NCBI RefSeq assembly: GCF_008001015.1
Contig: NZ_CP042862.1
Location: 1,240,001 to 1,304,000, forward strand
Direction: 5' to 3'
DNA from: Serinicoccus profundi
Lineage (GTDB): Bacteria > Actinomycetota > Actinomycetes > Actinomycetales > Dermatophilaceae
DNA: 64,000 bases
The notes under the pieces were generated by a model. That model ran no database searches. It worked only from the letters and a program-made list of their open reading frames with translations, and was not told the DNA's origin. This document shows positions 1 through 64,000 of the stretch, piece after piece. Position 1 is the first letter of the stretch. Each line of letters opens with the position of its first letter. A program made the position numbers and the translations under genes.

Positions 1-1
1 G

Positions 2-1102
2 GTGCAGGGACCACGCGTCGTCGTCGTCGCCGACCGCTCCGGCGACCGGCTGCCCGCCGGCACCGCGGAGGCGGTGGCGCAGGGGTGGGCGCAGGCCGCC
101 CCGCACGCCCGGGTCGAGGCGCACGCCCTGCACGACGGCGGCGCCGGCTTCGCCGGGGTCGTCGCCGAGCGCGCCACGTCCACCGGCTGGCACGTCGCGA
201 CCCACCCGGTGCTCGTCCCCGACCCGACCGGCCGCGAGGTGCCGGCCGCGATCACGCTCGTCTCCGGGCCGGCGGGGGAGACGGCATACCTCGACCTCGC
301 GCAGGTCGTCGGCCGCCACCTCCTCGACCCCGCCCGTCTGGCCGACCCCGACGGGCTGAGCAGTGCCGGGGCCGGGGAGCTGCTACGCCAGGCGCGGGGC
401 CTGGGGGTGCGGCGCCTCGTCGTGGGGGCCGGTCCGGCCGCCTCGCACGACGGCGGGAGCGGCCTGCTCGAGGTGCTCGGCGCAGGTCCCGACCTGGAGG
501 GGCTGGCGCGGGTCCGCGAGGAGTGGGCCGAGGTCTCCCTCGTGCTCGCGACGACGACGGAGGCCTCCCTGCTCGGCTTCCACGGGGCCAGCGCGTCCCT
601 GGGCGAGCTCGGGGTGGCGCCGGAGATCACCCAGCGGCTCGAGACCGAGATGGGTCGGCTGAGCGACCGGGTCAACGCCGTGCTGCCGCCGCCCCGTGAC
701 CTGCTCACCGGGCTGCCCCGCCGCCCTGAGCGCGCGTCGGGTGCCGGCGTCGCCGGGGGGATCGGTTATGCCCTCCAGCTCCTCGGGGCGCGCACCGACA
801 CCGGCGCGCGCCTGCTGCTGGAGGAGTTCGGGGTGGGGGAGCGGCTGGCCGGGGCCCTGGTCGTCCTCGTCACCGACGCCTACGACTCCACGACGGTGCA
901 CGAGGGCGTGGTGGCCGACACCGCGAGGGCGGCGTCCGAGCTCGCCGCTCCCACCGTCGTCCTGGCCCGCGAGGTCGCGGTGGGGCGCCGCGAGGGCATG
1001 TCGCTCGGCGTCAGCGGCTCCTACGGACTACGCCCCGGGGAGGACCTCGACGGGCTCGCCGGCCGGGTCGCCCGCACCTGGACCCCGGCCCCACGCGGGT
1101 GA
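2..1102 (+). CDS. Glycerate kinase family protein (atypical)
   Basis: A 366-residue protein resembling the GlxK/GarK glycerate kinase fold. The N-terminus (VVVVADRSGDR, then a bulky helix and HDGGAG near residue 46) lines up with the family's APDSFKGS and ADGGEG signatures, and GVRRLVVGAGPAASHDGG near residue 135 lines up with the GGSATNDGG substrate loop. All three signatures are only partly kept, so activity on glycerate is uncertain. The equivalent M. tuberculosis gene next to an erpA-like gene (Rv2205c, from memory) is of the same divergent kind. The GTG at base 2 is a plausible start, but the window edge prevents checking upstream. erpA follows 85 bases downstream in the same direction. 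Confidence 0.7.
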   Translation: MQGPRVVVVADRSGDRLPAGTAEAVAQGWAQAAPHARVEAHALHDGGAGFAGVVAERATSTGWHVATHPVLVPDPTGREVPAAITLVSGPAGETAYLDLAQVVGRHLLDPARLADPDGLSSAGAGELLRQARGLGVRRLVVGAGPAASHDGGSGLLEVLGAGPDLEGLARVREEWAEVSLVLATTTEASLLGFHGASASLGELGVAPEITQRLETEMGRLSDRVNAVLPPPRDLLTGLPRRPERASGAGVAGGIGYALQLLGARTDTGARLLLEEFGVGERLAGALVVLVTDAYDSTTVHEGVVADTARAASELAAPTVVLAREVAVGRREGMSLGVSGSYGLRPGEDLDGLAGRVARTWTPAPRG

Positions 1103-1187
1103 CGTACGCTGGGACGGACGGGAACACCGAAGCCTCACGGCGACGTTGACCGTTCACGACTTCCCCTCAGGAGAGGACCCTCCGCGC

Positions 1188-1538
1188 ATGACCGAGACCC
1201 AGACCACCAAGACCCACGGCGTCACCCTCAGCGATGTCGCGGCGGGCAAGGTCAAGAGCCTGCTCGAGCAGGAGGGCCGCGACGACCTCCGGCTGCGCAT
1301 CGGCGTCCAGCCGGGCGGCTGCTCGGGCCTGATCTACCAGCTCTACTTCGACGAGCGCACCCTCGACGGCGACCTCGTCGCCGACTTCGACGGCGTCGAG
1401 GTCGTGGTGGACCGGATGAGCGCCCCCTACCTCGACGGGGCCTCCATCGACCTCGCCGACACGATCGAGAAGCAGGGCTTCACCATCGACAACCCCAACG
1501 CCGGCAGCTCCTGCGCCTGCGGGGACAGCTTCAGCTGA
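1188..1538 (+). CDS. erpA: Iron-sulfur cluster insertion protein, HesB/IscA/ErpA family
   Basis: A 116-residue A-type iron-sulfur carrier that delivers [Fe-S] clusters to apo-enzymes. The three invariant cysteines are visible: Cys45 in QPGGCSGLIY, and Cys109 and Cys111 in SSCACGD at the C-terminus. Length is normal for the family. The ATG at 1188 is chosen because the protein then begins shortly before the conserved VTLSDVAAGKV region; a purine-rich stretch (GGAGAGG) lies 11-18 bases upstream. A TACGCT hexamer at 1105-1110 could be a -10 element in the gap after the glycerate kinase-like gene. Its clients may include the Rieske protein encoded downstream (inference). Confidence 0.93.
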   Translation: MTETQTTKTHGVTLSDVAAGKVKSLLEQEGRDDLRLRIGVQPGGCSGLIYQLYFDERTLDGDLVADFDGVEVVVDRMSAPYLDGASIDLADTIEKQGFTIDNPNAGSSCACGDSFS

Positions 1539-1540
1539 CC

Positions 1541-1576
1541 CCGCGGAACGCGAGCGCCAGCGAGCCTGTTCCGCGG
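1541..1576 (+). terminator. Inverted repeat downstream of erpA (possible terminator)
   Basis: CCGCGGAAC at 1541-1549 is exactly complementary to GTTCCGCGG at 1568-1576, giving a 9-bp stem with an 18-base loop that begins directly after the erpA stop codon. There is no T-tract. It may end erpA transcription or be part of the repeat element that continues into aat. Confidence 0.4.
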
Positions 1577-1587
1577 AACAGAGAAGA

Positions 1588-2436
1588 ATGGGCGAGCGGA
1601 GCGAGCTCGGAGTCGTCCCCGGCGTAGCCGGGGGCGGCGTAGCCGCTGGAGTCGTCCCCGGCGCAGCCGGGGGCGGCGTGGCCGGGGGCGGCCCAGTCGC
1701 CGGAGACGTAGCCGGTGGTCCGGCGGAGCCTGAGCCCACCGCGTGGGAGCTCACGACGGCCGGCGCCGCTGCTGGGGAGGATCTCGTCGGCATCGGCGCG
1801 GACCTGGAGCCGGGCACGATCCTCGCCGCCTACCGCTCCGGCCTCTTCCCCATGGGCCTGGGGGAGGGCGGTACCCCGCCCATCGGCTGGTGGTCGCCCG
1901 ACCCCCGCGGAGTCCTGCTGCCCGGTGACCTGCACCTCAGCCGCACGGCCCGGCGGGCGACCCGTGACCTGAGGGTCAGCGTCGACGAGGCCTTCGAGGA
2001 GGTCGTGCAGGGGTGCGCCGACCCCGCCCGGGACGGCGGATGGATCACCCCGCAGATCTTCTCCGCCTACCGCGAGCTGCACGCGCTCGGCTGGGCCCAC
2101 TCGGTCGAGGTATGGCGTGGTGCCGAGCTGGTGGGCGGGGTCTACGGCCTGGCGATCGGCCGGTTGTTCGCGGGGGAGTCGATGTTCCACCGGGCCCCCG
2201 ACGCCTCCAAGAAGGCGCTGGCCGGACTCGTCGACGTGCTGTCCGAGGACGGCGAGCCGTGGCTGCTGGACGTGCAGTGGCAGACCCCGCACCTGCGCTC
2301 GTTGGGGGTGCGCGCTGTGGACCGGGCCACCTACCTCGCTCTGGTGGCGGCGCGGGTCCACGAGGACCTGCCCGGCCGATGGCGCGGCATACCCCCTGGG
2401 GCCACGCACGTGCGCCCTGGTGTGAGGGTAGAGTGA
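1588..2436 (+). CDS. aat: Leucyl/phenylalanyl-tRNA-protein transferase
   Basis: Transfers Leu or Phe from aminoacyl-tRNA to N-terminal Arg/Lys of proteins, marking them for ClpS-ClpAP-type N-degron degradation. Conserved blocks are present: DLVGIGADLEPGTILAAYRSG, GWWSPDPRG, the FAGESMF block, and LLDVQWQTPHLRSLG. The first ~45 residues are unusual: Gly/Ala/Val repeats encoded by two 39-bp hairpin units (1617-1672). The real start may therefore lie inside or after them, for example GTG at 1678, which would begin shortly before the conserved PEPTAWELT region. As read from ATG 1588 it is 282 residues. The stop codon overlaps the -10 hexamer of the ctaC promoter. Confidence 0.9.
   Translation: MGERSELGVVPGVAGGGVAAGVVPGAAGGGVAGGGPVAGDVAGGPAEPEPTAWELTTAGAAAGEDLVGIGADLEPGTILAAYRSGLFPMGLGEGGTPPIGWWSPDPRGVLLPGDLHLSRTARRATRDLRVSVDEAFEEVVQGCADPARDGGWITPQIFSAYRELHALGWAHSVEVWRGAELVGGVYGLAIGRLFAGESMFHRAPDASKKALAGLVDVLSEDGEPWLLDVQWQTPHLRSLGVRAVDRATYLALVAARVHEDLPGRWRGIPPGATHVRPGVRVE
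1614..1684. repeat. 39-bp tandem hairpin repeat in the 5' end of aat
   Basis: Two copies of a unit contain CCCCGGC-N3-GCCGGGG palindromes at 1617-1633 and 1656-1672, exactly 39 bases (13 codons) apart, so the repeat stays in frame with aat. A partial third copy follows. Just upstream, CGAGCGGAGCGAGC (1593-1606) recurs exactly at 15553-15566 inside another gene, suggesting a dispersed element. Confidence 0.6.
2429..2434 (+). promoter_or_regulatory. -10 element, leaderless promoter of ctaC
   Basis: TAGAGT lies 7 bases before GTG 2442, with no good ribosome binding site in between. The position fits a transcript starting on or next to the start codon and decides the ctaC start. Confidence 0.55.
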
Positions 2437-2441
2437 GCGGC

Positions 2442-3368
2442 GTGAAGCCGACCGTCCCAGCATCAAGAAGTGGATCCGTGCCACGGCGTGAGGAAGCACC
2501 GGTCCTGAGCCGGTCCCGGAGCCGCAAGATCGGGGGAGTCGTCGCCATCGGTGCGACCGCTGCCCTGCTCTCCGGATGCGGTGAGGCCGTGTCGCGCGGA
2601 TTCCTCCCGGAGCCCGCGACCGAGGTCGGTCCGGACATCATCAGTTTCTGGAACGCCACCTGGATCGCGGCGCTGGCCGTCGGGGTCCTGGTCTGGATCC
2701 TCATCCTGTGGTCCGTCTTCGCCTACCGGCGTCGGCGCGAGGACGACGTGCCCGTGCAGTTCCGCTACCACGTGCCCTTCGAGATCCTCTACACCGTGGT
2801 GCCGATCCTCATGGTCGCCGCGATGTTCGGGCAGACCGTCCCCCTGCAGAACGCCATGCTCGACACCGAGCCCGAGCCCGACGTCGTCGTCAACGTCGCC
2901 GGCAAGAAGTGGAGCTGGGACTTCAACTACGTCAACGAGCAGGTCTTCGTCACGGGGGAGCAGGCCGAGGCGCTCACCGAGGGTGAGGAGGGCCTCCCCG
3001 AGACGCTCCCGACCCTGGTCCTGCCGGTGGACAGCCGCGTCGAGTTCGTCCTGACCTCGCGCGATGTCATCCACTCCTTCTGGGTCGTCAACTTCCTCCA
3101 GAAGATGGACATGGTCCCGGGGCGGGTCAACATCTTCCAGGTGACCACCACCGAGGAGGGCACCTTCGCCGGCAAGTGCGCCGAGCTGTGCGGTGCCTAC
3201 CACTCACAGATGCTCTTCAACGTCGAGGTCGTCTCGCAGGAGGAGTACTCCGCCTTCATCGCCGACCTCGAGGAGTCGGGCAACACCGGCCAGCTGGGTC
3301 CGGACCTCGACTACTACGAGCTGCAGCCCGACCAGCAGGGCAAGCTGCCCGAGGGAGTGGACAACTGA
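2442..3368 (+). CDS. ctaC: Cytochrome c oxidase subunit II (aa3-type)
   Basis: The CuA-bearing subunit of the terminal oxidase, taking electrons from the cytochrome cc of the bc1 complex. With the GTG at 2442 it is 308 residues: an Arg/Ser-rich n-region, a lipoprotein-type signal ending in LLSGC (Cys46), two membrane helices (about 65-95 and 110-130) and a cupredoxin domain. The CuA site [12 protein letters not shown] is complete. A later GTG at 2478 would still keep the signal peptide, but the -10 hexamer placement favours 2442. The stop overlaps the ctaD start by one base (TGATG). Confidence 0.94.
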
Positions 3369-5146
3369 TGGCCATCACCACCGATCGCCCCGATGTCGGC
3401 ACCCGCACCGCGGTGCCGCCCATGCCCGAGCGCAGCTCCTTCGTGCGCAACGCCGTCCGGGTGCTCACGACGACCGACCACAAGGTCATCGGCAACCTCT
3501 ACTTTGTCGCGACCATGGGCTGGTTCGTCATCGGCGGCATCATGGCGCTGTTCATCCGGGCTGAGCTCTTCGTCCCCGGGCTCCAGGTCGTGGACAACCC
3601 CGAGGTCTTCAACCAGCTCTTCACCATGCACGGCACGGTGATGCTGCTGATGTTCGCCACCCCCCTGTTCGCCGGCTTCGCCAACGCGCTGGTGCCGCTC
3701 CAGGTCGGCTCGCCCGACGTCGCCTTCCCGCGGCTCAACATGCTGGCCTTCTGGATGTTCTTCTTCGGCAGCCTCATCGCCGTCGGCGGCTTCCTGACCC
3801 CCAGCGGCGCCGCGAGCTTCGGCTGGTTCGCCTACCAGCCGCTGGCCGGCCCCACGCACAGCCCCGGGCTGGGCGGCGACCTGTGGGTCATCGGCCTGGC
3901 GGTGACCGGTTTCGCCTCGATCTTCGGTGCGGTCAACTTCATCACGACCATCGTCTGCATGCGGGCGCCCGGCATGACGATGTTCCGGATGCCGATCTTC
4001 ACCTGGACGGTGCTCGTCACCTCGATCCTCGTGCTCGTCGTCTTCCCCGTGCTCGCCGCGGCCCTCTTCGGGATGGCGGCCGACCGGATGTTCGGCTGGC
4101 ACATCTTCGACCCCGAGTACGGCGGGGCCTTGCTCTGGCAGCACCTGTTCTGGTTCTTCGGCCACCCCGAGGTCTACATCATCGCGCTGCCGTTCTTCGG
4201 CATTATCTCCGAGGTCATCCCGGTCTTCTCCCGCAAGCCGCTCTTCGGCTACAAGACGCTGGTGCTGGCGACGATGGCGATCGCCGCGCTCTCGGTGTCG
4301 GTGTGGGCGCACCACATGTATGCCACGGGCGCCGTCCTGCTGGAGTTCTTCACCATCATGACGATGCTCATCGCCGTGCCGACCGGGGTGAAGTTCTTCA
4401 ACTGGATCGGCACCATGTGGAAGGGGTCCATCAAGATGGACACCCCGATGCTCTGGGCGGTGGGCTTCCTCGTGACCTTCCTCTTCGGTGGCCTGACCGG
4501 CGTCATCCTCGCGAGCCCGGCGCTGGACTTCGCCGTCACGGACACCTACTTCGTCGTGGCCCACTTCCACTACGTCGTCTTCGGCACGGTCGTCTTCGCG
4601 ATGTTCGCCGGCTACTTCTTCTGGTGGCCCAAGCTGACCGGGCACATGCTCGACGAGCGGCTGGGCAAGATCCAGTTCTGGATGCTCTTCCTCGGCTTCC
4701 ACGGCACCTTCCTCATCCAGCACTTGCTGGGTGTGGAGGGGATGCCCCGGCGCTATGCCGACTACATGCCCGAGGACGGCTTCACCTGGATGAACCAGCT
4801 GTCCACCGTGTCCTCCTTCCTTCTCGCGGCCTCGATGCTGCCGTTCTTCTACAACGTGTGGAAGAGCTTCAAGACGCCGAAGGTCGAGGTCGACGACCCG
4901 TGGGGCTGGGGCATGTCGCTGGAGTGGGCCACCTCCTGCCCGCCGCCGCGGCACAACTTCGACTCCCTGCCGCGGATCCGGTCCGAGCGGGCCGCCTTCG
5001 ACCTCCACCACCCGGAGATCGGCACGCTGGAGTCCGCGGAGCCCGACAAGGGGGTCGCCGAGCAGCTGCTCGGTGGCCCGGACACCGACCCCGACGGCCG
5101 CACCGGTACCGACACCGGCGGCTACACCGGACAGGAGCGTGACTGA
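3368..5146 (+). CDS. ctaD: Cytochrome c oxidase subunit I
   Basis: The catalytic haem a/a3-CuB subunit, 592 residues with about 12 membrane helices. [11 protein letters not shown] (CuB His and the cross-linked Tyr, which mark a type A oxidase), HHMYATG and HFHYVVFG are all intact. The C-terminal 60 residues are a hydrophilic tail. It is placed between ctaC and ctaF with single-base stop/start overlaps, so the three subunits are translated together. Proton pumping in the supercomplex with QcrABC is known for actinobacteria. Confidence 0.96.
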
Positions 5147-5547
5147 TGAAGGCAGAGGTCAAGGTCTTCGCCTATCTGGTGCCCTTCTTCGCACTGGCGA
5201 CGGCGCTGTACGCCTACTTCACCGACCCCAAGGAATGGGTCGGCATCATCGGCCTGCTCCTGACGATGCTCTTCACGGCGTTCATCGCCTTCTACCTCTG
5301 GGTGACCGGCCGCAAGACCGACGCCCGCCCGGAGGACGACCTGCAGGGCGAGATCGCCGATCTCTCCGGTGACTACGGCCACTTCGCGCCCTACTCCTGG
5401 TGGCCGCTGTGGCTGGGGCTGTCCATCTCCGCGGTGGCCCTCGGGCTGGCCGTGGGCTGGTGGCTGCTGATCTGCGCCGTGCCCTTCCTGCTCGTGGCGA
5501 TCCTGGGCTGGACCTTCGAGTTCTTCCGAGGGTCCAAGGCGATCTGA
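5146..5547 (+). CDS. ctaF: Cytochrome c oxidase subunit IV, actinobacterial type
   Basis: A 133-residue membrane protein with four predicted helices (about 7-25, 31-50, 84-103 and 105-125) and a charged loop between helices 2 and 3. It matches the actinobacterial CtaF family, a small structural subunit of the aa3 oxidase. It starts on the ATG that overlaps the ctaD stop (TGATG) and ends the ctaC-ctaD-ctaF operon. Confidence 0.92.
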   Translation: MKAEVKVFAYLVPFFALATALYAYFTDPKEWVGIIGLLLTMLFTAFIAFYLWVTGRKTDARPEDDLQGEIADLSGDYGHFAPYSWWPLWLGLSISAVALGLAVGWWLLICAVPFLLVAILGWTFEFFRGSKAI

Positions 5548-5623
5548 GGCACCGGTCGACCACGGCGGGGACGGGACTCGTCGCGTTCGTCAGCGGCCCG
5601 ACGCCACGCGTGCGTCTGCCGCC

Positions 5624-6595
5624 TCAGGTCACCAGGAGCAGCTTGCCCGTCGTGCCGCCCGCCTCGAGGTCACGGTGCGCCTGCTCGGCCTGCGCCAGCG
5701 GGTAGCGCCGGGAGATCCGGACGTCGAGATCACCGCGCGCGACGAGGTGCAGCAGGTCGTCGGCACGGGCCGTCAGCTCGGCCCGGTCGGCGACGTAGTC
5801 GGCCAACGTGGGTCGGGTCAGGAAGAGTGAGCCCGAGCGGTTGAGCAGCTGTGGGTCGACCGGCGGCACCGGGCCGCTGGCCGCCCCGAAGAGCACCATC
5901 ATCCCCCGACGGGCCAGCACCTCGATCCCGGCCTCGAAGGTGTCCTTGCCGACGCCGTCGTAGACGACCTCGACCCCGCCGCCGTCGGTGATCTCCCGGA
6001 CCCGGTCGACCAGGTCCTCCTCGCGGTACAGCACCACGTCGGCGGCCCCGGCCTCCCGGGCGAGCGCGGCCTTCTCCGACGAGCCGACCGTGCCGATGAC
6101 GTGCACGCCCGCCTGCGCCAGGAGCTGGGTGAGCAGAAGCCCCACGCCGCCGGCGGCCGCGGTCACGAGGGCGGTGTGCCCTGGTGCGGCCGGGAAGGTC
6201 GTCCGGGCGAGGTAGTGGGCGGTCAGCCCCTGCAGCATGACCGCGGCCGCCGTCTCGAGGTCGACCTCGGCCGGGACGAGGACCAGGCGGTCGGCCGGGA
6301 CCACGGTCTCGTCGGTATACCCCGTGCCGGGACACATCGCCCAGGCGACCCGGTCGCCGACAGAGACCTCGGAGACGTCCTCGCCGAGAGCGCGCACCGT
6401 CCCCGCACCCTCGCTGCCGACCACGAAGGGGGTGGGCATGGGGTAGGCCCCGGTGCGGTGGTAGACGTCGATGAAGTTCACCCCGCCTGTCGCCACGTCC
6501 ACGAGCACCTCGCCCGGCCCGGGCTCGGGGGTGGGACGGTTCACGAGGGTGAGGGCCTGCGGCCCTCCGGGCTGGTCGACGATGATCGCACGCAT
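5624..6595 (-). CDS. NADPH:quinone reductase, zeta-crystallin type
   Basis: A 323-residue zinc-free medium-chain dehydrogenase/reductase. It has the GroES-like N-domain (GGVNFIDVYHRTGAYP) and a Rossmann domain with the AAAGGVGLLLTQL nucleotide-binding motif near residue 145. No catalytic zinc cysteines are visible, which fits quinone oxidoreductase rather than alcohol dehydrogenase. It would reduce quinones with NADPH in the cytosol. The ATG at 6595 lies 7 bases after a TAACGT hexamer on the same strand. It converges on ctaF, with 76 bases between the stops. Confidence 0.88.
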   Translation of the reverse strand: MRAIIVDQPGGPQALTLVNRPTPEPGPGEVLVDVATGGVNFIDVYHRTGAYPMPTPFVVGSEGAGTVRALGEDVSEVSVGDRVAWAMCPGTGYTDETVVPADRLVLVPAEVDLETAAAVMLQGLTAHYLARTTFPAAPGHTALVTAAAGGVGLLLTQLLAQAGVHVIGTVGSSEKAALAREAGAADVVLYREEDLVDRVREITDGGGVEVVYDGVGKDTFEAGIEVLARRGMMVLFGAASGPVPPVDPQLLNRSGSLFLTRPTLADYVADRAELTARADDLLHLVARGDLDVRISRRYPLAQAEQAHRDLEAGGTTGKLLLVT

Positions 6596-6602
6596 GCGGG
6601 CG

Positions 6603-6608
6603 ACGTTA
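6603..6608 (-). promoter_or_regulatory. -10 element, probable leaderless promoter of the quinone reductase gene
   Basis: TAACGT on the minus strand with a 7-base spacer to ATG 6595. It overlaps the trpD stop codon. Confidence 0.45.
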
Positions 6609-7718
6609 TCGCGGGGCGGCTCCACCGGTCGCGGCGACCCACCGCTCGAGGACGCGCGTGGCGGCGCCGTCGTCCAGGGCTGAGGCAGCCCGCTGCATAC
6701 CGCTGCGGATCGTGTCGTGCAGCTGATCCCCGGTGCGCGGGTGCGCGGAGGTCTCGCCCGCCTCCACGAGCGCGAGCGCCGTCCCGGCGTTGAGCAGCAC
6801 GGCGTCCCGCACGGCGCCGCGCTCACCGGCGAAGAGTCGTCGCGCGACCTCGGCGTTGTGCTCGGCGTCCTGCCCCCGCAGGGACTCCAGCGGGTGCAGG
6901 GGGAGGTCCAGCCGGCGGGGGTCCAGCACGTGCTCCTGGACGTGCCCTTCGGCGTCGGCCCACCACAGCCGGCTGGTCGTCGCCGTCGTGATCTCATCGA
7001 GCCCGTCATCACCGCGGAAGACGACCGCCTCGGTGCCCCGGGCCGCGAAGACCTCGGCCATCAGGGGAGCCATCCGGGCGTCCGCGCAGCCCACCGCGGC
7101 GTAGCGGGGCTGCGCGGGGTTGGTCAACGGGCCGAGGAAGTTGAAGGCGGTGCCGATCCCCAGCTCGCGACGGACCGCTCCGGCATACCGCATCGAGGGG
7201 TGGAAGGTCAGGGCGAAGCAGAAGGTGATCCCGGCCTGCAGCGCGACCTCCTTCACCCGCTCGGGGGAGAGGTCGAGGCGCACGCCGAGCGCCTCGAGCA
7301 TGTCGGCGGACCCCGACCGGCTGGACGCCGCGCGGTTGCCGTGCTTGACCACCCGCGCGCCAGCCGCGGCCATGACCACGGCCGACATGGTCGAGATGTT
7401 GACCGTCATGGCCCGGTCGCCACCGGTGCCGACGATGTCGACGGTCGGTCCGTCCACGGAGAACCGCAGGGCGTGCTCCAGCATGGTCGCCGAGAGGCCG
7501 GACATCTCCTGAGCGGTCTCACCCTTGGTGCGCAGCGCGACGAGGAAGCCGCCCAGCTGCGCATCGCTGGCCGAACCGGTCATCACCTGGTCCATGACCC
7601 ATGACGTCGTGCGGCTGGAGAGGTCCTCGCCCCGGGTCAGCGCCGTGAGGACATCCGGCCAGCTGTGGTCGGACTGCCCAGCGACCTCCGGATCCGTCGG
7701 GCCGGCGCCCGGGGTCAC
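6606..7718 (-). CDS. trpD: Anthranilate phosphoribosyltransferase
   Basis: Second step of tryptophan synthesis: joins anthranilate to PRPP. At 370 residues it carries [17 protein letters not shown] (PRPP loop), the [21 protein letters not shown] anthranilate-site block, and GPLTNPA. The GTG at 7718 is chosen because it overlaps the stop of the upstream receiver-domain gene in a GTGA arrangement, giving translational coupling. No other trp gene is nearby; trpD beside ctaE-qcrCAB is a known actinobacterial arrangement. Confidence 0.95.
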
Positions 7719-8137
7719 CGGCGAGCCAGGTCCGCGACGGCCGCGGTGAGGCGTGCCTCGTCCAGCGGCCGGGAGAGCACGGCGTCGGCCTGCGACCAGG
7801 TCGCGAGCCAGCCGTCGCCGGGGCGCCCGGTGAGCACGAGGACGGGCGGGCAGTCGAAGAGCTCGTTCTTGAGCTGCCGGCAGACGCCCATCCCGCCGTA
7901 GGGCTGGGACTCGCCGTCCAGGATCAACAGGTCGTAGGCACCGCTCTGGGCCTCCAGGAGCGTGACCTCGGGGGTGGCGCACTCCATCCACCGGGTGATG
8001 ACCACGTCGTCGGCCGGCCGATCGCCGACCCCCACCCGGACGGCGTCCCGCACGCTGCGGTCGTTGCTGTAGAGCAGGACCGAGACGGAGGTGGTGGTGG
8101 CGCCGGTGGAGGCGGAGGGAACCGCAGGAGTGCTCAT
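7715..8137 (-). CDS. Orphan receiver-domain protein (atypical response regulator)
   Basis: A 140-residue single CheY-like receiver domain with no output domain. The phospho-acceptor region [21 protein letters not shown] is recognisable, but the N-terminal acidic pair is replaced by YSND and the conserved Lys of the KP motif by Arg (LSRPLD). Normal phosphorylation is therefore doubtful. ATG 8137 lies 7 bases after a TAGGAT hexamer. It is the first gene of a two-gene unit with trpD (GTGA overlap) and is divergent from ctaE. The partner is unknown; there is no histidine kinase in the window. Confidence 0.8.
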
Positions 8138-8144
8138 GCAGGCG

Positions 8145-8150
8145 ATCCTA
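8145..8150 (-). promoter_or_regulatory. -10 element, leaderless promoter of the receiver-trpD operon
   Basis: TAGGAT on the minus strand, 7-base spacer to ATG 8137. It is back to back with the ctaE promoter in a 98-base intergenic region. Confidence 0.55.
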
Positions 8151-8223
8151 CCGAGCCTCTGCGGCCGGAGAAAGCATGGGAGCGGCCGCGGTGGGGTGGT
8201 CGCGCGGGCAGTCACTCGATGCG

Positions 8224-8229
8224 TAAGAT
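8224..8229 (+). promoter_or_regulatory. -10 element, leaderless promoter of ctaE-qcrCAB
   Basis: TAAGAT with a 6-base spacer to GTG 8236 and no Shine-Dalgarno sequence. Confidence 0.55.
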
Positions 8230-8235
8230 GAGCAT

Positions 8236-8913
8236 GTGGCGACAACTCCTGCAGCAACCCTGAGCGACGCGGACCGGTTCCACGCGACCGCGCACGGACC
8301 GGCGACGCGCCCCAACATGGTGGCGGTCGGCACCATGGTGTGGCTGGGCAGCGAGATCATGTTCTTCGCGGGGCTGTTCGCGATGTACTTCACGATCCGT
8401 TCGGTCGCGGCCGACCTGTGGGCCGAGCGCACCGAGTACCTCGACGTGACCTTCGCCTCCATCAACACCATGATCCTGGTCGTCTCCTCGGTGTGGTGCC
8501 AGTTCGGGGTGTGGAAGGCAGAGCGGGGCATCCCGCACCGCACCGGCAGCATCTTCCACATCGGCAACCCGCTGGGGGAGACCGGCTGGGGCATGCGCGA
8601 GTGGTACACCCTCACCTACCTCTTCGGAGCCACCTTCATCGCCGGTCAGGTGTGGGAGTACGCCACCCTGACCATGGAGGGCCTGACTCCGACCGCCGAC
8701 CCCTACGGCTCGGTGTTCTTCATCACCACAGGCTTCCACGGGCTGCACGTGACCGGCGGGCTCATCGCCTTCCTGCTCATCATCGGCCGCAGTTTCACCG
8801 CCAAGCGCTACACCCACGCGCAGGCGACCGGTGCCGTGGTCACGTCCTACTACTGGCACTTCGTCGATGTCGTCTGGATCGCCCTCTTCGCGGTGATCTA
8901 CCTCGTGCGGTGA
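8236..8913 (+). CDS. ctaE: Cytochrome c oxidase subunit III
   Basis: A 225-residue, five-helix subunit III lacking the first two helices, as usual in actinobacteria. The conserved blocks FITTGFHGLHVTGG and SYYWHFVDVVWIALF are clear. The GTG at 8236 follows a TAAGAT -10 hexamer by 6 bases and so probably starts a leaderless mRNA. It begins the ctaE-qcrC-qcrA-qcrB operon that encodes most of the bc1-aa3 supercomplex. Confidence 0.95.
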   Translation: MATTPAATLSDADRFHATAHGPATRPNMVAVGTMVWLGSEIMFFAGLFAMYFTIRSVAADLWAERTEYLDVTFASINTMILVVSSVWCQFGVWKAERGIPHRTGSIFHIGNPLGETGWGMREWYTLTYLFGATFIAGQVWEYATLTMEGLTPTADPYGSVFFITTGFHGLHVTGGLIAFLLIIGRSFTAKRYTHAQATGAVVTSYYWHFVDVVWIALFAVIYLVR

Positions 8914-8969
8914 GCCGTATGCCGCACGGACCCCGCCCAGCCACTCCTGCACCCCGGAAGGACCGTCGA

Positions 8970-9773
8970 GTGAGTTTCCTCGCCGCCCGTCGCCGTAGCC
9001 CACTCGCGCTGCTGGTGCTGCTGTTCCTCGGCCTCGCCTTCACCGGCACCGCGTATGCCGCGCTGCAGACGGGCGCCGCCCCGGGCACGTCCGCGGAGGA
9101 GGCCTCGCCCGAGCAGCTCGAGGAAGGACGCCAGCTCTTCCTTGCCAACTGTGCCTCGTGCCACGGCACCAACGCCGGGGGCAACGGCAGCGACGGTCCC
9201 TCGCTGCACGGCGTGGGCGCTGCCGCGGTCGACTTCCAGGTCGCCACGGGTCGTATGCCGCTCCCGGCGCCGGGGGTCCAGGCCGAGCGCAACATCTCTC
9301 AGGTCCAGTTCAGCGCCGAGCAGATCGAGGCCCTCGCGGTCTACATCGACTCCCTGGCACCGGGCCCGGACGTGCCGGAGGCGCGGTGGCTGGACCCCTC
9401 GCAGGGCGACCCCGCCAACGGCGGTGCCGTCTACCGCACCAACTGCGCGATGTGCCACAACTCCTCGGGCACCGGAGGTGCCCTCACCCGTGGCAAGTAC
9501 GCCCCCACCCTCATGGGCGTGGACGAGCAGCACATCTACGAAGCCATGCTCACCGGCCCGCAGTCGATGCCGGTCTTCAACGACCAGAACATCACGCCCG
9601 AGGAGAAGCGCGACGTCATCGCCTTCCTCAAGAGCGTGGAGGACGGCGCCAACGACCAGGGCGGTCACACGCTCGGGAGCCTCGGCCCGGCCGGGGACGC
9701 GCTCTTCGCCTGGACCATCGGGATCCTCGCGTTCATCGGCGCTGCCGTGTGGCTCGGACGAAAGGCGGCCTGA
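8970..9773 (+). CDS. qcrC: Cytochrome bc1 complex diheme cytochrome c subunit
   Basis: The actinobacterial cytochrome cc that replaces a soluble cytochrome c and hands electrons directly to CtaC. At 267 residues it has an N-terminal signal anchor (about 11-32), a first haem site CASCH at 61-65, a second CAMCH at 160-164, candidate Met ligands in GRMPLP and QSMPVF, and a C-terminal membrane helix. GTG 8970 is preferred over ATG 8919 because GGAAGGA sits 7 bases before it. Confidence 0.95.
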   Translation: MSFLAARRRSPLALLVLLFLGLAFTGTAYAALQTGAAPGTSAEEASPEQLEEGRQLFLANCASCHGTNAGGNGSDGPSLHGVGAAAVDFQVATGRMPLPAPGVQAERNISQVQFSAEQIEALAVYIDSLAPGPDVPEARWLDPSQGDPANGGAVYRTNCAMCHNSSGTGGALTRGKYAPTLMGVDEQHIYEAMLTGPQSMPVFNDQNITPEEKRDVIAFLKSVEDGANDQGGHTLGSLGPAGDALFAWTIGILAFIGAAVWLGRKAA

Positions 9774-9776
9774 GAC

Positions 9777-10877
9777 ATGACGACCCCCCACCACGACGAC
9801 ACCACCCCCGCCGTGCGTGACTCGCACGCGTCGCCGGCCCGGACCGACCGGTTCGAGAACCCCGGTCTGCCGCCGCACGTGCCGCGGCGCGCCGACGTCG
9901 ACCCCAAGGCCGCCAAGCGCGCCGAGGTCCAGGTCGTGGCGATGTTCACGATGTCGGCCCTCGCCTCGATCGCCTTCGTCGTCGCCTACTTCGCGATCGA
10001 CCCGGACCTCAAGGGCTATCTCCTCGGCATCGGGGAGATGAACCTCTACCACCTCGCGCTCGGCGTGACCATGGGGCTCTCCCTGCTCGGGATCGGACTC
10101 GGTGCGATCCACTGGGCGAAGACCCTCATGCCCGACGAGGAGGTCATCGAGGAGCGCCACCCGCAGGCGTCCGGCGAGGAGGACCGGCTCGTCGTCGGTC
10201 AGACCCTGTCCCACGGCTGGCGCAGCTCCCAGCTCAACCGGCGCTCGGCCATCCTCGGCTCGGCCGGTGGGGCGCTGGGCCTCTTCGCCCTGCCGCTGGT
10301 CCTCCCGGTCGTCGCCGGTCTGGGTCCCCGACCGAGCCGCGAAGCCCTGTTCGAGACGCACTGGGAAGAGGGTGTTCCGCTGGTGGTCGATCACTCCGGG
10401 GCGCCGGTCAGGGCCGCCGACGTCACCCAGGGGTCGGTCTTCCACATCATGCCCGAGGGCTGGGCCGGGCCCCAGGCCTTCGAGGAGCACGGTGCCGAGG
10501 AGGTCATGGCCGCCAAGGCCACGGACCAGGTCATCCTGGTCAAGCTCGACCCCTCGCTCATCACCAGCGAGAAGCAACGGGAGTGGGGCTACGACGGCAT
10601 CGTCGCCTACTCCAAGGTGTGCACCCACGTCGGGTGCCCCGTGGCGCTCTACGAGCAGCAGACCCACCATCTGCTGTGTCCCTGCCACCAGTCGACCTTC
10701 GACATGACCGACGACTGCACGGTGATCTTCGGGCCGGCCAAGAGGCCGCTGCCCCAGCTGCCGATCACGGTGGACGCCGAGGGCTACATCGTGGCCGCGG
10801 ACTCCTTCCGCGAGCCGATCGGACCAAGCTTCTGGGAGCGCGAGCGCCCAGGTCTGTTGGGAGATGACGAGTCATGA
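9777..10877 (+). CDS. qcrA: Cytochrome bc1 complex Rieske iron-sulfur subunit
   Basis: A 366-residue Rieske protein with the long actinobacterial N-terminus: three membrane helices (about 55-75, 90-112 and 155-180) before the soluble domain. The [2Fe-2S] ligands are in CTHVGCP (about residue 281) and CPCHQS (about 302). It moves electrons from menaquinol to QcrC. It starts 4 bases after the qcrC stop and overlaps qcrB by 4 bases (ATGA). Confidence 0.95.
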   Translation: MTTPHHDDTTPAVRDSHASPARTDRFENPGLPPHVPRRADVDPKAAKRAEVQVVAMFTMSALASIAFVVAYFAIDPDLKGYLLGIGEMNLYHLALGVTMGLSLLGIGLGAIHWAKTLMPDEEVIEERHPQASGEEDRLVVGQTLSHGWRSSQLNRRSAILGSAGGALGLFALPLVLPVVAGLGPRPSREALFETHWEEGVPLVVDHSGAPVRAADVTQGSVFHIMPEGWAGPQAFEEHGAEEVMAAKATDQVILVKLDPSLITSEKQREWGYDGIVAYSKVCTHVGCPVALYEQQTHHLLCPCHQSTFDMTDDCTVIFGPAKRPLPQLPITVDAEGYIVAADSFREPIGPSFWERERPGLLGDDES

Positions 10878-12682
10878 CGACGCACGTGCCCCAGGGTGCC
10901 GACCACCTCCGCACCGACACCACCGAGCCGCAGCGGCCGCAGAGCCAGACCGACCAGTCCTCCCCGGACGCGAAGTTCCCGGGCGCCCTGGTCTGGGCCG
11001 ACGAACGCGTCGGCGCCGCCAAGGGGTTGCGCTTCGCCCTCAAGAAGGTCTTCCCCGACCACTGGAGCTTCCTGCTCGGCGAGATCGCGATGTACTCCAT
11101 GATCATCGCGCTCATCACCGGCACCTTCCTCACCCTGTGGTTCGTCCCGAGCATGGGCCACGTGACCTACGACGGCGACTACGTCCCGCTCAAGGGTGTC
11201 GGGATGTCCGAGGCCTACGCCTCCACCCTCGACATCAGCTTCGAGGTCAAGGGCGGTCTGCTCATCCGGCAGCTGCACCACTGGTCGGCCCTCTTCTTCA
11301 TCGTCGGCATCGCCCTGCACGCAGCCCGGGTCTTCTTCACCGGCGCGTTCCGCAAGCCGCGGGAGATCAACTGGGTCATCGGGGTCGTCCTCTCCCTCCT
11401 CGCCGCCATCGAGGGCTTCGCCGGCTACTCCCTCCCGGACGACCTGCTGTCGGGTACTGGCATCCGGGCCATGAACGGCTTCATGATGTCGGCGCCGGTG
11501 ATCGGCACCTGGATGACGTTCTTCGTCTTCGGCGGGGAGTTCCCGGGCGAGGCGATCATTCCCCGGCTCTACATCGCCCACGTGCTGCTGCTCCCGGCGA
11601 TCATCGTCGGCCTCTTCGTGCTGCACCTGGCCCTCGTCGTCGTCCACAAGCACACGCAGTACCCCGGCCCGGGTCGCACCAACGACAATGTCGTCGGGTT
11701 CCCGATCATGCCGGTGTATGCCGCGAAGGCCGGTGGCTTCTTCTTCGTGGTCTTCGGCATCACCGCCCTGGTCTCGGCCCTGGTGCAGATCAACGGCGTG
11801 TGGGTCTACGGACCGTACGACCCGACCCAGGTGACCGCGGGCAGCCAGCCCGACTTCTACATGTGGTTCTCCGACGGCGCACTGCGTCTGCTCCCGGGTT
11901 GGTTGGAGTTCACGCTGTTCGGCACCGTGTGGAGCTTCAACATCTTCCTCGGCTCGCTGGTGCTGCTGCCCCTGGTCTGGGCGATCATGGGCGCCTATCC
12001 CTTCATCGAGGCATGGATCACCGGTGACAAGAGCGAGCACCACATCCTCCAGCGCCCGCGCAACGCCCCGACCCGGACCGCGATCGGTATGGCGGCGATC
12101 TCGATGTATCTCGTGCTGGCGCTCGCCTGCATCAACGACATCCTCGCGATCAAGCTCGGGCTGTCCATCAACGACCTCACGATCCTCTTCCGGACGTTGT
12201 TCTTCGTCCTCCCGGTCCTCGTGTTCGTCGTGACCAAGCGGCTCTGCCTGTCGCTGCAGCGCCACGACCGCGAGCGGGTCCTGCACGGCAACGAGACCGG
12301 CCGGATCGTCCGGACGCCGGAGGGTCGCTTCTTCGAGGCCCACGAGCCGCTGGACGAGTACGAGCGGTGGGCCCTCGTCGACTACGACCCGCCGACCCCG
12401 CTGGGCCTCACCCAGGGCCCGGATGTCGACAGCCGCGGCGTCGCGCGCCGTCGGGGACCGCTGGCCGGGCTGCAGGCGGCGGCGTCGTCCTTCTTCTACA
12501 AGGACTCGGTCACCCCCGTGACTCCCTCCGAGCTCGCCGCGGCGCACCACCACGGCGAGCACGACGCGCTGGAGCAGGCCTCCGCGCCGCAGCTCGGGGT
12601 GCCGGTGAACGACAGCATCGGTGACGACGACTTCACCGACCACCACGGCTCGTCGGTGCAGGCACCTCCGCGCCATCACTGA
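10874..12682 (+). CDS. qcrB: Cytochrome bc1 complex cytochrome b subunit
   Basis: A 602-residue dihaem cytochrome b oxidising menaquinol. Haem-ligand helices are visible (LHHWSALFFIVGIALHAARV and a helix ending in LHLALVVVHKHTQYPG). The C-terminal ~100 residues form a hydrophilic actinobacterial extension. It starts in an ATGA overlap with qcrA and ends the respiratory operon. The zincin gene follows on the same strand. Confidence 0.96.
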   Translation: MTTHVPQGADHLRTDTTEPQRPQSQTDQSSPDAKFPGALVWADERVGAAKGLRFALKKVFPDHWSFLLGEIAMYSMIIALITGTFLTLWFVPSMGHVTYDGDYVPLKGVGMSEAYASTLDISFEVKGGLLIRQLHHWSALFFIVGIALHAARVFFTGAFRKPREINWVIGVVLSLLAAIEGFAGYSLPDDLLSGTGIRAMNGFMMSAPVIGTWMTFFVFGGEFPGEAIIPRLYIAHVLLLPAIIVGLFVLHLALVVVHKHTQYPGPGRTNDNVVGFPIMPVYAAKAGGFFFVVFGITALVSALVQINGVWVYGPYDPTQVTAGSQPDFYMWFSDGALRLLPGWLEFTLFGTVWSFNIFLGSLVLLPLVWAIMGAYPFIEAWITGDKSEHHILQRPRNAPTRTAIGMAAISMYLVLALACINDILAIKLGLSINDLTILFRTLFFVLPVLVFVVTKRLCLSLQRHDRERVLHGNETGRIVRTPEGRFFEAHEPLDEYERWALVDYDPPTPLGLTQGPDVDSRGVARRRGPLAGLQAAASSFFYKDSVTPVTPSELAAAHHHGEHDALEQASAPQLGVPVNDSIGDDDFTDHHGSSVQAPPRHH

Positions 12683-12773
12683 GCACCAGCCCGACGACGA
12701 GCGCCCCGCCACCGAGACCGGTGGTGGGGCGTCGTCGACTCCTGCCGACACCGGTCCGGCGGAAGCGATGTCG

Positions 12774-13109
12774 ATGTCCCGGGAGGAGTTCGAGGACGCC
12801 GTCGGCGACTCCCTCGACCTGGTGCCGGACGGTCTCATGGCCCGGTTGGACAATGTCGTCTTCCTCGTCGAGGACGAGCCGCCGCCGGAGGAGCCGGACC
12901 TGCTCGGTCTCTACGACGGGGTGCCGCTCACCGAACGGGACTGGGGCATGCAGCTGCCGGACCGCATCTTCATCTACCGGGGTCCGCTGCTGCGCATGTG
13001 CGAGGACCGGGACGAGCTGCTCGACGAGATCGCCGTGACGGTAGTGCACGAGATCGCCCACCACTTCGGGATCGACGACGACCGGCTGCACGAGCTGGGA
13101 TGGGGCTGA
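12774..13109 (+). CDS. Metallopeptidase family protein (zincin-like)
   Basis: A small soluble protein, 111 residues from ATG 12774, with the zinc-protease motif HEIAHHFGI near its C-terminus and an upstream stretch (LDNVVFLVEDEP) typical of the short actinobacterial zincin family (PF06262 type). The ATG at 12774 is chosen because GGAAG lies 8 bases upstream; ATG 12768 and longer forms reaching into qcrB are possible. Substrate unknown. It may be co-transcribed with qcrB. Confidence 0.82.
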   Translation: MSREEFEDAVGDSLDLVPDGLMARLDNVVFLVEDEPPPEEPDLLGLYDGVPLTERDWGMQLPDRIFIYRGPLLRMCEDRDELLDEIAVTVVHEIAHHFGIDDDRLHELGWG

Positions 13110-13121
13110 GTCACCGGCCGC

Positions 13122-13127
13122 TACAGT
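13122..13127 (+). promoter_or_regulatory. -10 element, leaderless promoter of the Lrp-type gene
   Basis: TACAGT with a 6-base spacer to GTG 13134. Confidence 0.55.
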
Positions 13128-13133
13128 GAGCGG

Positions 13134-13415
13134 GTGATTTCTGCCATCGTCATGATCAAGGCCGAGGTCGGCCGCATCCCCGAGGCCGCCCAGGAGATCG
13201 CCGAGATCGACGGCATCCGGGAGGTCTACTCCGTCACCGGAGACGTCGACCTCATCGCCATCGCGCGGGTCCAGCGGCACGAGGACTTCGCCGACGTCAT
13301 CGCCGACCGGCTCAACAAGGTGGGCGGCGTCCTGGAGACGACGACGCACATCTCCTTCCGGGCCTACTCCTCCTCAGACCTCGAGGCGGGTTTCTCCCTC
13401 GGCCTCGACCACTGA
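13134..13415 (+). CDS. Lrp/AsnC ligand-binding domain protein without DNA-binding domain
   Basis: A 93-residue stand-alone RAM (AsnC_trans_reg) domain: beta-alpha-beta-beta-alpha-beta with GIREVYSVTGDVDLIAIARV in the middle. No helix-turn-helix is present. Such proteins form ring oligomers that bind amino acids or a partner DNA-binding Lrp protein. GTG 13134 is fixed by the TACAGT hexamer 6 bases upstream. It converges on the exonuclease gene with only 5 bases between stops. Confidence 0.88.
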   Translation: MISAIVMIKAEVGRIPEAAQEIAEIDGIREVYSVTGDVDLIAIARVQRHEDFADVIADRLNKVGGVLETTTHISFRAYSSSDLEAGFSLGLDH

Positions 13416-13420
13416 GCTGA

Positions 13421-15208
13421 TCAGGCCGGGAGTGCACCCACCGGCCGGTCCAGGGGCCGGGGTTGCCCGGCGACTCCGGGCTCGGCGCCCGACCATGTCG
13501 CCGCCACCGGCTCCAGGAGAGCGCGGCTCGCGCCGGCTCCGTCGACGGGGCACGTCCACTCGCCCGACAGGTCGACCAGTCGGACCCCGGGGGACTCCAG
13601 CCAGCGCAGGATGAGCTCGGTCTCCTCCGGCAGCGCCGCAGGTGCGGCCGATGCGTCTGGAGCGCTGACGACCTCGGCGGTCTCGCGGAGCGCCGCGACG
13701 TAGGGCATCGGGTCAGCCCCTCGGGGGCTCACGCTCGTGCCGCTCAGCCGGCCGTGGCGGACGCAGATGAGCTCCCACCCGCCCTGCTCGCCGCGCCGGG
13801 CGGCGATGATCTCGGGTGCGCGGGCGACCGGCCGCAGCCGCTGGCTCCGGGCGGCGGCCCGCACGAGCGCCATCATCCGGTCACGCATCGTGCGCGCCTC
13901 CTCGAAGCGTTCCTGCTCGGCGAGGTCGTCGAGGCGGGACCGCAGCGCCGTCACGACCTCGGTGGTGCTCCCGGCGAGGGCCTGACCCGCCCGAGCGACC
14001 ACCTCGGCGTAGTCCTCCCGGCTCTGGGCTCCCACGCACGGACCCCCGCAGCGGCCGATCTCGAGCAGGACGCAGGCACTGGTGCCGGGGGAGCGCGCCG
14101 ACAGGCGCCGGGTGCACTGGCGTAGCGGGACGACCTCGTGCAGGGCCGTGACGGCGGCCTCCGCGGAGCGCCGGGAGCCGAACGGGCCGGCATACTGCGC
14201 CTTGTCGTCCTTGACCGAGCGCACGACGGACAACCGGGGGAAGGCCTCGTCGGTCAAGCGCACCCACACGGCCTTCTCCGGGTGACGTGAGCGGCGGTTG
14301 TAGCGCGGCTTGTGCTCGGCGATGAGGCGCAGCTCGCGGACCGAGGCCTCCAGGGGGGTGGCGCAGACGATGGGGGTCAAGGACTCGGCGAGGCCGACCA
14401 TCTCCGTCATCCGCCGCCGGGTCTCGGAGGCGGTGAAGTAGGTGAGGGTCCGCCGCCGCAGATCCGTCGCGGTGCCGACGTAGAGCGGGGTTCCTGTGCC
14501 GTCGCGGAAGACGTAGACCCCGGGGGCCGACGGCATCGCCTCGGCCAGGACCCGTTTGCGGCGCTGTGACGGGCTGACCCTCGAGCTGTAGGACTGCAGC
14601 TCCTCCAGCGTGTGCACCCCGAGGTTGCCGACCCGCTCCATGAGGCCGTACAGGACGTCGACCGTCGCCCGCGCGTCGTGCAGGGCACGGTGGTCGGGGG
14701 TGGTGGTCGCCCCGAACAGCCGCGCGAGGCTGGCCAGCTTGTGGTTGGGGGCCTCGTCCTTGCGCACCAGCTGACGGGCCAGCCGGACGGTGTCGAGGAC
14801 CGGGAAACCCGGCCAGGGGTGCCCCGTCTCGCGGGCCGCCGCCTTGAGGAAGGACACGTCGAAGCCGGCGTTGTGGGCGACGAGCACGCTGCCCCGGGCG
14901 AACTCGAGGAACTGCGGCAGCACGGTGGAGATGGCCGGGGCCTGCACCACCATGGCGTTGGTGATGCCGGTCAGGACCGTGATGAAGGCCGGGATGGGGG
15001 TGGCGGGCCGGACGAGAGTCTGGAACTCACCCAGGACCTGGCCCCCGCGCACCTTGACCGCACCGAACTCGGTGATCTGCGACCCGGCGGGGGACCCGCC
15101 GGTGGTCTCGAGGTCGACGACGACGAAAGTCGTCTCGGACAGTGGGGTGCCGAGATCGCCGAAGGTCTCCTGGGTGTAGGTCACCACCCGCTCCGTGGTC
15201 CCGGTCAC
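13421..15208 (-). CDS. DEDDh exonuclease fused to a UvrC-like GIY-YIG nuclease domain
   Basis: A 595-residue fusion. Residues about 25-190 form a DnaQ/DEDDh 3'-5' exonuclease (FVVVDLETTGGSP, VLVAHNAGFDVSFL, HRALHDARATVDVL). From about 228 follows a Cho/UvrC-type GIY-YIG domain (PGVYVFRDGTGTPLYVGTA), a Cys-rich stretch (RCGGPCVG), and a UVR-like helix (EQERFEEARTMRDRM). Such fusions are common in actinobacteria and are thought to act in DNA repair. The GTG at 15208 overlaps, as GTGA, the stop of a 21-codon leaderless mini-ORF, which suggests coupled translation from the mirrored promoter at 15278-15283. Confidence 0.92.
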   Translation of the reverse strand: MTGTTERVVTYTQETFGDLGTPLSETTFVVVDLETTGGSPAGSQITEFGAVKVRGGQVLGEFQTLVRPATPIPAFITVLTGITNAMVVQAPAISTVLPQFLEFARGSVLVAHNAGFDVSFLKAAARETGHPWPGFPVLDTVRLARQLVRKDEAPNHKLASLARLFGATTTPDHRALHDARATVDVLYGLMERVGNLGVHTLEELQSYSSRVSPSQRRKRVLAEAMPSAPGVYVFRDGTGTPLYVGTATDLRRRTLTYFTASETRRRMTEMVGLAESLTPIVCATPLEASVRELRLIAEHKPRYNRRSRHPEKAVWVRLTDEAFPRLSVVRSVKDDKAQYAGPFGSRRSAEAAVTALHEVVPLRQCTRRLSARSPGTSACVLLEIGRCGGPCVGAQSREDYAEVVARAGQALAGSTTEVVTALRSRLDDLAEQERFEEARTMRDRMMALVRAAARSQRLRPVARAPEIIAARRGEQGGWELICVRHGRLSGTSVSPRGADPMPYVAALRETAEVVSAPDASAAPAALPEETELILRWLESPGVRLVDLSGEWTCPVDGAGASRALLEPVAATWSGAEPGVAGQPRPLDRPVGALPA

Positions 15209-15270
15209 CGGGTGCCCCCCGCGGTGCGGTGCCGGGTGGGGCCCGCGAGGCTCGTGTGCCGCATCTGCAT
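15205..15270 (-). CDS. Leaderless 21-residue mini-ORF upstream of the exonuclease gene
   Basis: Starts MQMRHTSL at ATG 15270, exactly 7 bases after a TAGCCT -10 hexamer on the minus strand. Its stop overlaps the exonuclease start (GTGA at 15205-15208). Position and coupling are the evidence; the peptide itself resembles nothing I know. It may be a translated leader rather than a functional peptide. Confidence 0.35.
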   Translation of the reverse strand: MQMRHTSLAGPTRHRTAGGTR

Positions 15271-15277
15271 ACCGGTG

Positions 15278-15351
15278 AGGCTAGGGCGGCCCACCGACAG
15301 ACCCCTGACGGCGCGCGGGGAGCGGGGTCTGTCGGTGGGCAGCCCTAGCGT
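15278..15351. promoter_or_regulatory. Mirror-symmetric divergent promoter in a 26-bp inverted repeat
   Basis: Arms at 15280-15305 and 15324-15349 are complementary at 25 of 26 positions around an 18-base centre. The -10 hexamers (TAGCCT leftward at 15278-15283, TAGCGT rightward at 15346-15351), the 7-base spacers and the ATG codons (15270 and 15359) are all at exact mirror positions about 15314.5. One regulator bound to the symmetric arms could control both directions equally (inference). Confidence 0.65.
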
Positions 15352-15358
15352 CGTCGTC

Positions 15359-15427
15359 ATGAAGGAGGTGGACCCATGTACCCACACCCCACACCACCCA
15401 CCCCGCGAGGCCAGTCCGTCGCGGTGA
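15359..15427 (+). CDS. Leaderless 22-residue mini-ORF upstream of the Cys-rich gene
   Basis: ATG 15359 lies 7 bases after TAGCGT and opens a 22-codon frame starting MKEVDPCT. Its first codons contain the AAGGAGGTG ribosome binding site of the next gene, whose ATG (15376) lies inside it in another frame. It could be a leader peptide, or simply the 5' end of the mRNA of the 126-residue protein. Confidence 0.3.
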   Translation: MKEVDPCTHTPHHPPREASPSR

Positions 15428-15756
15428 TCGACTGCGAGACCTGCCCCGTCCGGGGGCGGCACTGCGGTGACTGCTTCGTGCCCGTCCTGGGCCGCATCTG
15501 GCTGGAGACGCCCACCCGGGCGGCCGAACCCTCACCCCGGCCCGGAGCGGACCGAGCGGAGCGAGCCGGGCAGGCCGCGCCGGGCGAACCTGGACCCGGC
15601 GTCCCGGTCGATCCGGACGACGCGTCGTCCGCAGGTCTGGACAGCGACGAGCTGGCCGCGGTGAGCGCCTTCGTCCGGGCCGGCCTGGTCGCGCCCCAGG
15701 AAGCGCGCGCCGCCCGCGCCCACGTCGAGCCCACCCGCAGGGTCGCCGCGGGCTGA
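15376..15756 (+). CDS. Small Cys-rich protein with a CxxC-x6-CxxC motif, function unknown
   Basis: A 126-residue protein. Residues 19-33 (DCETCPVRGRHCGDC) form a compact four-cysteine zinc-ribbon-like site; the middle is Pro/Ala/Glu-rich and the end is a short helical segment (DELAAVSAFVRAGLVAPQEA). The ATG at 15376 has a perfect AAGGAGGTG ribosome binding site 5-6 bases upstream. The disordered middle contains the same CGAGCGGAGCGAGC 14-mer found before aat. It is divergent from the exonuclease/GIY-YIG gene through a symmetric promoter, so the two may respond to the same signal. Confidence 0.75.
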   Translation: MYPHPTPPTPRGQSVAVIDCETCPVRGRHCGDCFVPVLGRIWLETPTRAAEPSPRPGADRAERAGQAAPGEPGPGVPVDPDDASSAGLDSDELAAVSAFVRAGLVAPQEARAARAHVEPTRRVAAG

Positions 15757-15797
15757 AGCTCAGCCCGGGGGCGGCCTACGCCTGAGGTCACACCGCC

Positions 15798-15813
15798 CCC
15801 TGGGGTCCCAGGG
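15798..15813. repeat. CCCTGGG-GT-CCCAGGG dyad between convergent genes
   Basis: A perfect 7-bp dyad with a 2-base centre in the 192-base gap between the Cys-rich gene and the acyl-CoA synthetase gene. It might be a weak bidirectional terminator; it is followed by a G-run rather than T's. Nothing else is evident in this gap. Confidence 0.3.
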
Positions 15814-15948
15814 TGGGGGGGATGACGGTATCTGCGCGGGATGACGACCTCGGCAGATCCCGATGTCCCGGCAGTCTGTGGTCCGTGTGACGGGCGTGGG
15901 GTGAACGCGAGCCGTGAGCCGCACGCACTGACGACGTGCCTCCCGCGC

Positions 15949-17742
15949 TCAACGGCGTTGGTAGACCGTCTCGATCTGCGCCGCGTAGGCCTCGGTCACC
16001 GCGGTGCGCCGCAGCTTGAGCGAGGGGGTGAGCATCCCCGACTCGATCGTGAAGTCCTCGGTCAGCACGGTGAACGCCCGGATCGACTCCGCCCGGCTCA
16101 CCGAGGAGTTGGCCTGGTCCACGGCGGCCTGGATCTCCTGGCGCACGAGCGGGTGGGACGCGGCCTGCTCTGCGGAGACGTCTGCGAGATCGTGCTGGCC
16201 CAGCCACCCGGGCAGGACGTCCGCGTCCAGCGTCACGAGGGCCGCGACGAAGGGCCGACCCTCGCCGACGACGATGCACTGCGAGATCAGCGGGTGCGCC
16301 CGCAGGCGGTCCTCGAGCGGCCCAGGGGAGACGTTCTTGCCCCCGGCCGTGACGATGATCTCTTTCCTGCGCCCGGTCACCCGCAGGAATCCATCGGCGT
16401 CCAGCTCGCCCAGGTCTCCGGTGCGTAGCCACCCGTCCGAGAGCACCGCCTCGGTGGCCGACGGGTCGCCGCGGTAGCCCCGCAGCACCCCGACGCCCTT
16501 GACGAGGATCTCCCCGTCCGGCTCCACCCGGATCGCGACCCCCGGCAACGGACGCCCCACCGTGCCGATGCGCAGGAGGTCAGGGGTGTTCACGGTGGCC
16601 GGTGCCGTGGTCTCGGTCAGCCCGTACCCCTCGAGCACGACCAGTCCGGCGCCGCGGAAGAAGTGCCCGAGGCGCTCGCCGAGGGCTGCACCCCCCGAGA
16701 TCGCGTGCGTCACCCGACCGCCGAGCGAGGCGCGCAGTCGCGAGTAGACCAGCCGGTCGGCCAGCGCGTGCTGGGCGCGCAGGCTCACCCGCACCGACCC
16801 GGTGTCGAGGGCGCGGCTGTAGGCCTCGGCGACGCGGGCGGCCCAACGGAAGAGCCGCCCGCGTCCCGCCGCCTCGGCCTTCTGCTCGGCCGCGTTGTAG
16901 ATCTTCTCGAACACCCGTGGGACCGACAGCAGGAAGGTCGGCCCGAAGCCCGCGAGGTCGTCGAGGATCCTGCGCGGGTCCGGGCAGTGCCCCATCCGCA
17001 CTCCGGCCCGCAGACAGACGACCTGGATGAAGCGCGCGAAGACGTGGGCCAGCGGCAGGAAGATGAGGTTGGCGGCGCCCGGGGCGTCGACGATGACGGA
17101 CAACCGTTCGCAGGCGTTGTCCGCCAACGACATGAAGTTGTCGTGCGTCAGCTCGCAGCCCTTGGGGCGCCCCGTCGTGCCGGAGGTGTAGATGATCGTC
17201 GCGAGATCCGCCCGGGAGACCGTGCTGCGACGCTCCTCCAGCTCCTCGTCGCTGATCTCGACGCCGGCGCAGGCGAGCTCGTCCAGCGACCCGGACTCGA
17301 TCTGCCACACGTCGCGCAGCTGGTCCAGGCCGTCACGGCAGCCGGCCAGGGTCGCCATCATCGCCGCGTCCTCCACGATGACGGCCACCGCACCGGAGTC
17401 CGCACAGATCCAGCGCACCTGCTCCGGGGCACTGGTCTCATAGATCGGCACCGGGACGGCGCCTGCGGTCCACAGCGCGAGGTCGGCGAGGGTCCACTCC
17501 AGCCGGGTCCGGCTCATGATGGCCACCCTGTCCCCGGGCTGGACGCCCGCGGCCATGAAGCCCTTGGCGAGCCGGTCGACCCGCCTGGAGAGCTCGGCTG
17601 CGGTGACGTCCTCCCAGCCCCCGTCGTGCGGCACCGAGACCAGGACCCGTCCCGGCTCCCGCAGCGTCCACCGGCGCAGGTAGTCGGCGATCCCTCCCGG
17701 GGCGTCCTCGGACACCAGAAGGGGTACGGACACCTCGCGCAC
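15949..17742 (-). CDS. Long-chain fatty acid-CoA ligase (FadD15-like)
   Basis: Activates long-chain fatty acids to acyl-CoA via acyl-adenylate. At 597 residues it has the P-loop IIYTSGTTGRPKGCELTH, the A5 motif GYGLTET, A7 RTGDLGELDADGFLRVTGR, and the A10 lysine region KEIIVTAGGKNVSPGPLED. GTG 17742 is preferred because GGGAGG lies 7 bases upstream; an in-frame TTG at 17778 lacks such a site. A TAGGGT hexamer at 17788-17793 (minus strand) supplies the promoter. The neighbourhood matches M. tuberculosis fadD15 (from memory). Confidence 0.92.
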   Translation of the reverse strand: MREVSVPLLVSEDAPGGIADYLRRWTLREPGRVLVSVPHDGGWEDVTAAELSRRVDRLAKGFMAAGVQPGDRVAIMSRTRLEWTLADLALWTAGAVPVPIYETSAPEQVRWICADSGAVAVIVEDAAMMATLAGCRDGLDQLRDVWQIESGSLDELACAGVEISDEELEERRSTVSRADLATIIYTSGTTGRPKGCELTHDNFMSLADNACERLSVIVDAPGAANLIFLPLAHVFARFIQVVCLRAGVRMGHCPDPRRILDDLAGFGPTFLLSVPRVFEKIYNAAEQKAEAAGRGRLFRWAARVAEAYSRALDTGSVRVSLRAQHALADRLVYSRLRASLGGRVTHAISGGAALGERLGHFFRGAGLVVLEGYGLTETTAPATVNTPDLLRIGTVGRPLPGVAIRVEPDGEILVKGVGVLRGYRGDPSATEAVLSDGWLRTGDLGELDADGFLRVTGRRKEIIVTAGGKNVSPGPLEDRLRAHPLISQCIVVGEGRPFVAALVTLDADVLPGWLGQHDLADVSAEQAASHPLVRQEIQAAVDQANSSVSRAESIRAFTVLTEDFTIESGMLTPSLKLRRTAVTEAYAAQIETVYQRR

Positions 17743-17787
17743 GACAGCACCTCCCGTGGGTGGTTCGGGTTCGTTCAAGGGGTGCTC

Positions 17788-17810
17788 ACCCTACCCTCGG
17801 GGGATAGGGT
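17788..17810. promoter_or_regulatory. Overlapping divergent -10 elements (acyl-CoA ligase / glucokinase)
   Basis: TAGGGT reading left at 17788-17793 and TAGGGT reading right at 17805-17810 are only 11 bases apart. The rightward one is 6 bases before GTG 17817 (leaderless). The two promoters must share DNA on the same face, so polymerases would probably compete. Confidence 0.5.
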
Positions 17811-17816
17811 GATCGG

Positions 17817-18773
17817 GTGAGCATCTGCGTCGGCGTGGACATCGGGGGCACCAAGATCGCGGCGAGCGCGGTGCAGGACGGCAGCATCCTGGAACAGGCG
17901 TTGCGGGAGACACCCGCGCAGGCACCCGACGACATCGTCACCGCCGTGGCCGACGTCCTGCGCGAGCTCACCGAGCGACTCGGGCCGGAGCGCCCGGTGG
18001 ACGCGGTCGGCGTCGCGTGCGCCGGCTTCATCGACCGTAGCGGCGACATGGTGGTCTTCGCGCCCAACCTCGCCTGGCGCGACGAGCCGCTGCGGGAGCG
18101 CCTCGAGGAGGCGACCGGCCTGCCGGTGGTGCTGGAGAATGACGCCAACGCGGCGGCCTGGGGAGAGTTCCGCTTCGGCGCCGCCCGCGACGTCGAGGAG
18201 ATGGTCCTCATCACCCTCGGCACCGGGGTGGGCGGGGGCATCGTCGTCGACGGGGAGCTCGTGCGGGGCACGCACGGCATGGCGGCCGAGGTGGGGCACA
18301 TGCGGATGGTGCCGGACGGCCACCGCTGCGGGTGCGGCAACAAGGGCTGCTGGGAGGTGTATGCCTCCGGCAGCGCCCTCGTGCGCGAGGCGCGCGACCT
18401 GGTGGCCGGCGGCAGCCCGCACGCGGGCGCGCTCGCCGACGCCTGCGGGGGTGACCCCTCCGCGCTGAGCGGCGTGATGGTGACCGAGGTGGCGCAGGCG
18501 GGGGACCCTGCCGCGCAGGAGCTGCTCGAGGACGTCGGCCGCTGGGCCGGTGAGGGACTGGCCTCGCTCGCGGCGATCCTCGACCCCGGCCTGCTCGTCA
18601 TCGGCGGCGGTGTCTCGGCGGCGGGGGACCTCGTCCTGCAGCCCGCGAAACGGACCTTCGCACGCAATCTCACGGGGCGTGGGCACCGGGAGATCATCCC
18701 GGTCGTGCTCGCGGAGCTGGGCAACGAGGCGGGGATGATCGGCGCGGCGGACCTCGCCTCGCGACGGGTGTGA
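17817..18773 (+). CDS. glk: ROK-family glucokinase
   Basis: A 318-residue ROK kinase. It shows the ATP-site motif DIGGTKIAAS, the second phosphate block LITLGTGVGGGIV, the ROK zinc site CGCGNKGCWE, and sugar-contact residues ENDANAAAWGE. It probably phosphorylates glucose to glucose-6-phosphate with ATP or polyphosphate. It starts at GTG 17817, six bases after TAGGGT, and overlaps the second ROK gene by 4 bases (GTGTGA). Confidence 0.88.
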   Translation: MSICVGVDIGGTKIAASAVQDGSILEQALRETPAQAPDDIVTAVADVLRELTERLGPERPVDAVGVACAGFIDRSGDMVVFAPNLAWRDEPLRERLEEATGLPVVLENDANAAAWGEFRFGAARDVEEMVLITLGTGVGGGIVVDGELVRGTHGMAAEVGHMRMVPDGHRCGCGNKGCWEVYASGSALVREARDLVAGGSPHAGALADACGGDPSALSGVMVTEVAQAGDPAAQELLEDVGRWAGEGLASLAAILDPGLLVIGGGVSAAGDLVLQPAKRTFARNLTGRGHREIIPVVLAELGNEAGMIGAADLASRRV

Positions 18774-19780
18774 GCCTGCGTCCCGCGACCTCGGCGCCAC
18801 CGGCGGTCGGGGTCGACGTCGGCGGGACGCGGGTCAAGGCAGGGTTGGTCGAGGCCACCGGTGAGGTGGTCGCGAGGGTCCACCGGCTCACCCCGGGGCG
18901 GACCGTCGCGGCGGCCGAGGTGGAAGAGCTCATCGCCGAGGTCGTGCTGGACCTGCTGGGGCAGGTCGCGGTGGCCGAGCGCGGCGCCATCCCTGTCGGG
19001 GTGGGTGCCGCCGGCTTCGTCGACGCGGCCCAGGGGCGGGTGGTCTTCGCCCCGCACCTGTCCTGGCGCGACGAGCCGTTGCGGGAGAACCTCGCGAGGC
19101 GGCTCGGGCGCCCGGTCCTCGTCGACAACGACGCGCACGCCGCGGCGTGGGCCGAGCACCGCTACGGCGCCGGGGTCGGGGAGAGTCATCTCGTCATGCT
19201 CACGCTCGGCACCGGCATCGGGGGCGCGATCCTCACCGAGGGCCGGCTGCAGCGCGGCCGGCACGGACTGGCCGGTGAGTTCGGGCACCAGCAGCTCGTC
19301 CCCGACGGGCTGCGCTGCGAGTGCGGCAACCGTGGCTGCTGGGAGCAGTACGCCTCCGGTCGGGCGATCGCCCGGTTGGCCCGGGAAGTGGTGGCCGCCG
19401 GTGGTGACCACGCCTCGGCGCTCGTCCGCACGCTCGACGGGGGAGAGCCCGGGGCACTCACCGGGGAGCACGTGACGCGAGCCGCGCGCGAGGGTGACCG
19501 GGCGAGCCGGGAGATCCTGGCCGAGGTCGGTCGACACCTCGGGGTCGGCCTCGCCGGCGTCGCGGCCTCCCTCGACCCCGGCACCGTCGTCATCGGGGGC
19601 GGGGTGAGCCTGGCCGGCGACCTCCTGCTGGACCCGGCGCGGGAGACCCTGGCCCGGACCCTGGTCGGGCGCGGCCACCGCCCGGTCCCGCCGGTGCGCG
19701 CGGCGCAGCTGGGGGAGGTGGCCGGGATGGTCGGCGCCGCCGACCTCGCGCGGCACGCGGCGGCCGGGCCCTCGGCCTGA
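18770..19780 (+). CDS. Second ROK-family sugar kinase (tandem paralog)
   Basis: A 336-residue paralog of the preceding glucokinase, with DVGGTRVKAG, MLTLGTGIGGAIL, zinc site CECGNRGCWE, and DNDAHAAAWAE in place of ENDANAAAWGE. That single Asn-to-His change sits next to the catalytic Asp and could alter sugar preference. Start GTG 18770 overlaps the upstream stop, so the pair is translationally coupled. Whether it is a glucokinase or another hexose/N-acetylhexosamine kinase cannot be told from the sequence. Confidence 0.82.
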   Translation: MSLRPATSAPPAVGVDVGGTRVKAGLVEATGEVVARVHRLTPGRTVAAAEVEELIAEVVLDLLGQVAVAERGAIPVGVGAAGFVDAAQGRVVFAPHLSWRDEPLRENLARRLGRPVLVDNDAHAAAWAEHRYGAGVGESHLVMLTLGTGIGGAILTEGRLQRGRHGLAGEFGHQQLVPDGLRCECGNRGCWEQYASGRAIARLAREVVAAGGDHASALVRTLDGGEPGALTGEHVTRAAREGDRASREILAEVGRHLGVGLAGVAASLDPGTVVIGGGVSLAGDLLLDPARETLARTLVGRGHRPVPPVRAAQLGEVAGMVGAADLARHAAAGPSA

Positions 19781-19844
19781 CGCGCGCACGCACCGAGTGA
19801 CCCCGCATACCTCGTCCTCGGGCGACGTGGGGGAGGATGAGCCC

Positions 19845-20531
19845 ATGCCCTCCCTGCGCGTCGCCAGCTACAACCTGCGTGGACTCAAGGACAGCGCGGA
19901 GGCCGCCGCGGCGGTGGTCCGCGCGATGCGCCCCGACGTCCTCCTGCTGCAGGAGCTGCCCCGATACCCCGGGTCGGAGTATGCCGTCAGCGCCTTCGCC
20001 CGGGACTGCGACCTGCTGTGGTCAGGTCGCACCCGCCTGGTCAGCGGCACCGGCCTCATGACCGCGCTCCGGGTCACCGCCACCGACTCGCAGGACCGGC
20101 GGTTGCGCGTCGGGCTGCGGGAGAACCCGCGCAGCTACACCCTCACCCAGGTGCGGCTGCCGGGGGGGCAGCGGGCCCATGTCGTCTCGGTCCACCTGTC
20201 GCTGCGCGCGCAGCAGCGGGTGGAGCACGCCGGGACGGTCCTGTCCGAGCTCGCCGCCGACCCGGCCTTCCCGGACGACGTGCCGCTGGTCGTCGGCGGT
20301 GACCTCAACGAGGGGCCCGACGGGGCGGCCTGGGGGAGGTTCACCGAGGCCCTGGTCGAGGTGAGTGCCGAGCACCCGACCTTCCCCGCGCACCAGCCGC
20401 ACCGTCACATCGATGCGATCTTCGCCCGGGGGCACCGTGCGGTGACGCCGGGAGACCCGGCGCTGCTGGAGGGTATGCCGGTGCGCGAGGCGAGCGACCA
20501 CCTGCCGGTCTGGGTCGACCTGGAGATCTGA
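19845..20531 (+). CDS. Endonuclease/exonuclease/phosphatase (EEP) family protein
   Basis: A 228-residue EEP-fold hydrolase with RVASYNLRGL, LLLQELPRY (metal-ligand Glu), VVGGDLNEGP and the terminal SDHLPVWVDL. All catalytic Asn/Glu/Asp/His positions of the fold appear kept. ATG 19845 has GGAGG 8 bases upstream. The substrate cannot be assigned; phosphodiester or sugar-phosphate compounds are typical. It follows the two ROK kinases and converges on a membrane protein gene. Confidence 0.85.
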   Translation: MPSLRVASYNLRGLKDSAEAAAAVVRAMRPDVLLLQELPRYPGSEYAVSAFARDCDLLWSGRTRLVSGTGLMTALRVTATDSQDRRLRVGLRENPRSYTLTQVRLPGGQRAHVVSVHLSLRAQQRVEHAGTVLSELAADPAFPDDVPLVVGGDLNEGPDGAAWGRFTEALVEVSAEHPTFPAHQPHRHIDAIFARGHRAVTPGDPALLEGMPVREASDHLPVWVDLEI

Positions 20532-20536
20532 GCGCC

Positions 20537-20552
20537 GCACCGGGCGCGGTGC
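20537..20552. terminator. Short hairpin between convergent genes
   Basis: GCACCG-GGCG-CGGTGC, a perfect 6-bp stem with a 4-base loop in the 40-base gap between convergent stops. No T-tract. Confidence 0.35.
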
Positions 20553-20571
20553 CCGACCCCCGGCCGCGCCC

Positions 20572-21039
20572 TCAGACCCGGGCGCCGTCGTCGTTGTCGA
20601 AGGGGCGGCGCCGGCGGGGCTGGCGCAGGATGAGCAGCACGAAGCCGGCGACCGCGAGCACCAGACCCAGAGCGGCGAAGCCCGGGGGCAGCAGGGGCAC
20701 GATCGCCGAGCAGACCACGAGCAGCGGCCCGACGACGAGGCCGATGACGATCCCCCAGAAGTGCAGGTCACCGGCGGGCAGGGGCTCCGGGGGTGGGGGG
20801 ACGAAGTGGTCCTCGTCCTGGTCCTCGGGCGGCTCGTAGGAGCGGTGGTCGGTCGCCATCCCCTCAGGGGTGCCGGTGCCGAGGTGCTGCGGGCGCTGCT
20901 GCTCCGCGGGTGGCCACGGCGGGTTGACCACGCGGCCCGAGGGAGGGGAGTCCTCACCGCGCAGGCCGGCCACGATCTCGCGGAAGGCCCGGTCCACGTC
21001 AGGATCGGCGGGGCCGTCCTCGGGGCTGCGGGGGCTCAC
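20572..21039 (-). CDS. Conserved actinobacterial membrane protein, function unknown
   Basis: About 155 residues from GTG 21039: a hydrophilic N-terminal half (DVDRAFREIVAGLRG, then a Pro/Glu-rich linker) and two closely spaced membrane helices in the C-terminal half (HFWGIVIGLVVGPLLVVCSA, then AALGLVLAVAGFVLLIL) followed by an Arg-rich tail. GTG 21039 is chosen because GAGACT, a near -10 hexamer, lies 6 bases before it (21046-21051). I cannot assign a function. Confidence 0.7.
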   Translation of the reverse strand: MSPRSPEDGPADPDVDRAFREIVAGLRGEDSPPSGRVVNPPWPPAEQQRPQHLGTGTPEGMATDHRSYEPPEDQDEDHFVPPPPEPLPAGDLHFWGIVIGLVVGPLLVVCSAIVPLLPPGFAALGLVLAVAGFVLLILRQPRRRRPFDNDDGARV

Positions 21040-21161
21040 CTGTCCAGTCTCGCACGACGCGGTGTCGATCCTCACCCGGCGAGGCAGTCTCGGGGGTAGA
21101 GTCGGCGCGCACACCGGCGCCCGCAGCGCGGCGGGACGACATGGCCCAAGGAGGAACCTCG

Positions 21162-22052
21162 GTGATCTACTGGATCCTCAAGCACCTCGTGGTCGGTCCG
21201 CCCGTGCGTGCCGTGTTCCGGCCCTGGATCGAGGGTCGGCAGCACATCCCCGCGGAGGGCGCGGCCATCCTGGCGAGCAACCACCTGTCCTTCTCCGACT
21301 CGATCTTCCTGCCGCTCATGGTGGACCGGCGGATCACCTTCCCCGCCAAGATGGAGTACTTCACCGGTACCGGGGTCAAGGGCTGGCTGACCAAGATGTT
21401 CTTCACCTCGACCGGGCAGATCCCCATCGACCGCTCGGGCGGGTCCGCGTCCATGGCGGCGCTGGAGCAGGGGCTGCAGGTGCTGCGCCGCGGCGAGCTC
21501 TTCGGGATCTACCCCGAGGGCACCCGCAGTCCTGACGGGCGGCTCTACCGCGGCAAGACGGGGATGGCGCGCCTCGCCCTGGAGGCCGACGTGCCGATCA
21601 TCCCCTGCGCGATGATCGACACCGACAAGGCCCAGCCGACCGGTCAGCGGATCCCCAACGTCGTCCAGGTCGGGGTGCGCATCGGCCGCCCCATCCACCA
21701 CCCGGAGTATGCCGGGCGCACCGAGGACCACGTGGTGCTGCGCCAGATCACCGACGAGGTCATGGCCGAGCTGCAGCGCCTCTCGGGACAGCCCTACGTC
21801 GATGAGTACGCCGCGACGGTCAAGGAGCGGCTGGCCGCCCGGGCCCGGGCCGGGGTGGCGCAGGCACGGGTCGGTCTCGAGCAGGCGACCGAGAAGGCCA
21901 AGGAGGGGCTGGAGCAGGCGGGGGAGAAGGCCCGGGAAGGGCTGGGCCACGCCCGTGACGACCTCGCCGAGGCCACCGAGAAGGCCAAGGAGAGCCTCGC
22001 CGAGCGGCGGGCGCGACGGCATACCGAGCACGAGGACGCCCCCGAGGCGTGA
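21162..22052 (+). CDS. 1-acyl-sn-glycerol-3-phosphate acyltransferase (PlsC family)
   Basis: Makes phosphatidic acid or acylates related lipids at the membrane. Catalytic motif I NHLSFSD (NHx4D), motif II/III region QIPIDRS, and EGTRSPDGRLYRGKTG are present. GTG 21162 has AAGGAGG 7 bases upstream and is preferred over ATG 21141. The last ~70 residues are an unusual Ala/Glu/Lys-rich amphipathic helix with repeated EKAKEGLEQA-type units, probably a coiled coil or membrane-surface helix. Length 296. Confidence 0.9.
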   Translation: MIYWILKHLVVGPPVRAVFRPWIEGRQHIPAEGAAILASNHLSFSDSIFLPLMVDRRITFPAKMEYFTGTGVKGWLTKMFFTSTGQIPIDRSGGSASMAALEQGLQVLRRGELFGIYPEGTRSPDGRLYRGKTGMARLALEADVPIIPCAMIDTDKAQPTGQRIPNVVQVGVRIGRPIHHPEYAGRTEDHVVLRQITDEVMAELQRLSGQPYVDEYAATVKERLAARARAGVAQARVGLEQATEKAKEGLEQAGEKAREGLGHARDDLAEATEKAKESLAERRARRHTEHEDAPEA

Positions 22053-22083
22053 CGCCGCGTCAGATCCACCCCTCGCCGTCTCC

Positions 22084-22089
22084 TACGAT
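22084..22089 (+). promoter_or_regulatory. -10 element, leaderless promoter of aroG
   Basis: TACGAT with a 6-base spacer to GTG 22096; no ribosome binding site. Confidence 0.55.
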
Positions 22090-22095
22090 GGTTCG

Positions 22096-23463
22096 GTGAG
22101 CACCGACCTGACCGGCCTGGCCACCTCCGGGGGCCACGACATCGACTGGCCCGACCTTCCCGCGCAGCAGCAGCCCACGTGGGCCGACCCCGCCGCGCTC
22201 GCGCAGACCCTCTCGGTGCTCGGGACCTATCCGCCGCTCGTCTTCGCCGGCGAGTGCGACCAGCTGCGCTCGCGGATGGCCGACGTGGCCGCCGGACGCG
22301 CCTTCACGCTGCAGGGCGGCGACTGCGCGGAGACGCTGGCCGACGTGACCGGCCCCAACATCCGCGACCGGATCAAGACGATCCTGCAGATGGCCGTCGT
22401 CCTGACCTACGGCGCGGGCCTGCCCATCGTCAAGGTCGGGCGCATGGCCGGGCAGTTCGCCAAGCCGCGCAGCTCGGACACCGAGACCCGCGACGGCACC
22501 ACCCTGCCGGCCTACCGCGGCGACATGGTCAACGGCTTCGAGTTCACGCCGGAGTCCCGGCAGCCGGACCCCGACCGACTGCTGCGCTGCTACCACGCGA
22601 GCTCGGCGACCCTCAACCTCGTGCGGGGCTTCACCAGCGGCGGCTTCGCCGACCTGCGCAGCGTCCACGCCTGGAACAAGGGCTTCCTTCGGGGCCCGGC
22701 GCAGGCGCGCTACGAGGTGATGGCCAGCCAGATCGACCGGGCGGTCCGCTTCCTCGAGGCCTCCGGCGTCGCCGACGCCGAGGAGATGCGCCGGGTGGAG
22801 TTCTACTCCGCCCACGAGGCGCTGGTCCTGGACTACGAGCGTCCGATGGTCCGCCGCGACCACCGCACCGGTCTGCTCTACGACACCTCCAGCCACCTCG
22901 TGTGGGTGGGCGAGCGCACCCGGGACCTCGACGGCGCGCACATCGACTTCGTCTCCCGGATCCAGAACCCGGTGGCGGTCAAGCTCGGCCCCGGCGCTGA
23001 CCGCGACACGGTGCTCGCCCTCATGGACCGGATCGACCCCGACCGCGTCCCGGGGCGCCTCACCTTCATCACCCGGATGGGCGCCGGCACCATCCGCGAC
23101 GTCCTGCCCTCGCTGCTGACCTCCCTCGGGGAGGACGCCCGGCGCGTCGCGTGGGTGTGCGACCCGATGCACGGCAACACCTTCACCTCGCCCAGCGGCT
23201 TCAAGACCCGCCGCTTCGAGGACGTCGTCGATGAGGTGCGCGGCTTCTTCGAGGCGCACGCCGAGGCGGGGACCCACCCGGGCGGCATCCACGTCGAGCT
23301 CACCGGCAACGACGTGACCGAGTGCGTCGGCGGCGCCACCCCCGTCGACCTCGACGACCTGGGCCTGCGCTACGAGACGGTGTGCGATCCCCGGCTCAAC
23401 CACCAGCAGAGCCTGGAGCTGGCCTTCCTCGTCGCCGAGATGCTGGAGCGGGGCGGACGCTGA
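22096..23463 (+). CDS. aroG: 3-deoxy-7-phosphoheptulonate synthase, class II
   Basis: First step of the shikimate pathway: condenses PEP with erythrose-4-phosphate. The 455-residue class II (plant/mycobacterial) enzyme shows VFAGECDQLR (metal Cys), LQGGDCAET, KVGRMAGQFAKPRS, ITRMGAG and WVCDPMHGNTF. GTG 22096 is placed by the TACGAT hexamer. aroQ lies 28 kb away. In M. tuberculosis this enzyme partners with chorismate mutase, which is not in the window. A threonine aldolase gene follows within about 10 bases. Confidence 0.95.
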   Translation: MSTDLTGLATSGGHDIDWPDLPAQQQPTWADPAALAQTLSVLGTYPPLVFAGECDQLRSRMADVAAGRAFTLQGGDCAETLADVTGPNIRDRIKTILQMAVVLTYGAGLPIVKVGRMAGQFAKPRSSDTETRDGTTLPAYRGDMVNGFEFTPESRQPDPDRLLRCYHASSATLNLVRGFTSGGFADLRSVHAWNKGFLRGPAQARYEVMASQIDRAVRFLEASGVADAEEMRRVEFYSAHEALVLDYERPMVRRDHRTGLLYDTSSHLVWVGERTRDLDGAHIDFVSRIQNPVAVKLGPGADRDTVLALMDRIDPDRVPGRLTFITRMGAGTIRDVLPSLLTSLGEDARRVAWVCDPMHGNTFTSPSGFKTRRFEDVVDEVRGFFEAHAEAGTHPGGIHVELTGNDVTECVGGATPVDLDDLGLRYETVCDPRLNHQQSLELAFLVAEMLERGGR

Positions 23464-23473
23464 GGTGGGTCCT

Positions 23474-24550
23474 GTGCGCGAGGCCGAGCACGGGCGTGTC
23501 TCCGACCTGCGGTCGGACACGCTGACCCGGCCGACCCCGGCCATGCGCGAGGCGATGCTCGACGCGGAGGTCGGTGACGACGTCTACGCCGAGGACCCCA
23601 CCGTCGCGGCGCTGGAGGAGCGGGTCGCGGACCTGCTCGGCCACGAGGCCGCGCTCTTCATGCCCACCGGGTCGATGGCCAACCAGATCGGGCTGCGTCT
23701 GCACGCCGGCCCCGGTCAGGAGATCATCAGCGACCACCTCGCCCACGTCCTGCGCGCCGAGCTCGGTGCGGCTGCGGCCTACTCCGGCATCACCACCCGC
23801 AGCTGGGTGGCCGACCGTGGCCGGCTCGACGTCGACACCGCGCTGGCCGTCATGGTGCCCGACGGCGGGGCATACCAGGTCAGCACGGCGTGCGTGGTCG
23901 TCGAGAACACCCACAACTTCGGCGGCGGCACGATCCAGCCGGTCGAGCAGATGCGGCTCCTGCGGGAGGGCACCGCGCAGGTCGGGGTGGGCGTCCACCT
24001 CGACGGCGCCCGGCTGTGGAACGCCCATGTGGCGACCGGCACCCCTCTCGCGGACTACGGTGCCTGCGCCGACACGGTCTCGGTCTGTCTGTCCAAGGGG
24101 CTGGGCGCACCGGTCGGGTCGGTGCTCGCCGCCTCCGCGGAGCAGATCGGCCAGGCGCGGATCCTGCGCAAGCGGATGGGCGGCGGCATGCGGCAGGTCG
24201 GGTTGCTGGCTGCGGCCGGACGGTATGCCCTGGAGCACCAGCTGGAGCGGCTCGCCGAGGACCACCGGCGCACGGCGAGGGTCGCCCGGGCCGTCGGGGA
24301 GGCGGCCCCGGACGTGCTCGACCCGGACGACGTCCAGACCAACATCCTCGTGCTCGACGTCGCGGCGGCGGGGTGGGGCGCGGGGGACTTCATCGGCGCG
24401 GCCGGCGAACGCGGTGTGCTGGGCTACCCCACCGACGCGCGGCACGCCCGCTTCGCCTGGCACCTCGACATCGACGACGCCATGACCGAGCACGCCCTGG
24501 ACGTGCTGCTGGACCTCCTCGCGCCGGGCCGTGGCGGCGCCTCGTCGTGA
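23474..24550 (+). CDS. ltaE: Low-specificity L-threonine aldolase
   Basis: A PLP enzyme splitting L-threonine/allo-threonine to glycine and acetaldehyde. Hallmarks are DLRSDTLTRPT at the N-terminus, VGDDVYAEDPTV, the substrate-site HLDGARLWNA, and SVCLSKGLGAPVGS carrying the PLP lysine. GTG 23474 has GAGGTGG at a good distance; GTG 23465 is an alternative adding three residues. About 358 residues. The stop overlaps the next start in GTGA. Confidence 0.9.
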   Translation: MREAEHGRVSDLRSDTLTRPTPAMREAMLDAEVGDDVYAEDPTVAALEERVADLLGHEAALFMPTGSMANQIGLRLHAGPGQEIISDHLAHVLRAELGAAAAYSGITTRSWVADRGRLDVDTALAVMVPDGGAYQVSTACVVVENTHNFGGGTIQPVEQMRLLREGTAQVGVGVHLDGARLWNAHVATGTPLADYGACADTVSVCLSKGLGAPVGSVLAASAEQIGQARILRKRMGGGMRQVGLLAAAGRYALEHQLERLAEDHRRTARVARAVGEAAPDVLDPDDVQTNILVLDVAAAGWGAGDFIGAAGERGVLGYPTDARHARFAWHLDIDDAMTEHALDVLLDLLAPGRGGASS

Positions 24551-25134
24551 ACGACGCGGGTGAGCCAGGGACGCTGCCTCCGGGGCAGCGCCTGACCCAC
24601 ACCTGGCGAGCCTCGCACTACGGCCGGGTGCCGCGCCTGGATGCCGAGGACTGGACGCTGCGGATCGCCGGCGACACCCTCGACGGCGGGGTGACCGTGC
24701 TCACCTGGGACGACCTGACGCGCCTCCCCCAGACGGAGCTCGTCGCGAGCCTGCACTGCGTCGACCGGCACAGCGTCCCCGACCTGCGGTGGGGCGGGGT
24801 TCTCCTGCGGGAGGTGCTCGCGCTCGCGCCGCCGCACCCGGACGCCCGGCACGCGCTGCTGGCGGCGGCACGGGGGTATGCGGCCGCGGTGCTCGTCGAG
24901 GACCTGCGGCACCCCCAGGCCCTGCTGGCCCACAGCGTCGAGGGTGATCCGCTGACGGCCGAGCACGGCTGGCCGGCCCGTGCCGTGCGGCCGCACCTCT
25001 ACGGCTTCAAGGGTCCGAAGTGGATCGTCGAGCTCACCTACCACCGGCACCCGCAGCAGGGGTGGTGGGAGTCGCACGGCTACCACCCCCGGGCCCGGGT
25101 GGCCCACGAGGAGCGGTGGGCCCACCAGGGCTGA
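24547..25134 (+). CDS. Molybdopterin-dependent oxidoreductase, sulfite-oxidase fold
   Basis: A 195-residue protein covering only the molybdopterin-binding core of the sulfite oxidase/MsrP family. The Mo-ligand cysteine is in SLHCVDRHSVPDLRWGG, and the typical YGFKGPKWI and E-x-GYH regions follow. No Tat signal, haem or dimerisation domain is present, so it should be cytosolic. The electron partner is unknown. The start GTG 24547 overlaps the ltaE stop. It converges on the kinase gene with 7 bases between. Confidence 0.85.
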   Translation: MNDAGEPGTLPPGQRLTHTWRASHYGRVPRLDAEDWTLRIAGDTLDGGVTVLTWDDLTRLPQTELVASLHCVDRHSVPDLRWGGVLLREVLALAPPHPDARHALLAAARGYAAAVLVEDLRHPQALLAHSVEGDPLTAEHGWPARAVRPHLYGFKGPKWIVELTYHRHPQQGWWESHGYHPRARVAHEERWAHQG

Positions 25135-25141
25135 GGTCGGC

Positions 25142-27108
25142 TCAGACGACGGCGAGGACGATCTGCGTGCCCACCGGCACCTGCTCCCCGGGCTCCACCG
25201 ACTGCTCACGCACGGTGCCGAAGAACCCGCCCCGGACGTCCTCGCGCTCCACGACGAGACCGAGGCCGGTGAGCTCCTCCTCCGCGGCGCCGAACTGCCG
25301 CCCGACGACCTGCGGGACCGTGACCAGCTCCGGTCCCTGCGAGATGACCAGCGTCACCGTGCTGCCGCGCTCGACGAGGCCCGAGGTGGGTGACTGGCTC
25401 ACCACGGACCCCTCGGCGACGTTGTCGTCGAAGACGCGCTCGGGGTCCACCGTCACGGTGAGCCCCGCGTCCACGAGCCGCGCGCTCGCCTCCTGCTCGG
25501 TGAGCCCGTTGGTGCGCGGGACCGCGACCGGTGCCGGTCCGTTGCTGATGACCACCGCGACCGCGCCGCCTGGCGGCAGCTGCTCACCGGCACCGGGCGA
25601 GGTGCGCAGGATCTGCCCCCCCCGGCTCGCTCTCGTGGTACTCCCGGGTCTGCTGGCCGAGGGCGAGGTTGACCTCGCCGAGGGCCTCGCGCGCGGAGTC
25701 GACGGACAGGCCGGTCAGCGGCGGGACGGCATAGCGCTCCGGACCCTGGGACACGACGACCGGCACATCGGTGCCGTGTCGCAGCTGCACCCCCGCCTGA
25801 CGCTCGGCGGAGATGACGATCCCGGTCTCGATGTCCTCGGAGTAGGCGTAGGTGATGACGGGGTCGAGCTGCTCGGCGTCGAGGGCGGCGCGGGCCTGGT
25901 CCTCGGGCAGGTCCACGACCTGCGGCATGGGGGAATGGACCCCTGGTCCCTCGAGCAGCCACCACGCGGCATACCCGCCGCCGGCGAGCAGGAGCACGAG
26001 CAGCAGGCCCAGGACGAGCCCACCACGGCGCCGGGCCGGGCGGGGGGAGCGTGCGGCGGGCCGGCTGGAGGTCTGGGCGCGGGCCGGGCGGTTGCCGGTG
26101 GTGCGGGCGTAGTGCCCCTCGGCCCGGGCCGGCCGCCCCACCGGCAGGTGCCGAGTGGAGTCGCTCGCCCCGCCCACCACCTGGGTGAGGTCGCTGCCCG
26201 AGCTCGTGTCGGGCGCGCTCGCGCGCGGCGCGGGGGGCGGCGTCCAGCTCCTCGTCGGTCAGCTCGCGCAGGCACGCGCGCAGCTGGGTCAGCAGCTCTG
26301 CGGCGTCGACCGGTCGGTCGGCGCGGTCGGTCGCGGAGGCCCGTCGCACGAGCTCGTCCACCGGCCCCGGGACGCTCGGGGTGAGCTCGCTCGGGGAGGG
26401 CACGCTGCCGTGGACGTGCTCGTAGGCCACCCGCAGCGGGTCGCCGCCGGGAAAGGCCTTGCTGCCGGTGAGCAGCTCGAAGAGGAGCAGGCCGAGGGCG
26501 TACACGTCGGTGCGTGCGTCGATCGCGTCGTGCTCGACCTGCTCGGGGGCGAGATAGGCGGCAGTGCCCCACAGCAGCTCAGAGCTGGCGTGGCGACCCG
26601 ACACGGAGACGGCCCGGGCCAGCCCGAAGTCGGCGACCTTGACCCCGCTCTCGCGCCCGTCGGCGAGCAGGACGTTCTCCGGCTTGATGTCGCGGTGCAC
26701 CAGCCCGCGCCGGTGCGCCTCGGCGAGGGCCTCGGTGACGGGCAGCAGCAGGGCCATGGCCCGACGGGTGGACATCGGGGCGTGCTCGGCGATGACGTCG
26801 CGCAGCGTCGGGCCCTCGATGAGCTCCATCGCCAGGAAGACGATCTCCTCGTCCTCACCCTGGTCGTAGACACCGACGACGTGCGGGTGGGACAACCGCG
26901 CCGCAGCGCGGGCCTCGGCGACGAAGCGCCGCACGAAGGCGTCGTCGTCGGCCAGGTCCGGCCGCATGACCTTGAGCGCGACCGGGCGGTCCAGCCGGAG
27001 GTCCCGCGCGCGGTAGACCGTGGCCATCCCGCCCCGGGCGAGCTCGCCCACCACCTGGTAACGACCGTCGATGACACGGTCGAAGAGGGTGGAGGTCGGG
27101 GCGGTCAC
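25142..27108 (-). pseudogene. PASTA-domain Ser/Thr protein kinase (PknL/PknB type), two frameshifts as read
   Basis: The kinase domain is complete: GELARGGMATVYRA, VALKVM, HRDIKPENVLL, ADFGLA and LAPEQ. After residue ~290 the frame shifts by one base in a GC-rich tract near 26232-26238; the new frame gives the linker, one membrane helix (about 26035-25965) and the first PASTA repeats. It shifts again in a run of eight C's (25616-25623; G's on the coding strand), after which two more PASTA repeats finish the protein. Removing one base at each site gives one 654-residue kinase with four PASTA domains and no stop. That suggests sequence errors, though a phase-variable tract or recent decay is possible. 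It is probably leaderless (TAGACT, 6 bases before GTG 27108). Likely roles are cell-wall sensing and phosphorylation of the Rv2175c-like neighbour (inference). Confidence 0.85.
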
Positions 27109-27114
27109 GCCCCG

Positions 27115-27120
27115 AGTCTA
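27115..27120 (-). promoter_or_regulatory. -10 element, leaderless promoter of the PASTA kinase gene
   Basis: TAGACT on the minus strand, 6-base spacer to GTG 27108. Confidence 0.55.
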
Positions 27121-27179
27121 CGAAGCGCGGGCGCCGGAGGGTGGGACGTGGGCGGCCATGGTATGCCGCGCGGCCGGCC

Positions 27180-28445
27180 TCAGAGCGTCTTCTGGAAGTG
27201 CTTGATGTTGCGGACGTACTGCCGGGTGTCGGGGAAGAGCCCGTGTTGGCGGACGCTGGCCAGGCCCTGGTAGTAGCCGCCGATCGCCTCGTCCGTGCTG
27301 CCGGCCGAGCGCAGCAGGGTGCGCATGATGACCACGCCGGCCGTGACGTTGTCCTGCGGGTCGAGCAGGTTGAGCTCGCGGCCCACGAGGCCGGAGGCCC
27401 ACTGGCCCGAGCTGGGGATGACCTGCATGGCGCCGATGGCGTTCGCGGGGGAGACGGCGCGGTGGTTCCAGCCCGACTCCTGGTAGGACAGGGCGAGCAT
27501 GAGGGTCGGGTCGACGCCGTGGCGCTCGCTGGTCCGGACGATGAGGTCCCGCATGGCCGACCTGCTGGGCACGTCGGTCTCGGCCAGGTAGTCGCGGTTC
27601 GCGGCCGCGGACCGGGCGATCCCGTCGCTGTAGCGGTAGTGCAGGAAGGTGTCCGGCACCTTCTCCCCGGCCCGGTGGTCGCCGATGGTGCTCTCGTCGT
27701 AGGGGCGGTCGAGCGCCTTCGGTGCCGCGGCCCGGGACGCCGGGGCGGACCCGGTGAGGCGCAGCTTCTGGCCGGGGTAGATGAGTCGGGTGTCCGCGAG
27801 GCCGTTGGCCCTCGCGATGTCGGCGACGCTCACGCCGTGCCGTGCCGCGATGTCCGTGAGGGTGTCGCCCGCGCGGACCGTGACGGTGCTCGCCGCGCTC
27901 GCCGAGGTCGCGCGCGGGGACGCGGAGGTGCTCGGGCTGCTGGCGGGTCGTGCCTCGCCGGCCGCTCCGGGCAGGCGCAGCACCTGACCCGGGTAGATGA
28001 GGCGGCTGTTGCTGATCGAGTTGACCGAGACGAGGTCCTTGATGCTCACGCCGTGCCGCACCGCGAGGTGGGAGAGCGTGTCGCCGGCCCGGACGGTGAT
28101 GGTGCCGCGGCCGCCCGAGGTCGTCGCGTCGCGCGTCGGCGCAGGCGCCGAGGCGCCGGTGGACGTGCTCTTCCCGGCGCTCCCGCCGGGGATGCGCAGC
28201 GTGGCGCCGGGCATGATCCACCGGCCGCCGTCGCGCAGGTCGTTCGCGCGGACGATGGCGCCGGCGCTCACGTCATACCGGGCAGCGAGGTCGTAGACCG
28301 TGTCTCCGGAGACGACCCTGTGCGTCGTCTCCTTCTGGGTCCGGACCATGGTGTCCAGCGGTGCGGTCGCGTGCACACCGGTCGGTGCGACGTAGGCCTG
28401 GGATGGGAGGTCGCCCGGGGGCAGGGCGGCGAAGAGGGGGCTCAC
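27180..28445 (-). CDS. LysM-repeat lytic transglycosylase
   Basis: 421 residues: three LysM peptidoglycan-binding repeats (about 43-90, 112-156 and 188-232; each THRVVSGDTVYDLAARY- or VTVRAGDTLxxxAxRHGVS-like) separated by Ser/Thr/Pro linkers, then an SLT domain with catalytic Glu in LSYQESGWNHRAVSPANAIGAMQV. It should cleave glycan strands. GTG 28445 has GGAGG 6 bases upstream. No signal peptide or membrane helix is visible near this start, which is odd for a wall enzyme. A TACTGT hexamer (28533-28538, minus strand) would give an ~80-base leader. Confidence 0.88.
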   Translation of the reverse strand: MSPLFAALPPGDLPSQAYVAPTGVHATAPLDTMVRTQKETTHRVVSGDTVYDLAARYDVSAGAIVRANDLRDGGRWIMPGATLRIPGGSAGKSTSTGASAPAPTRDATTSGGRGTITVRAGDTLSHLAVRHGVSIKDLVSVNSISNSRLIYPGQVLRLPGAAGEARPASSPSTSASPRATSASAASTVTVRAGDTLTDIAARHGVSVADIARANGLADTRLIYPGQKLRLTGSAPASRAAAPKALDRPYDESTIGDHRAGEKVPDTFLHYRYSDGIARSAAANRDYLAETDVPSRSAMRDLIVRTSERHGVDPTLMLALSYQESGWNHRAVSPANAIGAMQVIPSSGQWASGLVGRELNLLDPQDNVTAGVVIMRTLLRSAGSTDEAIGGYYQGLASVRQHGLFPDTRQYVRNIKHFQKTL

Positions 28446-28600
28446 GTCTTTCCTCCAGTGACGTCTGTGGTGCGAGGTAGGGATGACACCCACGGGGCAT
28501 AGGGGGACAAGGTGACCCGTGAGGCATGAGGGACAGTACCGTGCGGACGGAACGACCGCCACCTTTTGGGCGTGTCGTGACATGTGATTGACTAGTAGAT

Positions 28601-28957
28601 GTGGTAAGTGACAACGATGTAGTTCAGGAATGGTTGACGGTGCCGGACGTCATGGAGCGCACCGGAGCGAGCGTGCAGGAGGTCCGGCGCTGGCTGCAGG
28701 AGCGCGATGTCGTCGGACGGCGCCGGGGTCCCGACCGGGTGATGATGGTGCCCGCAGGGTTCATCGACGACGAGGGTCCGCTCCCGGCGCTGCGCGGCAC
28801 CATCACGGTGCTCGCCGACGGTGGCCAGAGCGATGAGGAGATCATCGACTGGCTGCACGCGCCGGACGACTCGATGACCGGGGGCAGCGCGATCGCCTCC
28901 CTCCACGCCGGAGCCAAGACCGAGGTGCGGCGCCGGGCCCAGGAGCAGGCCTTCTAG
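28601..28957 (+). CDS. Rv2175c-like DNA-binding protein
   Basis: A 118-residue protein with an N-terminal winged/MerR-like helix-turn-helix (EWLTVPDVMERTGASVQEVRRWLQERD) and a C-terminal helical domain (DEEIIDWLHAPDDSMTGGSAIASLHAG). In M. tuberculosis, Rv2175c beside pknL is a PknL substrate whose DNA binding is lost on phosphorylation (known); here it lies 1.5 kb from the PASTA kinase, with the transglycosylase in between. GTG 28601 is the longest good start; upstream sequence is unusually AT-rich with TTGACT at 28588-28593. Confidence 0.83.
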   Translation: MVSDNDVVQEWLTVPDVMERTGASVQEVRRWLQERDVVGRRRGPDRVMMVPAGFIDDEGPLPALRGTITVLADGGQSDEEIIDWLHAPDDSMTGGSAIASLHAGAKTEVRRRAQEQAF

Positions 28958-28979
28958 GACCGTCCGGCCGGCCGTTCCC

Positions 28980-30062
28980 TCAGGTGGAGCGGTCGGTACA
29001 GACCGCGACGAGCTCGGTCAGGGCCTGCCGACCCTCGTCGGTGAGCCCGGGCGTGCCCTCGATCGTCCGGGCGGCCTGCTCGGCGCCGGTCCCGATCATC
29101 TGCTCGGTGCGCCCCAGGGCGCCCGAGTCGACCATGACCTCCCGCACCCGGTCGACGGACCCCTCGGACAGATCCGGGTCCCCGAGTGTGCGCTCGACCA
29201 GGGCGCGGCCGTCGGCGTCGGCATGGGCCAGGGTCTGGGCGATGAGCACGGTGTGCTTGCCCTCGCGCAGGTCGTCGCCGGCCGGCTTGCCGGTCTGCGC
29301 CGGGTCGCCGAAGACGCCGAGCACGTCGTCGCGCAGCTGGAAGGCCTCGCCCAGGGTGGCGCCGTAGCTGTGGAGTCCCTCCCGGGTCTGCTCCTGCACC
29401 CCGGCCGCGTCCGCGCCGATGAGCAGCGGCTGCTGGACCGAGTAGCGCGCGCTCTTGTAGCGGATGACGGTGAGGCACCGCTCCAGGCGCTGGTCGAGGT
29501 CGAGGTCGCCCCACCCGCGTGCGCCCTCGAGCATGTCGAGGAACTGGCCTCCCATGAGCTGGGTGCGCATCCGGTCGAACTCGGGGCGCGCCCGCTGGAG
29601 GGCGTCGGGGGTCAGCCCGCTGCTGGTGAAGACCTCGTCGGTCCAGTTGAGGCAGAGGTCGCCGGCCAGGATCGCCGCGGCGTGGCCGAAGGAGTCCGCG
29701 TCGCCGGACCAGCCCTGCTCCCGGTGGTGCCTCGCGAAGGTCCGGTGGGCGGTGGGCTGCCCGCGCCGCAGGTCGCTGTGGTCCATGACGTCGTCGTGCA
29801 GCAGGGCGGCCGCCTGGAAGATCTCCATGGCGCTCGCGGCGCGGACGGCGGCCGGGTCGTCCGCGCCGCCGAGGGCGCGCCAGCCCCAGTAGAGGAAGGT
29901 GGCCCGCAGGCGCTTCCCGCCGGCGAGCAGGTCGGCGACCGCGTCGACCAACGGGGCCATCGGCGGCCCGAGCTCGTCGAGCACGACGCGCTGCTGGGCG
30001 AGGTGCTCGTCGAGGACGTGTTGTACGCGGGGGCGCAGGTCCACGCCGTCCAGGGCCTGCAT
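28980..30062 (-). CDS. Polyprenyl diphosphate synthase (trans-isoprenyl type)
   Basis: Extends allylic diphosphates with isopentenyl diphosphate; the product (GGPP or longer, for quinone tail or carotenoid) is not decidable. At 360 residues it has both Asp-rich motifs: LLHDDVMD (first, DDxxD) and FQLRDDVLG (second, DDxxG variant), plus GGKRLRA. ATG 30062 is preferred: GGAGG lies 7 bases upstream; GTG 30065 is adjacent. It converges on the Rv2175c-like gene, as idsA2 does in M. tuberculosis (from memory). Confidence 0.92.
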   Translation of the reverse strand: MQALDGVDLRPRVQHVLDEHLAQQRVVLDELGPPMAPLVDAVADLLAGGKRLRATFLYWGWRALGGADDPAAVRAASAMEIFQAAALLHDDVMDHSDLRRGQPTAHRTFARHHREQGWSGDADSFGHAAAILAGDLCLNWTDEVFTSSGLTPDALQRARPEFDRMRTQLMGGQFLDMLEGARGWGDLDLDQRLERCLTVIRYKSARYSVQQPLLIGADAAGVQEQTREGLHSYGATLGEAFQLRDDVLGVFGDPAQTGKPAGDDLREGKHTVLIAQTLAHADADGRALVERTLGDPDLSEGSVDRVREVMVDSGALGRTEQMIGTGAEQAARTIEGTPGLTDEGRQALTELVAVCTDRST

Positions 30063-30235
30063 CACGGATCCTCCTGTGCCTCGGCGGCCCCCGGTGGGTG
30101 GCCGGAAGGGCGGTGTGTCCCGGTGGTGTCGCCCGGACCCGAGCCTAGCCGTTGCGGCGTGCGGCCCGGGTCACCCCCTCCTGCGACCCGGGCCGTGCTC
30201 ACCATGGTCGCCGGAGGGGCTCGAGCCGCGCAGAA

Positions 30236-30244
30236 GTTGTCCAC
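30236..30244 (+). promoter_or_regulatory. DnaA-box-like nonamer
   Basis: TTGTCCACA, the actinobacterial DnaA-box consensus, as a single copy 16 bases upstream of the SOS operon's -35 element. A single box is not an origin; it could be a DnaA-titration or regulatory site. Confidence 0.45.
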
Positions 30245-30259
30245 AGAGGGAGGGAGGGG

Positions 30260-30288
30260 GTTGAGTCTGTCGGTGTCCGGTCGTACAT
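30260..30288 (+). promoter_or_regulatory. Promoter of the SOS translesion operon
   Basis: TTGAGT (30260-30265), 17-base spacer, TACATT (30283-30288). Transcription should begin near 30295, just before the LexA box. Confidence 0.65.
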
Positions 30289-30305
30289 TTGTGCCATCGC
30301 TGATG

Positions 30306-30321
30306 TCGAACACAAGTTCGA
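30306..30321. promoter_or_regulatory. LexA (SOS) box
   Basis: TCGAACACAAGTTCGA is a perfect match to the actinobacterial SOS consensus TCGAAC-N4-GTTCGA. It sits just downstream of the predicted transcription start, where bound LexA would block the four-gene translesion operon. Confidence 0.85.
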
Positions 30322-30374
30322 TCACGAGGTGAAGACCGTCGCCCGCACGGTCGCAGTGCCAAGGAGGCGGATCC

Positions 30375-30800
30375 ATGAGCAGGAGCTACCACGAGCCGGT
30401 CGAGGTCAGGCTGGGCCGGGCGCAGGAGCACGGTGTCCGGGTCGAGGCGGCGCTGCCGGCCGGGATCGGCGGAGGTGACGGGAGGGCTGGTGGTCGAACG
30501 GTCGCCGACCACGACGACCCGCAGGTCCCGGCCGTCTTCCTCTGGCGGGGCCGGGTGCACCTCGTGCGTGCGGTGCTGGGGCAGTGGAGTCTGCGGGTGC
30601 CGTGGTGGCGCTCCGAGGAGCAGGCCGACCCCGGGTCGGCCGCGGCCGAGGACATCGCGCCCGATGTCGCCGACCGGGCGGGAGGAGATCTGGAGCGGAC
30701 CGTCTGGCGGGTCGAGGCGGGTGCTGGGCGCGCCGCAGGTACCGGCGTCTACGACCTCGTCCAGGGCGAGCAGTGGTGGTTGGAGCGGGTCGCCGACTGA
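30375..30800 (+). CDS. DUF6504 family protein
   Basis: A 141-residue protein beginning with a short strand-rich segment and centred on VPAVFLWRGRVHLVRAVLGQW, with a Trp-rich WRVEAGAG...YDLVQGEQWWLERV end typical of DUF6504. AAGGAGG lies 7 bases before ATG 30375. It is the first gene of the SOS-controlled operon; members of this family often lie beside translesion polymerase genes in actinobacteria (from memory). Molecular function is unknown. Confidence 0.82.
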   Translation: MSRSYHEPVEVRLGRAQEHGVRVEAALPAGIGGGDGRAGGRTVADHDDPQVPAVFLWRGRVHLVRAVLGQWSLRVPWWRSEEQADPGSAAAEDIAPDVADRAGGDLERTVWRVEAGAGRAAGTGVYDLVQGEQWWLERVAD

Positions 30801-30848
30801 GGTCGGGAGCATCGTGCGCGGCAGCTGCCGACGCGCGCAGGAGCAGCG

Positions 30849-31319
30849 ATGAGGATCACGGAAGGGAACGACGGGATGACGATCACCGAGACCGGAGTCA
30901 CCGCAGGAGCGGTGCTGGATCTGCTGGAGCGCTCGCGAGGCGTGCTGCTGCAGGCCTGCCACAGCGGGACCGCGGCGGAGCGCTACACCCAGGCCCACCT
31001 GTCCGCCCTGCGTGCCGGGGCGGCCTTGCTGGCGGCGCGCGCCACGCCCACCGCCACCCGCCGCAGCCGGCCGCGCAGCGTCTGGGAGATGCTTCCGACG
31101 GTCGCTCCCGAGCTGACCGAGTGGGCCGCGTTCTTCGCCGCGTCCGGCCGCCGGCGGGTGGCGCTCGAGCGAGGAGGAGCCAGCGCGGCCGTGACGACGC
31201 GCGAGGCCGATGACCTGGTGCGGGCGGCGGAGCACTTCCTCGACCTGGTGCGCGCGGCGCTCCACCTGCCGTGCGAGACCTCGCTGCACTCCGAGCTGAC
31301 CCCCCTGGGGCACGGGTGA
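30849..31319 (+). CDS. SAV_6107 family HEPN-like protein
   Basis: A 156-residue, almost all-helical protein with the pattern of the SAV_6107 family: ERYTQAHLSALRAGAALLAAR, SVWEMLPTVAPELTEWAAFFAASG, and VTTREADDLVRAAEHFLDLV. HEPN proteins are often RNases or nucleotide-binding helpers, but the RX4-6H catalytic motif is not obvious here, so activity is uncertain. AGGAG precedes ATG 30849; ATG 30876 is also possible. It overlaps the polymerase start in GTGA, tying it to translesion synthesis. Confidence 0.8.
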   Translation: MRITEGNDGMTITETGVTAGAVLDLLERSRGVLLQACHSGTAAERYTQAHLSALRAGAALLAARATPTATRRSRPRSVWEMLPTVAPELTEWAAFFAASGRRRVALERGGASAAVTTREADDLVRAAEHFLDLVRAALHLPCETSLHSELTPLGHG

Positions 31320-34300
31320 GTCCGGTGGCGGCTGGAGGCGACGACTTCGTGCACCTGCACGTCGCCTCCAGCGCGTCCATGCGGTATGGCGCCTCCCACC
31401 CGGTCGACCTCGTCCGGCGGGCGGCCGAGCTGGGCCAGTCCGCGCTGGCGCTGACCGACCGTGACGGGCTCTACGGCGCGGTGCGTTTCGTCCGTGCCTG
31501 CACGGAGGCCGGGATCGCCCCGGTGCTGGGGGTGGATCTCGCGCTGGCGGGCTCGCCGCCCGCAGGAGGGTCGGGCGGGCGGTCCGGGGCGTCGGCCTCC
31601 ACGCCGTTCGTGACGGGGCTGCGGGAGACACCTCCCGAGCGGTCCCGGATGTCTCCCGGCCGCGGGTGGGGAGAGGGGCTGGACGTCCGGCCGGACCGGC
31701 GCGGTCCGCGCACCCCGGTCAAGGGGGGCGCCCTCGTCGACGACCAGCAGCCGCGGGTGGTGCTGCTGGCCCGGGGCCAGCGCGGTGGGGCCGAGGCGGG
31801 CTCCGGGTGGGCGAGGTTGTGCCGACTGGTCACGCACACCCACCTGGCGGGCGAACGCTCGGTGCCACGGGTCACCCCCGAGCTCATCGCCCGGGCTGCC
31901 GCCGGCGCTGCCGGGGCCTCCCCGGTCGTCCTGCTGCTGGGGCCGGACTCCGACGTCGGCCGGGCGCTGCTGGCCCGCCGTCGCGACCTGGCCCGCCACC
32001 TCCTCCTGGGGTGGGCGAGGCTGCTCCCCGCGGGGGCGGTGCGGATCGAGGTGGTCTGCCACGGTGGGCCCGAGGGCACGCCGGGGAGCCTGGCCCATGC
32101 CACGGCGTCGTGGGCGCTGGCCCGCGAGGTCGGCGTCCCCGCCGTGCTCACGGCGGCGGTGCGGCACGCGCACCCCGAGCAGGCGCGGGTCGTGGACGTG
32201 CTCGACGCCGCCCGCCGCCGGGTCGCGCTCGACGAGCGGCACCTCGACCGGGTGAGCAGCGCCGGCCACCTCGCGCAGACCGCTGTCATGCACGGGCTGG
32301 CCCGGCAGCTGGAGCGCGCCGGGGGGCCTGGCGCCCGGGCCGAGGAGCTCGTGCGCGACACCCTGCAGCTGGCCGCCGACTGTCATCAGGACGCCCGCTC
32401 CGACCTCGGGATCGGCGCGGTCCACCTGCCCGAGCCGGAGGTGCTCGGGGTGCGCGGGGTGGGGCAGGCCCACCAGGTCCTGACCGAGCGGTGCACCCAG
32501 GCCGTCGGCAGTCGCTACCCCGGGGTCGCGAGGGCGGTCGAGCGCGAGGTCCGCGACCGGCTCGAGCAGGAGCTCGGGGTGATCGCCGGACTGGGCTACC
32601 CCACCTACTTCCTCACCGTCGCCCAGGTCTGCGACCTGATCCGGGACCACGGCGTCCGGGTGGCTGCCCGCGGGTCGGGGGCGGGGAGTCTGGTGACCTA
32701 CCTCCTCGGCATCAGCGGCGTCGACCCGATGGAGCACGGGCTGCTCATGGAGCGGTTCTGCTCCCCGCTGCGGGCCCAGCTGCCGGATATCGACATCGAC
32801 GTCGAGTCGGCCCGGCGCACCGAGATCTACGAGCACATCCTCGAACGTTTCGGCTCTGAGCGGGTGACCTGTGTGTCGATGACCGAGACCTACCGCGTGC
32901 GGCACGCCGTGCGTGACGTCGCGGCGACGCTGGGGCTTCCGCCCGGCGAGATCGACGTGATCGCCAAGGCCTTCCCCCACATCCGGGCGCGCGATGCCCG
33001 GGCCGCGATCCGCGACCTGCCCGAGCTACGACGCCAGGGGCTGGACGCCCCGCGGATGCGTCTCCTCATGGAGCTGGTGGAGGCCCTCGACGGGCTGCCC
33101 CGCCACATCGCGATGCACCCGTGCGGAGTGGTCCTGTCCGACACCGGCCTCCTCGACCGGACCCCGGTCGAGGCGAGCTGGTTGGGCTTCCCGATGAGCC
33201 AGTTCGACAAGGACGACGTCGAGGAGCTGGGGTTGCTCAAGCTCGACGTCCTGGGGATCCGGATGCAGTCGGCGATGGCGCACGCCGTCGAGGAGGTCGA
33301 ACGCGTCGACGGCACCCGGATCGACCTGGACGACCGGGCGCAGGTGCCCCTGGACGACCCCGACACCTTCGCCCTGGTGCAGTCCACCCGCACCCTCGGG
33401 TGCTTCCAGATCGAGTCCCCGGGTCAGCGCGAGCTGGTGGGGAAGTTCGCGCCGGAGACCTTCACCGACATCATCATCGACATCTCCCTGTTCCGGCCCG
33501 GGCCGGTGAAGTCCGACATGATCAGGCCGTTCCTGCACGCCCGCCAGGGCTGGGGTGAGCCGGAGTACCTCCATCCCCGCCTCATCCCCTACCTCGAGCA
33601 GACCTGCGGGGTGGTGGTCTTCCACGAGCAGGTGCTGCAGATCGTCGCCGAGACCACAGGGGTGTCCCTGGCCCAGGCCGATGAGGTGCGCCGGGCGATG
33701 GGCAGCCCGGCCGGGCAGGAGAAGGTCGAGGTGTGGTGGCGTGCCGCAGCTGCCGCACGCGGTTACCGCCCGGAGGAGGTGGGCCGGATCTGGGAGGTGC
33801 TGGCCGCCTTCGCCTCGTTCGGTTTCTGCAAGGCCCACGCGGCCGCCTTCGCGCTCCCGACCTACCAGTCGGCCTGGCTGAAGACCCATCACACCGCAGC
33901 CTTCCTCGCCGGTGTCCTGACCCACGATCCCGGGATGTATCCCAAGCGGCTGATCCTGGACGAGGCCAGGACCATGGGGGTCCACGTGCTCGGTCTCGAC
34001 GTCAACACCTCCGGCGCGACCTACCTGGTCGAGCGCGTCGACGCGATGACCCTGGAGGGGGAGTCCGCGTGGGACGCCGCGCCGTCGCACGGCGCCCCGG
34101 CCGGTGGGGCCCGGGGCACGCTGCGGCGCCAGCCGGACCGGGTGGACGCCACCATGGCCTCCATCGAGCGACGGGCCGCGGGCTACGGCATCCGGTTGTC
34201 CCTGGCCGACGTCAAGGGCATCACCGAGGACGAGATCGGCCGGATCGTCGCCGGACAGCCCTACGACTCCTTGTCCGACCTGTGGCACCGCGCCCGACCC

Positions 34301-35359
34301 AGCCGACCCACGGCGGAGCGGCTCGTGCTGGCCGGGGGTCTGGACGAGCTGCACCGGGTCGGCCGGTGCAGCCCCCGCGCCCGCGACACCCCGGGCGGAC
34401 GCCGCGTCGGTGGAGGTGCCGGCGGGGGCGGGCGGACGGACCTGACCCGTCGTGACCTCATGCTGCACGTGCGTGACCTGGAGCGCTGGTCACGGCACGC
34501 GGGCGGGGCGCAGGGGCTCTCCCGCGCCGGACGCCGTCGCCCGGCGCCGGTCATCGAGGCGGGAGAGGTCGCGGCCCGGGCGGAGGACCAGGCGGTGGGA
34601 CGCCGTTCGTGGCGGACCAGCGGTGTCACCGCACCGACCCAGCTGACCCTGGAGCTGGGGGACGACCCGGCGCCCCTCGTCGGGAGCGGGTTGCCCGAGA
34701 TGAGCCGGTCCGAGCAGCTACGGGCCGAGCTGGAGGTGCTCGGCATGGATGTCAGCAGCCATGTGGTGGAGGGCTTTGCTCCGATGTTGAGCGAGCTGGG
34801 GGTGACCCGGGCCCGCGATCTGCTCTCCTACCGCAGCGGTGCCGAGGTGCTCGTGGCCGGGGCGAAGGTCGCCACCCAGACCCCGCCGGTGCGGTCCGGG
34901 CGACGGGTCGTCTTCCTCACGCTGGACGACAGCAGCGGACCGGCCGACGCGACCTTCTTCGAGGACGTCCAGGGCCCGTTCGCCTCCACCGTCTTCCACT
35001 CCTGGCTGCTGCTGGTGCGCGGTGTCGTCCGTCGCACCGGACCCAGAGGGGTCTCGATCCGGGCCACCGCCGCCTGGGAGCTGGGGGCGGTCGCGCAGGC
35101 CTGGGAGCACGGAGGTCCGGCCGCCGCGCAGGCGGCCATGGAGCAGTCCGTGCAGCAGGCGAGGGTGCTCGCCCTGGAGGCCGAGGCCGCCTCCCGTGCG
35201 GCGGCCTCGGCGACCGGCGCACCGGCCGGGCGCCGGGTGCTCGTGCACGCCTCGGGCTTCGCCCAGTCGCCCTACGCCGACATCGCCCCGGCCGGGGAGA
35301 CGACCAGGCAGCCGGGCGGCAAGCTGTGGCACTCCAGTCCGGGCAGCTCCGGATGGTGA
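31316..35359 (+). CDS. dnaE2: DnaE-type error-prone DNA polymerase (DNA polymerase III alpha family)
   Basis: A 1347-residue C-family polymerase. The N-terminal PHP domain is degenerate: LHVASSASMRYGASHP and LTDRDGLYG replace the metal-binding HCHS and DHDG patterns of active PHP domains. The polymerase core has ARGSGAGSLVTYLLGI and the catalytic PDIDIDVESARR. Helix-hairpin-helix and OB-fold regions follow (VKGITEDEIGRIV; ATFFEDVQGPF). A low-complexity insert of ~60 residues near 85-145 and another near 1030-1100 enlarge it. The start GTG 31316 overlaps the upstream stop. It probably needs accessory proteins for lesion bypass. Confidence 0.9.
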   Translation: MSPVAAGGDDFVHLHVASSASMRYGASHPVDLVRRAAELGQSALALTDRDGLYGAVRFVRACTEAGIAPVLGVDLALAGSPPAGGSGGRSGASASTPFVTGLRETPPERSRMSPGRGWGEGLDVRPDRRGPRTPVKGGALVDDQQPRVVLLARGQRGGAEAGSGWARLCRLVTHTHLAGERSVPRVTPELIARAAAGAAGASPVVLLLGPDSDVGRALLARRRDLARHLLLGWARLLPAGAVRIEVVCHGGPEGTPGSLAHATASWALAREVGVPAVLTAAVRHAHPEQARVVDVLDAARRRVALDERHLDRVSSAGHLAQTAVMHGLARQLERAGGPGARAEELVRDTLQLAADCHQDARSDLGIGAVHLPEPEVLGVRGVGQAHQVLTERCTQAVGSRYPGVARAVEREVRDRLEQELGVIAGLGYPTYFLTVAQVCDLIRDHGVRVAARGSGAGSLVTYLLGISGVDPMEHGLLMERFCSPLRAQLPDIDIDVESARRTEIYEHILERFGSERVTCVSMTETYRVRHAVRDVAATLGLPPGEIDVIAKAFPHIRARDARAAIRDLPELRRQGLDAPRMRLLMELVEALDGLPRHIAMHPCGVVLSDTGLLDRTPVEASWLGFPMSQFDKDDVEELGLLKLDVLGIRMQSAMAHAVEEVERVDGTRIDLDDRAQVPLDDPDTFALVQSTRTLGCFQIESPGQRELVGKFAPETFTDIIIDISLFRPGPVKSDMIRPFLHARQGWGEPEYLHPRLIPYLEQTCGVVVFHEQVLQIVAETTGVSLAQADEVRRAMGSPAGQEKVEVWWRAAAAARGYRPEEVGRIWEVLAAFASFGFCKAHAAAFALPTYQSAWLKTHHTAAFLAGVLTHDPGMYPKRLILDEARTMGVHVLGLDVNTSGATYLVERVDAMTLEGESAWDAAPSHGAPAGGARGTLRRQPDRVDATMASIERRAAGYGIRLSLADVKGITEDEIGRIVAGQPYDSLSDLWHRARPSRPTAERLVLAGGLDELHRVGRCSPRARDTPGGRRVGGGAGGGGRTDLTRRDLMLHVRDLERWSRHAGGAQGLSRAGRRRPAPVIEAGEVAARAEDQAVGRRSWRTSGVTAPTQLTLELGDDPAPLVGSGLPEMSRSEQLRAELEVLGMDVSSHVVEGFAPMLSELGVTRARDLLSYRSGAEVLVAGAKVATQTPPVRSGRRVVFLTLDDSSGPADATFFEDVQGPFASTVFHSWLLLVRGVVRRTGPRGVSIRATAAWELGAVAQAWEHGGPAAAQAAMEQSVQQARVLALEAEAASRAAASATGAPAGRRVLVHASGFAQSPYADIAPAGETTRQPGGKLWHSSPGSSGW

Positions 35360-36693
35360 CCGTCACGGCCGCCCCCGCCCCCGCCCCCGCCCCCGCCCCC
35401 GTGAGGGAGCACGAGCCCGCTCACCGCCAGGGGCGCGCTCCCTCACCCCCTGGACGGCACGCTGCGGCCCTGCCCGGAGAGCACGCTCCGGCTTCCGGGC
35501 GGCACGCCGCTCCGGCCTCCGGCGCCGGCCAGGGGTGGGTGCTCCACGTCGACATGGACGCCTTCTACGTCGCGGTCTCCCTGCTGGACCAGCCTGACCT
35601 GTGCGGGCAGCCGGTGGCGGTGGGCGGCGGCTGGCGCAGCGTCGTCCTGTCGGCGAGCTATGAGGCCCGGGCCTACGGCGTGCGCTCCGGTATGCCGATG
35701 GCCACGGCGCGCAGGCTGTGCCCCCCGCTCGTGGTGGTCCGGCCCGAGCCGGAGCGTTACGCCAGGGTCTCCGAGGCGGTGATGGCGATCTTCGCCGAGG
35801 TCACGCCGCAGGTCGAGCCGGTCTCCATGGAGGAGGCCTTCCTCGACATCGCCACCACCGGCCGCCGCTGGGGTGGCCCGGAGCGGATCGGGAGCTGGAT
35901 CCGGGACACCGTGGCCGACGAGCAGGGGATCACCTGCTCGGTCGGCGGGGCTCCCTCCAAGGCTGTCGCCAAGATGGCCTCCCGGGCGGCCAAGCCCGAC
36001 GGCATGCGGCTGGTCACCCGCGACGAGGTCGTCCCCTTCCTGCACCCGATGCCGGTGGGTGCCCTGTGGGGGGTGGGGGAGTCCACCGAGGCCGAGCTGC
36101 ACCGCCTGGGACTGCACACGGTCGCCGAGCTGGCGCACGTGCCGCTGGTCACGTTGCGCCGTGCCCTGGGTGAGCAGTCCGCGGCCAGGCTGCACGCCCT
36201 GGCCTGGGGGATCGACGACGACCCGGTCGTGGCCCAGCGCCGGGAGCGCAGCGTCGGGTCCTCCGAGACGTTCACCCACGACGTCGATGACCCCCAGGCC
36301 ATCCGTCGCCAGCTGCTGCACCTCGCCGACCGCACGGCGAGCCGGATGCGGCACGCCGGGGTGCTCGGGCGCACCGTGGTCCTCACCGTGCGCTTCTCCG
36401 ACTTCACCACGATCACCCGCTCGCGCACCGTGGCGAGCCCGACCGACGTCACCCGGGAGGTGCACGCGGTCGCCTGCTCGCTGTATGCCGCACTCGGGTT
36501 GCAGCGTGCCCGCATCCGGATGCTGGGTGTGCGGGTGGAGGGCATCACCGAGGCGGACCAGACCCTCGTGCAAGGTCGGCTCGACGAGCCGGAGAACGGC
36601 TGGCGCGAGGCAGAACGCGCGGCCGACCTCGCCGTCGCGAGGTTCGGTCTCCAGGCGGTGCGACCAGCCAGTCTGCTGACCCGCGACCGGTGA
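35353..36693 (+). CDS. dinB: DNA polymerase IV (Y-family)
   Basis: 446 residues from ATG 35353, overlapping the dnaE2 stop. Residues 1-60 are an Ala/Pro/His-rich tail containing five GCCCCC repeats (Ala-Pro). The Y-family palm begins at HVDMDAFYVAV; the second metal motif reads SMEEAFLD where most family members have S-x-DEA, an Asp-to-Glu change at a metal position. Helix-hairpin-helix (PVGALWGVGESTEAELHRLG) and the little-finger domain follow. Unlike ImuB it keeps acidic residues at all metal positions, so it is probably active. Confidence 0.92.
   Translation: MVTVTAAPAPAPAPAPVREHEPAHRQGRAPSPPGRHAAALPGEHAPASGRHAAPASGAGQGWVLHVDMDAFYVAVSLLDQPDLCGQPVAVGGGWRSVVLSASYEARAYGVRSGMPMATARRLCPPLVVVRPEPERYARVSEAVMAIFAEVTPQVEPVSMEEAFLDIATTGRRWGGPERIGSWIRDTVADEQGITCSVGGAPSKAVAKMASRAAKPDGMRLVTRDEVVPFLHPMPVGALWGVGESTEAELHRLGLHTVAELAHVPLVTLRRALGEQSAARLHALAWGIDDDPVVAQRRERSVGSSETFTHDVDDPQAIRRQLLHLADRTASRMRHAGVLGRTVVLTVRFSDFTTITRSRTVASPTDVTREVHAVACSLYAALGLQRARIRMLGVRVEGITEADQTLVQGRLDEPENGWREAERAADLAVARFGLQAVRPASLLTRDR
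35371..35400 (+). repeat. GCCCCC x5 microsatellite in the dinB 5' end
   Basis: Five perfect GCCCCC units encode an Ala-Pro repeat. Copy-number change by whole units keeps the frame, since each unit is six bases. Confidence 0.8.
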
Positions 36694-36837
36694 CGCAGCA
36701 CCCCTTGAGCGAGCGCGCACGTCGGCCGGGAACTCCAGGTAGTGCTCCGCCCGTTGACGTCTTATCCTGGATGTCAGCAACGTGGTGTCGGCTCGTGTTC
36801 TGTCGCCGACCCACCAGACGCACCACCGGAGGTGAAC

Positions 36838-37278
36838 GTGCCGCTCTCAGACCACGAGCAGCGTGTGCTTGAGCAGATGGAGCAGGCCCTCTATGCCGAG
36901 GACCCCCGTCTGGCCAGCCAGCTCCAGCGGTCCGCCAGCACCGGTGCGGCGGCAGGCCTGGACCGTCGACGGCTCGCCCTGGGCGTCCTGGTGGCCCTGG
37001 CGGGGCTGGCGCTCGTCGTCGTCGGCGTCATGTCCTCCATGATCTGGGTCGGAGCCCTCGGCTTCCTGGCCATGGTCATGGGCGGGGCGTGGGCCGCCTC
37101 GCCGGCCCGCTCGGGCTCCGGACGATCCGGCTCGGCCCGACAGGGCACGTTGGGCGTCGTCGGCAAGGACGGCACGGTGCGCAAGCCGAGCTCCGGCGCC
37201 CGCAAGGGCTCCCGGTCCGGTGGCTTCATGCAGCGCATGGAACAGCAGTGGGATCGCCGACGGGAGCAGGGTCCCTGA
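36838..37278 (+). CDS. DUF3040 domain membrane protein
   Basis: 146 residues. It begins with the family's MPLSDHEQRVLEQMEQAL block, followed by two membrane helices (about 44-62 and 65-82) and a basic Ser/Gly-rich tail. GTG 36838 has GGAGGTGA directly upstream; a TATCCT hexamer at 36762-36767 may be the -10. Its stop overlaps the putative CTG start of the sigma factor, so the two are likely one operon. Function unknown; DUF3040 proteins are often near cell-division genes in actinobacteria. Confidence 0.85.
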   Translation: MPLSDHEQRVLEQMEQALYAEDPRLASQLQRSASTGAAAGLDRRRLALGVLVALAGLALVVVGVMSSMIWVGALGFLAMVMGGAWAASPARSGSGRSGSARQGTLGVVGKDGTVRKPSSGARKGSRSGGFMQRMEQQWDRRREQGP

Positions 37279-37892
37279 GTTCAGACGCCGCTGATCGCGA
37301 CCCGGGCCGGGCCCGGGTCGCTGACATTTCCCCTCCCGGCCGTCCGGAGCTGCTCCCGCTGCTCCGTGCGGTCGCTGACGGTGACCAGCAGGCTTTCGCC
37401 GAGGTCTACGACCTGCTCTCGCCACGCGTCTTCGGGCTCGCCCTGCGCATCGTGCGCGACCGCGGCCTGGCCGAGGAGGTCACGCAGGACGTCTTCATGC
37501 AGATCTGGAGACAGGCCGGCGAGGTCGACCCCGCGCGCGGCTCGGCCATCGGCTGGGCCATGACCCTCACCCACCGCCGGGCCGTCGACCGGGTGCGTTC
37601 AGAACAGGCGCAATCCGATCGGCTGCACCGCTACGAATCCCAGCAGACGACGACGCCCTACGACGTCACGGCAGAAGAGGTGGCCGAACGCTCGGAAGCA
37701 GAACGGGTCCACGCAGCGTTGGACCGGATCGGTGAGCCGCACCGGACGACGGTGGCCCTGGCCTACTTCTCCGGGCTGACCCAGAGCGAGGTCGCCCAGC
37801 GGCTGGACATCCCGCTGGGCACGGCCAAGACGAGGATCAGGGACGGACTGAAGAAGTTGCGCGGACAGATGGATGGAGGTGCGCAGCGATGA
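37275..37892 (+). CDS. sigK: ECF sigma factor, SigK type, apparent CTG start
   Basis: Sigma-70 region 2 (YDLLSPRVFGLALRIVRDRGLAEEVTQDVFMQIW) and region 4 (RTTVALAYFSGLTQSEVAQRLDIPLGTAKTRI) are complete. No ATG, GTG or TTG exists in frame between the DUF3040 stop and region 2. CTG 37275 overlaps that stop as CTGA, with GGGAG 8 bases upstream, and gives 205 residues, normal for SigK. The next gene, the zinc anti-sigma factor, overlaps by 4 bases. It should direct envelope or redox-stress genes when released. Confidence 0.87.
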   Translation: MSSDAADRDPGRARVADISPPGRPELLPLLRAVADGDQQAFAEVYDLLSPRVFGLALRIVRDRGLAEEVTQDVFMQIWRQAGEVDPARGSAIGWAMTLTHRRAVDRVRSEQAQSDRLHRYESQQTTTPYDVTAEEVAERSEAERVHAALDRIGEPHRTTVALAYFSGLTQSEVAQRLDIPLGTAKTRIRDGLKKLRGQMDGGAQR

Positions 37893-38612
37893 ACGAGGAG
37901 GAGATGCACGAGATGGCGTTCGCCTACGCGATCCATGCCCTCGACGACGACGACCGTCAGACGTTCGAGGCGCACCTCGCCGAGTGTCCCGCGTGCCAGC
38001 GTGACGTCGTGCAGACGCAGGACGCCGTGGCCGGCCTCAGCGAGGATCTCGCCGTGGAGCCCCCACCGCACCTGCGCTCCGTGGTCCTGGACCGCGTGGC
38101 CGCCGAGGCGTCGACCGTGACCCCTCTCGCGCCGCGCCGCGACGGCCGGGCGAGCAGCGAGACCCGGCGTCGGGAGCACCGCCCGGTGCGGTGGCTCGCC
38201 GCCGCGGCGGCCGCGGTCGTCCTCGCCGGAGGAGTCTGGGGAGTGTCCCGGACGCTCGACCCCGACCCCACCAGCCAGGTGCTGCAGGCCGCCGACGCCG
38301 CCGAGCACACCGCAGACACCGAGGACGGGCCGGTCGCGGTGGTCGTCTCCGACGCCGCCGGTCAGGCCGTCGTCCAGCTGCCCGGCAACTTCGCCGCCCC
38401 GCAGTCGGGGCAGGGTCTACCAGGCGTGGTTCGTCGGTCCCGACGGCGCGGCGCGATCGGCCGGTCTGCTCACCGCGGAGACGGTGGCCGAGGGCCGGAG
38501 TCTCCTCGAGGGCTCACCGGACGGTGCGGTGGCGGTCGGTCTCACGGTCGAGCCCGCAGGTGGCTCGACCCAGCCTACGACGGAACCCTTCGTCGTCGTC
38601 CCGCTCGCCTGA
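37889..38612 (+). pseudogene. rskA: Anti-sigma-K factor RskA, one frameshift as read
   Basis: The N-terminal zinc anti-sigma domain (HALDDDDRQTFEAHLAECPACQRDV, H-x3-C-x2-C) and the membrane helix (about 102-118) read normally. At 38413-38415 a run of G's carries one base too many: after QSGQ the correct frame continues VYQAWFVGPDGAARSAGLLT, the conserved RskA C-terminal domain, ending at TGA 38610-38612. Deleting one base gives a clean 240-residue RskA. As read, the frame instead ends in an Arg-rich tail at 38629. A sequencing error is the simplest explanation; a true mutation would free SigK. Confidence 0.87.
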
Positions 38613-38625
38613 CGGCTCCGCCGGC

Positions 38626-38639
38626 GTGATGTCCATCAC
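38626..38639. promoter_or_regulatory. CRP/FNR-like palindrome upstream of the sortase gene
   Basis: GTGATGTCCATCAC is a perfect 14-bp palindrome fitting GTGA-N6-TCAC, the core of actinobacterial CRP sites. It is 97 bases before the sortase start. Confidence 0.4.
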
Positions 38640-38735
38640 ATCGGCAAACTGACGGGTGCTCGGCCACGAACTCTTCGTGATCCCCCGATCGGTGCAGCAC
38701 GACCGCTGCGACGTCACCCTGCGAAGGAGAGGCCC

Positions 38736-39485
38736 ATGAAGATCTCGACCGTCCTGGCCGCACTGGCGGTGGTGGTCGGCGTCGTCCTGCTGGTCCTCGG
38801 CCTCCGGCAGCCCCCGGACCCGCCCTCACCGGCACCGTCCTCGGCGCAGTCGTCCGAGGAGTCCGCGGGCTCCGAGGACGCGACACCTGATGAGGACGCG
38901 GCGACCGAGCCCGGACCGCCCGGTCCGGCAGGATCGGACTCCGCGGCCCAGACGCAGGACGCCGTCCCCTCCGCCGAGGGAGACGCTGCTCCGGCGGAGG
39001 AGGAGCCCGAGCCGGTCGCGGCGCTGGACCCCTCCGAACCCGTCGAGGTGCGCATACCCTCGATCGAGGTCACCAGCCCGCTCCACCCGTTGGGCCTGGC
39101 CGATGACGGAACCCTCATGGTGCCGAGCGGGGACCGGTATGACGAGGCCGCGTGGTACGACGGCTCACCGACCCCCGGCGAGATCGGCCCGACGGTCATC
39201 GAGGGCCATGTCACGGCAGCTGGTGGAGTCCCCTCGATCTTCTTCGAGCTCGGGGCTCTGACCCCCGGGGACACCGCCGAGGTCGAGCGGGAGGACGGGA
39301 AGACGGTGACCTACGAGATCTACCGGGTCGACCAGTTCGCCAAGGACGAGTTCCCGACGGTGGACGTCTACGGACCGACGGACGGACCGGAGCTGCGGCT
39401 GATCACCTGCGGCGGAGAGTTCGACGAGCAGGAGCAGAGCCACGAGGACAACACCGTGGTGTATGCCCGCATGGTCGAGGGCTGA
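38736..39485 (+). CDS. Class F sortase
   Basis: 249 residues: N-terminal signal anchor (about 5-23), a long acidic Ser/Pro/Glu linker (to ~95), and a sortase beta-barrel. Catalytic residues are visible: His in IEGHVT, Cys in LRLITCGG, and the Arg in NTVVYARM. AAGGAGAGG precedes ATG 38736. Sortases cleave LPxTG-like motifs and attach proteins to the wall; no substrate gene is nearby. It follows sigK-rskA, the place where many actinobacteria carry envelope genes controlled by SigK. Confidence 0.88.
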   Translation: MKISTVLAALAVVVGVVLLVLGLRQPPDPPSPAPSSAQSSEESAGSEDATPDEDAATEPGPPGPAGSDSAAQTQDAVPSAEGDAAPAEEEPEPVAALDPSEPVEVRIPSIEVTSPLHPLGLADDGTLMVPSGDRYDEAAWYDGSPTPGEIGPTVIEGHVTAAGGVPSIFFELGALTPGDTAEVEREDGKTVTYEIYRVDQFAKDEFPTVDVYGPTDGPELRLITCGGEFDEQEQSHEDNTVVYARMVEG

Positions 39486-39506
39486 GCCCACCGACCACGG
39501 CCGGTT

Positions 39507-39541
39507 CTCCGGTGCCATCCGCAGGGAGACCGGCACCGGAG
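39507..39541. terminator. Bidirectional hairpin between sortase and DUF456 genes
   Basis: A 10-bp perfect stem, CTCCGGTGCC (39507-39516) with GGCACCGGAG (39532-39541), and a 15-base loop, centred between convergent stop codons. Confidence 0.55.
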
Positions 39542-39551
39542 GACCGCGACG

Positions 39552-40040
39552 TCAGGCGGGGGTGAGCACCAGCGCGCTGACGACGAACATCGCGATGAGC
39601 GCGAACGCGGTCGCCAGCTCGATGAGGATGTTGAGGCCGACGGCGCGCAGGGCGTGCTTCGTGGCCCGCACGGCCTCCCGCCGGTCCCGCGTGCGGACGA
39701 GGGAGATGAGGAAGATCCCCAGGGGGAAGCCGATGAACAGCCCGACGACGGGGATGAGCACCCCGAGCACGAGGGCGCAGAGAACCCCGATGACCAGGGT
39801 CGAGGTCCGCACGCCGGCCCGTTTCATCCGCTGGCCGGGGATCGCCCACTGCAGGGCCACCCCGAGCAGGTAGACGAGAGCGGAGAGCCCGAAGACGACC
39901 CAGGCCAGGGTCGTCTGCTCCTTGAGGGCCCACGCCAACGAGCCCGCGAGCACGATGACCAGCCCGGGCAGCACGGGGATGACGATCCCGACCACCCCGA
40001 TGAGCATGAGCACCAGGATGAGGATCTCTACGGGCGACAT
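39552..40040 (-). CDS. DUF456 family membrane protein
   Basis: A 162-residue, very hydrophobic protein with about four to five membrane helices; the DUF456 signature GIVIPVLPGLVIVLAG and the Gly-rich second repeat VLIPVVGLFIGFPLG are clear. A CACAAT hexamer lies 7 bases before ATG 40040, resembling the leaderless promoters elsewhere. Function unknown. Confidence 0.85.
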   Translation of the reverse strand: MSPVEILILVLMLIGVVGIVIPVLPGLVIVLAGSLAWALKEQTTLAWVVFGLSALVYLLGVALQWAIPGQRMKRAGVRTSTLVIGVLCALVLGVLIPVVGLFIGFPLGIFLISLVRTRDRREAVRATKHALRAVGLNILIELATAFALIAMFVVSALVLTPA

Positions 40041-40059
40041 GAGGCAGATTGTGCCCGAT

Positions 40060-40107
40060 GCAGCACGACGCCCGCCCCGGACGGTGCCGGGGCGGGCGTC
40101 GTGCTGC
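40060..40107 (-). terminator. Perfect 21-bp hairpin terminator
   Basis: Arms 40060-40080 and 40087-40107 are perfectly complementary with a 6-base loop. It lies just beyond the DUF7455 stop (transcribed leftward) and 20 bases before the DUF456 start, so it most likely insulates the two. It is the strongest hairpin I found in the window. Confidence 0.75.
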
Positions 40108-40130
40108 CGCGTGGGCGGCTCGGTCCGGGG

Positions 40131-40346
40131 TCAGACCGCGGGCGTCTCCTGCTGCTCGAGCCGGTGGGTCTCGTCGAGGATGTCCACGTCGTTCTGGGCA
40201 CGCAGCTTGTCGAGGTGCTCACGCCCGTGGTGGGCGCAGAAGTGCAGGTGCAGCCCGTCACCGAGGCTGGCTCGGATGTAGGCCTGCGCCCCACAGCGGT
40301 CGCAGCGGTCGGCAGCGGTGAGTTCGGGGGTCAGAGTGGCGTTCAC
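40131..40346 (-). CDS. DUF7455 small zinc-ribbon-like protein
   Basis: A 71-residue protein with metal-binding residues in RCDRCGAQAYIRA and LHFCAHHGREH (two Cys, then Cys-x-His-His). GTG 40346 has GAGGAGA 6-7 bases upstream. The family is widespread in actinobacteria as a short single-domain protein; function unknown. It is divergent from parE. Confidence 0.82.
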   Translation of the reverse strand: MNATLTPELTAADRCDRCGAQAYIRASLGDGLHLHFCAHHGREHLDKLRAQNDVDILDETHRLEQQETPAV

Positions 40347-40532
40347 GGCGGGTCTCCTCTCCAGGGGCCAACCAGCGGTTGGTCGACCCAGTCAAGCACG
40401 TCAACGTCGCCGGACCGCGTCTTTGTGCCCGTGAGGTGCGGCGTTTCGCTCTGCGCGTAAGTCCGCCGTCCGCGAGCCCCGCACCGGGGCCGTGACGCGC
40501 CCTGCCTCCCGGGGACCGTCGGTCCTGCGCGC

Positions 40533-40538
40533 TAGCCT
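40533..40538 (+). promoter_or_regulatory. -10 element, leaderless promoter of parE
   Basis: TAGCCT with a 6-base spacer to GTG 40545; no ribosome binding site. Confidence 0.55.
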
Positions 40539-40544
40539 GCGGAC

Positions 40545-42656
40545 GTGACCACTCAGGACTACTCCGCCCGGCACCTGCAGGTTCTCGAAGGCCTGGAGGC
40601 GGTCCGCAAGCGCCCGGGGATGTATGTCGGCTCCACCGACTCCCGCGGCCTCATGCACTGCCTGTGGGAGATCATCGACAACGCCGTCGACGAGGCGCTG
40701 GGTGGTCACGGGGACCGGATCGAGGTCATCCTTCACCGGGACGGTTCGGTGGAGGTGCGGGACCGCGCCCGGGGCATCCCCGTCGACATCGAGCCGCGCA
40801 CCGGCCTGACCGGGGTCGAGGTGGTCTTCACCAAGCTGCACGCGGGGGGCAAGTTCGGTGGCGGGTCCTACGCCGCCTCCGGCGGCCTGCACGGCGTCGG
40901 GGCCTCCGTGGTCAACGCCCTGTCCGCGCGACTGGACGTCGAGGTCGACCGGGCGGGCAAGACCTACGGCATGAGCTTCCGCCGCGGGGAGCCGGGGTCC
41001 TTCGACGACGGCCGCGCCGAGCCCGACCCGGAGGCGAGCTTCAGCCCCTTCGAGCGGCAGAGCGAGCTCGCGGTGGTCGGCAAGGCCAGGCGTGGTGTGA
41101 CCGGCACCCGGGTGCGCTACTGGGCCGACCCGCAGATCTTCCTCAAGAAGGCCGAGTTCGCCTACGACGAGCTCGTCGCGCGCGCCCGGCAGACCGCGTT
41201 CCTCGTCCCGGGGCTCACCCTGGTCATCCGCGACGAGCGGCGGCTGCCCGGCACGCCCGGGGCGGAGGGCCCCACCGAGGACACCTTCGCCTACTCCGGC
41301 GGGATCGCCGAGTATGCCGAGTACCTCGCCACCGACCCCGCGGTCACCGACGTGTGGCGCCTCCAGGGGTCGGGCACCTTCACCGAGACGGTCCCGATGC
41401 TGGACGAGCTGGGCCACATGGTCTCCAAGGAGACCGAGCGCGAGTGCGAGGTCGACGTCGCGCTGCGCTGGGGGACCGGCTACGACACCACGGTCCGCAG
41501 CTTCGTCAACATCATCACCACCCCCAAGGGCGGCACCCACGTCGCGGGTTTCGAGCAGGCGCTCATGAAGGTCTTCCGCAAGCAGCTGGAGCTCAACGCC
41601 CGCAAGCTCAAGGTCGGCGGCGACAAGGTCGAGAAGGACGACATCCTGGCCGGCCTCACCGCCGTCGTCACGGTGCGCCTCCCCGAGCCGCAGTTCGAGG
41701 GGCAGACCAAGGAGGTGCTGGGCACGAGCGCGGTGCGCTCCATCGTCTCCCGCACCGTCGAGGCCGCCCTCACCGAGCGGCTCACGAGCAAGCACCGGGG
41801 CGACAAGGCCCAGGCGGCGCTGCTCCTGGACAAGGTCGTCTCGGAGATGAAGTCGCGCATCTCCGCCCGCCTGCACAAGGAGACCCAGCGTCGCAAGAAC
41901 GCCCTGGAGTCCAGCTCCCTGCCGTCCAAGCTCGCCGACTGCCGCAGCAACGACACCGAGCGCTCCGAGCTGTTCATCGTCGAGGGCGACAGCGCCCTCG
42001 GCACCGCCAAGCTGGCGCGCAGCAGCGACTACCAGGCGCTCCTGCCGATCCGCGGCAAGATCCTCAACGTCCAGAAGGCCTCGGTGCAGGACATGCTGTC
42101 CAACGCCGAGTGCGCGGCCATCATCCAGGTCATCGGGGCCGGCTCCGGCCGCTCCTTCGACCTCGACATGGTGCGCTACGGCAAGGTCATCATCATGACC
42201 GACGCGGATGTCGACGGCGCCCACATCCGTACCCTCCTGCTCACCCTCTTCTTCCGCTACATGCGGCCGCTCGTCGAGGCCGGGCGGGTGTATGCCGCGA
42301 TGCCTCCGCTGCACCGGATCGAGGTGAGCGGGGGGCGAGGCAAGGGGCGCGAGCGGGAGTACCTCTACACCTACACCGAGGCCGAGATGCGCCGCACGGT
42401 CACCGGCCTGGAGAAGAAGGGGCGCGTCGTCAAGCAGCCCATGCAGCGCTACAAAGGCCTGGGGGAGATGGACGCCGACCAGCTGGCGGAGACGACGATG
42501 GACCCCCGCCACCGCACTCTGCGGCGCATCACCCTGGCCGACGCGGCCGTCGCCGACGGGGTCTTCGACCTGCTCATGGGGTCCTCGGTCGCCCCGCGCA
42601 AGGACTTCATCGTCGAGTCCGCCCACGACCTCGACCGCGAGCGCATCGACGCCTGA
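40545..42656 (+). CDS. parE: DNA topoisomerase IV subunit B
   Basis: The ATPase/TOPRIM subunit of a type IIA topoisomerase. At 703 residues it has GHKL motifs WEIIDNAVDEAL, GGKFGGGSYAASGGLHGVGASVVNALS, the transducer domain, and the TOPRIM pieces FIVEGDSALG and IMTDADVDGAHIRTLLL. Size and sequence resemble the second (ParE-like) actinobacterial type II B subunit; GyrB itself is normally beside dnaN/recF, which are not here. The start is set by the TAGCCT hexamer. ParC is not in the window. Confidence 0.9.
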   Translation: MTTQDYSARHLQVLEGLEAVRKRPGMYVGSTDSRGLMHCLWEIIDNAVDEALGGHGDRIEVILHRDGSVEVRDRARGIPVDIEPRTGLTGVEVVFTKLHAGGKFGGGSYAASGGLHGVGASVVNALSARLDVEVDRAGKTYGMSFRRGEPGSFDDGRAEPDPEASFSPFERQSELAVVGKARRGVTGTRVRYWADPQIFLKKAEFAYDELVARARQTAFLVPGLTLVIRDERRLPGTPGAEGPTEDTFAYSGGIAEYAEYLATDPAVTDVWRLQGSGTFTETVPMLDELGHMVSKETERECEVDVALRWGTGYDTTVRSFVNIITTPKGGTHVAGFEQALMKVFRKQLELNARKLKVGGDKVEKDDILAGLTAVVTVRLPEPQFEGQTKEVLGTSAVRSIVSRTVEAALTERLTSKHRGDKAQAALLLDKVVSEMKSRISARLHKETQRRKNALESSSLPSKLADCRSNDTERSELFIVEGDSALGTAKLARSSDYQALLPIRGKILNVQKASVQDMLSNAECAAIIQVIGAGSGRSFDLDMVRYGKVIIMTDADVDGAHIRTLLLTLFFRYMRPLVEAGRVYAAMPPLHRIEVSGGRGKGREREYLYTYTEAEMRRTVTGLEKKGRVVKQPMQRYKGLGEMDADQLAETTMDPRHRTLRRITLADAAVADGVFDLLMGSSVAPRKDFIVESAHDLDRERIDA

Positions 42657-42716
42657 GCAGGGCGGCGCCCGGCCGCACGGCTCGTGAGGGTGGCGAGGGG
42701 AACCGTCCGGAGGCGG

Positions 42717-42886
42717 TAGACTAGTTGTTTCCCCGTGGCTCTCCCTGTGCCCGGGTGACCCCTCAGGACGATCCGTTCCTGGGGGACGTCGGGCGCCGTG
42801 TCGAGCGCCTGGAGGTAGGTCCGGTCACGCCGAAGGGCGTCGAGGCGAGAACCCACCTCGACCCCCTGCGAAGAGGTGAGCCATCC
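42717..42886 (+). promoter_or_regulatory. Promoter and ~155-base leader of the DEAD-box gene
   Basis: TAGACT at 42717-42722 is the only good -10 hexamer in the 230-base gap after parE. Transcription would start near 42730, leaving a leader of roughly 155 bases before ATG 42887, unlike the leaderless genes around it. The leader is G/C-rich with several short complementary stretches. Long leaders are common for cold-induced DEAD-box genes, but no known riboswitch is recognisable. Confidence 0.45.
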
Positions 42887-45298
42887 ATGGCCAAGACCAC
42901 CGGTGCCGGTTCGTCCGGCAAGAAGCCCCGCCACAGCCCAGCTCAGAAGAAGGCCGCGCGCCAGGCGCGAGAGAAGCAGGCCCGAGCCCAGCTCAAGGGC
43001 GGGCGCGGCGACCGCCGAGGCGCCGGGCGCCCCTTCTCCGACGACGGTGCCGACAAGCAGCGCTGGCGCGACCGCGACGACCGGGACCCGCGTGGTCGTG
43101 GCGACCGGGCCGACCGGCGTCGCGACGGCGAGGACCGTGGCACCGACCGTCGCCCCGGTGGTGAGCGTCCGCGTCGTGACTGGGAGGACCGTCGCGGTGG
43201 CGGTGGCTACGAGCGGCGCGACCAGGGTGCGCGTGGTGGTGCCGACCGTCGCCCCGGTGGTGAGCGTCCGCGCCGTGACTGGGAGGACCGTCGCGGCGGC
43301 AGTGGCTACGAGCGTCGCGACCAGGGTGCCCGTGGTGGCGCCGAGCGTCCGCGTCGTGACTGGGAGGACCGCGGCGACCGTCGTCCCGGTGGTGACCGTC
43401 CGCGTCGTGACTGGGAGGACCGCCGTGGTGGCGGTGGCTACGAGCGTCGCGACCAGGGTGCCCGTGGGGGTGCTGACCGTCCGCGTCGTGACTGGGAGGA
43501 CCGTGGCGCCGACCGCCGAGGCGGCCGCTCCTTCGACCGTCGGGACGACGGCCCCCGCGAGACGCGCGGCTACCAGGAGCGCACCTGGCGCTCGCACCGC
43601 GAGGAGCGCGAGGGCCGGCCGGCCCGTGGGCACCACGAGGGCCGCAGCTGGGACGAGAGCCGTCGCCGGGACGACCGCGGCGCTCGCGACGACCGTGGCC
43701 CGCGGCGTGATCGCTGGGAGGACCGCCAGGACTCCTCGCGCGGTGGCCGCTCGTGGGAGCGCCCGCGCGGTGCCGACGACGCCTTCGTCGAGGCGGAGGC
43801 CGAGCGGGACGCCGCGGACGCGGCATACCAGGAGCGTCTGTCGGCGACCATGACCGAGGACACCTCGGCGGCCGTCCAGGAGGACAACGGCTTCGCCCCC
43901 CTCGGGCTGCACGAGGCGCTCGTCGCCACGCTCGCGCGCATCGGCATCACCACGCCCTTCCCGATCCAGGCCGCCACCATCCCGGACGCCATGGCCGGCC
44001 GCGACCTGCTGGGTCGGGGCCAGACCGGCTCGGGCAAGACCATGGCCTTCGGCCTGCCGCTGCTCGACCGCCTGGCGCGTCGCCCCCGCGCCGTGCCGCA
44101 CCGTCCGCGCGCGATCATCCTCACCCCCACCCGCGAGCTGGCGATGCAGATCGTCGACGCCCTGGCGCCCCTGATGCGCGCCGTCGACCGCAGGTTCGTG
44201 CTCGTCGCCGGCGGCATGTCCTACACCCCGCAGCTCAAGGCGCTGGAGAAGGGCGTCGACGTGCTCGTCGCCACGCCGGGTCGGCTCATCGACCTCATCG
44301 ACCGCAGCGCGGCCGACCTGTCCGAGGTCGAGGTCATGGTCCTGGACGAGGCTGACCACATGGCCGAGATGGGCTTCGTCGAGGCCATCCGACAGGTGCT
44401 CGACCTCACGCCGACGGACGGCCAGCGGCTGCTCTTCTCGGCCACCCTCGACCACGGCGTGGACCAGGTCGCCAAGGCCTACCTCAAGGACCCGGTGACG
44501 CACTCCACCGATGACGCCCGGGCCAGCGTGACGACCATGGCGCACCACGTCTTCCTCGTGCACCCGCACCACAAGAAGCCGATCACGGCCGCCATCGCCA
44601 ACCGGCCCGGCCGCACCGTCGTCTTCTGCCGCACCAAGCTCGGGGCCGACCGGGTCGCGATGCAGCTGCGTGAGTCCGGTGTCTTCGCCGCCGCGCTGCA
44701 CGGCGGGCTCAACCAGGCTCAGCGGACCCGCGTGCTCGACGCCTTCAAGTCCGGGACGCTGCCGGTCCTCGTCGCCACCGACGTCGCCGCCCGCGGTATC
44801 CACGTCGACGACGTCTCGCTCGTCCTGCAGGTCGACCCGCCGGCCGACCACAAGGACTACCTCCACCGCTCCGGGCGGACCGCCCGGGCCGGTGAGGACG
44901 GGGTGGTCGTGACCCTGGCGCTGCCGCACCAGAAGCGCCAGGTCTCGCGGATGCTCGACGCCGCCGGGGTCGAGACCGACCCGCAGACGGTGGCCCCCGA
45001 GGACCACGCGGTCATCGAGACCGCGGGTGGCTCCACTCCCGAGTCCGAGCCGATCCCGCAGAGCCGGTTGGATGAGGTCATGCGACCCAAGCGCTCCGCC
45101 GGACCGCGTCGCGGCGGCCCTCGTGGTGGCCCAGGTGGGGACCGTCGTGGTGGCGGCGACCGGCGTGGGCAGCGCCCCGGCCGCGACGGCGGCTACAGCC
45201 GCGGCGGAGACCGTCGAGGCTCCGGCCGCGAGGGTGGCCCCGGTCGCGACGGCGGACCCCGTGGTGAGCGTCGTCGGGACTGGAGCCCGCGCGGCTGA
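42887..45298 (+). CDS. DEAD-box RNA helicase with repetitive Arg/Asp-rich N-terminus
   Basis: 803 residues. Residues 1-310 are an intrinsically disordered, strongly charged region with five RPRRDWEDR repeats. The helicase core follows: Q-motif region, GQTGSGKT (motif I), [14 protein letters not shown] (DEAD variant DEAD-H), SATLDHGV (SAT), ARGIHV and [10 protein letters not shown] (motif VI). The C-terminus is an RGG-like tail ([18 protein letters not shown]). ATG 42887 is preceded by AAGAGGTGAG. The charged flanks suggest RNA binding and possibly condensate formation (inference). Confidence 0.92.
43163..43510 (+). repeat. Five imperfect coding repeats (RPRRDWEDR units)
   Basis: Five copies of a unit encoding (E/D)RPRRDWEDR, three of them followed by a [18 protein letters not shown] spacer, spaced unevenly by 51-98 bases. 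DNA identity between units is high, so unequal recombination can change the copy number in frame. Confidence 0.8.
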
Positions 45299-45309
45299 GG
45301 CCGAGCGCC

Positions 45310-45315
45310 TACCAT
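45310..45315 (+). promoter_or_regulatory. -10 element, leaderless promoter of the flavoprotein gene
   Basis: TACCAT with a 6-base spacer to ATG 45322. Confidence 0.55.
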
Positions 45316-45321
45316 CGGGCC

Positions 45322-46875
45322 ATGACCTCGACCCACGACGTCGTGGTGGTCGGTGGAGGGCACAACGGCCTCACCGCAGCCGCCTACCTGGCCCGCGCGG
45401 GCCGCTCGGTCCTGCTGCTGGAGCGCTCGACCGCCCTGGGCGGGGCGACGGTCTCCGCCGAGGCCTTCCCCGGTATGGGGGCGCGGCTCTCGCGCTACTC
45501 CTATCTCGTCAGCCTGCTGCCGCGGCAGATCGCCGACGACCTGTCGCTGTCGCTGCGGCTGGCCCGGCGGCGCTACTCCTCCTACACCCCGCTGCCCGGG
45601 TCGGAGGCGGGACTGCTCATCGACCACGGTGACGCCGCCGCGACCGCGGCCTCCTTCGCCGCCGTCGGTGCGGCGGCGGATGCGCCCCGGTGGGAGCGCT
45701 TCTACGACCGTGTCGGGCACCTCGCGGAGGTGGTGTGGCCCACCGTCACCGAGCCGCTGCTCCGGCGGCGCGAGATGGCGCACCGCATCGGCGACCCGGG
45801 TCTGGTGCGGGACTTCCTGGAGCGCCCCCTCGGCGAGGTGGTCGAGAAGAGCCTCGCCGACGACCTCGTCCGTGGGGTCGTCCTCACCGACGGCCTCATC
45901 AGCACCTTCGCGGACCCGCACTCGGCCCACCTGCGGCACAACGTGTGCTTCCTCTACCACGTCATCGGTGGCGGCACCGGTGACTGGGACGTGCCGATCG
46001 GCGGGATGGGGGAGGTGTCCGGCCAGCTCGAGCGCGTGGCCCGGGAGGCGGGCGCCGACCTGGTGACGGGGGCGCAGGTCACCGGTGTCGAGGAGGGCGC
46101 GGTGAGCTGGGAGGACGCCGAGGGTATGCCGCACCGCGCGACCGCGCGGCACGTGCTCTGGGCGGCGGCCCCCGCCGTGCTCGACGAGGTCGCCGGAGGC
46201 GTCGTGGGGGAGCGGGTCGAGGGGGCCCAGGTCAAGGTCAACCTCCTGCTGTCGCGCCTGCCCCGGCTGCGCGAGACCGCGGTGGCACCCGAGGCGGCCT
46301 TCGGCGGCACCTTCCACATCAACGAGAGCTACACCCAGCTGCGGCAGGCCCATGCGGACGCCGAGGACGGCAGGATCCCCGACCCGATGCCGGCCGAGAT
46401 CTACTGCCACACGCTGACCGACCCCAGCATCCTCACCCCGGCCCTGCGGGCCGAGCACCCCCAGGCGCAGACGATGACGGTCTTCACCCTCCAGACGCCG
46501 GACCGGCTGCTCGACGGTAGGGGCGAGGACGCCCGCGCCGACCTGGAGCGTCGGGTGCTCAACTCGTTGTCCTCGGTGCTCGCCGAGCCCATCGAGGGCG
46601 TCGTGCTCACCGGCCCTGACGGGCAGCCCTGCGTCGAGACGCGGACCACCCGGGACCTGCAGCAGAGCCTGGCGATGCCCGGCGGCAACATCTTCCACGC
46701 GCCGCTGACCTGGCCGTGGGCCGACGACGACGCGCCCCTGGACACGCCGGCCCGACGGTGGGGGGTGGACACGGCATACCCCGGCGTCCTGCTCGCTGGC
46801 GCGGGCTCGCAGCGCGGCGGCGGGGTCAGCGGGCTGGGCGGCTACCACGCCGCCCGGGCCCTGCTCGAGAGCTGA
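45322..46875 (+). CDS. Phytoene-desaturase-like FAD-dependent oxidoreductase
   Basis: 517 residues with an N-terminal Rossmann fold (VVVGGGHNGLTAAAYLARAGRSVLLLE) and a C-terminal FAD-contact block (GVLLAGAGSQRGGGVSGLGGYHAARAL). The overall pattern (GGMGEVSGQLERVAREAGADLVTG) fits the CrtI/PYROXD2-type amine oxidase superfamily. No carotenoid genes are nearby, so a carotenoid role is not supported; the substrate is unknown. The 3' end overlaps the convergent AraC gene by 50 bases. Confidence 0.85.
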   Translation: MTSTHDVVVVGGGHNGLTAAAYLARAGRSVLLLERSTALGGATVSAEAFPGMGARLSRYSYLVSLLPRQIADDLSLSLRLARRRYSSYTPLPGSEAGLLIDHGDAAATAASFAAVGAAADAPRWERFYDRVGHLAEVVWPTVTEPLLRRREMAHRIGDPGLVRDFLERPLGEVVEKSLADDLVRGVVLTDGLISTFADPHSAHLRHNVCFLYHVIGGGTGDWDVPIGGMGEVSGQLERVAREAGADLVTGAQVTGVEEGAVSWEDAEGMPHRATARHVLWAAAPAVLDEVAGGVVGERVEGAQVKVNLLLSRLPRLRETAVAPEAAFGGTFHINESYTQLRQAHADAEDGRIPDPMPAEIYCHTLTDPSILTPALRAEHPQAQTMTVFTLQTPDRLLDGRGEDARADLERRVLNSLSSVLAEPIEGVVLTGPDGQPCVETRTTRDLQQSLAMPGGNIFHAPLTWPWADDDAPLDTPARRWGVDTAYPGVLLAGAGSQRGGGVSGLGGYHAARALLES

Positions 46876-47722
46876 GCGCGTCGGCGTCCGCCGGTGGATC
46901 CTGGTCACGGAGGAATTCGCCGGGCGTCATGCCGGTGACGGTGCGGAAGTCGTGGGTGAAGTGCGCCTGGTCGGCATAGCCCAGGCGGGCCGCCATCGCG
47001 GACAGGGACTCCCTGCGGTCCTTGAGCGCCAGGACCGCGTCGTGCAGCCGCCGTCGCTGGATCAACCACTTGGGCGACAGTCCGGTGCGCTCGAGCACCA
47101 GTCGTTGCAGGGTGCGCTCACCTAAGCCGGCGTATGACGCGAGCTCGCCGACCCGGGTGACGTCGGGGTGGTCCGCCAGCCAGTCGACGAGGTCGTTGAT
47201 CTGCCCGCCGGCCCGGTCGAGGGGTCCGAAGCGGCGCAGCCAGCGCTCCATCGCGGCGATGGCGGCGCGGTGCGCCGGGGGAGCGTGGGCGTCTGGAGCC
47301 ATCGCCTCGCGGATCGTGCCGATGAGCTCCGTGGCACCCATCACCGTCACCTGCTCGAGGTCGAGGTAGGTGTCGGTCAGCTCGGCCACCGACCGGCCCA
47401 GGATCAGGGCGCCGGCGGCCGGACGCAGCATCGCCCCGACCGCCCAGCCATGTCCCTCGAGGGTGACGGTGGAGCGGCCACGCGCGACACCGTAGAAGCG
47501 GGCGTAGGTGTGGCTCACGACGACCAGGCACACGGGATGCTGCAGCGTGGTCTGCTGGGAGGGCGCGGTGAGGGACCACACCGGGACCCAGTAGCGCTCC
47601 ACGAGGTCTGACAGGTCCGTGGACGGCGGGTAGCGGTAGATCGGCGGAGAGGGGCGGCTGGCGCCGGTCAGGTGGGCCCGGTCGACGGGGTCGCTCCGGC
47701 CTGGGTCGCGTCGATCGGGCAT
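46826..47722 (-). CDS. AraC-family transcriptional regulator
   Basis: 298 residues: a cupin-like/DUF6597-type N-terminal sensing region (YRYPPSTDLSDLVERYWVPVW) and a C-terminal double helix-turn-helix (GELASYAGLGERTLQRLVLERTGLSPKWLIQRRRL and LGYADQAHFTHDFRTVTGMTPGEF). ATG 47722 is chosen over 47737 because GATAAT lies exactly 7 bases before it. It is divergent from the maleylpyruvate-isomerase-like gene, which is a natural candidate target. Confidence 0.88.
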   Translation of the reverse strand: MPDRRDPGRSDPVDRAHLTGASRPSPPIYRYPPSTDLSDLVERYWVPVWSLTAPSQQTTLQHPVCLVVVSHTYARFYGVARGRSTVTLEGHGWAVGAMLRPAAGALILGRSVAELTDTYLDLEQVTVMGATELIGTIREAMAPDAHAPPAHRAAIAAMERWLRRFGPLDRAGGQINDLVDWLADHPDVTRVGELASYAGLGERTLQRLVLERTGLSPKWLIQRRRLHDAVLALKDRRESLSAMAARLGYADQAHFTHDFRTVTGMTPGEFLRDQDPPADADALSSRAGPGRRGSRPAR

Positions 47723-47729
47723 GTGTCGG

Positions 47730-47735
47730 ATTATC
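47730..47735 (-). promoter_or_regulatory. -10 element, leaderless promoter of the AraC gene
   Basis: GATAAT on the minus strand, 7-base spacer to ATG 47722. It overlaps the upstream alternative start codon. Confidence 0.5.
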
Positions 47736-47773
47736 ACAAGATCTCGCGCTCACGGGGTGCGAGCGTGGACACC

Positions 47774-48349
47774 ATGACGATCTCTCAGGCTGACCCCATC
47801 ACCCGCTTCGACCAGCGCGCCGCCGACTTCGGCGACATCCTCGAGCGGGCCGCCGCCCGCGCCGACGCCCCGACCCCGTGCGAGGGGTGGACCGTGCAGG
47901 ACGTCGTGGCCCACGTCGTCGCCACCCAGCGCGACTTCCTGGCGGGCCAGGAGCTGGACCTCCCTGCGGCCCCGGACCTGGGCGATGACCTCGCCGCGGG
48001 CTGGCGTGCGCACGTCGCAGCGGTGTCCGACGCCGTAGCGGCCGAGGGGGTGGCCGCGCGCGAGTACGACGGCTTCTTCGGACGCACCACGATCGGTCAG
48101 ACCCTCGCCGACTTCTACGGCTGGGACCTGGTCATCCACGGGTCGGACGTCTCCCGGGCGACGGGACAGTCGTGGACCGTCACCGACGAGGAGGCGGCTG
48201 CGTTGCACGCCACCGCCGACGGGTGGGGTGCGGCGCTGCACATGGAGGGCATCTGCGCCCCGGCCGTCGACGTCCCTTCCGACGCGAGCACGACGGACCG
48301 GTTGCTGGCCCGCCTCGGCCGCGACCCGGACTGGGAGCCCCGGGGCTGA
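47774..48349 (+). CDS. TIGR03086/maleylpyruvate isomerase-like protein (mycothiol-dependent fold)
   Basis: 191 residues of the DinB-like four-helix fold. The family's N-terminal CEGWTVQDVVAHVVATQRDFL includes the metal-binding His, and FYGWDLVIHGSDVSRATGQ contains the second. Relatives use mycothiol as cofactor or act as detoxification transferases; the exact reaction is unknown. No Shine-Dalgarno is obvious; GAGCGT lies 7 bases before ATG 47774, a weak -10. It is 51 bases from the divergent AraC regulator. Confidence 0.82.
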   Translation: MTISQADPITRFDQRAADFGDILERAAARADAPTPCEGWTVQDVVAHVVATQRDFLAGQELDLPAAPDLGDDLAAGWRAHVAAVSDAVAAEGVAAREYDGFFGRTTIGQTLADFYGWDLVIHGSDVSRATGQSWTVTDEEAAALHATADGWGAALHMEGICAPAVDVPSDASTTDRLLARLGRDPDWEPRG

Positions 48350-48371
48350 CAGGGTCTCAGCGGGACCACCG

Positions 48372-48518
48372 CTAGGGCAGGGTGTTACCCGGTCCGGGGT
48401 CCTCCAGCTCGGAGTCCTCCACCTCGGGGTGGGCCCGCAGGAAGAGGATGCTCGCGACCAGGCCTCCCCAGACGACGAGGATCGCCACGATCATCATGAG
48501 CACGGCCTGGGTGGTCAT
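48372..48518 (-). CDS. metS: Methionine/alanine importer small subunit
   Basis: A 48-residue single-helix protein: TTQAVLMMIVAILVVWGGLV and a short acidic tail (HPEVEDSELEDP). It matches the MetS family, which in Corynebacterium glutamicum is required with MetP for sodium-coupled methionine and alanine uptake. Its ATG overlaps the metP stop by 4 bases (ATGA), giving tight stoichiometric coupling. Easily missed because of its size. Confidence 0.85.
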   Translation of the reverse strand: MTTQAVLMMIVAILVVWGGLVASILFLRAHPEVEDSELEDPGPGNTLP

Positions 48519-50050
48519 CGCTGCTCCTCCTCGAGCTCGGGCCAGGGGTGGAAGTCCTCGCTGTCACGACCTCGCCACGGGATCGCGGTGAGGATTGCGG
48601 CTGCGACCACGACGAAAGCGATGGTGCCCCAGCCGAAGAGGTTGAGGTACCAGCCCGGGTACCCCTCGTAGCCCTCGGTCACCAACGTCTGGACCCGCTC
48701 GAAGAGCATGTAGGTGAGCAGCAGCGGGGCGAGGACACCGATGAGGACCCACCAGGAGCGGCCGACCTTGAAGGTGGAGACCCGGTTGAGGTGGGCGCGC
48801 AGCACGGGCACCTTGCGGAAGACCCACACCACGAGCACCGTCATGACGATGGCCGAGAGCACGATGCCGACGTTGTTGGCCCACTGGTCGACGGTGTCGA
48901 GGGCGATGAGTCCCGAGGTGGTGGAGAAGAGCGCGATCGAGATGATCGCGCAGACCACGCACACGGCGATCGCGGAGGCCTTCTGCCCCAGCCCGAACTT
49001 CTCCTGCACCGACGCCGCCACCCCGAGCAGGATCGAGATGATCGAGGTGAAGCCCGCGAGCACCAGGGCCGCGAAGAAGACGGCGCCGAAGATGGTGCCG
49101 CCCGGCATCTCGCTGATGACCGCCGGGAAGGTGACGAAGGACAGGATCGGCCCGGTGAGGCCCTCGAGCTCGTCGACGGTCGTGGCCTGCTGGTGGGCGA
49201 AGAACCCGAGGGTCGCGAAGACGCCGATGCCGGCCAGGATCTCGAAGCTGGAGTTGGCGAACGCCACCACGAGGCCCGAACTCGTCATGTTGGCCTTGCG
49301 CCGTTGGTAGGAGGCGTAGGTCACCATGATGCCGAAGGCGATGGAGAGGCTGAAGAAGATCTGGCTGTAGGCCGCGATCCAGACCCCGGGATCGGTGAGC
49401 GCACCCCAGTCGGGCGTGAACAGCGCATTGAGCCCGTCCATCGCGCCGGGCAGCGTCACCGCCCGGATCACCAGACCGGCGAAGGCGACCACGAGCAGCG
49501 GGATGAAGATGACGTTGACCCGCTGAACGCCCTTGGTGACCCCCAGGGCGATGATCGCCAGCACCGCGACCCAGACCAGGACCAGCGGGATCGCGACGGC
49601 CGACACGATGGTCGTGGAGACCTCGGGGTCGCCGGTCCGGAGGTACTCCCCGACGAAGAAGCCGGCCGGGTCATCACCCCAGCGCAGGTCGAAGGCGAAG
49701 ACGAAGTAGCTGAGCGACCAGGCGATGACGGCCGCGTAGTAGACCGCGATGACGAAGCTCAGCGCGATCTGGAACCAGCCCAGCGCCTCGGCCGGCTTGG
49801 CCATCCGCCGGTAGGCCAGCGGCGCCGCCGCGCGGTAGCGGTGGCCGATGGCGTAGTCCAGGAAGAGGATCGGGATACCGGCCGTCAGCAGCGCGATGAG
49901 GTAGGGGATGAGGAAGGCGCCCCCACCGCTCTCGTAGGCAACCCCGGGGAAGCGCCAGATGTTGCCCAGGCCGACGGCGGAGCCGACGGCGGCGAGGATG
50001 AAGCCCGTCGAGCTGCTCCAGGTCTCGCGCTCGGTGGTGGTCTCAGCCAT
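48515..50050 (-). CDS. metP: Sodium-dependent amino acid transporter, NSS family (MetP-like)
   Basis: 511 residues, about 11-12 membrane helices of the LeuT fold. The first helix carries the sodium/substrate motif AAVGSAVGLGNIWRFPGVAYESGGGAF, and helix 6 has YSQIFFSLSIAFG. Followed by metS, this is the C. glutamicum MetPS arrangement for methionine/alanine uptake (known there, inferred here). GGAGGG lies 7-8 bases before ATG 50050. The aroQ gene ends 3 bases upstream, so all three may be co-transcribed. Confidence 0.92.
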   Translation of the reverse strand: MAETTTERETWSSSTGFILAAVGSAVGLGNIWRFPGVAYESGGGAFLIPYLIALLTAGIPILFLDYAIGHRYRAAAPLAYRRMAKPAEALGWFQIALSFVIAVYYAAVIAWSLSYFVFAFDLRWGDDPAGFFVGEYLRTGDPEVSTTIVSAVAIPLVLVWVAVLAIIALGVTKGVQRVNVIFIPLLVVAFAGLVIRAVTLPGAMDGLNALFTPDWGALTDPGVWIAAYSQIFFSLSIAFGIMVTYASYQRRKANMTSSGLVVAFANSSFEILAGIGVFATLGFFAHQQATTVDELEGLTGPILSFVTFPAVISEMPGGTIFGAVFFAALVLAGFTSIISILLGVAASVQEKFGLGQKASAIAVCVVCAIISIALFSTTSGLIALDTVDQWANNVGIVLSAIVMTVLVVWVFRKVPVLRAHLNRVSTFKVGRSWWVLIGVLAPLLLTYMLFERVQTLVTEGYEGYPGWYLNLFGWGTIAFVVVAAAILTAIPWRGRDSEDFHPWPELEEEQR

Positions 50051-50053
50051 GCC

Positions 50054-50533
50054 CTATCCCTCCGGTGTGGTGGTGGTCGCGCCCGCCGTCGTGCCCACCA
50101 GCGCCGCGAGGTGGTCGACCGCATAGCCGTAGCCGTGGATCCCGGCGCCGGCGATGACGGCGTCGACGACGGGGGACAGGTATGAGGTGTGGCGGAAGGC
50201 CTCGCGCGCGTGCGGGTTCGACAGGTGCACCTCGATGACCGGCACCGAGATGGCCTTGACGGCGTCGTGCAGGGCGACCGAGGTATGCGTGTAGGCGGCG
50301 GCATTGAGCACCACCCCGACGACGTCCGCGTCGGCCCCGGCCTCCTGCAGCGCGTCGACGAGGGCGCCCTCGTGGTTGCTCTGCACGCAGCTGACCTCCA
50401 GCCCGTGGGCGGCGGCCCGCTCGGCGCACCAGGTCTCGACGTCGGCCAGCGTGGCCGTGCCGTAGATGTGCGGCTCGCGGGTGCCGAGGAGGTTGAGGTT
50501 GGGTCCGTTGAGGACGACGACGCGCCGTGCCAT
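50054..50533 (-). CDS. aroQ: 3-dehydroquinate dehydratase, type II
   Basis: Third step of the shikimate pathway. The 159-residue dodecameric-type enzyme shows LNGPNLNLLGTREPHIYG (catalytic Tyr in the lid), QSNHEGALVDALQ, LNAAAYTHTSVAL, and EVHLSNPHAREAFRHTSYLSP (catalytic His). GAGCGT lies 7 bases before ATG 50533, a weak -10 for a leaderless start. It is upstream of metP-metS. Confidence 0.95.
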   Translation of the reverse strand: MARRVVVLNGPNLNLLGTREPHIYGTATLADVETWCAERAAAHGLEVSCVQSNHEGALVDALQEAGADADVVGVVLNAAAYTHTSVALHDAVKAISVPVIEVHLSNPHAREAFRHTSYLSPVVDAVIAGAGIHGYGYAVDHLAALVGTTAGATTTTPEG

Positions 50534-50579
50534 GGGGCCTACGCTCTCACACCGCGCAGGTGCCGGGGCGCACGATGAC

Positions 50580-50585
50580 TAGGGT
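50580..50585 (+). promoter_or_regulatory. -10 element, leaderless promoter of the DUF429 gene
   Basis: TAGGGT with a 7-base spacer to ATG 50593. Confidence 0.5.
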
Positions 50586-50592
50586 GGCGGGG

Positions 50593-51339
50593 ATGAGCGT
50601 GTCCGAGCCGCGGCGCCCGGTTCCCCCGACGGGAGGTCCGGTGCGCGCGCGTGCCGCGTCGCCGGTGCTGGGGGTCGACGCCTGCCGCGGTGGGTGGGTC
50701 GGTGCGGTCCTCGACGCGTCGGGCCGCGGACGGGTGCGGGTCGTGGTCGCCGCCACCGTCGCCCAGGTGCTCGACGCCGCCGGGGAGGTGGGGGTAGTAG
50801 GGGTCGACATCCCCATCGGGCTCCCCGACGCGAGCCGGCGCGCGGCGGACGTGCTGACCAGAAGCTTCCTCGGCCGGGCCAAGGCCTCCTCGGTCTTCAC
50901 CACGCCGACCCGCGCTGCGGTGGAGGAGGCGGACTACGCCACCGCGAACCTGCGCAACCGCGCACTGGTCGGCATCGGACTGTCGAAGCAGGCCCACGGT
51001 CTGCGGCGCAGCATTCTCGAGGTCGACGCGTGGGTCCGCCGCGGAGTCCCGTGCCCGGTGCTGGAGGTGCACCCGGAGGCGAGCTTCGCGGCGATGAGCG
51101 GAGCTGCCCTCACCACCCGCAAGCGCACCGCCGAGGGCGCCGAGCACCGGCGGGCCGTGCTCGCCGCGGTCGGCATCGAGGCGCCGCGGGAGGCGCCCAG
51201 GGGCGCCGCGACCGACGACCTCCTCGACGCCTGCGCCGCCGCCTGGAGTGCATACCGCGTCTCCGGCGGTGAGGCGCTGACCTTCCCCGACGCCCCCGAG
51301 GTCTTCAGCGACGGCCTCCCTGCGGCGATCCACGTCTGA
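50593..51339 (+). CDS. DUF429 family protein
   Basis: 248 residues with an RNase H-like fold pattern: VLGVDACRGGWVGAVL at the N-terminus, VGVDIPIGLPD, EVHPEASFAAMSG, and TDDLLDACAAAWSA, where conserved Asp/Glu residues line a likely metal site. DUF429 proteins are predicted nucleases of unknown role. ATG 50593 is chosen from the TAGGGT hexamer; earlier in-frame ATGs lie inside the divergent aroQ start region. Confidence 0.82.
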   Translation: MSVSEPRRPVPPTGGPVRARAASPVLGVDACRGGWVGAVLDASGRGRVRVVVAATVAQVLDAAGEVGVVGVDIPIGLPDASRRAADVLTRSFLGRAKASSVFTTPTRAAVEEADYATANLRNRALVGIGLSKQAHGLRRSILEVDAWVRRGVPCPVLEVHPEASFAAMSGAALTTRKRTAEGAEHRRAVLAAVGIEAPREAPRGAATDDLLDACAAAWSAYRVSGGEALTFPDAPEVFSDGLPAAIHV

Positions 51340-51401
51340 CCCACCCGAGCCGTGCACCCACCACCCGAGCCACCACCCCAGGACCACCCCGAGGAGAGAC
51401 G

Positions 51402-52889
51402 ATGAGCACCGAGACCTACCCGACCTTCGAGGCGAGCACGCCGACGGCATACCGCATGCTCATCGGCGGGGAATGGGTCGAGGCCGCGGACGGCGCGCGC
51501 CTGGAGGTCATCACCCCCATCGACCGCGACCGGGTCATCGCCACGACGCCGCGGGCCGGGGCCGAGGACGTCGACCGGGCGGTCCGCGCGGCCAGGACCG
51601 CCCAGCCGCGCTGGGCGGCGCTGAGTTTCACCGAGCGGCAGCAGGCGCTGCTGCGGATCGCCGACGACCTCACCGACGCCGCGGAGGATCTCGCGACGCT
51701 CACGGCGCTCGACACCGGCAACGCCCTGCGCACCCAGGCACGCCCGGAGGCCCTGCTGCTGGCCTCCGCCTTCCGCTACTTCGCCGGTCTCGCCGGCGAG
51801 CTCAAGGGCGTCACCCTGCCGACCGGCACCGACGCGCTCTCGCTGACCCGGCGCGTGCCGATCGGGGTGGTGGCCGGAATCCTGCCGTGGAACAGCCCGC
51901 TGATGATCGCCGCCTTCAAGCTGCCCGCCGCCCTCGCCAGCGGCAACGCGATGATCCTCAAGGCGGCCGAGGACGCGCCGACGACCATCCTCGAGCTGGC
52001 GCGGGTGTGCGAGCGCCACCTGCCGCCCGGCGTGCTCGGCGTCCTCACCGGCTACGGCGCCGAGGTGGGGCAGGCGTTGGTGGAGCACCCCGGCGTCGAC
52101 AAGGTCTCCTTCACCGGGTCCACCGCCACCGGGTCCGGCGTGGCCGCCCGGGCCGGCGAGCGGCTGGCCCACGTCAGCCTCGAGCTCGGCGGCAAGAGCC
52201 CGTGCATCGTCTTCCCCGACTCCGACACCGACGACGTGGTCGAGCAGGTCCTGCTGGCGACTCGCTTCGCCCGGCAGGGGCAGAGCTGCACGTCCGGCTC
52301 CCGGTTGTTCCTCCACGAGTCCGTGCACGACAGCTTCCTCGAGCGGCTGGTGGCGAGGGTGTCCCGGCTCCGGGTCGGCGATCCGCGCGAGGAGACCAGC
52401 GACATCGGCTGCATCATCAACCAGCGCCAGTGGGACCGTGTGCAGGGCTACCTCGACGAGGCGTTGGCGACCGAGGGCATCGAGGTCGCCTACGACGGGC
52501 GGGAGAGCCTCACGGTGGGGGAGCCGGGGTTCTACCACGCCCCGATGATCCTCAGCCAGGTCGACAACGACTGGCGGATCGCCCGGGAGGAGATCTTCGG
52601 GCCGGTGCTCTCGGTCATCCGGTGGCGCCAGGAGGACGAGGTCGTGGCGATGGCCAACGACAGCCACTACGGACTGGCCGCCTTCGTCTTCGCCCGCGAC
52701 ATCGGTATGGCGTTGCGCACGGCCCAGCGGATCGAGTCGGGGTGGGTGCAGGTCAACCAGGGCGGTGGGCAGCAGGTCGGGCAGTCCTACGGCGGCATGA
52801 AGGCCAGCGGCCACGGCCGGGAGTTCTCGCTCGAGGGCATGCTCGAGGGCTTCACCCAGATCCAGCAGATCAACGTGCGACTGACCTAA
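51402..52889 (+). CDS. NAD(P)-dependent aldehyde dehydrogenase
   Basis: 495 residues of the ALDH superfamily: GILPWNSPLMIAAFKLPAALASGN, the catalytic Glu in LELGGKSP, the catalytic Cys in QGQSCTSGSR, and EEIFGPVLSVIRW. GAGGAG lies 5-6 bases before ATG 51402. Substrate preference (betaine aldehyde-like or other) cannot be told. Its TAA overlaps the convergent metal-receptor gene's stop. Confidence 0.92.
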   Translation: MSTETYPTFEASTPTAYRMLIGGEWVEAADGARLEVITPIDRDRVIATTPRAGAEDVDRAVRAARTAQPRWAALSFTERQQALLRIADDLTDAAEDLATLTALDTGNALRTQARPEALLLASAFRYFAGLAGELKGVTLPTGTDALSLTRRVPIGVVAGILPWNSPLMIAAFKLPAALASGNAMILKAAEDAPTTILELARVCERHLPPGVLGVLTGYGAEVGQALVEHPGVDKVSFTGSTATGSGVAARAGERLAHVSLELGGKSPCIVFPDSDTDDVVEQVLLATRFARQGQSCTSGSRLFLHESVHDSFLERLVARVSRLRVGDPREETSDIGCIINQRQWDRVQGYLDEALATEGIEVAYDGRESLTVGEPGFYHAPMILSQVDNDWRIAREEIFGPVLSVIRWRQEDEVVAMANDSHYGLAAFVFARDIGMALRTAQRIESGWVQVNQGGGQQVGQSYGGMKASGHGREFSLEGMLEGFTQIQQINVRLT

Positions 52890-53758
52890 CGGGCCGGGCC
52901 GTCCTCCGGGGCCGGCGACGGCGTCGAAGGGGCCGACGACCCTGCGCCGGGCGCCGACCGGACATCGGCCAGCAGGTCCCAGGCGTCCAGCATCGCGGGG
53001 CCGTACCACGTGAGCAGCCGACCGCTCACGAGCCGGGTCGGGGTCTGGCGGAAGGCCTCGGGCCCGTCCGTCGGGCCGAAGGTGTAGGGCTCGTCGGGCA
53101 GCAGGGCCACGTCGGCACCGGCGGTGTCGAGATCGGCCAGCTCGACGCCGGGGTAGCGCTCGTCGTGGTCGGCGAAGAGGTTGCGCACCCCGCCCCGGTG
53201 GAGCAGGTCGGTGGTGTAGGTGCGCGAACCCACGACCATCCAGGGATCCCGCCAGATCGGCACGACCACGGACGGTCCGGCGGGTGCGGTCGCGCCGGGG
53301 GAGGACGCCTCGCTGCCGGGTGCCGAGGCGTCGGCGACCACCGACCACCGGGCCTCCACGTCCAGCAGCCAGGGCGGCTCACCCCAGCCCAGCACGTCCA
53401 CGAGCAGCGTGCGCAGCACCCGGAGGGCGTCGTCGACGGACTCGATGACGCCGACCCAGACGGGCACGCCCGCCTCGCGCAACCGGCGCACGTCGAGCTC
53501 GCGGTTCTCCTCCTGCACGCAGACGACGAGCTCGGGGGAGAGCTCCTGGATGGCGGCGCGGTCCGGGTTCTTCGTGCCGCGGACCCGGGCCACGTCGAGG
53601 TCGGCGGGGTGGGTGCACCACTGCGTGGCGGCGACCAGCGCCTCGCGCCGGGTGTCCGCCAGCGCCTCGGTGAGCGAGGGCACGAGGGAGACCACCCGGG
53701 TCACCGGCCCGTCGGGCAGCGCGACCGCGCCGCCCAGGTCGTCGCGCAGGTGCCTCAT
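52886..53758 (-). CDS. Helical-backbone metal receptor (BtuF/TroA-like) without signal peptide
   Basis: 290 residues with the periplasmic binding protein pattern: VSLVPSLTEAL, WCTHPADL, VRGTKNPDRAAIQELSPELVVCVQEENRELDVRRLREAGVPV, and LLPDEPYTFG. Members usually bind cobalamin or iron-siderophore outside the membrane, but no signal peptide or lipobox precedes the fold here. ATG 53758 overlaps the upstream UDP-glucose pyrophosphorylase stop (ATGA). It is probably cytosolic or mis-exported; no ABC transporter gene is nearby. Confidence 0.83.
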   Translation of the reverse strand: MRHLRDDLGGAVALPDGPVTRVVSLVPSLTEALADTRREALVAATQWCTHPADLDVARVRGTKNPDRAAIQELSPELVVCVQEENRELDVRRLREAGVPVWVGVIESVDDALRVLRTLLVDVLGWGEPPWLLDVEARWSVVADASAPGSEASSPGATAPAGPSVVVPIWRDPWMVVGSRTYTTDLLHRGGVRNLFADHDERYPGVELADLDTAGADVALLPDEPYTFGPTDGPEAFRQTPTRLVSGRLLTWYGPAMLDAWDLLADVRSAPGAGSSAPSTPSPAPEDGPAR

Positions 53759-55137
53759 GCCCCGCCCAGGGTGGCCCCGTCGTCGACCGAGCCGCCCTCC
53801 GGCCCGAGGTGGGCGACGCCGCGCACCCGCACCCCGGAGCCGAAGCGCCAGTCCCCCTCGACCTCGAGCCGGGTGGCCTCGACCAGGGAGGGCACCCCGG
53901 CCGGGAAGCGCTCGTCGAAGTCGTCGATCATGCCGTAGTGCGCCTTCGTCAGGTCCACGACCGGCGCCGGGTCGACCGTCCGGTGGAGGCGGTAGGACGT
54001 GTCGTCCACGGCATACACGTCCGAGCGCAGCAGCGCGAGCTCGTTGGTGGTCTTGACCGGCACGAAGCGCTCCCGGCTCACCGCGATCGAGGCGGCGTCG
54101 GCGAAGAGCTCGACGGCGCTGCCCATCGCCGACTCGATCTGGATGACCGGGGTGGACGCCTTGTCGGTGGGGTCGACGGTCTTGGCGTTGCGGATGAGGG
54201 GCAGCTCCATGACGCCGCCGCGCTCGGTGAGCATGTCGCGCAGGCGCGCCAGGTCGAACCACAGGTTGTTGGTGTTGACGAAGGGATGCTTCTCGCCGTC
54301 CATGAAGTGGACCATCTCTTCCTCGGCGGTCTGCGCCGTGTCGCGCAGCACGAGCCGTCCGTCGGCGCGGCGCCGCACGAGGTGACCGCCCTTCTTGTCC
54401 ATCTCGGTCCGACGGCAGACCTCGGCGGCGAAGCCGGCGCCGCTGGCCGCGAACCACGCCGCCACACGACCGTCGGCGACCGCGCCGAGGTTGTCGACGT
54501 TGGAGACGAAGGCATACCGGAAGCCGCCCTCGAGGAGCTGGTCGAGCAGCCCGCTGGCGAGCAGCGAGGGGTAGAGGTCGCCGTGGCCCGGTGGGCACCA
54601 CTCCAGGCGCGGGTCGGCCTCCCAGGTCACCGGGGTGAGGTCGTCGGCGCGCAGCTTGGGCTCCTGGGACTGCACGAAGTCCAGCGGTATGCCGTCGGTC
54701 GCGAGCTCGGGGTAACGGTCCAGGACCTCCAGGGTCGCCTCGCGGGTGGAGAAGCTGTCCATGAACACCAGGGGGAGCCTCACCCCGAAGCGCTCGCGCA
54801 GCGCCAGCACCTGGCGCACGGTGATGTCGAGGAAGGTCAGGCCCTCGCGGACGGGGAGCAGGGACTTGGGCGCGGCGAGGCCCATCGAGGTGCCGAGGCC
54901 GCCGTTGAGGGTGATGACCGCCGTCGCCGCCAGCGCCTCGCGCGCCTCCTCCTCGGTGACGTCGACGTCCTCGAGGTGGGCGGTGGGCAGGGCCGGCTCC
55001 ACGTCGGCCTCCGCGATGAGGCCGGTCGCCCCCGCCGCGAGGTGGTCGTAGTGCCGCGCGAAGGTGTCGCGAGCGGGCCGACTCACGCCGGCCTGCTGCA
55101 TACGGTCAAGGGCCTGCTGACGTCCCGATGCGCTCAT
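53755..55137 (-). CDS. UTP-glucose-1-phosphate uridylyltransferase, eukaryotic-type fold
   Basis: 460 residues of the UDPGP family (not GalU type). It contains LNGGLGTSMGLAAPKSLLPV (nucleotide loop and Lys), WCPPGHGDLYPSL, VSNVDNLGA and MDKKGGHL. It makes UDP-glucose for glycans and trehalose. Probably leaderless: TAGGTT lies 6 bases before ATG 55137. It is translationally coupled to the metal-receptor-like gene. Confidence 0.9.
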   Translation of the reverse strand: MSASGRQQALDRMQQAGVSRPARDTFARHYDHLAAGATGLIAEADVEPALPTAHLEDVDVTEEEAREALAATAVITLNGGLGTSMGLAAPKSLLPVREGLTFLDITVRQVLALRERFGVRLPLVFMDSFSTREATLEVLDRYPELATDGIPLDFVQSQEPKLRADDLTPVTWEADPRLEWCPPGHGDLYPSLLASGLLDQLLEGGFRYAFVSNVDNLGAVADGRVAAWFAASGAGFAAEVCRRTEMDKKGGHLVRRRADGRLVLRDTAQTAEEEMVHFMDGEKHPFVNTNNLWFDLARLRDMLTERGGVMELPLIRNAKTVDPTDKASTPVIQIESAMGSAVELFADAASIAVSRERFVPVKTTNELALLRSDVYAVDDTSYRLHRTVDPAPVVDLTKAHYGMIDDFDERFPAGVPSLVEATRLEVEGDWRFGSGVRVRGVAHLGPEGGSVDDGATLGGA

Positions 55138-55143
55138 GGGGCC

Positions 55144-55149
55144 AACCTA
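55144..55149 (-). promoter_or_regulatory. -10 element, leaderless promoter of the UDPGP gene
   Basis: TAGGTT on the minus strand, 6-base spacer to ATG 55137. Confidence 0.5.
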
Positions 55150-55189
55150 CCGAGAGACACCGACAGGGGGCTTCCACGGCCCACCGTGC

Positions 55190-56059
55190 TCACCTGGCCG
55201 AGCCGCCCCCGACCGGGAAGAGGACCGGGGTGGCGCGCTTGTAGTCCTCGTAGTCGGCTTGCCCACCCCACTTCTCGTCGGCGCGACGCTCCAGCGCGGG
55301 CACCCCGCTGGCGAAGCGCAGCAGGAGGTAGATGAGCACGGGGGAGATAAGGGTGACGTGCTGCCACCCGTTCAGGGCACCGGCCGCGACCATCGCCACC
55401 CCGGTCCACAGCAGGATCTCCCCGACGTAGTTGGGGTGCCGCGAGATCGACCACAGGCCGGAGCGGATGAACTCGCCCTCGTGGGAGGGGTCGGCCTTGA
55501 AGGCCGACTTCTGCGCATCCGCGACCGCCTCGATCGCGAAGCCGACCACCCAGACGAGGATGCCGGCATACCCGAGCAGACCCAGCGGGGCGCGATCGCC
55601 GGAGGTGATGGCGGCCAGCGCCGCTCCCGCCGTGAAGACCACCCACAGGCCCTGCATCGTCCAGACGAGCAGGAACCTCGACCAGCTCTTCTTGAGCTCG
55701 TCGAAGCGGCCGTCCTTGCCGGCCTTGCTCACCCGGCGGAAGAGGAAGAACCCGAGCCGGAGGGCCCAGAGGAGCACCATGGCGCCGAGGATCCAGGTGC
55801 GGGCGTCGCGGTCCTGCACGAGCACGAGGGCCAGGATCGTCACCAGCTGGAAGGTCACGGACCCGGTGAGGTCGAAGAAGCGCTCCGTCTGGGCCCGGAA
55901 GGAGGGCACGTAGACGACCCAGTTGAGGACGTAGGCCAGCAGGGCCAGGGCGATCATGAGCGGCAGACCCGGCGTGAGCGCCTGACCACCGTCGGAGGCG
56001 GCGAGCGCGAGCAGGAGGCCGGCGGCGGTCGCCAGGGCGGCGGTCAGGAGACTCTTCAC
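55190..56059 (-). CDS. DUF1295 / steroid 5-alpha-reductase-like membrane protein
   Basis: 289 residues with about six to seven membrane helices. The C-terminal signature SGLWSISRHPNYVGEILLWTG and YEDYKRATPVLFP matches the DUF1295/ICMT-steroid reductase superfamily, which uses NADPH or SAM. Substrate unknown. GTG 56059 lies 6 bases after TAGGCT. Confidence 0.87.
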   Translation of the reverse strand: MKSLLTAALATAAGLLLALAASDGGQALTPGLPLMIALALLAYVLNWVVYVPSFRAQTERFFDLTGSVTFQLVTILALVLVQDRDARTWILGAMVLLWALRLGFFLFRRVSKAGKDGRFDELKKSWSRFLLVWTMQGLWVVFTAGAALAAITSGDRAPLGLLGYAGILVWVVGFAIEAVADAQKSAFKADPSHEGEFIRSGLWSISRHPNYVGEILLWTGVAMVAAGALNGWQHVTLISPVLIYLLLRFASGVPALERRADEKWGGQADYEDYKRATPVLFPVGGGSAR

Positions 56060-56065
56060 CGCCCC

Positions 56066-56071
56066 AGCCTA
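56066..56071 (-). promoter_or_regulatory. -10 element, leaderless promoter of the DUF1295 gene
   Basis: TAGGCT on the minus strand, 6-base spacer to GTG 56059. Confidence 0.5.
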
Positions 56072-56120
56072 CGGTCGGGCGCACGGCGCCCCACGGGCGC
56101 TCCGCCCTCGGAGGGGGTTC

Positions 56121-56136
56121 TTGACGGGCGCGTCAA
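56121..56136. promoter_or_regulatory. Palindromic operator candidate upstream of icmF
   Basis: TTGACG-GGCG-CGTCAA, a perfect dyad with 6-bp arms. It lies 20 bases upstream of a TACCAT hexamer (56156-56161) that could be the icmF -10, so a dimeric repressor of TetR or similar type could act here. Confidence 0.4.
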
Positions 56137-56198
56137 CCAGGCGCCCTGCGTCCACTACCATCGAAGGGAACGGGCCACACTCGATGAGGAGACGCACG

Positions 56199-59100
56199 GT
56201 GAAGAACGACCAGGGCGCGCAGAGCGCCGCGGACGCGACCAGCGGCAGGCCGGCCCTGCGGACCCCGGAGCACCCGGTCCGCATCGTCACCGCCGCCAGC
56301 CTCTTCGACGGCCACGACGCCTCGATCAACATCATGCGGCGCATCATGCAGAGCCAGGGTGCCGAGGTCGTCCACCTCGGGCACAACCGCTCGGTGGCCG
56401 AGGTCGTCCAGGCCGTGCTCGACGAGGACGCCAACGCCGTCGCGGTCTCCTCCTACCAGGGTGGCCACGTCGAGTACTTCGAGTACCTCGTCGAGCAGCT
56501 GCGCGCCGCGGGCGCCGACCACGTCAAGGTCGTCGGCGGTGGTGGCGGCGTCATCGTCGCCGAGGAGATCGAGCGGCTGCGGGAGGCCGGGGTGACGATC
56601 TTCTCCCCGGAGGACGGGCAGAGGCTCGGGCTGCCGGGGATGATCAACCAGGTCATCACCGACTCCGACCACGACATGTGGCAGGTCGGTCCCGCCGACG
56701 TGGACGCCGTGCTCGCCGGGGAGCGCACCGCCGTGGCGCGGGCCATCACCGGGGCCGAGCTGGGCTCGCTGCCGGCGCAGGACCGCGAGAGGTATGCCGC
56801 CGCGGCCCGCGAGAGCACCGCCCCGGTCCTCGGGATCACCGGCACGGGCGGGTCGGGCAAGAGCTCGCTCACCGACGAGCTGGTGCGGCGCTTCCGCATC
56901 GACCAGGGCGACCGGCTCCGCATCGGGATCATCGCGATCGACCCGACCCGGCGCAAGGGCGGCGGGGCGCTGCTGGGCGACCGGATCCGGATGAACGCCC
57001 TGGGCTCGGAGACCGGCGCGGTGGCGGGGGAGGCCTCGGACGCCGAGACCCGCGCGAAGGCGATGTTCCGCTCCATGGCCACCCGGGGGGAGTCCGAGGT
57101 GCCCGAGGCGCTGCCGGTGGCGATCGACATCCTCAAGGCCGCCGGCTTCGACCTCGTCGTCGTCGAGACCCCGGGCATCGGCCAGGGCGACGCGGGCATC
57201 GTGCCCTTCGTCGACACCTCGCTCTACGTCATGACCCCTGAGTTCGGAGCCGCCAGCCAGCTGGAGAAGATCGACATGCTCGACTTCGCCGACGTCGTGG
57301 CGATCAACAAGTTCGAGCGTCGCGGTGCCATGGACGCGCTGCGCGACGTCGGCCGCCAGCTGGTCCGCAACCGCGAGGCCTTCGGCAAGCGGCCGGAGGA
57401 CATGCCGGTCTTCGGCACCTCCGCGGCGACCTTCAACGACGACGGCGTCACGGCGCTCTACCAGGTCCTGCGCGACCTCCTCGCCGAGGACGGCCTCCCG
57501 GTCGTGGACGGTCTGCTGCCCCCGGTGGAGGTGCGGCACTCCTCGATGATCCGCCAGGTGGTGCCGCCCAAGCGGGTGCGCTACCTCGCCGAGATCGCGG
57601 ACACGCTGCGCGGCTACCACGAGGACACCGAGCGGTATGCCCTCGCCGCCCGCCGCGTCGAGCGCCTCTCCGCGGTGGACGACGAGCTGGCCGCCCAGGG
57701 CACGACCGACCACGGGGTGGACGACCTCCTCGCCGCCGCCCGTCGCGACGTGCCCACCGAGATCCAGGAGATGCTCGAGGGCTGGCCGGCCCGGGTCGAG
57801 GCCTACTCCGGCGACGAGCAGGTCGTCACGGTCCGCGACCGCGAGCTGCATACCCGACTCACCAAGGAGTCGCTGAGCGGCAACCGCATACCCCGGGTCG
57901 CGCTGCCGCCCTACGACGAGGCGGGCGCGCTCGTGCGCTACTGGCGCCGCGAGAACCTCCCCGGTTTCTTCCCCTACACGGCCGGTGTCTTCGCGTTCAA
58001 GCGGGACAACGAGGACCCGGCCCGCATGTTCGCCGGCGAGGGCGACCCGTTCCGGACCAACCGCCGCTTCAAGCTGCTCTCCGAGGGCCAGCCGGCCACC
58101 CGGCTCTCCACCGCCTTCGACTCGGTCACGCTCTACGGCCACGACCCGGCGGAGCGGCCCGACATCTACGGCAAGGTCGGCACCTCGGGCGTGTCCATCG
58201 CGACCCTGGACGACATGAAGGCGCTCTACGACGGCTTCGACCTCATCGACCCGACGACGTCGGTGTCGATGACGATCAACGGGCCGGCGCCGACGGTGCT
58301 GGCGTTCTTCCTCAACACCGCGATCGACCAGCAGGTCGAGGCCTTCCGCGAGCGCGAGGGCCGTGAGCCCTCGGGCGCCGAGGCTGAGGAACTGCGCGGG
58401 TATGCCCTGGCCAACGTCCGCGGCACCGTGCAGGCGGACATCCTCAAGGAGGACCAGGGGCAGAACACCTGCCTGTTCACGACCGAGTTCTCGCTGCGGA
58501 TGATGGGCGACATCCAGCAGTGGTTCATCGACCAGGGCGTGCGCAACTTCTACTCGGTCTCGATCTCCGGCTACCACATCGCCGAGGCGGGAGCGAACCC
58601 CATCAGCCAGCTGGCCTTCACGCTGGCCAACGGCTTCACCTACGTCGAGTCCTACCTCGCCCGCGGGATGGACATCAACGCCTTCGCGCCCAACCTGTCC
58701 TTCTTCTTCTCCAACGGGATGGACATCGAGTACTCCGTCATCGGCCGCGTCGCGCGGCGCATCTGGGCGGTGGCGATGCGGGAGAAGTACGGCGCCAACG
58801 AGCGCAGCCAGAAGCTGAAGTACCACGTCCAGACCTCGGGGCGCTCGCTGCACGCGCAGGAGATGGACTTCAACGACATCCGCACCACGCTGCAGGCGCT
58901 CATCGCGATCTACGACAACGCCAACTCACTGCATACCAATGCGTATGACGAGGCCGTCACCACGCCCAGCGGTGAGTCGGTGCGTCGTGCCCTGGCGATC
59001 CAGCTCATCATCAACAAGGAGTGGGGCCTGGCGATGAACGAGAACCCCAACCAGGGGTCGTTCATCATCGACCAGCTCACCGACCTCGTCGAGGAGGCCG

Positions 59101-59519
59101 TGCTCACCGAGTTCGACCGGATCAGCGAGCGCGGCGGCGTGCTCGGCGCCATGGAGACCGGCTACCAGCGCGGCAAGATCCAGGACGAGTCACTGCTCTA
59201 CGAGCACCGCAAGCACGACGGGTCGCTGCCGATCATCGGCGTCAACACCTTCCGGCGCCCCCCCTCGGAGCGCGAGGAGGTTCAGGTCGAGCTGGCTCGC
59301 GCCACCGAACAGGAGAAGCAGTCCCAGCTGGAGCGGGTGCAGACCTACCAGGAGACCCACGCGCAGGAGGCCGAGGCCGCCCTGAGCAGGCTCAAGGAGG
59401 CCGCGATGGCCGGTGACAACGTCTTCGCCGTGCTCATGGACGCCGCCCGCGTCTGCACGCTCGGTCAGATCACCGAGGCGTTCTTCGAGGTGGGCGGGCA
59501 GTACCGCCGCAACGTCTGA
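56199..59519 (+). CDS. icmF: Fused isobutyryl-CoA mutase
   Basis: A 1106-residue single-chain mutase interconverting isobutyryl-CoA and n-butyryl-CoA with adenosylcobalamin. Domains in order: B12-binding domain (DGHDASINIMRRIM, axial His), MeaB-like chaperone GTPase (P-loop GITGTGGSGKSSLTDEL near 213; VVVETPGIGQGDAG; INKFERRGAMDA), then the TIM-barrel mutase (PYTAGVFAFKRDNEDP, FTTEFSLRMMGDIQQWF, SISGYHIAEAGANP). GTG 56199 has GAGGAG 7 bases upstream and is preferred over ATG 56184 and 56121. Role: branched-chain/valine or butyrate carbon flow. Confidence 0.93.
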   Translation: MKNDQGAQSAADATSGRPALRTPEHPVRIVTAASLFDGHDASINIMRRIMQSQGAEVVHLGHNRSVAEVVQAVLDEDANAVAVSSYQGGHVEYFEYLVEQLRAAGADHVKVVGGGGGVIVAEEIERLREAGVTIFSPEDGQRLGLPGMINQVITDSDHDMWQVGPADVDAVLAGERTAVARAITGAELGSLPAQDRERYAAAARESTAPVLGITGTGGSGKSSLTDELVRRFRIDQGDRLRIGIIAIDPTRRKGGGALLGDRIRMNALGSETGAVAGEASDAETRAKAMFRSMATRGESEVPEALPVAIDILKAAGFDLVVVETPGIGQGDAGIVPFVDTSLYVMTPEFGAASQLEKIDMLDFADVVAINKFERRGAMDALRDVGRQLVRNREAFGKRPEDMPVFGTSAATFNDDGVTALYQVLRDLLAEDGLPVVDGLLPPVEVRHSSMIRQVVPPKRVRYLAEIADTLRGYHEDTERYALAARRVERLSAVDDELAAQGTTDHGVDDLLAAARRDVPTEIQEMLEGWPARVEAYSGDEQVVTVRDRELHTRLTKESLSGNRIPRVALPPYDEAGALVRYWRRENLPGFFPYTAGVFAFKRDNEDPARMFAGEGDPFRTNRRFKLLSEGQPATRLSTAFDSVTLYGHDPAERPDIYGKVGTSGVSIATLDDMKALYDGFDLIDPTTSVSMTINGPAPTVLAFFLNTAIDQQVEAFREREGREPSGAEAEELRGYALANVRGTVQADILKEDQGQNTCLFTTEFSLRMMGDIQQWFIDQGVRNFYSVSISGYHIAEAGANPISQLAFTLANGFTYVESYLARGMDINAFAPNLSFFFSNGMDIEYSVIGRVARRIWAVAMREKYGANERSQKLKYHVQTSGRSLHAQEMDFNDIRTTLQALIAIYDNANSLHTNAYDEAVTTPSGESVRRALAIQLIINKEWGLAMNENPNQGSFIIDQLTDLVEEAVLTEFDRISERGGVLGAMETGYQRGKIQDESLLYEHRKHDGSLPIIGVNTFRRPPSEREEVQVELARATEQEKQSQLERVQTYQETHAQEAEAALSRLKEAAMAGDNVFAVLMDAARVCTLGQITEAFFEVGGQYRRNV

Positions 59520-61114
59520 GGCGAGGTCTTCGTCCGGCCCGGTCGGGCCGAGAGGTCAGCCGCGGCGGCTGCCGCTCGACGTCGAGAAGGCCACGACCGA
59601 GCCGCCGGAGCGGCCACCACCGGAGCGACGACCCGAGCCGCCGCCCTGACCGCCCGCACCTCGGCCGCCCTGGCCGCCGGAGCGACCCTGACCGCCGGCG
59701 CCGTTGCGACGTCCGCCCTGACCGCCCTCTCCACGCCCACCCTGGCCGCCGGAGCGACCCTGACCGCCCTGGTCGCCGGAACGACCCTGTCCGCCCTGCC
59801 GGAGCGCCCGCGGCCGCCGCCCTGGCGAGTGCTGGTGCCACGACCACCCTGGCCGCCGCCCTGGCGTCGACCGCCCTGGCCGTTCTGGCCGCCGCCCTGA
59901 CCGTTCTGGCCGGGCGTCTCCAGGACAAGCCCGCCGGGGGTCAGCACCCGCTCACCCGGCGCGAGCTCGCGCAGGATCGGGTGGTTCGAGTGCGCCTTGG
60001 TCGTCGTCGGCTTGATGCCGGCCGCACGGGTCAGGGAGCGCACGTCGCGCACCTGGTCGTCGGTCATGAGCGTCACGACGGTGCCGGCCGCGCCGGCCCG
60101 GGCGGTCCGGCCCGAGCGGTGGAGGTAGGCCTTGTGCTCGACCGGCGGGTCGGCGTGAACGACGAGGGAGACGTCGTCGACGTGGATGCCGCGGGCCGCG
60201 ATGTCGGTCGCCACGAGGGTGCTGGCGCGCCCGGAGTGGAAGGCCTCCATGTTGCGGGTCCGGGCGTTCTGGGCGAGGTTGCCGTGGAGCTCGACGGCCG
60301 GCACGCCGGCGCCGTTGAGCTGCTTGGCCAGCTTCTTGGCCCCGTGCTTGGTGCGGGTGAAGACGACCTTGCGGCCCGGGGCGGAGCCGAGGTCGGTGAG
60401 CACGGCCAGACGCTGAGCCGCGTCGATGTGCAGGACGTGGTGATCCATCGCCTCCACCGGCGACTGCGCCGAGTCGGCGTGATGGGTGACCGGGCTGCTG
60501 AGGTAGCGCTTGGCGATGACGTCGACGCCGGCGTCGAGGGTGGCGGAGAAGAGCATCTTCTGCCCCTGGCGCGGCGTGCGGTCCAGCAGGCGCTTGACGA
60601 CGGGCAGGAAGCCCAGGTCGGCCATGTGGTCCGCCTCGTCGAGCACGGTCACCTCGACCTGGGACAGGTCCGCGTGGCCCTGGCCGAGGAGGTCCTCGAG
60701 GCGTCCCGGGCAGGCGACGAGCACGTCGATGCCTGCCTGCAGGGCGCGCACCTGCGGGTTCTGGCCGACCCCGCCGAAGACGGTGAGATGGGTCAGCCCC
60801 GCGGCGGCCGCCAGCGGCTCGAGGGAGGCGGCGATCTGCCCGGCCAGCTCGCGCGTCGGGGCGAGCACGAGGGCTCGGGGTGCGCGGCCGCGGCGACGGG
60901 AGGCACCGGCGTCACTCATGAGCCGGGTGACGAGGGGGAGCAGGAAGGCGTAGGTCTTGCCCGAGCCGGTGCGGCCACGGCCGAGCACGTCGCGTCCGGC
61001 CAGCGAGTCCGGCAGGGTGGCGGCCTGGATCGGGGTCGGGGTGGTGATGCCGCGCTCCGCGAGGAGGGCAGCGAGGGAGGAGGGCACGCCGAGGTCGGCG
61101 AAGGAAGAGGTCAC
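59465..61114 (-). CDS. DEAD-box RNA helicase with Gly/Gln/Arg-rich tail, frameshifted near its end
   Basis: The core is complete: [50 protein letters not shown] and [10 protein letters not shown]. The tail begins as GQGG/RGG repeats, then turns into a Val/Ala/Arg-rich frame after about 59800. Restoring one missing base near 59798 (ctgccgg where neighbouring repeats read ctggccgg) continues the GGQGGR pattern and ends at TGA 59556-59558, giving 519 residues and removing the 55-base overlap with icmF. The frame as read runs to 59465. GTG 61114 has TATCGT (61129-61134) upstream and only a weak GAAAG site. Confidence 0.87.
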   Translation of the reverse strand: MTSSFADLGVPSSLAALLAERGITTPTPIQAATLPDSLAGRDVLGRGRTGSGKTYAFLLPLVTRLMSDAGASRRRGRAPRALVLAPTRELAGQIAASLEPLAAAAGLTHLTVFGGVGQNPQVRALQAGIDVLVACPGRLEDLLGQGHADLSQVEVTVLDEADHMADLGFLPVVKRLLDRTPRQGQKMLFSATLDAGVDVIAKRYLSSPVTHHADSAQSPVEAMDHHVLHIDAAQRLAVLTDLGSAPGRKVVFTRTKHGAKKLAKQLNGAGVPAVELHGNLAQNARTRNMEAFHSGRASTLVATDIAARGIHVDDVSLVVHADPPVEHKAYLHRSGRTARAGAAGTVVTLMTDDQVRDVRSLTRAAGIKPTTTKAHSNHPILRELAPGERVLTPGGLVLETPGQNGQGGGQNGQGGRRQGGGQGGRGTSTRQGGGRGRSGRADRVVPATRAVRVAPAARVGVERAVRADVATAPAVRVAPAARAAEVRAVRAAARVVAPVVAAPAARSWPSRRRAAAAAADLSARPGRTKTSPQTLRRYCPPTSKNASVI

Positions 61115-61280
61115 GGAGAGCTTTCGGGACGATATGTGATGTCCCACCCGGCGCCAGGCCCGGAGGCGGCGCGAACACGGCGGCCGATGGGCCACGAGAT
61201 CAGGCAGCCCGAGGCGAGACGGGCCGGGCTGCTACAACCAGTCTATCGCAGTCCTGCCTGCTCAGCGGCATCATGGACCC

Positions 61281-62129
61281 ATGAGCGATCTTCTGCGCCA
61301 CGTCCGCGACGGTCTGACGCACGAGACGCTGACCGGTGGGGGCGCCGATCCCGGGAGCCCGGTCGCCCTGCTGCTGCACGGATTCCCGCAGGACGCCACC
61401 GCCTGGGACCGCGTGGTCCCGCGGCTGCACGAGGCCGGCCTGCGGACCCTCGCTCCGCACCAGCGGGGGTATGCCGTCGGTGCGCGCCCCGGGCGCGTCG
61501 CGGCATACCGGATGGAGCGCCTGGTCGAAGACGCACTGGGACTGCTGGACGAGGTCGGCGTGCGGCGGGCCCACGTCGTCGGCCACGACTGGGGAGGTGC
61601 GGTCGCGTGGGCGCTCGCCGCCTGGGCCCCGGATCGGGTGGCGAGCCTGACGGTGGCCTCGACGCCGCACCCGCGGGCGCTCGCCTGGGCCGTGCGACAT
61701 GCCGACCAGGGCCGGCGCAGCTGGTACATCGCCGGGTTCCAGGCGCCGGTCCTGCCCGAGCTCGTCATGGCCCGGGCGCTGCGCCGGGGTGGCCTCGTGC
61801 GCACCGGGCTCCCCGCCGAGGACGCCCGCCGGTATGCCGGCCGCCTCGGGACGCGGTCGGCGATGCGCGGGCCGGTGAACTGGTACCGCGCAGCGTTGCG
61901 GCCCGGTGGCCGGGGTGTGGGAAAGGTGGAGGTGCCGACGACCTTCGTCTGGGGCGCGCGCGACCCGTTCCTGGGGCGTGCCGCCGCGGAGCGGACCGAG
62001 CAGCAGGTGCGCGGCCCCTACCGCTTCGTCGAGCTGGACGCCGACCACTGGCTGCCCGAGCGCCGCCCCGACGACCTCGCCGGGGAGATCCTGCGGCAGG
62101 TCGGCGCAGACCCGTCTCCACCCGCCTGA
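61281..62129 (+). CDS. Alpha/beta hydrolase, epoxide-hydrolase-like
   Basis: 282 residues. Oxyanion region LLHGFPQDATAWDRV, nucleophile Asp in VVGHDWGGAVAW, late acid in VWGARDPFLG, and catalytic His in LDADHWLPE. An Asp nucleophile with HGFPQ fits epoxide hydrolase or haloalkane dehalogenase relatives better than esterases. CATCAT lies 6 bases before ATG 61281, a weak -10 for a leaderless start. Confidence 0.87.
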   Translation: MSDLLRHVRDGLTHETLTGGGADPGSPVALLLHGFPQDATAWDRVVPRLHEAGLRTLAPHQRGYAVGARPGRVAAYRMERLVEDALGLLDEVGVRRAHVVGHDWGGAVAWALAAWAPDRVASLTVASTPHPRALAWAVRHADQGRRSWYIAGFQAPVLPELVMARALRRGGLVRTGLPAEDARRYAGRLGTRSAMRGPVNWYRAALRPGGRGVGKVEVPTTFVWGARDPFLGRAAAERTEQQVRGPYRFVELDADHWLPERRPDDLAGEILRQVGADPSPPA

Positions 62130-62207
62130 CCTCGGCGTTCGACGTCGGCGCCCGCGACCCGTGGCGCCGCCTGTGGATGACGCCCGAGGACTGTCGGCGC
62201 CGACGCG

Positions 62208-62213
62208 TACCCT
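62208..62213 (+). promoter_or_regulatory. -10 element, leaderless promoter of the SWIM protein gene
   Basis: TACCCT with a 6-base spacer to ATG 62220. Confidence 0.5.
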
Positions 62214-62219
62214 CGGTCC

Positions 62220-64000
62220 ATGTCGCCCAGCCTGTCCGCCGCCTCGTGGGTGCTGCGCGTCGCCGACGCCCACCTGCGGGCCGAGGTCGGCGAGCTGACC
62301 CTGGCGCGGGGGCAGGGGTATGCCGAGGGCGGCCACGTCCGCACCCTGGTCACCGGCCCTGACGGGGCGGCGCTCGTCGGCACGGTAGTCGGCAGCGGTG
62401 GCCGCGTCTACCAGACCGTCGTGCGCGTCCACGACCGTGACCTCGTCGTCTGGAGCGGCCAGTGCAGCTGCCCGGTGGGTCAGGACTGCAAGCACGCCGT
62501 CGCGGTGCTCATCGCCGCCCGCTCGCGGCTGCGCTCCGCGGCACCCGAGGCCCCGGGTTGGGAGACCGCGCTGGCGCCGCTCGTGCGCACCGTGACCGCC
62601 TCGGCCACCCGGCACCGGCTCGGCCTCCAGGTGTCCCTGACCCGCGGGCCCGGCGGCCGCGACGAGCGCGTCCGGGTGTCCCTGACCCCGGTGCGACCCG
62701 GCAAGTCCAAGCCCTGGGTCGGTCAGGGCGTCGGGTGGGACGACCTCACCAACCGCTGGTCGACGACCGATGTCGACCCGGCGCACCGCGCCTTGCTGGG
62801 CCAGCTCGCGGCGCTGGGCAAGAGCTCGGGCTTCGGCTACTTCTACTCCTCGGCCAAGGAGCTGCCGCTCGGGGAGATCGGCGCGGTCGCCTGGCCCGTG
62901 CTCGCGCAGGTCGTGCAGGCAGGTGTCCCCCTCGTCGCCGGGCCGGGGCTCGAGGACGTCGGCCTGGGGGAGGGCAGCGCCTCGGCCGCCCTCGACATCG
63001 TCCGCCGCGACGACGGCGGGCTGACGGTGTCGGGCACGGTCGACGTCTCCGGCGACCTCCCGCTGCCCGGCACACCCTTCCTCCTCGGCCGACCGGCCCA
63101 CGGGCTGGGCTGGCTGGAGACCGAGCGCGACCGCCTCACGCTGTGGCCGCTGCGCGCTCAGGTGCCCGACGCCATCATCGGTCTGCTCGAGTCGGGCCGG
63201 GAGCTGGAGATCCCGCCGGACCAGGTCGCGCGCTTCCTCACCACCTACTACCCCGCGCTGGCCCGCCAGGTGGAGCTCACCTCCAGCGACGGCAGCGTCG
63301 TCACCCCCGCGGACCACCCGCCCCGGCTCCGGCTGGAGGTGACGCCCCAGCCCGGCCACGTGCTGCACCTGCGCTGGAGTGTCGCGTATGCCGTGCCGAC
63401 GGTCGGCGCCGAGCCGGACACCGTCGTCGTCGGGCTCGACGCCGGCCCGGAGGAGGTCGCCCGCGACGAGGAGGCCGAGCTCGCGTCGATGACGGCGGTG
63501 CTGCCGCTGCTCGAGGGCTGGCCGGGGCTGCTCGCGGCGGGTCGGTCGAGCTGCCCCCTGCGTGCCCACTCCACCCTGACCGGTCTCGCCACCGCCCGCT
63601 TCGCCGCGGAGGTGCTGCCGGCGCTGGAGGCGAGCCCGGACCTCGACGTGCTCGTCCACGGCGACCTCGCGTCCTACGAGGAGGCGGGGGAGGAGCCGGT
63701 CGTCCATCTCACGACCAGCGAGGCGGGGGAGGGCGACTGGTTCGACCTGCACGTGAGCGTGACGGTCGAGGGCCAGGTGATCCCCTTCGAGCAGCTCTTC
63801 GCGGCGCTCGCGACGGGCCAGGACGTCCTGCTGCTCGACTCCGGGCTCTGGCTGCGTCTCGACCAGCCCGAGCTGCTCACCCTGCGCCGGCTCATCGAGG
63901 AGGCGCGCGAGCTGGTCGACGACGACGACGATGACGACGCCGAGGCCGGGCAGCTGCGCCTGTCGCCCTACCAGGCGGGGTTGTGGGAGGAGCTGGTCGA
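62220..64000 (+). CDS. SWIM zinc-finger protein, N-terminal part of a probable SNF2-type helicase (cut by window end)
   Basis: The open frame from ATG 62220 continues through the right edge, 593 codons so far with no stop. Residues about 81-95 hold the SWIM zinc finger (CSCPVGQDCKHAVAVL, CxC-x5-CxH type). The middle is a beta-rich region and ends with an Asp-rich linker (about residue 566) before RLSPYQAGLWEELV, which resembles the opening of a SNF2 ATPase domain (LRPYQ..G..WL). In actinobacteria, SWIM-SNF2 proteins of about 1000 residues are typical. The ATPase motifs would lie beyond the window. The start is set by TACCCT 6 bases upstream. Confidence 0.85.
   Translation, partial: MSPSLSAASWVLRVADAHLRAEVGELTLARGQGYAEGGHVRTLVTGPDGAALVGTVVGSGGRVYQTVVRVHDRDLVVWSGQCSCPVGQDCKHAVAVLIAARSRLRSAAPEAPGWETALAPLVRTVTASATRHRLGLQVSLTRGPGGRDERVRVSLTPVRPGKSKPWVGQGVGWDDLTNRWSTTDVDPAHRALLGQLAALGKSSGFGYFYSSAKELPLGEIGAVAWPVLAQVVQAGVPLVAGPGLEDVGLGEGSASAALDIVRRDDGGLTVSGTVDVSGDLPLPGTPFLLGRPAHGLGWLETERDRLTLWPLRAQVPDAIIGLLESGRELEIPPDQVARFLTTYYPALARQVELTSSDGSVVTPADHPPRLRLEVTPQPGHVLHLRWSVAYAVPTVGAEPDTVVVGLDAGPEEVARDEEAELASMTAVLPLLEGWPGLLAAGRSSCPLRAHSTLTGLATARFAAEVLPALEASPDLDVLVHGDLASYEEAGEEPVVHLTTSEAGEGDWFDLHVSVTVEGQVIPFEQLFAALATGQDVLLLDSGLWLRLDQPELLTLRRLIEEARELVDDDDDDDAEAGQLRLSPYQAGLWEELV

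Follow-up and report, generated by a model that had tools for sequence, protein, structure and literature searches.

What is the function of a nearly perfect inverted repeat of 26 bp that lies between two divergently oriented genes of Serinicoccus profundi? The repeat was found in a 64-kb stretch of DNA, which is here called the window (C1:1240001-1304000 of the 3,475,711-base genome). On one side it is followed by the gene of a DEDDh exonuclease with a UvrC-like GIY-YIG part (13421-15208, minus strand, 595 amino acids from GTG). This protein matched NF005907 with 894 bits and PF00929 with 123.5 bits, and the GIY-YIG profile PF01541 with 20.7 bits, under its cut-off of 22.6. On the other side lies the gene of a small four-cysteine protein of 126 amino acids with the pattern CX2C-X6-CX2C (15376-15756, plus strand), which belongs to an uncharacterised family.

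The repeat (15280-15349) had been noticed in an earlier reading of the sequence, and re-reading and a scan of the window bore it out. Its arms (15280-15305 and 15324-15349) are identical at 25 of 26 positions about an axis at 15314.5. This was the sole inverted repeat with an identity of at least 25/26 and a loop of up to about 60 nt that the scan found in the window, while the same scan gave none in five first-order Markov controls. A repeat finder lengthened the arms to 41 nt at 83% identity, with a loop of 18 nt. Two -10 hexamers (TAGCCT and TAGCGT), two 7-nt spacers and two ATG codons (15270, minus strand; 15359, plus strand) are mirrored exactly about the axis, as had been described. The single Rfam match, mir-341, scored 27.8 bits, where the gathering score is 90, and was put down to the hairpin. 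No terminator was found.

In the 5' to 3' direction of its own strand, each arm reads GGGGTC-TGTCGGTG-N8-TAGCNT. The exonuclease side (TGTCGGTG-N8-TAGCCT, 15278-15299, minus strand) has a -26 element at 15292-15299 and the -10 hexamer at 15278-15283. On the four-cysteine side (TGTCGGTG-N8-TAGCGT, 15330-15351, plus strand) these elements lie at 15330-15337 and 15346-15351, and the two GGGGTC blocks are located just 5' of the motifs at 15300-15305 (minus strand) and 15324-15329 (plus strand). The LexA SOS box is a palindrome similar to TCGAAC-N4-GTTCGA; the best match to it in 15150-15450 had 5 mismatches of 12, and a LexA box was rejected. A rough consensus scan of 15205-15427 gave no sigma-70-type -35/-10 match, so that a canonical -35 element was not seen there. 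The RecA-NDp consensus is given as tTGTCRgtg-8 nt-TannnT (PMC5656591). Both arms agree exactly with a -26 element TGTCRGTG, a spacer of 8 nt and TANNNT, and the weak first t of the consensus is C here.

The RecA-NDp promoter motif has been assigned to the heterodimer PafBC (PMC8223512, PMC6789036). PafBC is reported to be activated by single-stranded DNA (ssDNA) and was seen to bind promoter DNA only together with RNA polymerase holoenzyme (PMC11804915). According to the literature, the motif itself is not a palindrome (PMC6789036), and its direction is reported to be essential (PMC8151990). A palindrome built of such a motif is therefore best read as two outward-facing promoters and not as one operator, and its near-perfect form comes from two copies of one directional motif that face opposite ways. 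The feature thus very probably represents two divergent PafBC-dependent promoters, one for the exonuclease and one for the four-cysteine protein. The original prediction had seen the symmetry and the short reading frames correctly, and the two-way promoter that it proposed gains support from the PafBC-type motif in each arm. It missed, however, the published motif and the lack of conservation of the short frames, and since each arm fits the RecA-NDp/PafBC motif, the statement that no element like it had been described does not hold.

The two ATG codons open short reading frames of 21 and 22 codons, which end at or within the starts of the real genes, as had been claimed. Mini-ORF 1 (15205-15270, minus strand, 21 codons) begins 7 nt past the -10 hexamer and ends in a TGA that overlaps the exonuclease GTG (15208). 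Within the genus, the search recovered the exonuclease from 30 of 31 genomes, that of S. profundi among them. All 30 loci had the exonuclease-side motif (at least 9 of 11 letters) and an ATG 6-8 nt past the -10 hexamer. In 28 of them this ATG reads into the exonuclease, and 26 of these frames are longer than 300 codons; in the other two, L081 and L091, it reads into the N-terminus and the frame is broken later. The exceptions were S. profundi and L077, where a second short ORF, of only 4 codons, is opened by an ATG 7 nt past the -10 hexamer ahead of the exonuclease. Because the ATG at the same place reads into the exonuclease in nearly all loci, mini-ORF 1 is the conserved exonuclease start codon, displaced out of frame in S. 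profundi. This start looks leaderless, as was first proposed. The simplest route to the exonuclease protein in S. profundi would be translational coupling via the GTG at 15208.

Mini-ORF 2 (15359-15427, plus strand, 22 codons) starts just 5' of the ribosome binding site of the four-cysteine gene and stops inside this gene. Among the loci shown, its ATG occurred only in the closest relatives L062-L067; judged by eye, L064-L066 have it in frame with the four-cysteine gene, and in L062, L063 and L067 it is in another frame. The element that recurred on this side, ahead of the true start codon, was a ribosome binding site like AAGGAGGTGG, and in S. profundi AAGGAGGTGG itself precedes the ATG at 15376. 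It is very improbable that the two mini-ORFs are leader peptides regulating the downstream genes. Although in S. profundi the GTGA overlap points to a coupling between mini-ORF 1 and the exonuclease, and L077 has a short ORF at the same place, this ATG is in most loci the start of the exonuclease frame itself, and that of mini-ORF 2 is confined to the closest relatives among the loci shown. Neither of the two was thus conserved as a mini-ORF.

The motif was also found elsewhere in the genome. The pattern TGTCGGTG-N8-TANNNT, which both arms match exactly, gave 25 exact sites in the whole genome, while a reversed-pattern control gave 1. A relaxed form with TGTCRGWS gave 40 sites compared to 3 for the control. 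An ATG was present 6-8 nt past the -10 hexamer at 13 of the 25 sites (11 of 23 without the two arms), while control positions averaged 0.58 and never exceeded 3 of 25. A downstream gene could be assigned at part of the 25 sites. One site was followed by the RecR gene and another by the gene of a calcineurin-like phosphoesterase, which we take to be SbcD-like. The motif thus recurs before DNA-damage genes, though many of the downstream genes had no evident link to repair; behind several sites these were MFS, ABC, aldo/keto reductase and phosphomannose isomerase genes. Within the window, a PafBC-type motif at 30268-30289 (plus strand) lies before a DUF6504 gene (30375-30800), which is followed by a pol III alpha-type polymerase (31271-35359), presumably DnaE2. 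Another at 55144-55165 (minus strand) lies 6 nt ahead of the start codon (ATG) of a UTP-glucose-1-phosphate uridylyltransferase gene (53755-55137, minus strand), an unexpected target.

The host also encodes PafB and PafC. Two adjoining WYL proteins matched the PafB and PafC chains of 7p5x, 9fnd and 6sj9 with E values from 2.2e-49 to 3.4e-66. It is highly unlikely that the main activator of the same promoter pair is ClgR or another factor instead. According to a report cited in PMC5656591, the RecA-independent promoter is recognised by ClgR, but later work gives the motif to PafBC on the basis of immunoprecipitated cross-linked PafBC-DNA and complexes with RNA polymerase (PMC6789036, PMC11804915, PMC8223512), and the presence of pafB and pafC in S. 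profundi also speaks against ClgR. One regulator for both directions, as suggested earlier, is probably right.

The symmetry of the locus was compared in relatives, as had been recommended. The oppositely directed partner motif was present in 27 of the 30 genus loci (own locus included; threshold 9 of 11 letters), and the four-cysteine-side motif was missing in L079, L080 and L084. Among named actinobacterial loci with the exonuclease within 1 kb, the pair was kept in 28 of 39 (threshold 10 of 11; from the best 80 of 324 relatives). The 5' ends of the motifs are 30 bp apart in S. profundi, while the gap ranged from 26 to 205 bp in the genus and from 2 to 352 bp over all 55 pairs (27 from the genus and 28 from named loci among the best 80 of 324 relatives). 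Both motifs were thus kept at varying spacing, and because of this variation the exact mirror is not conserved. Divergent motifs only 2-3 bp apart were observed in the Mycolicibacter loci L198, L199 and L202.

The arms of 26 genus loci were also compared within and between loci by permutation. L079, L080 and L084, which have no pair, were left out, as was L065, a near-duplicate of L064 that was counted among the 55 pairs. At the 14 arm positions outside the motif the mean identity was 8.0 within loci and 7.6 between loci (p 0.11), and the -10 hexamers gave a p of 0.49. S. profundi matched at 13 of these 14 positions, the highest value of the 55 pairs (named loci from the best 80 of 324 relatives), and the next best pair matched at 11. 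Over the whole 26-nt arm S. profundi reached 25; the runner-up among the 26 loci had 23, and none of 650 between-locus pairs exceeded 23. Part of the arm likeness beyond the published motif arises because GGT commonly stands just upstream (-4 to -2) of the motifs of either side in the genus; it is less common at the other 23 sites of the S. profundi genome. The exact mirror, and with it the extra symmetry of the palindrome, is therefore peculiar to the S. profundi genome among those compared.

A single symmetric operator or a cruciform setting equal output in both directions, as originally suggested, is extremely unlikely, since the motif is published as non-palindromic and directional (PMC6789036, PMC8151990), the spacing varies widely and the identity outside the motif is near background, even though the repeat is the sole one of its kind found in the window. 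As single-stranded DNA the S. profundi repeat forms a strong hairpin (-38.4 kcal/mol, z -7.0), and the L064 and L073 stretches folded better than all 200 shuffles (z -2.9 each), but folding was weak for L063 (z -0.1) and L067 (z -1.9); the latter two stretches, and L073 slightly, were without part of the left arm. Some likeness within loci did favour symmetry. With relatedness ignored, the 8-base core was more alike within the 26 genus loci (193 compared to 180.2 permuted, p 5e-5), as were the 7 bases after the -10 hexamer (99 compared to 85.3, p 0.004); in a closer clade of 17 the core gave 132 compared to 128.8 permuted (p 0.027, relatedness also ignored). Cruciform and equal-output symmetry were rejected on the motif spacing and the arm comparison.

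Because the core and the 7 bases after the -10 hexamer are more alike within than between loci, the arms may have been homogenised recently, for example by a template switch at an inverted repeat, though this is unproven. In L067 (G150), L089 (G104) and L091 (G164) both arms of one locus had the same unusual core variant, TGTCGGTC or TGTCAGAG. These variants were also present elsewhere in the same genomes, TGTCGGTC in G150 and TGTCAGAG in G104 and G164, among the matches listed. Shared unusual variants hint at a concerted change of the arms; concerted evolution is suggested by these sequences, not established.

The four-cysteine protein of the window had no match in Pfam or NCBIfam. Thirty-three members of its family gave only single weak matches, with best E values of 0.05 in Pfam and 0.03 in NCBIfam, none of them significant, and the best hit of a PDB profile search (E 0.6) was not significant either. 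The structure prediction for the family was poor (mean pLDDT 62.9, pTM 0.37). Alignment A1 was chosen by the cysteine pattern, so that its invariant cysteines are partly due to selection. An ATG within 12 codons was lacking in 25 of the 80 named loci, and 8 more repeated a listed start or ran off the end; alignment A4 consisted of 37 of the 47 ATG-start named proteins and the protein of the window. In a sample of 197 genomes of the class, 131 had a member of the family, and a single-sequence query found the protein in 91 of 149 genomes of the same bacterial family. Genera among the best 80 of 324 relatives in named genomes included Nocardioides, Georgenia, Pseudonocardia, Mycobacterium, Kribbella, Planktophila and others.

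Within 260 nt upstream of the four-cysteine gene, 64 of 78 named loci had a PafBC-type motif (10 or more of 11 letters), compared to 3 of 75 control stretches, and 14 lacked it (best 80 of 324 relatives; two loci with less than 260 nt upstream were left out). The exonuclease-side motif was present class-wide at 19 of 40 exonuclease loci (10 of 11 letters) and absent from 21, while none of 39 controls had it. In seven loci of Nanopelagicaceae, Planktophila and other actinobacteria among the best 80 of 324 (L143, L149, L152, L156, L180, L209 and L210) the motif was located 28-29 nt before the four-cysteine start, and the gene is probably leaderless there. No exonuclease match was present within these seven fetched loci. 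Of 123 other exonuclease-positive genomes, 101 had a four-cysteine match and 22 had none. Gene order was typed in the 101 genomes with matches for both genes (G000 excluded). Both genes were on one contig in opposite orientation in 98 of them. The four-cysteine gene lay within 7 kb upstream of the exonuclease in 86 genomes, in 39 of these within 1 kb, while it was on the other side in 8 and more than 10 kb away in 4.

In the parts of the literature on PafBC, GIY-YIG, small CXXC proteins and Rv2191 that were consulted, no description of the gene pair or the four-cysteine family was found; regulon tables may list these genes. It is conceivable, with chances somewhat below even, that an undescribed CX2C-X6-CX2C family, metal- or Fe-S-binding, belongs to the core of the PafBC response to DNA damage in most Actinomycetes and acts with or controls the divergent DEDDh/GIY-YIG nuclease. 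The partner is widespread, and from its promoter motif a role in DNA damage is predicted.

From the published motif and the sequence we infer the start positions, the dependence on PafBC and the induction by DNA damage; damage as the likely signal had already been proposed and was judged right. DNA damage would yield ssDNA, which PafBC would bind. The activated PafBC would then join RNA polymerase with the housekeeping sigma-A factor at either -26/-10 pair, and the complex would read the -26 element TGTCGGTG and the -10 hexamer TAGCNT. One transcript would lead to the exonuclease/GIY-YIG gene. The other, with a leader of 17 nt carrying the ribosome binding site, would lead to the small four-cysteine protein. 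The output in the two directions need not be equal. As the motif 5' ends are 30 bp apart and 89 bp separate the predicted starts, there may be room for two back-to-back complexes, while at the gap of 2-3 bp in the Mycolicibacter loci the two polymerases would be expected to exclude each other.

The feature is real and well explained, and as a promoter element it is ordinary; the worthwhile lead is the uncharacterised four-cysteine partner. A puzzling palindrome has become a testable prediction, namely that one ssDNA-activated regulator switches on a repair nuclease and its partner from one intergenic region. With gaps from 2 to 352 bp (55 pairs; named loci from the best 80 of 324), the pairs also offer a natural series for studying co-occupancy of back-to-back promoters by two activated polymerases.

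The predicted divergent transcription from one intergenic region resembles that of the bacterial bidirectional promoters of Warman and Grainger. Those promoters are described as sharing one -10 region, with starts most often 18 bp apart and 10 and 23 bp also common, and separate divergent promoters are not classed with them (PMC12825309). The pair at 15278-15351 does not share a -10 region; unlike those promoters it has two separate cores, with -10 hexamers at 15278-15283 and 15346-15351. The divergent DriD promoter of Caulobacter is similar in that a WYL-family, ssDNA-binding regulator of the DNA-damage response acts at a divergent promoter (PMC12340889, preprint), a role that is predicted here for PafBC. 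DriD, however, is described as a homodimer that binds a pseudo-palindromic site without polymerase (PMC12340889, preprint), whereas PafBC is heterodimeric, depends on polymerase and has a motif that is not a palindrome (PMC6789036, PMC11804915). Closest are the RecA-NDp/PafBC promoters of actinobacteria, which rely on sigma adaptation; the motif, the -10 spacing, the lack of a -35 match, pafBC in the genome and some repair genes among the sites all agree with them. Unlike the usual promoters of this type, two copies are placed back to back here for two genes, and in S. profundi their symmetry is extended.
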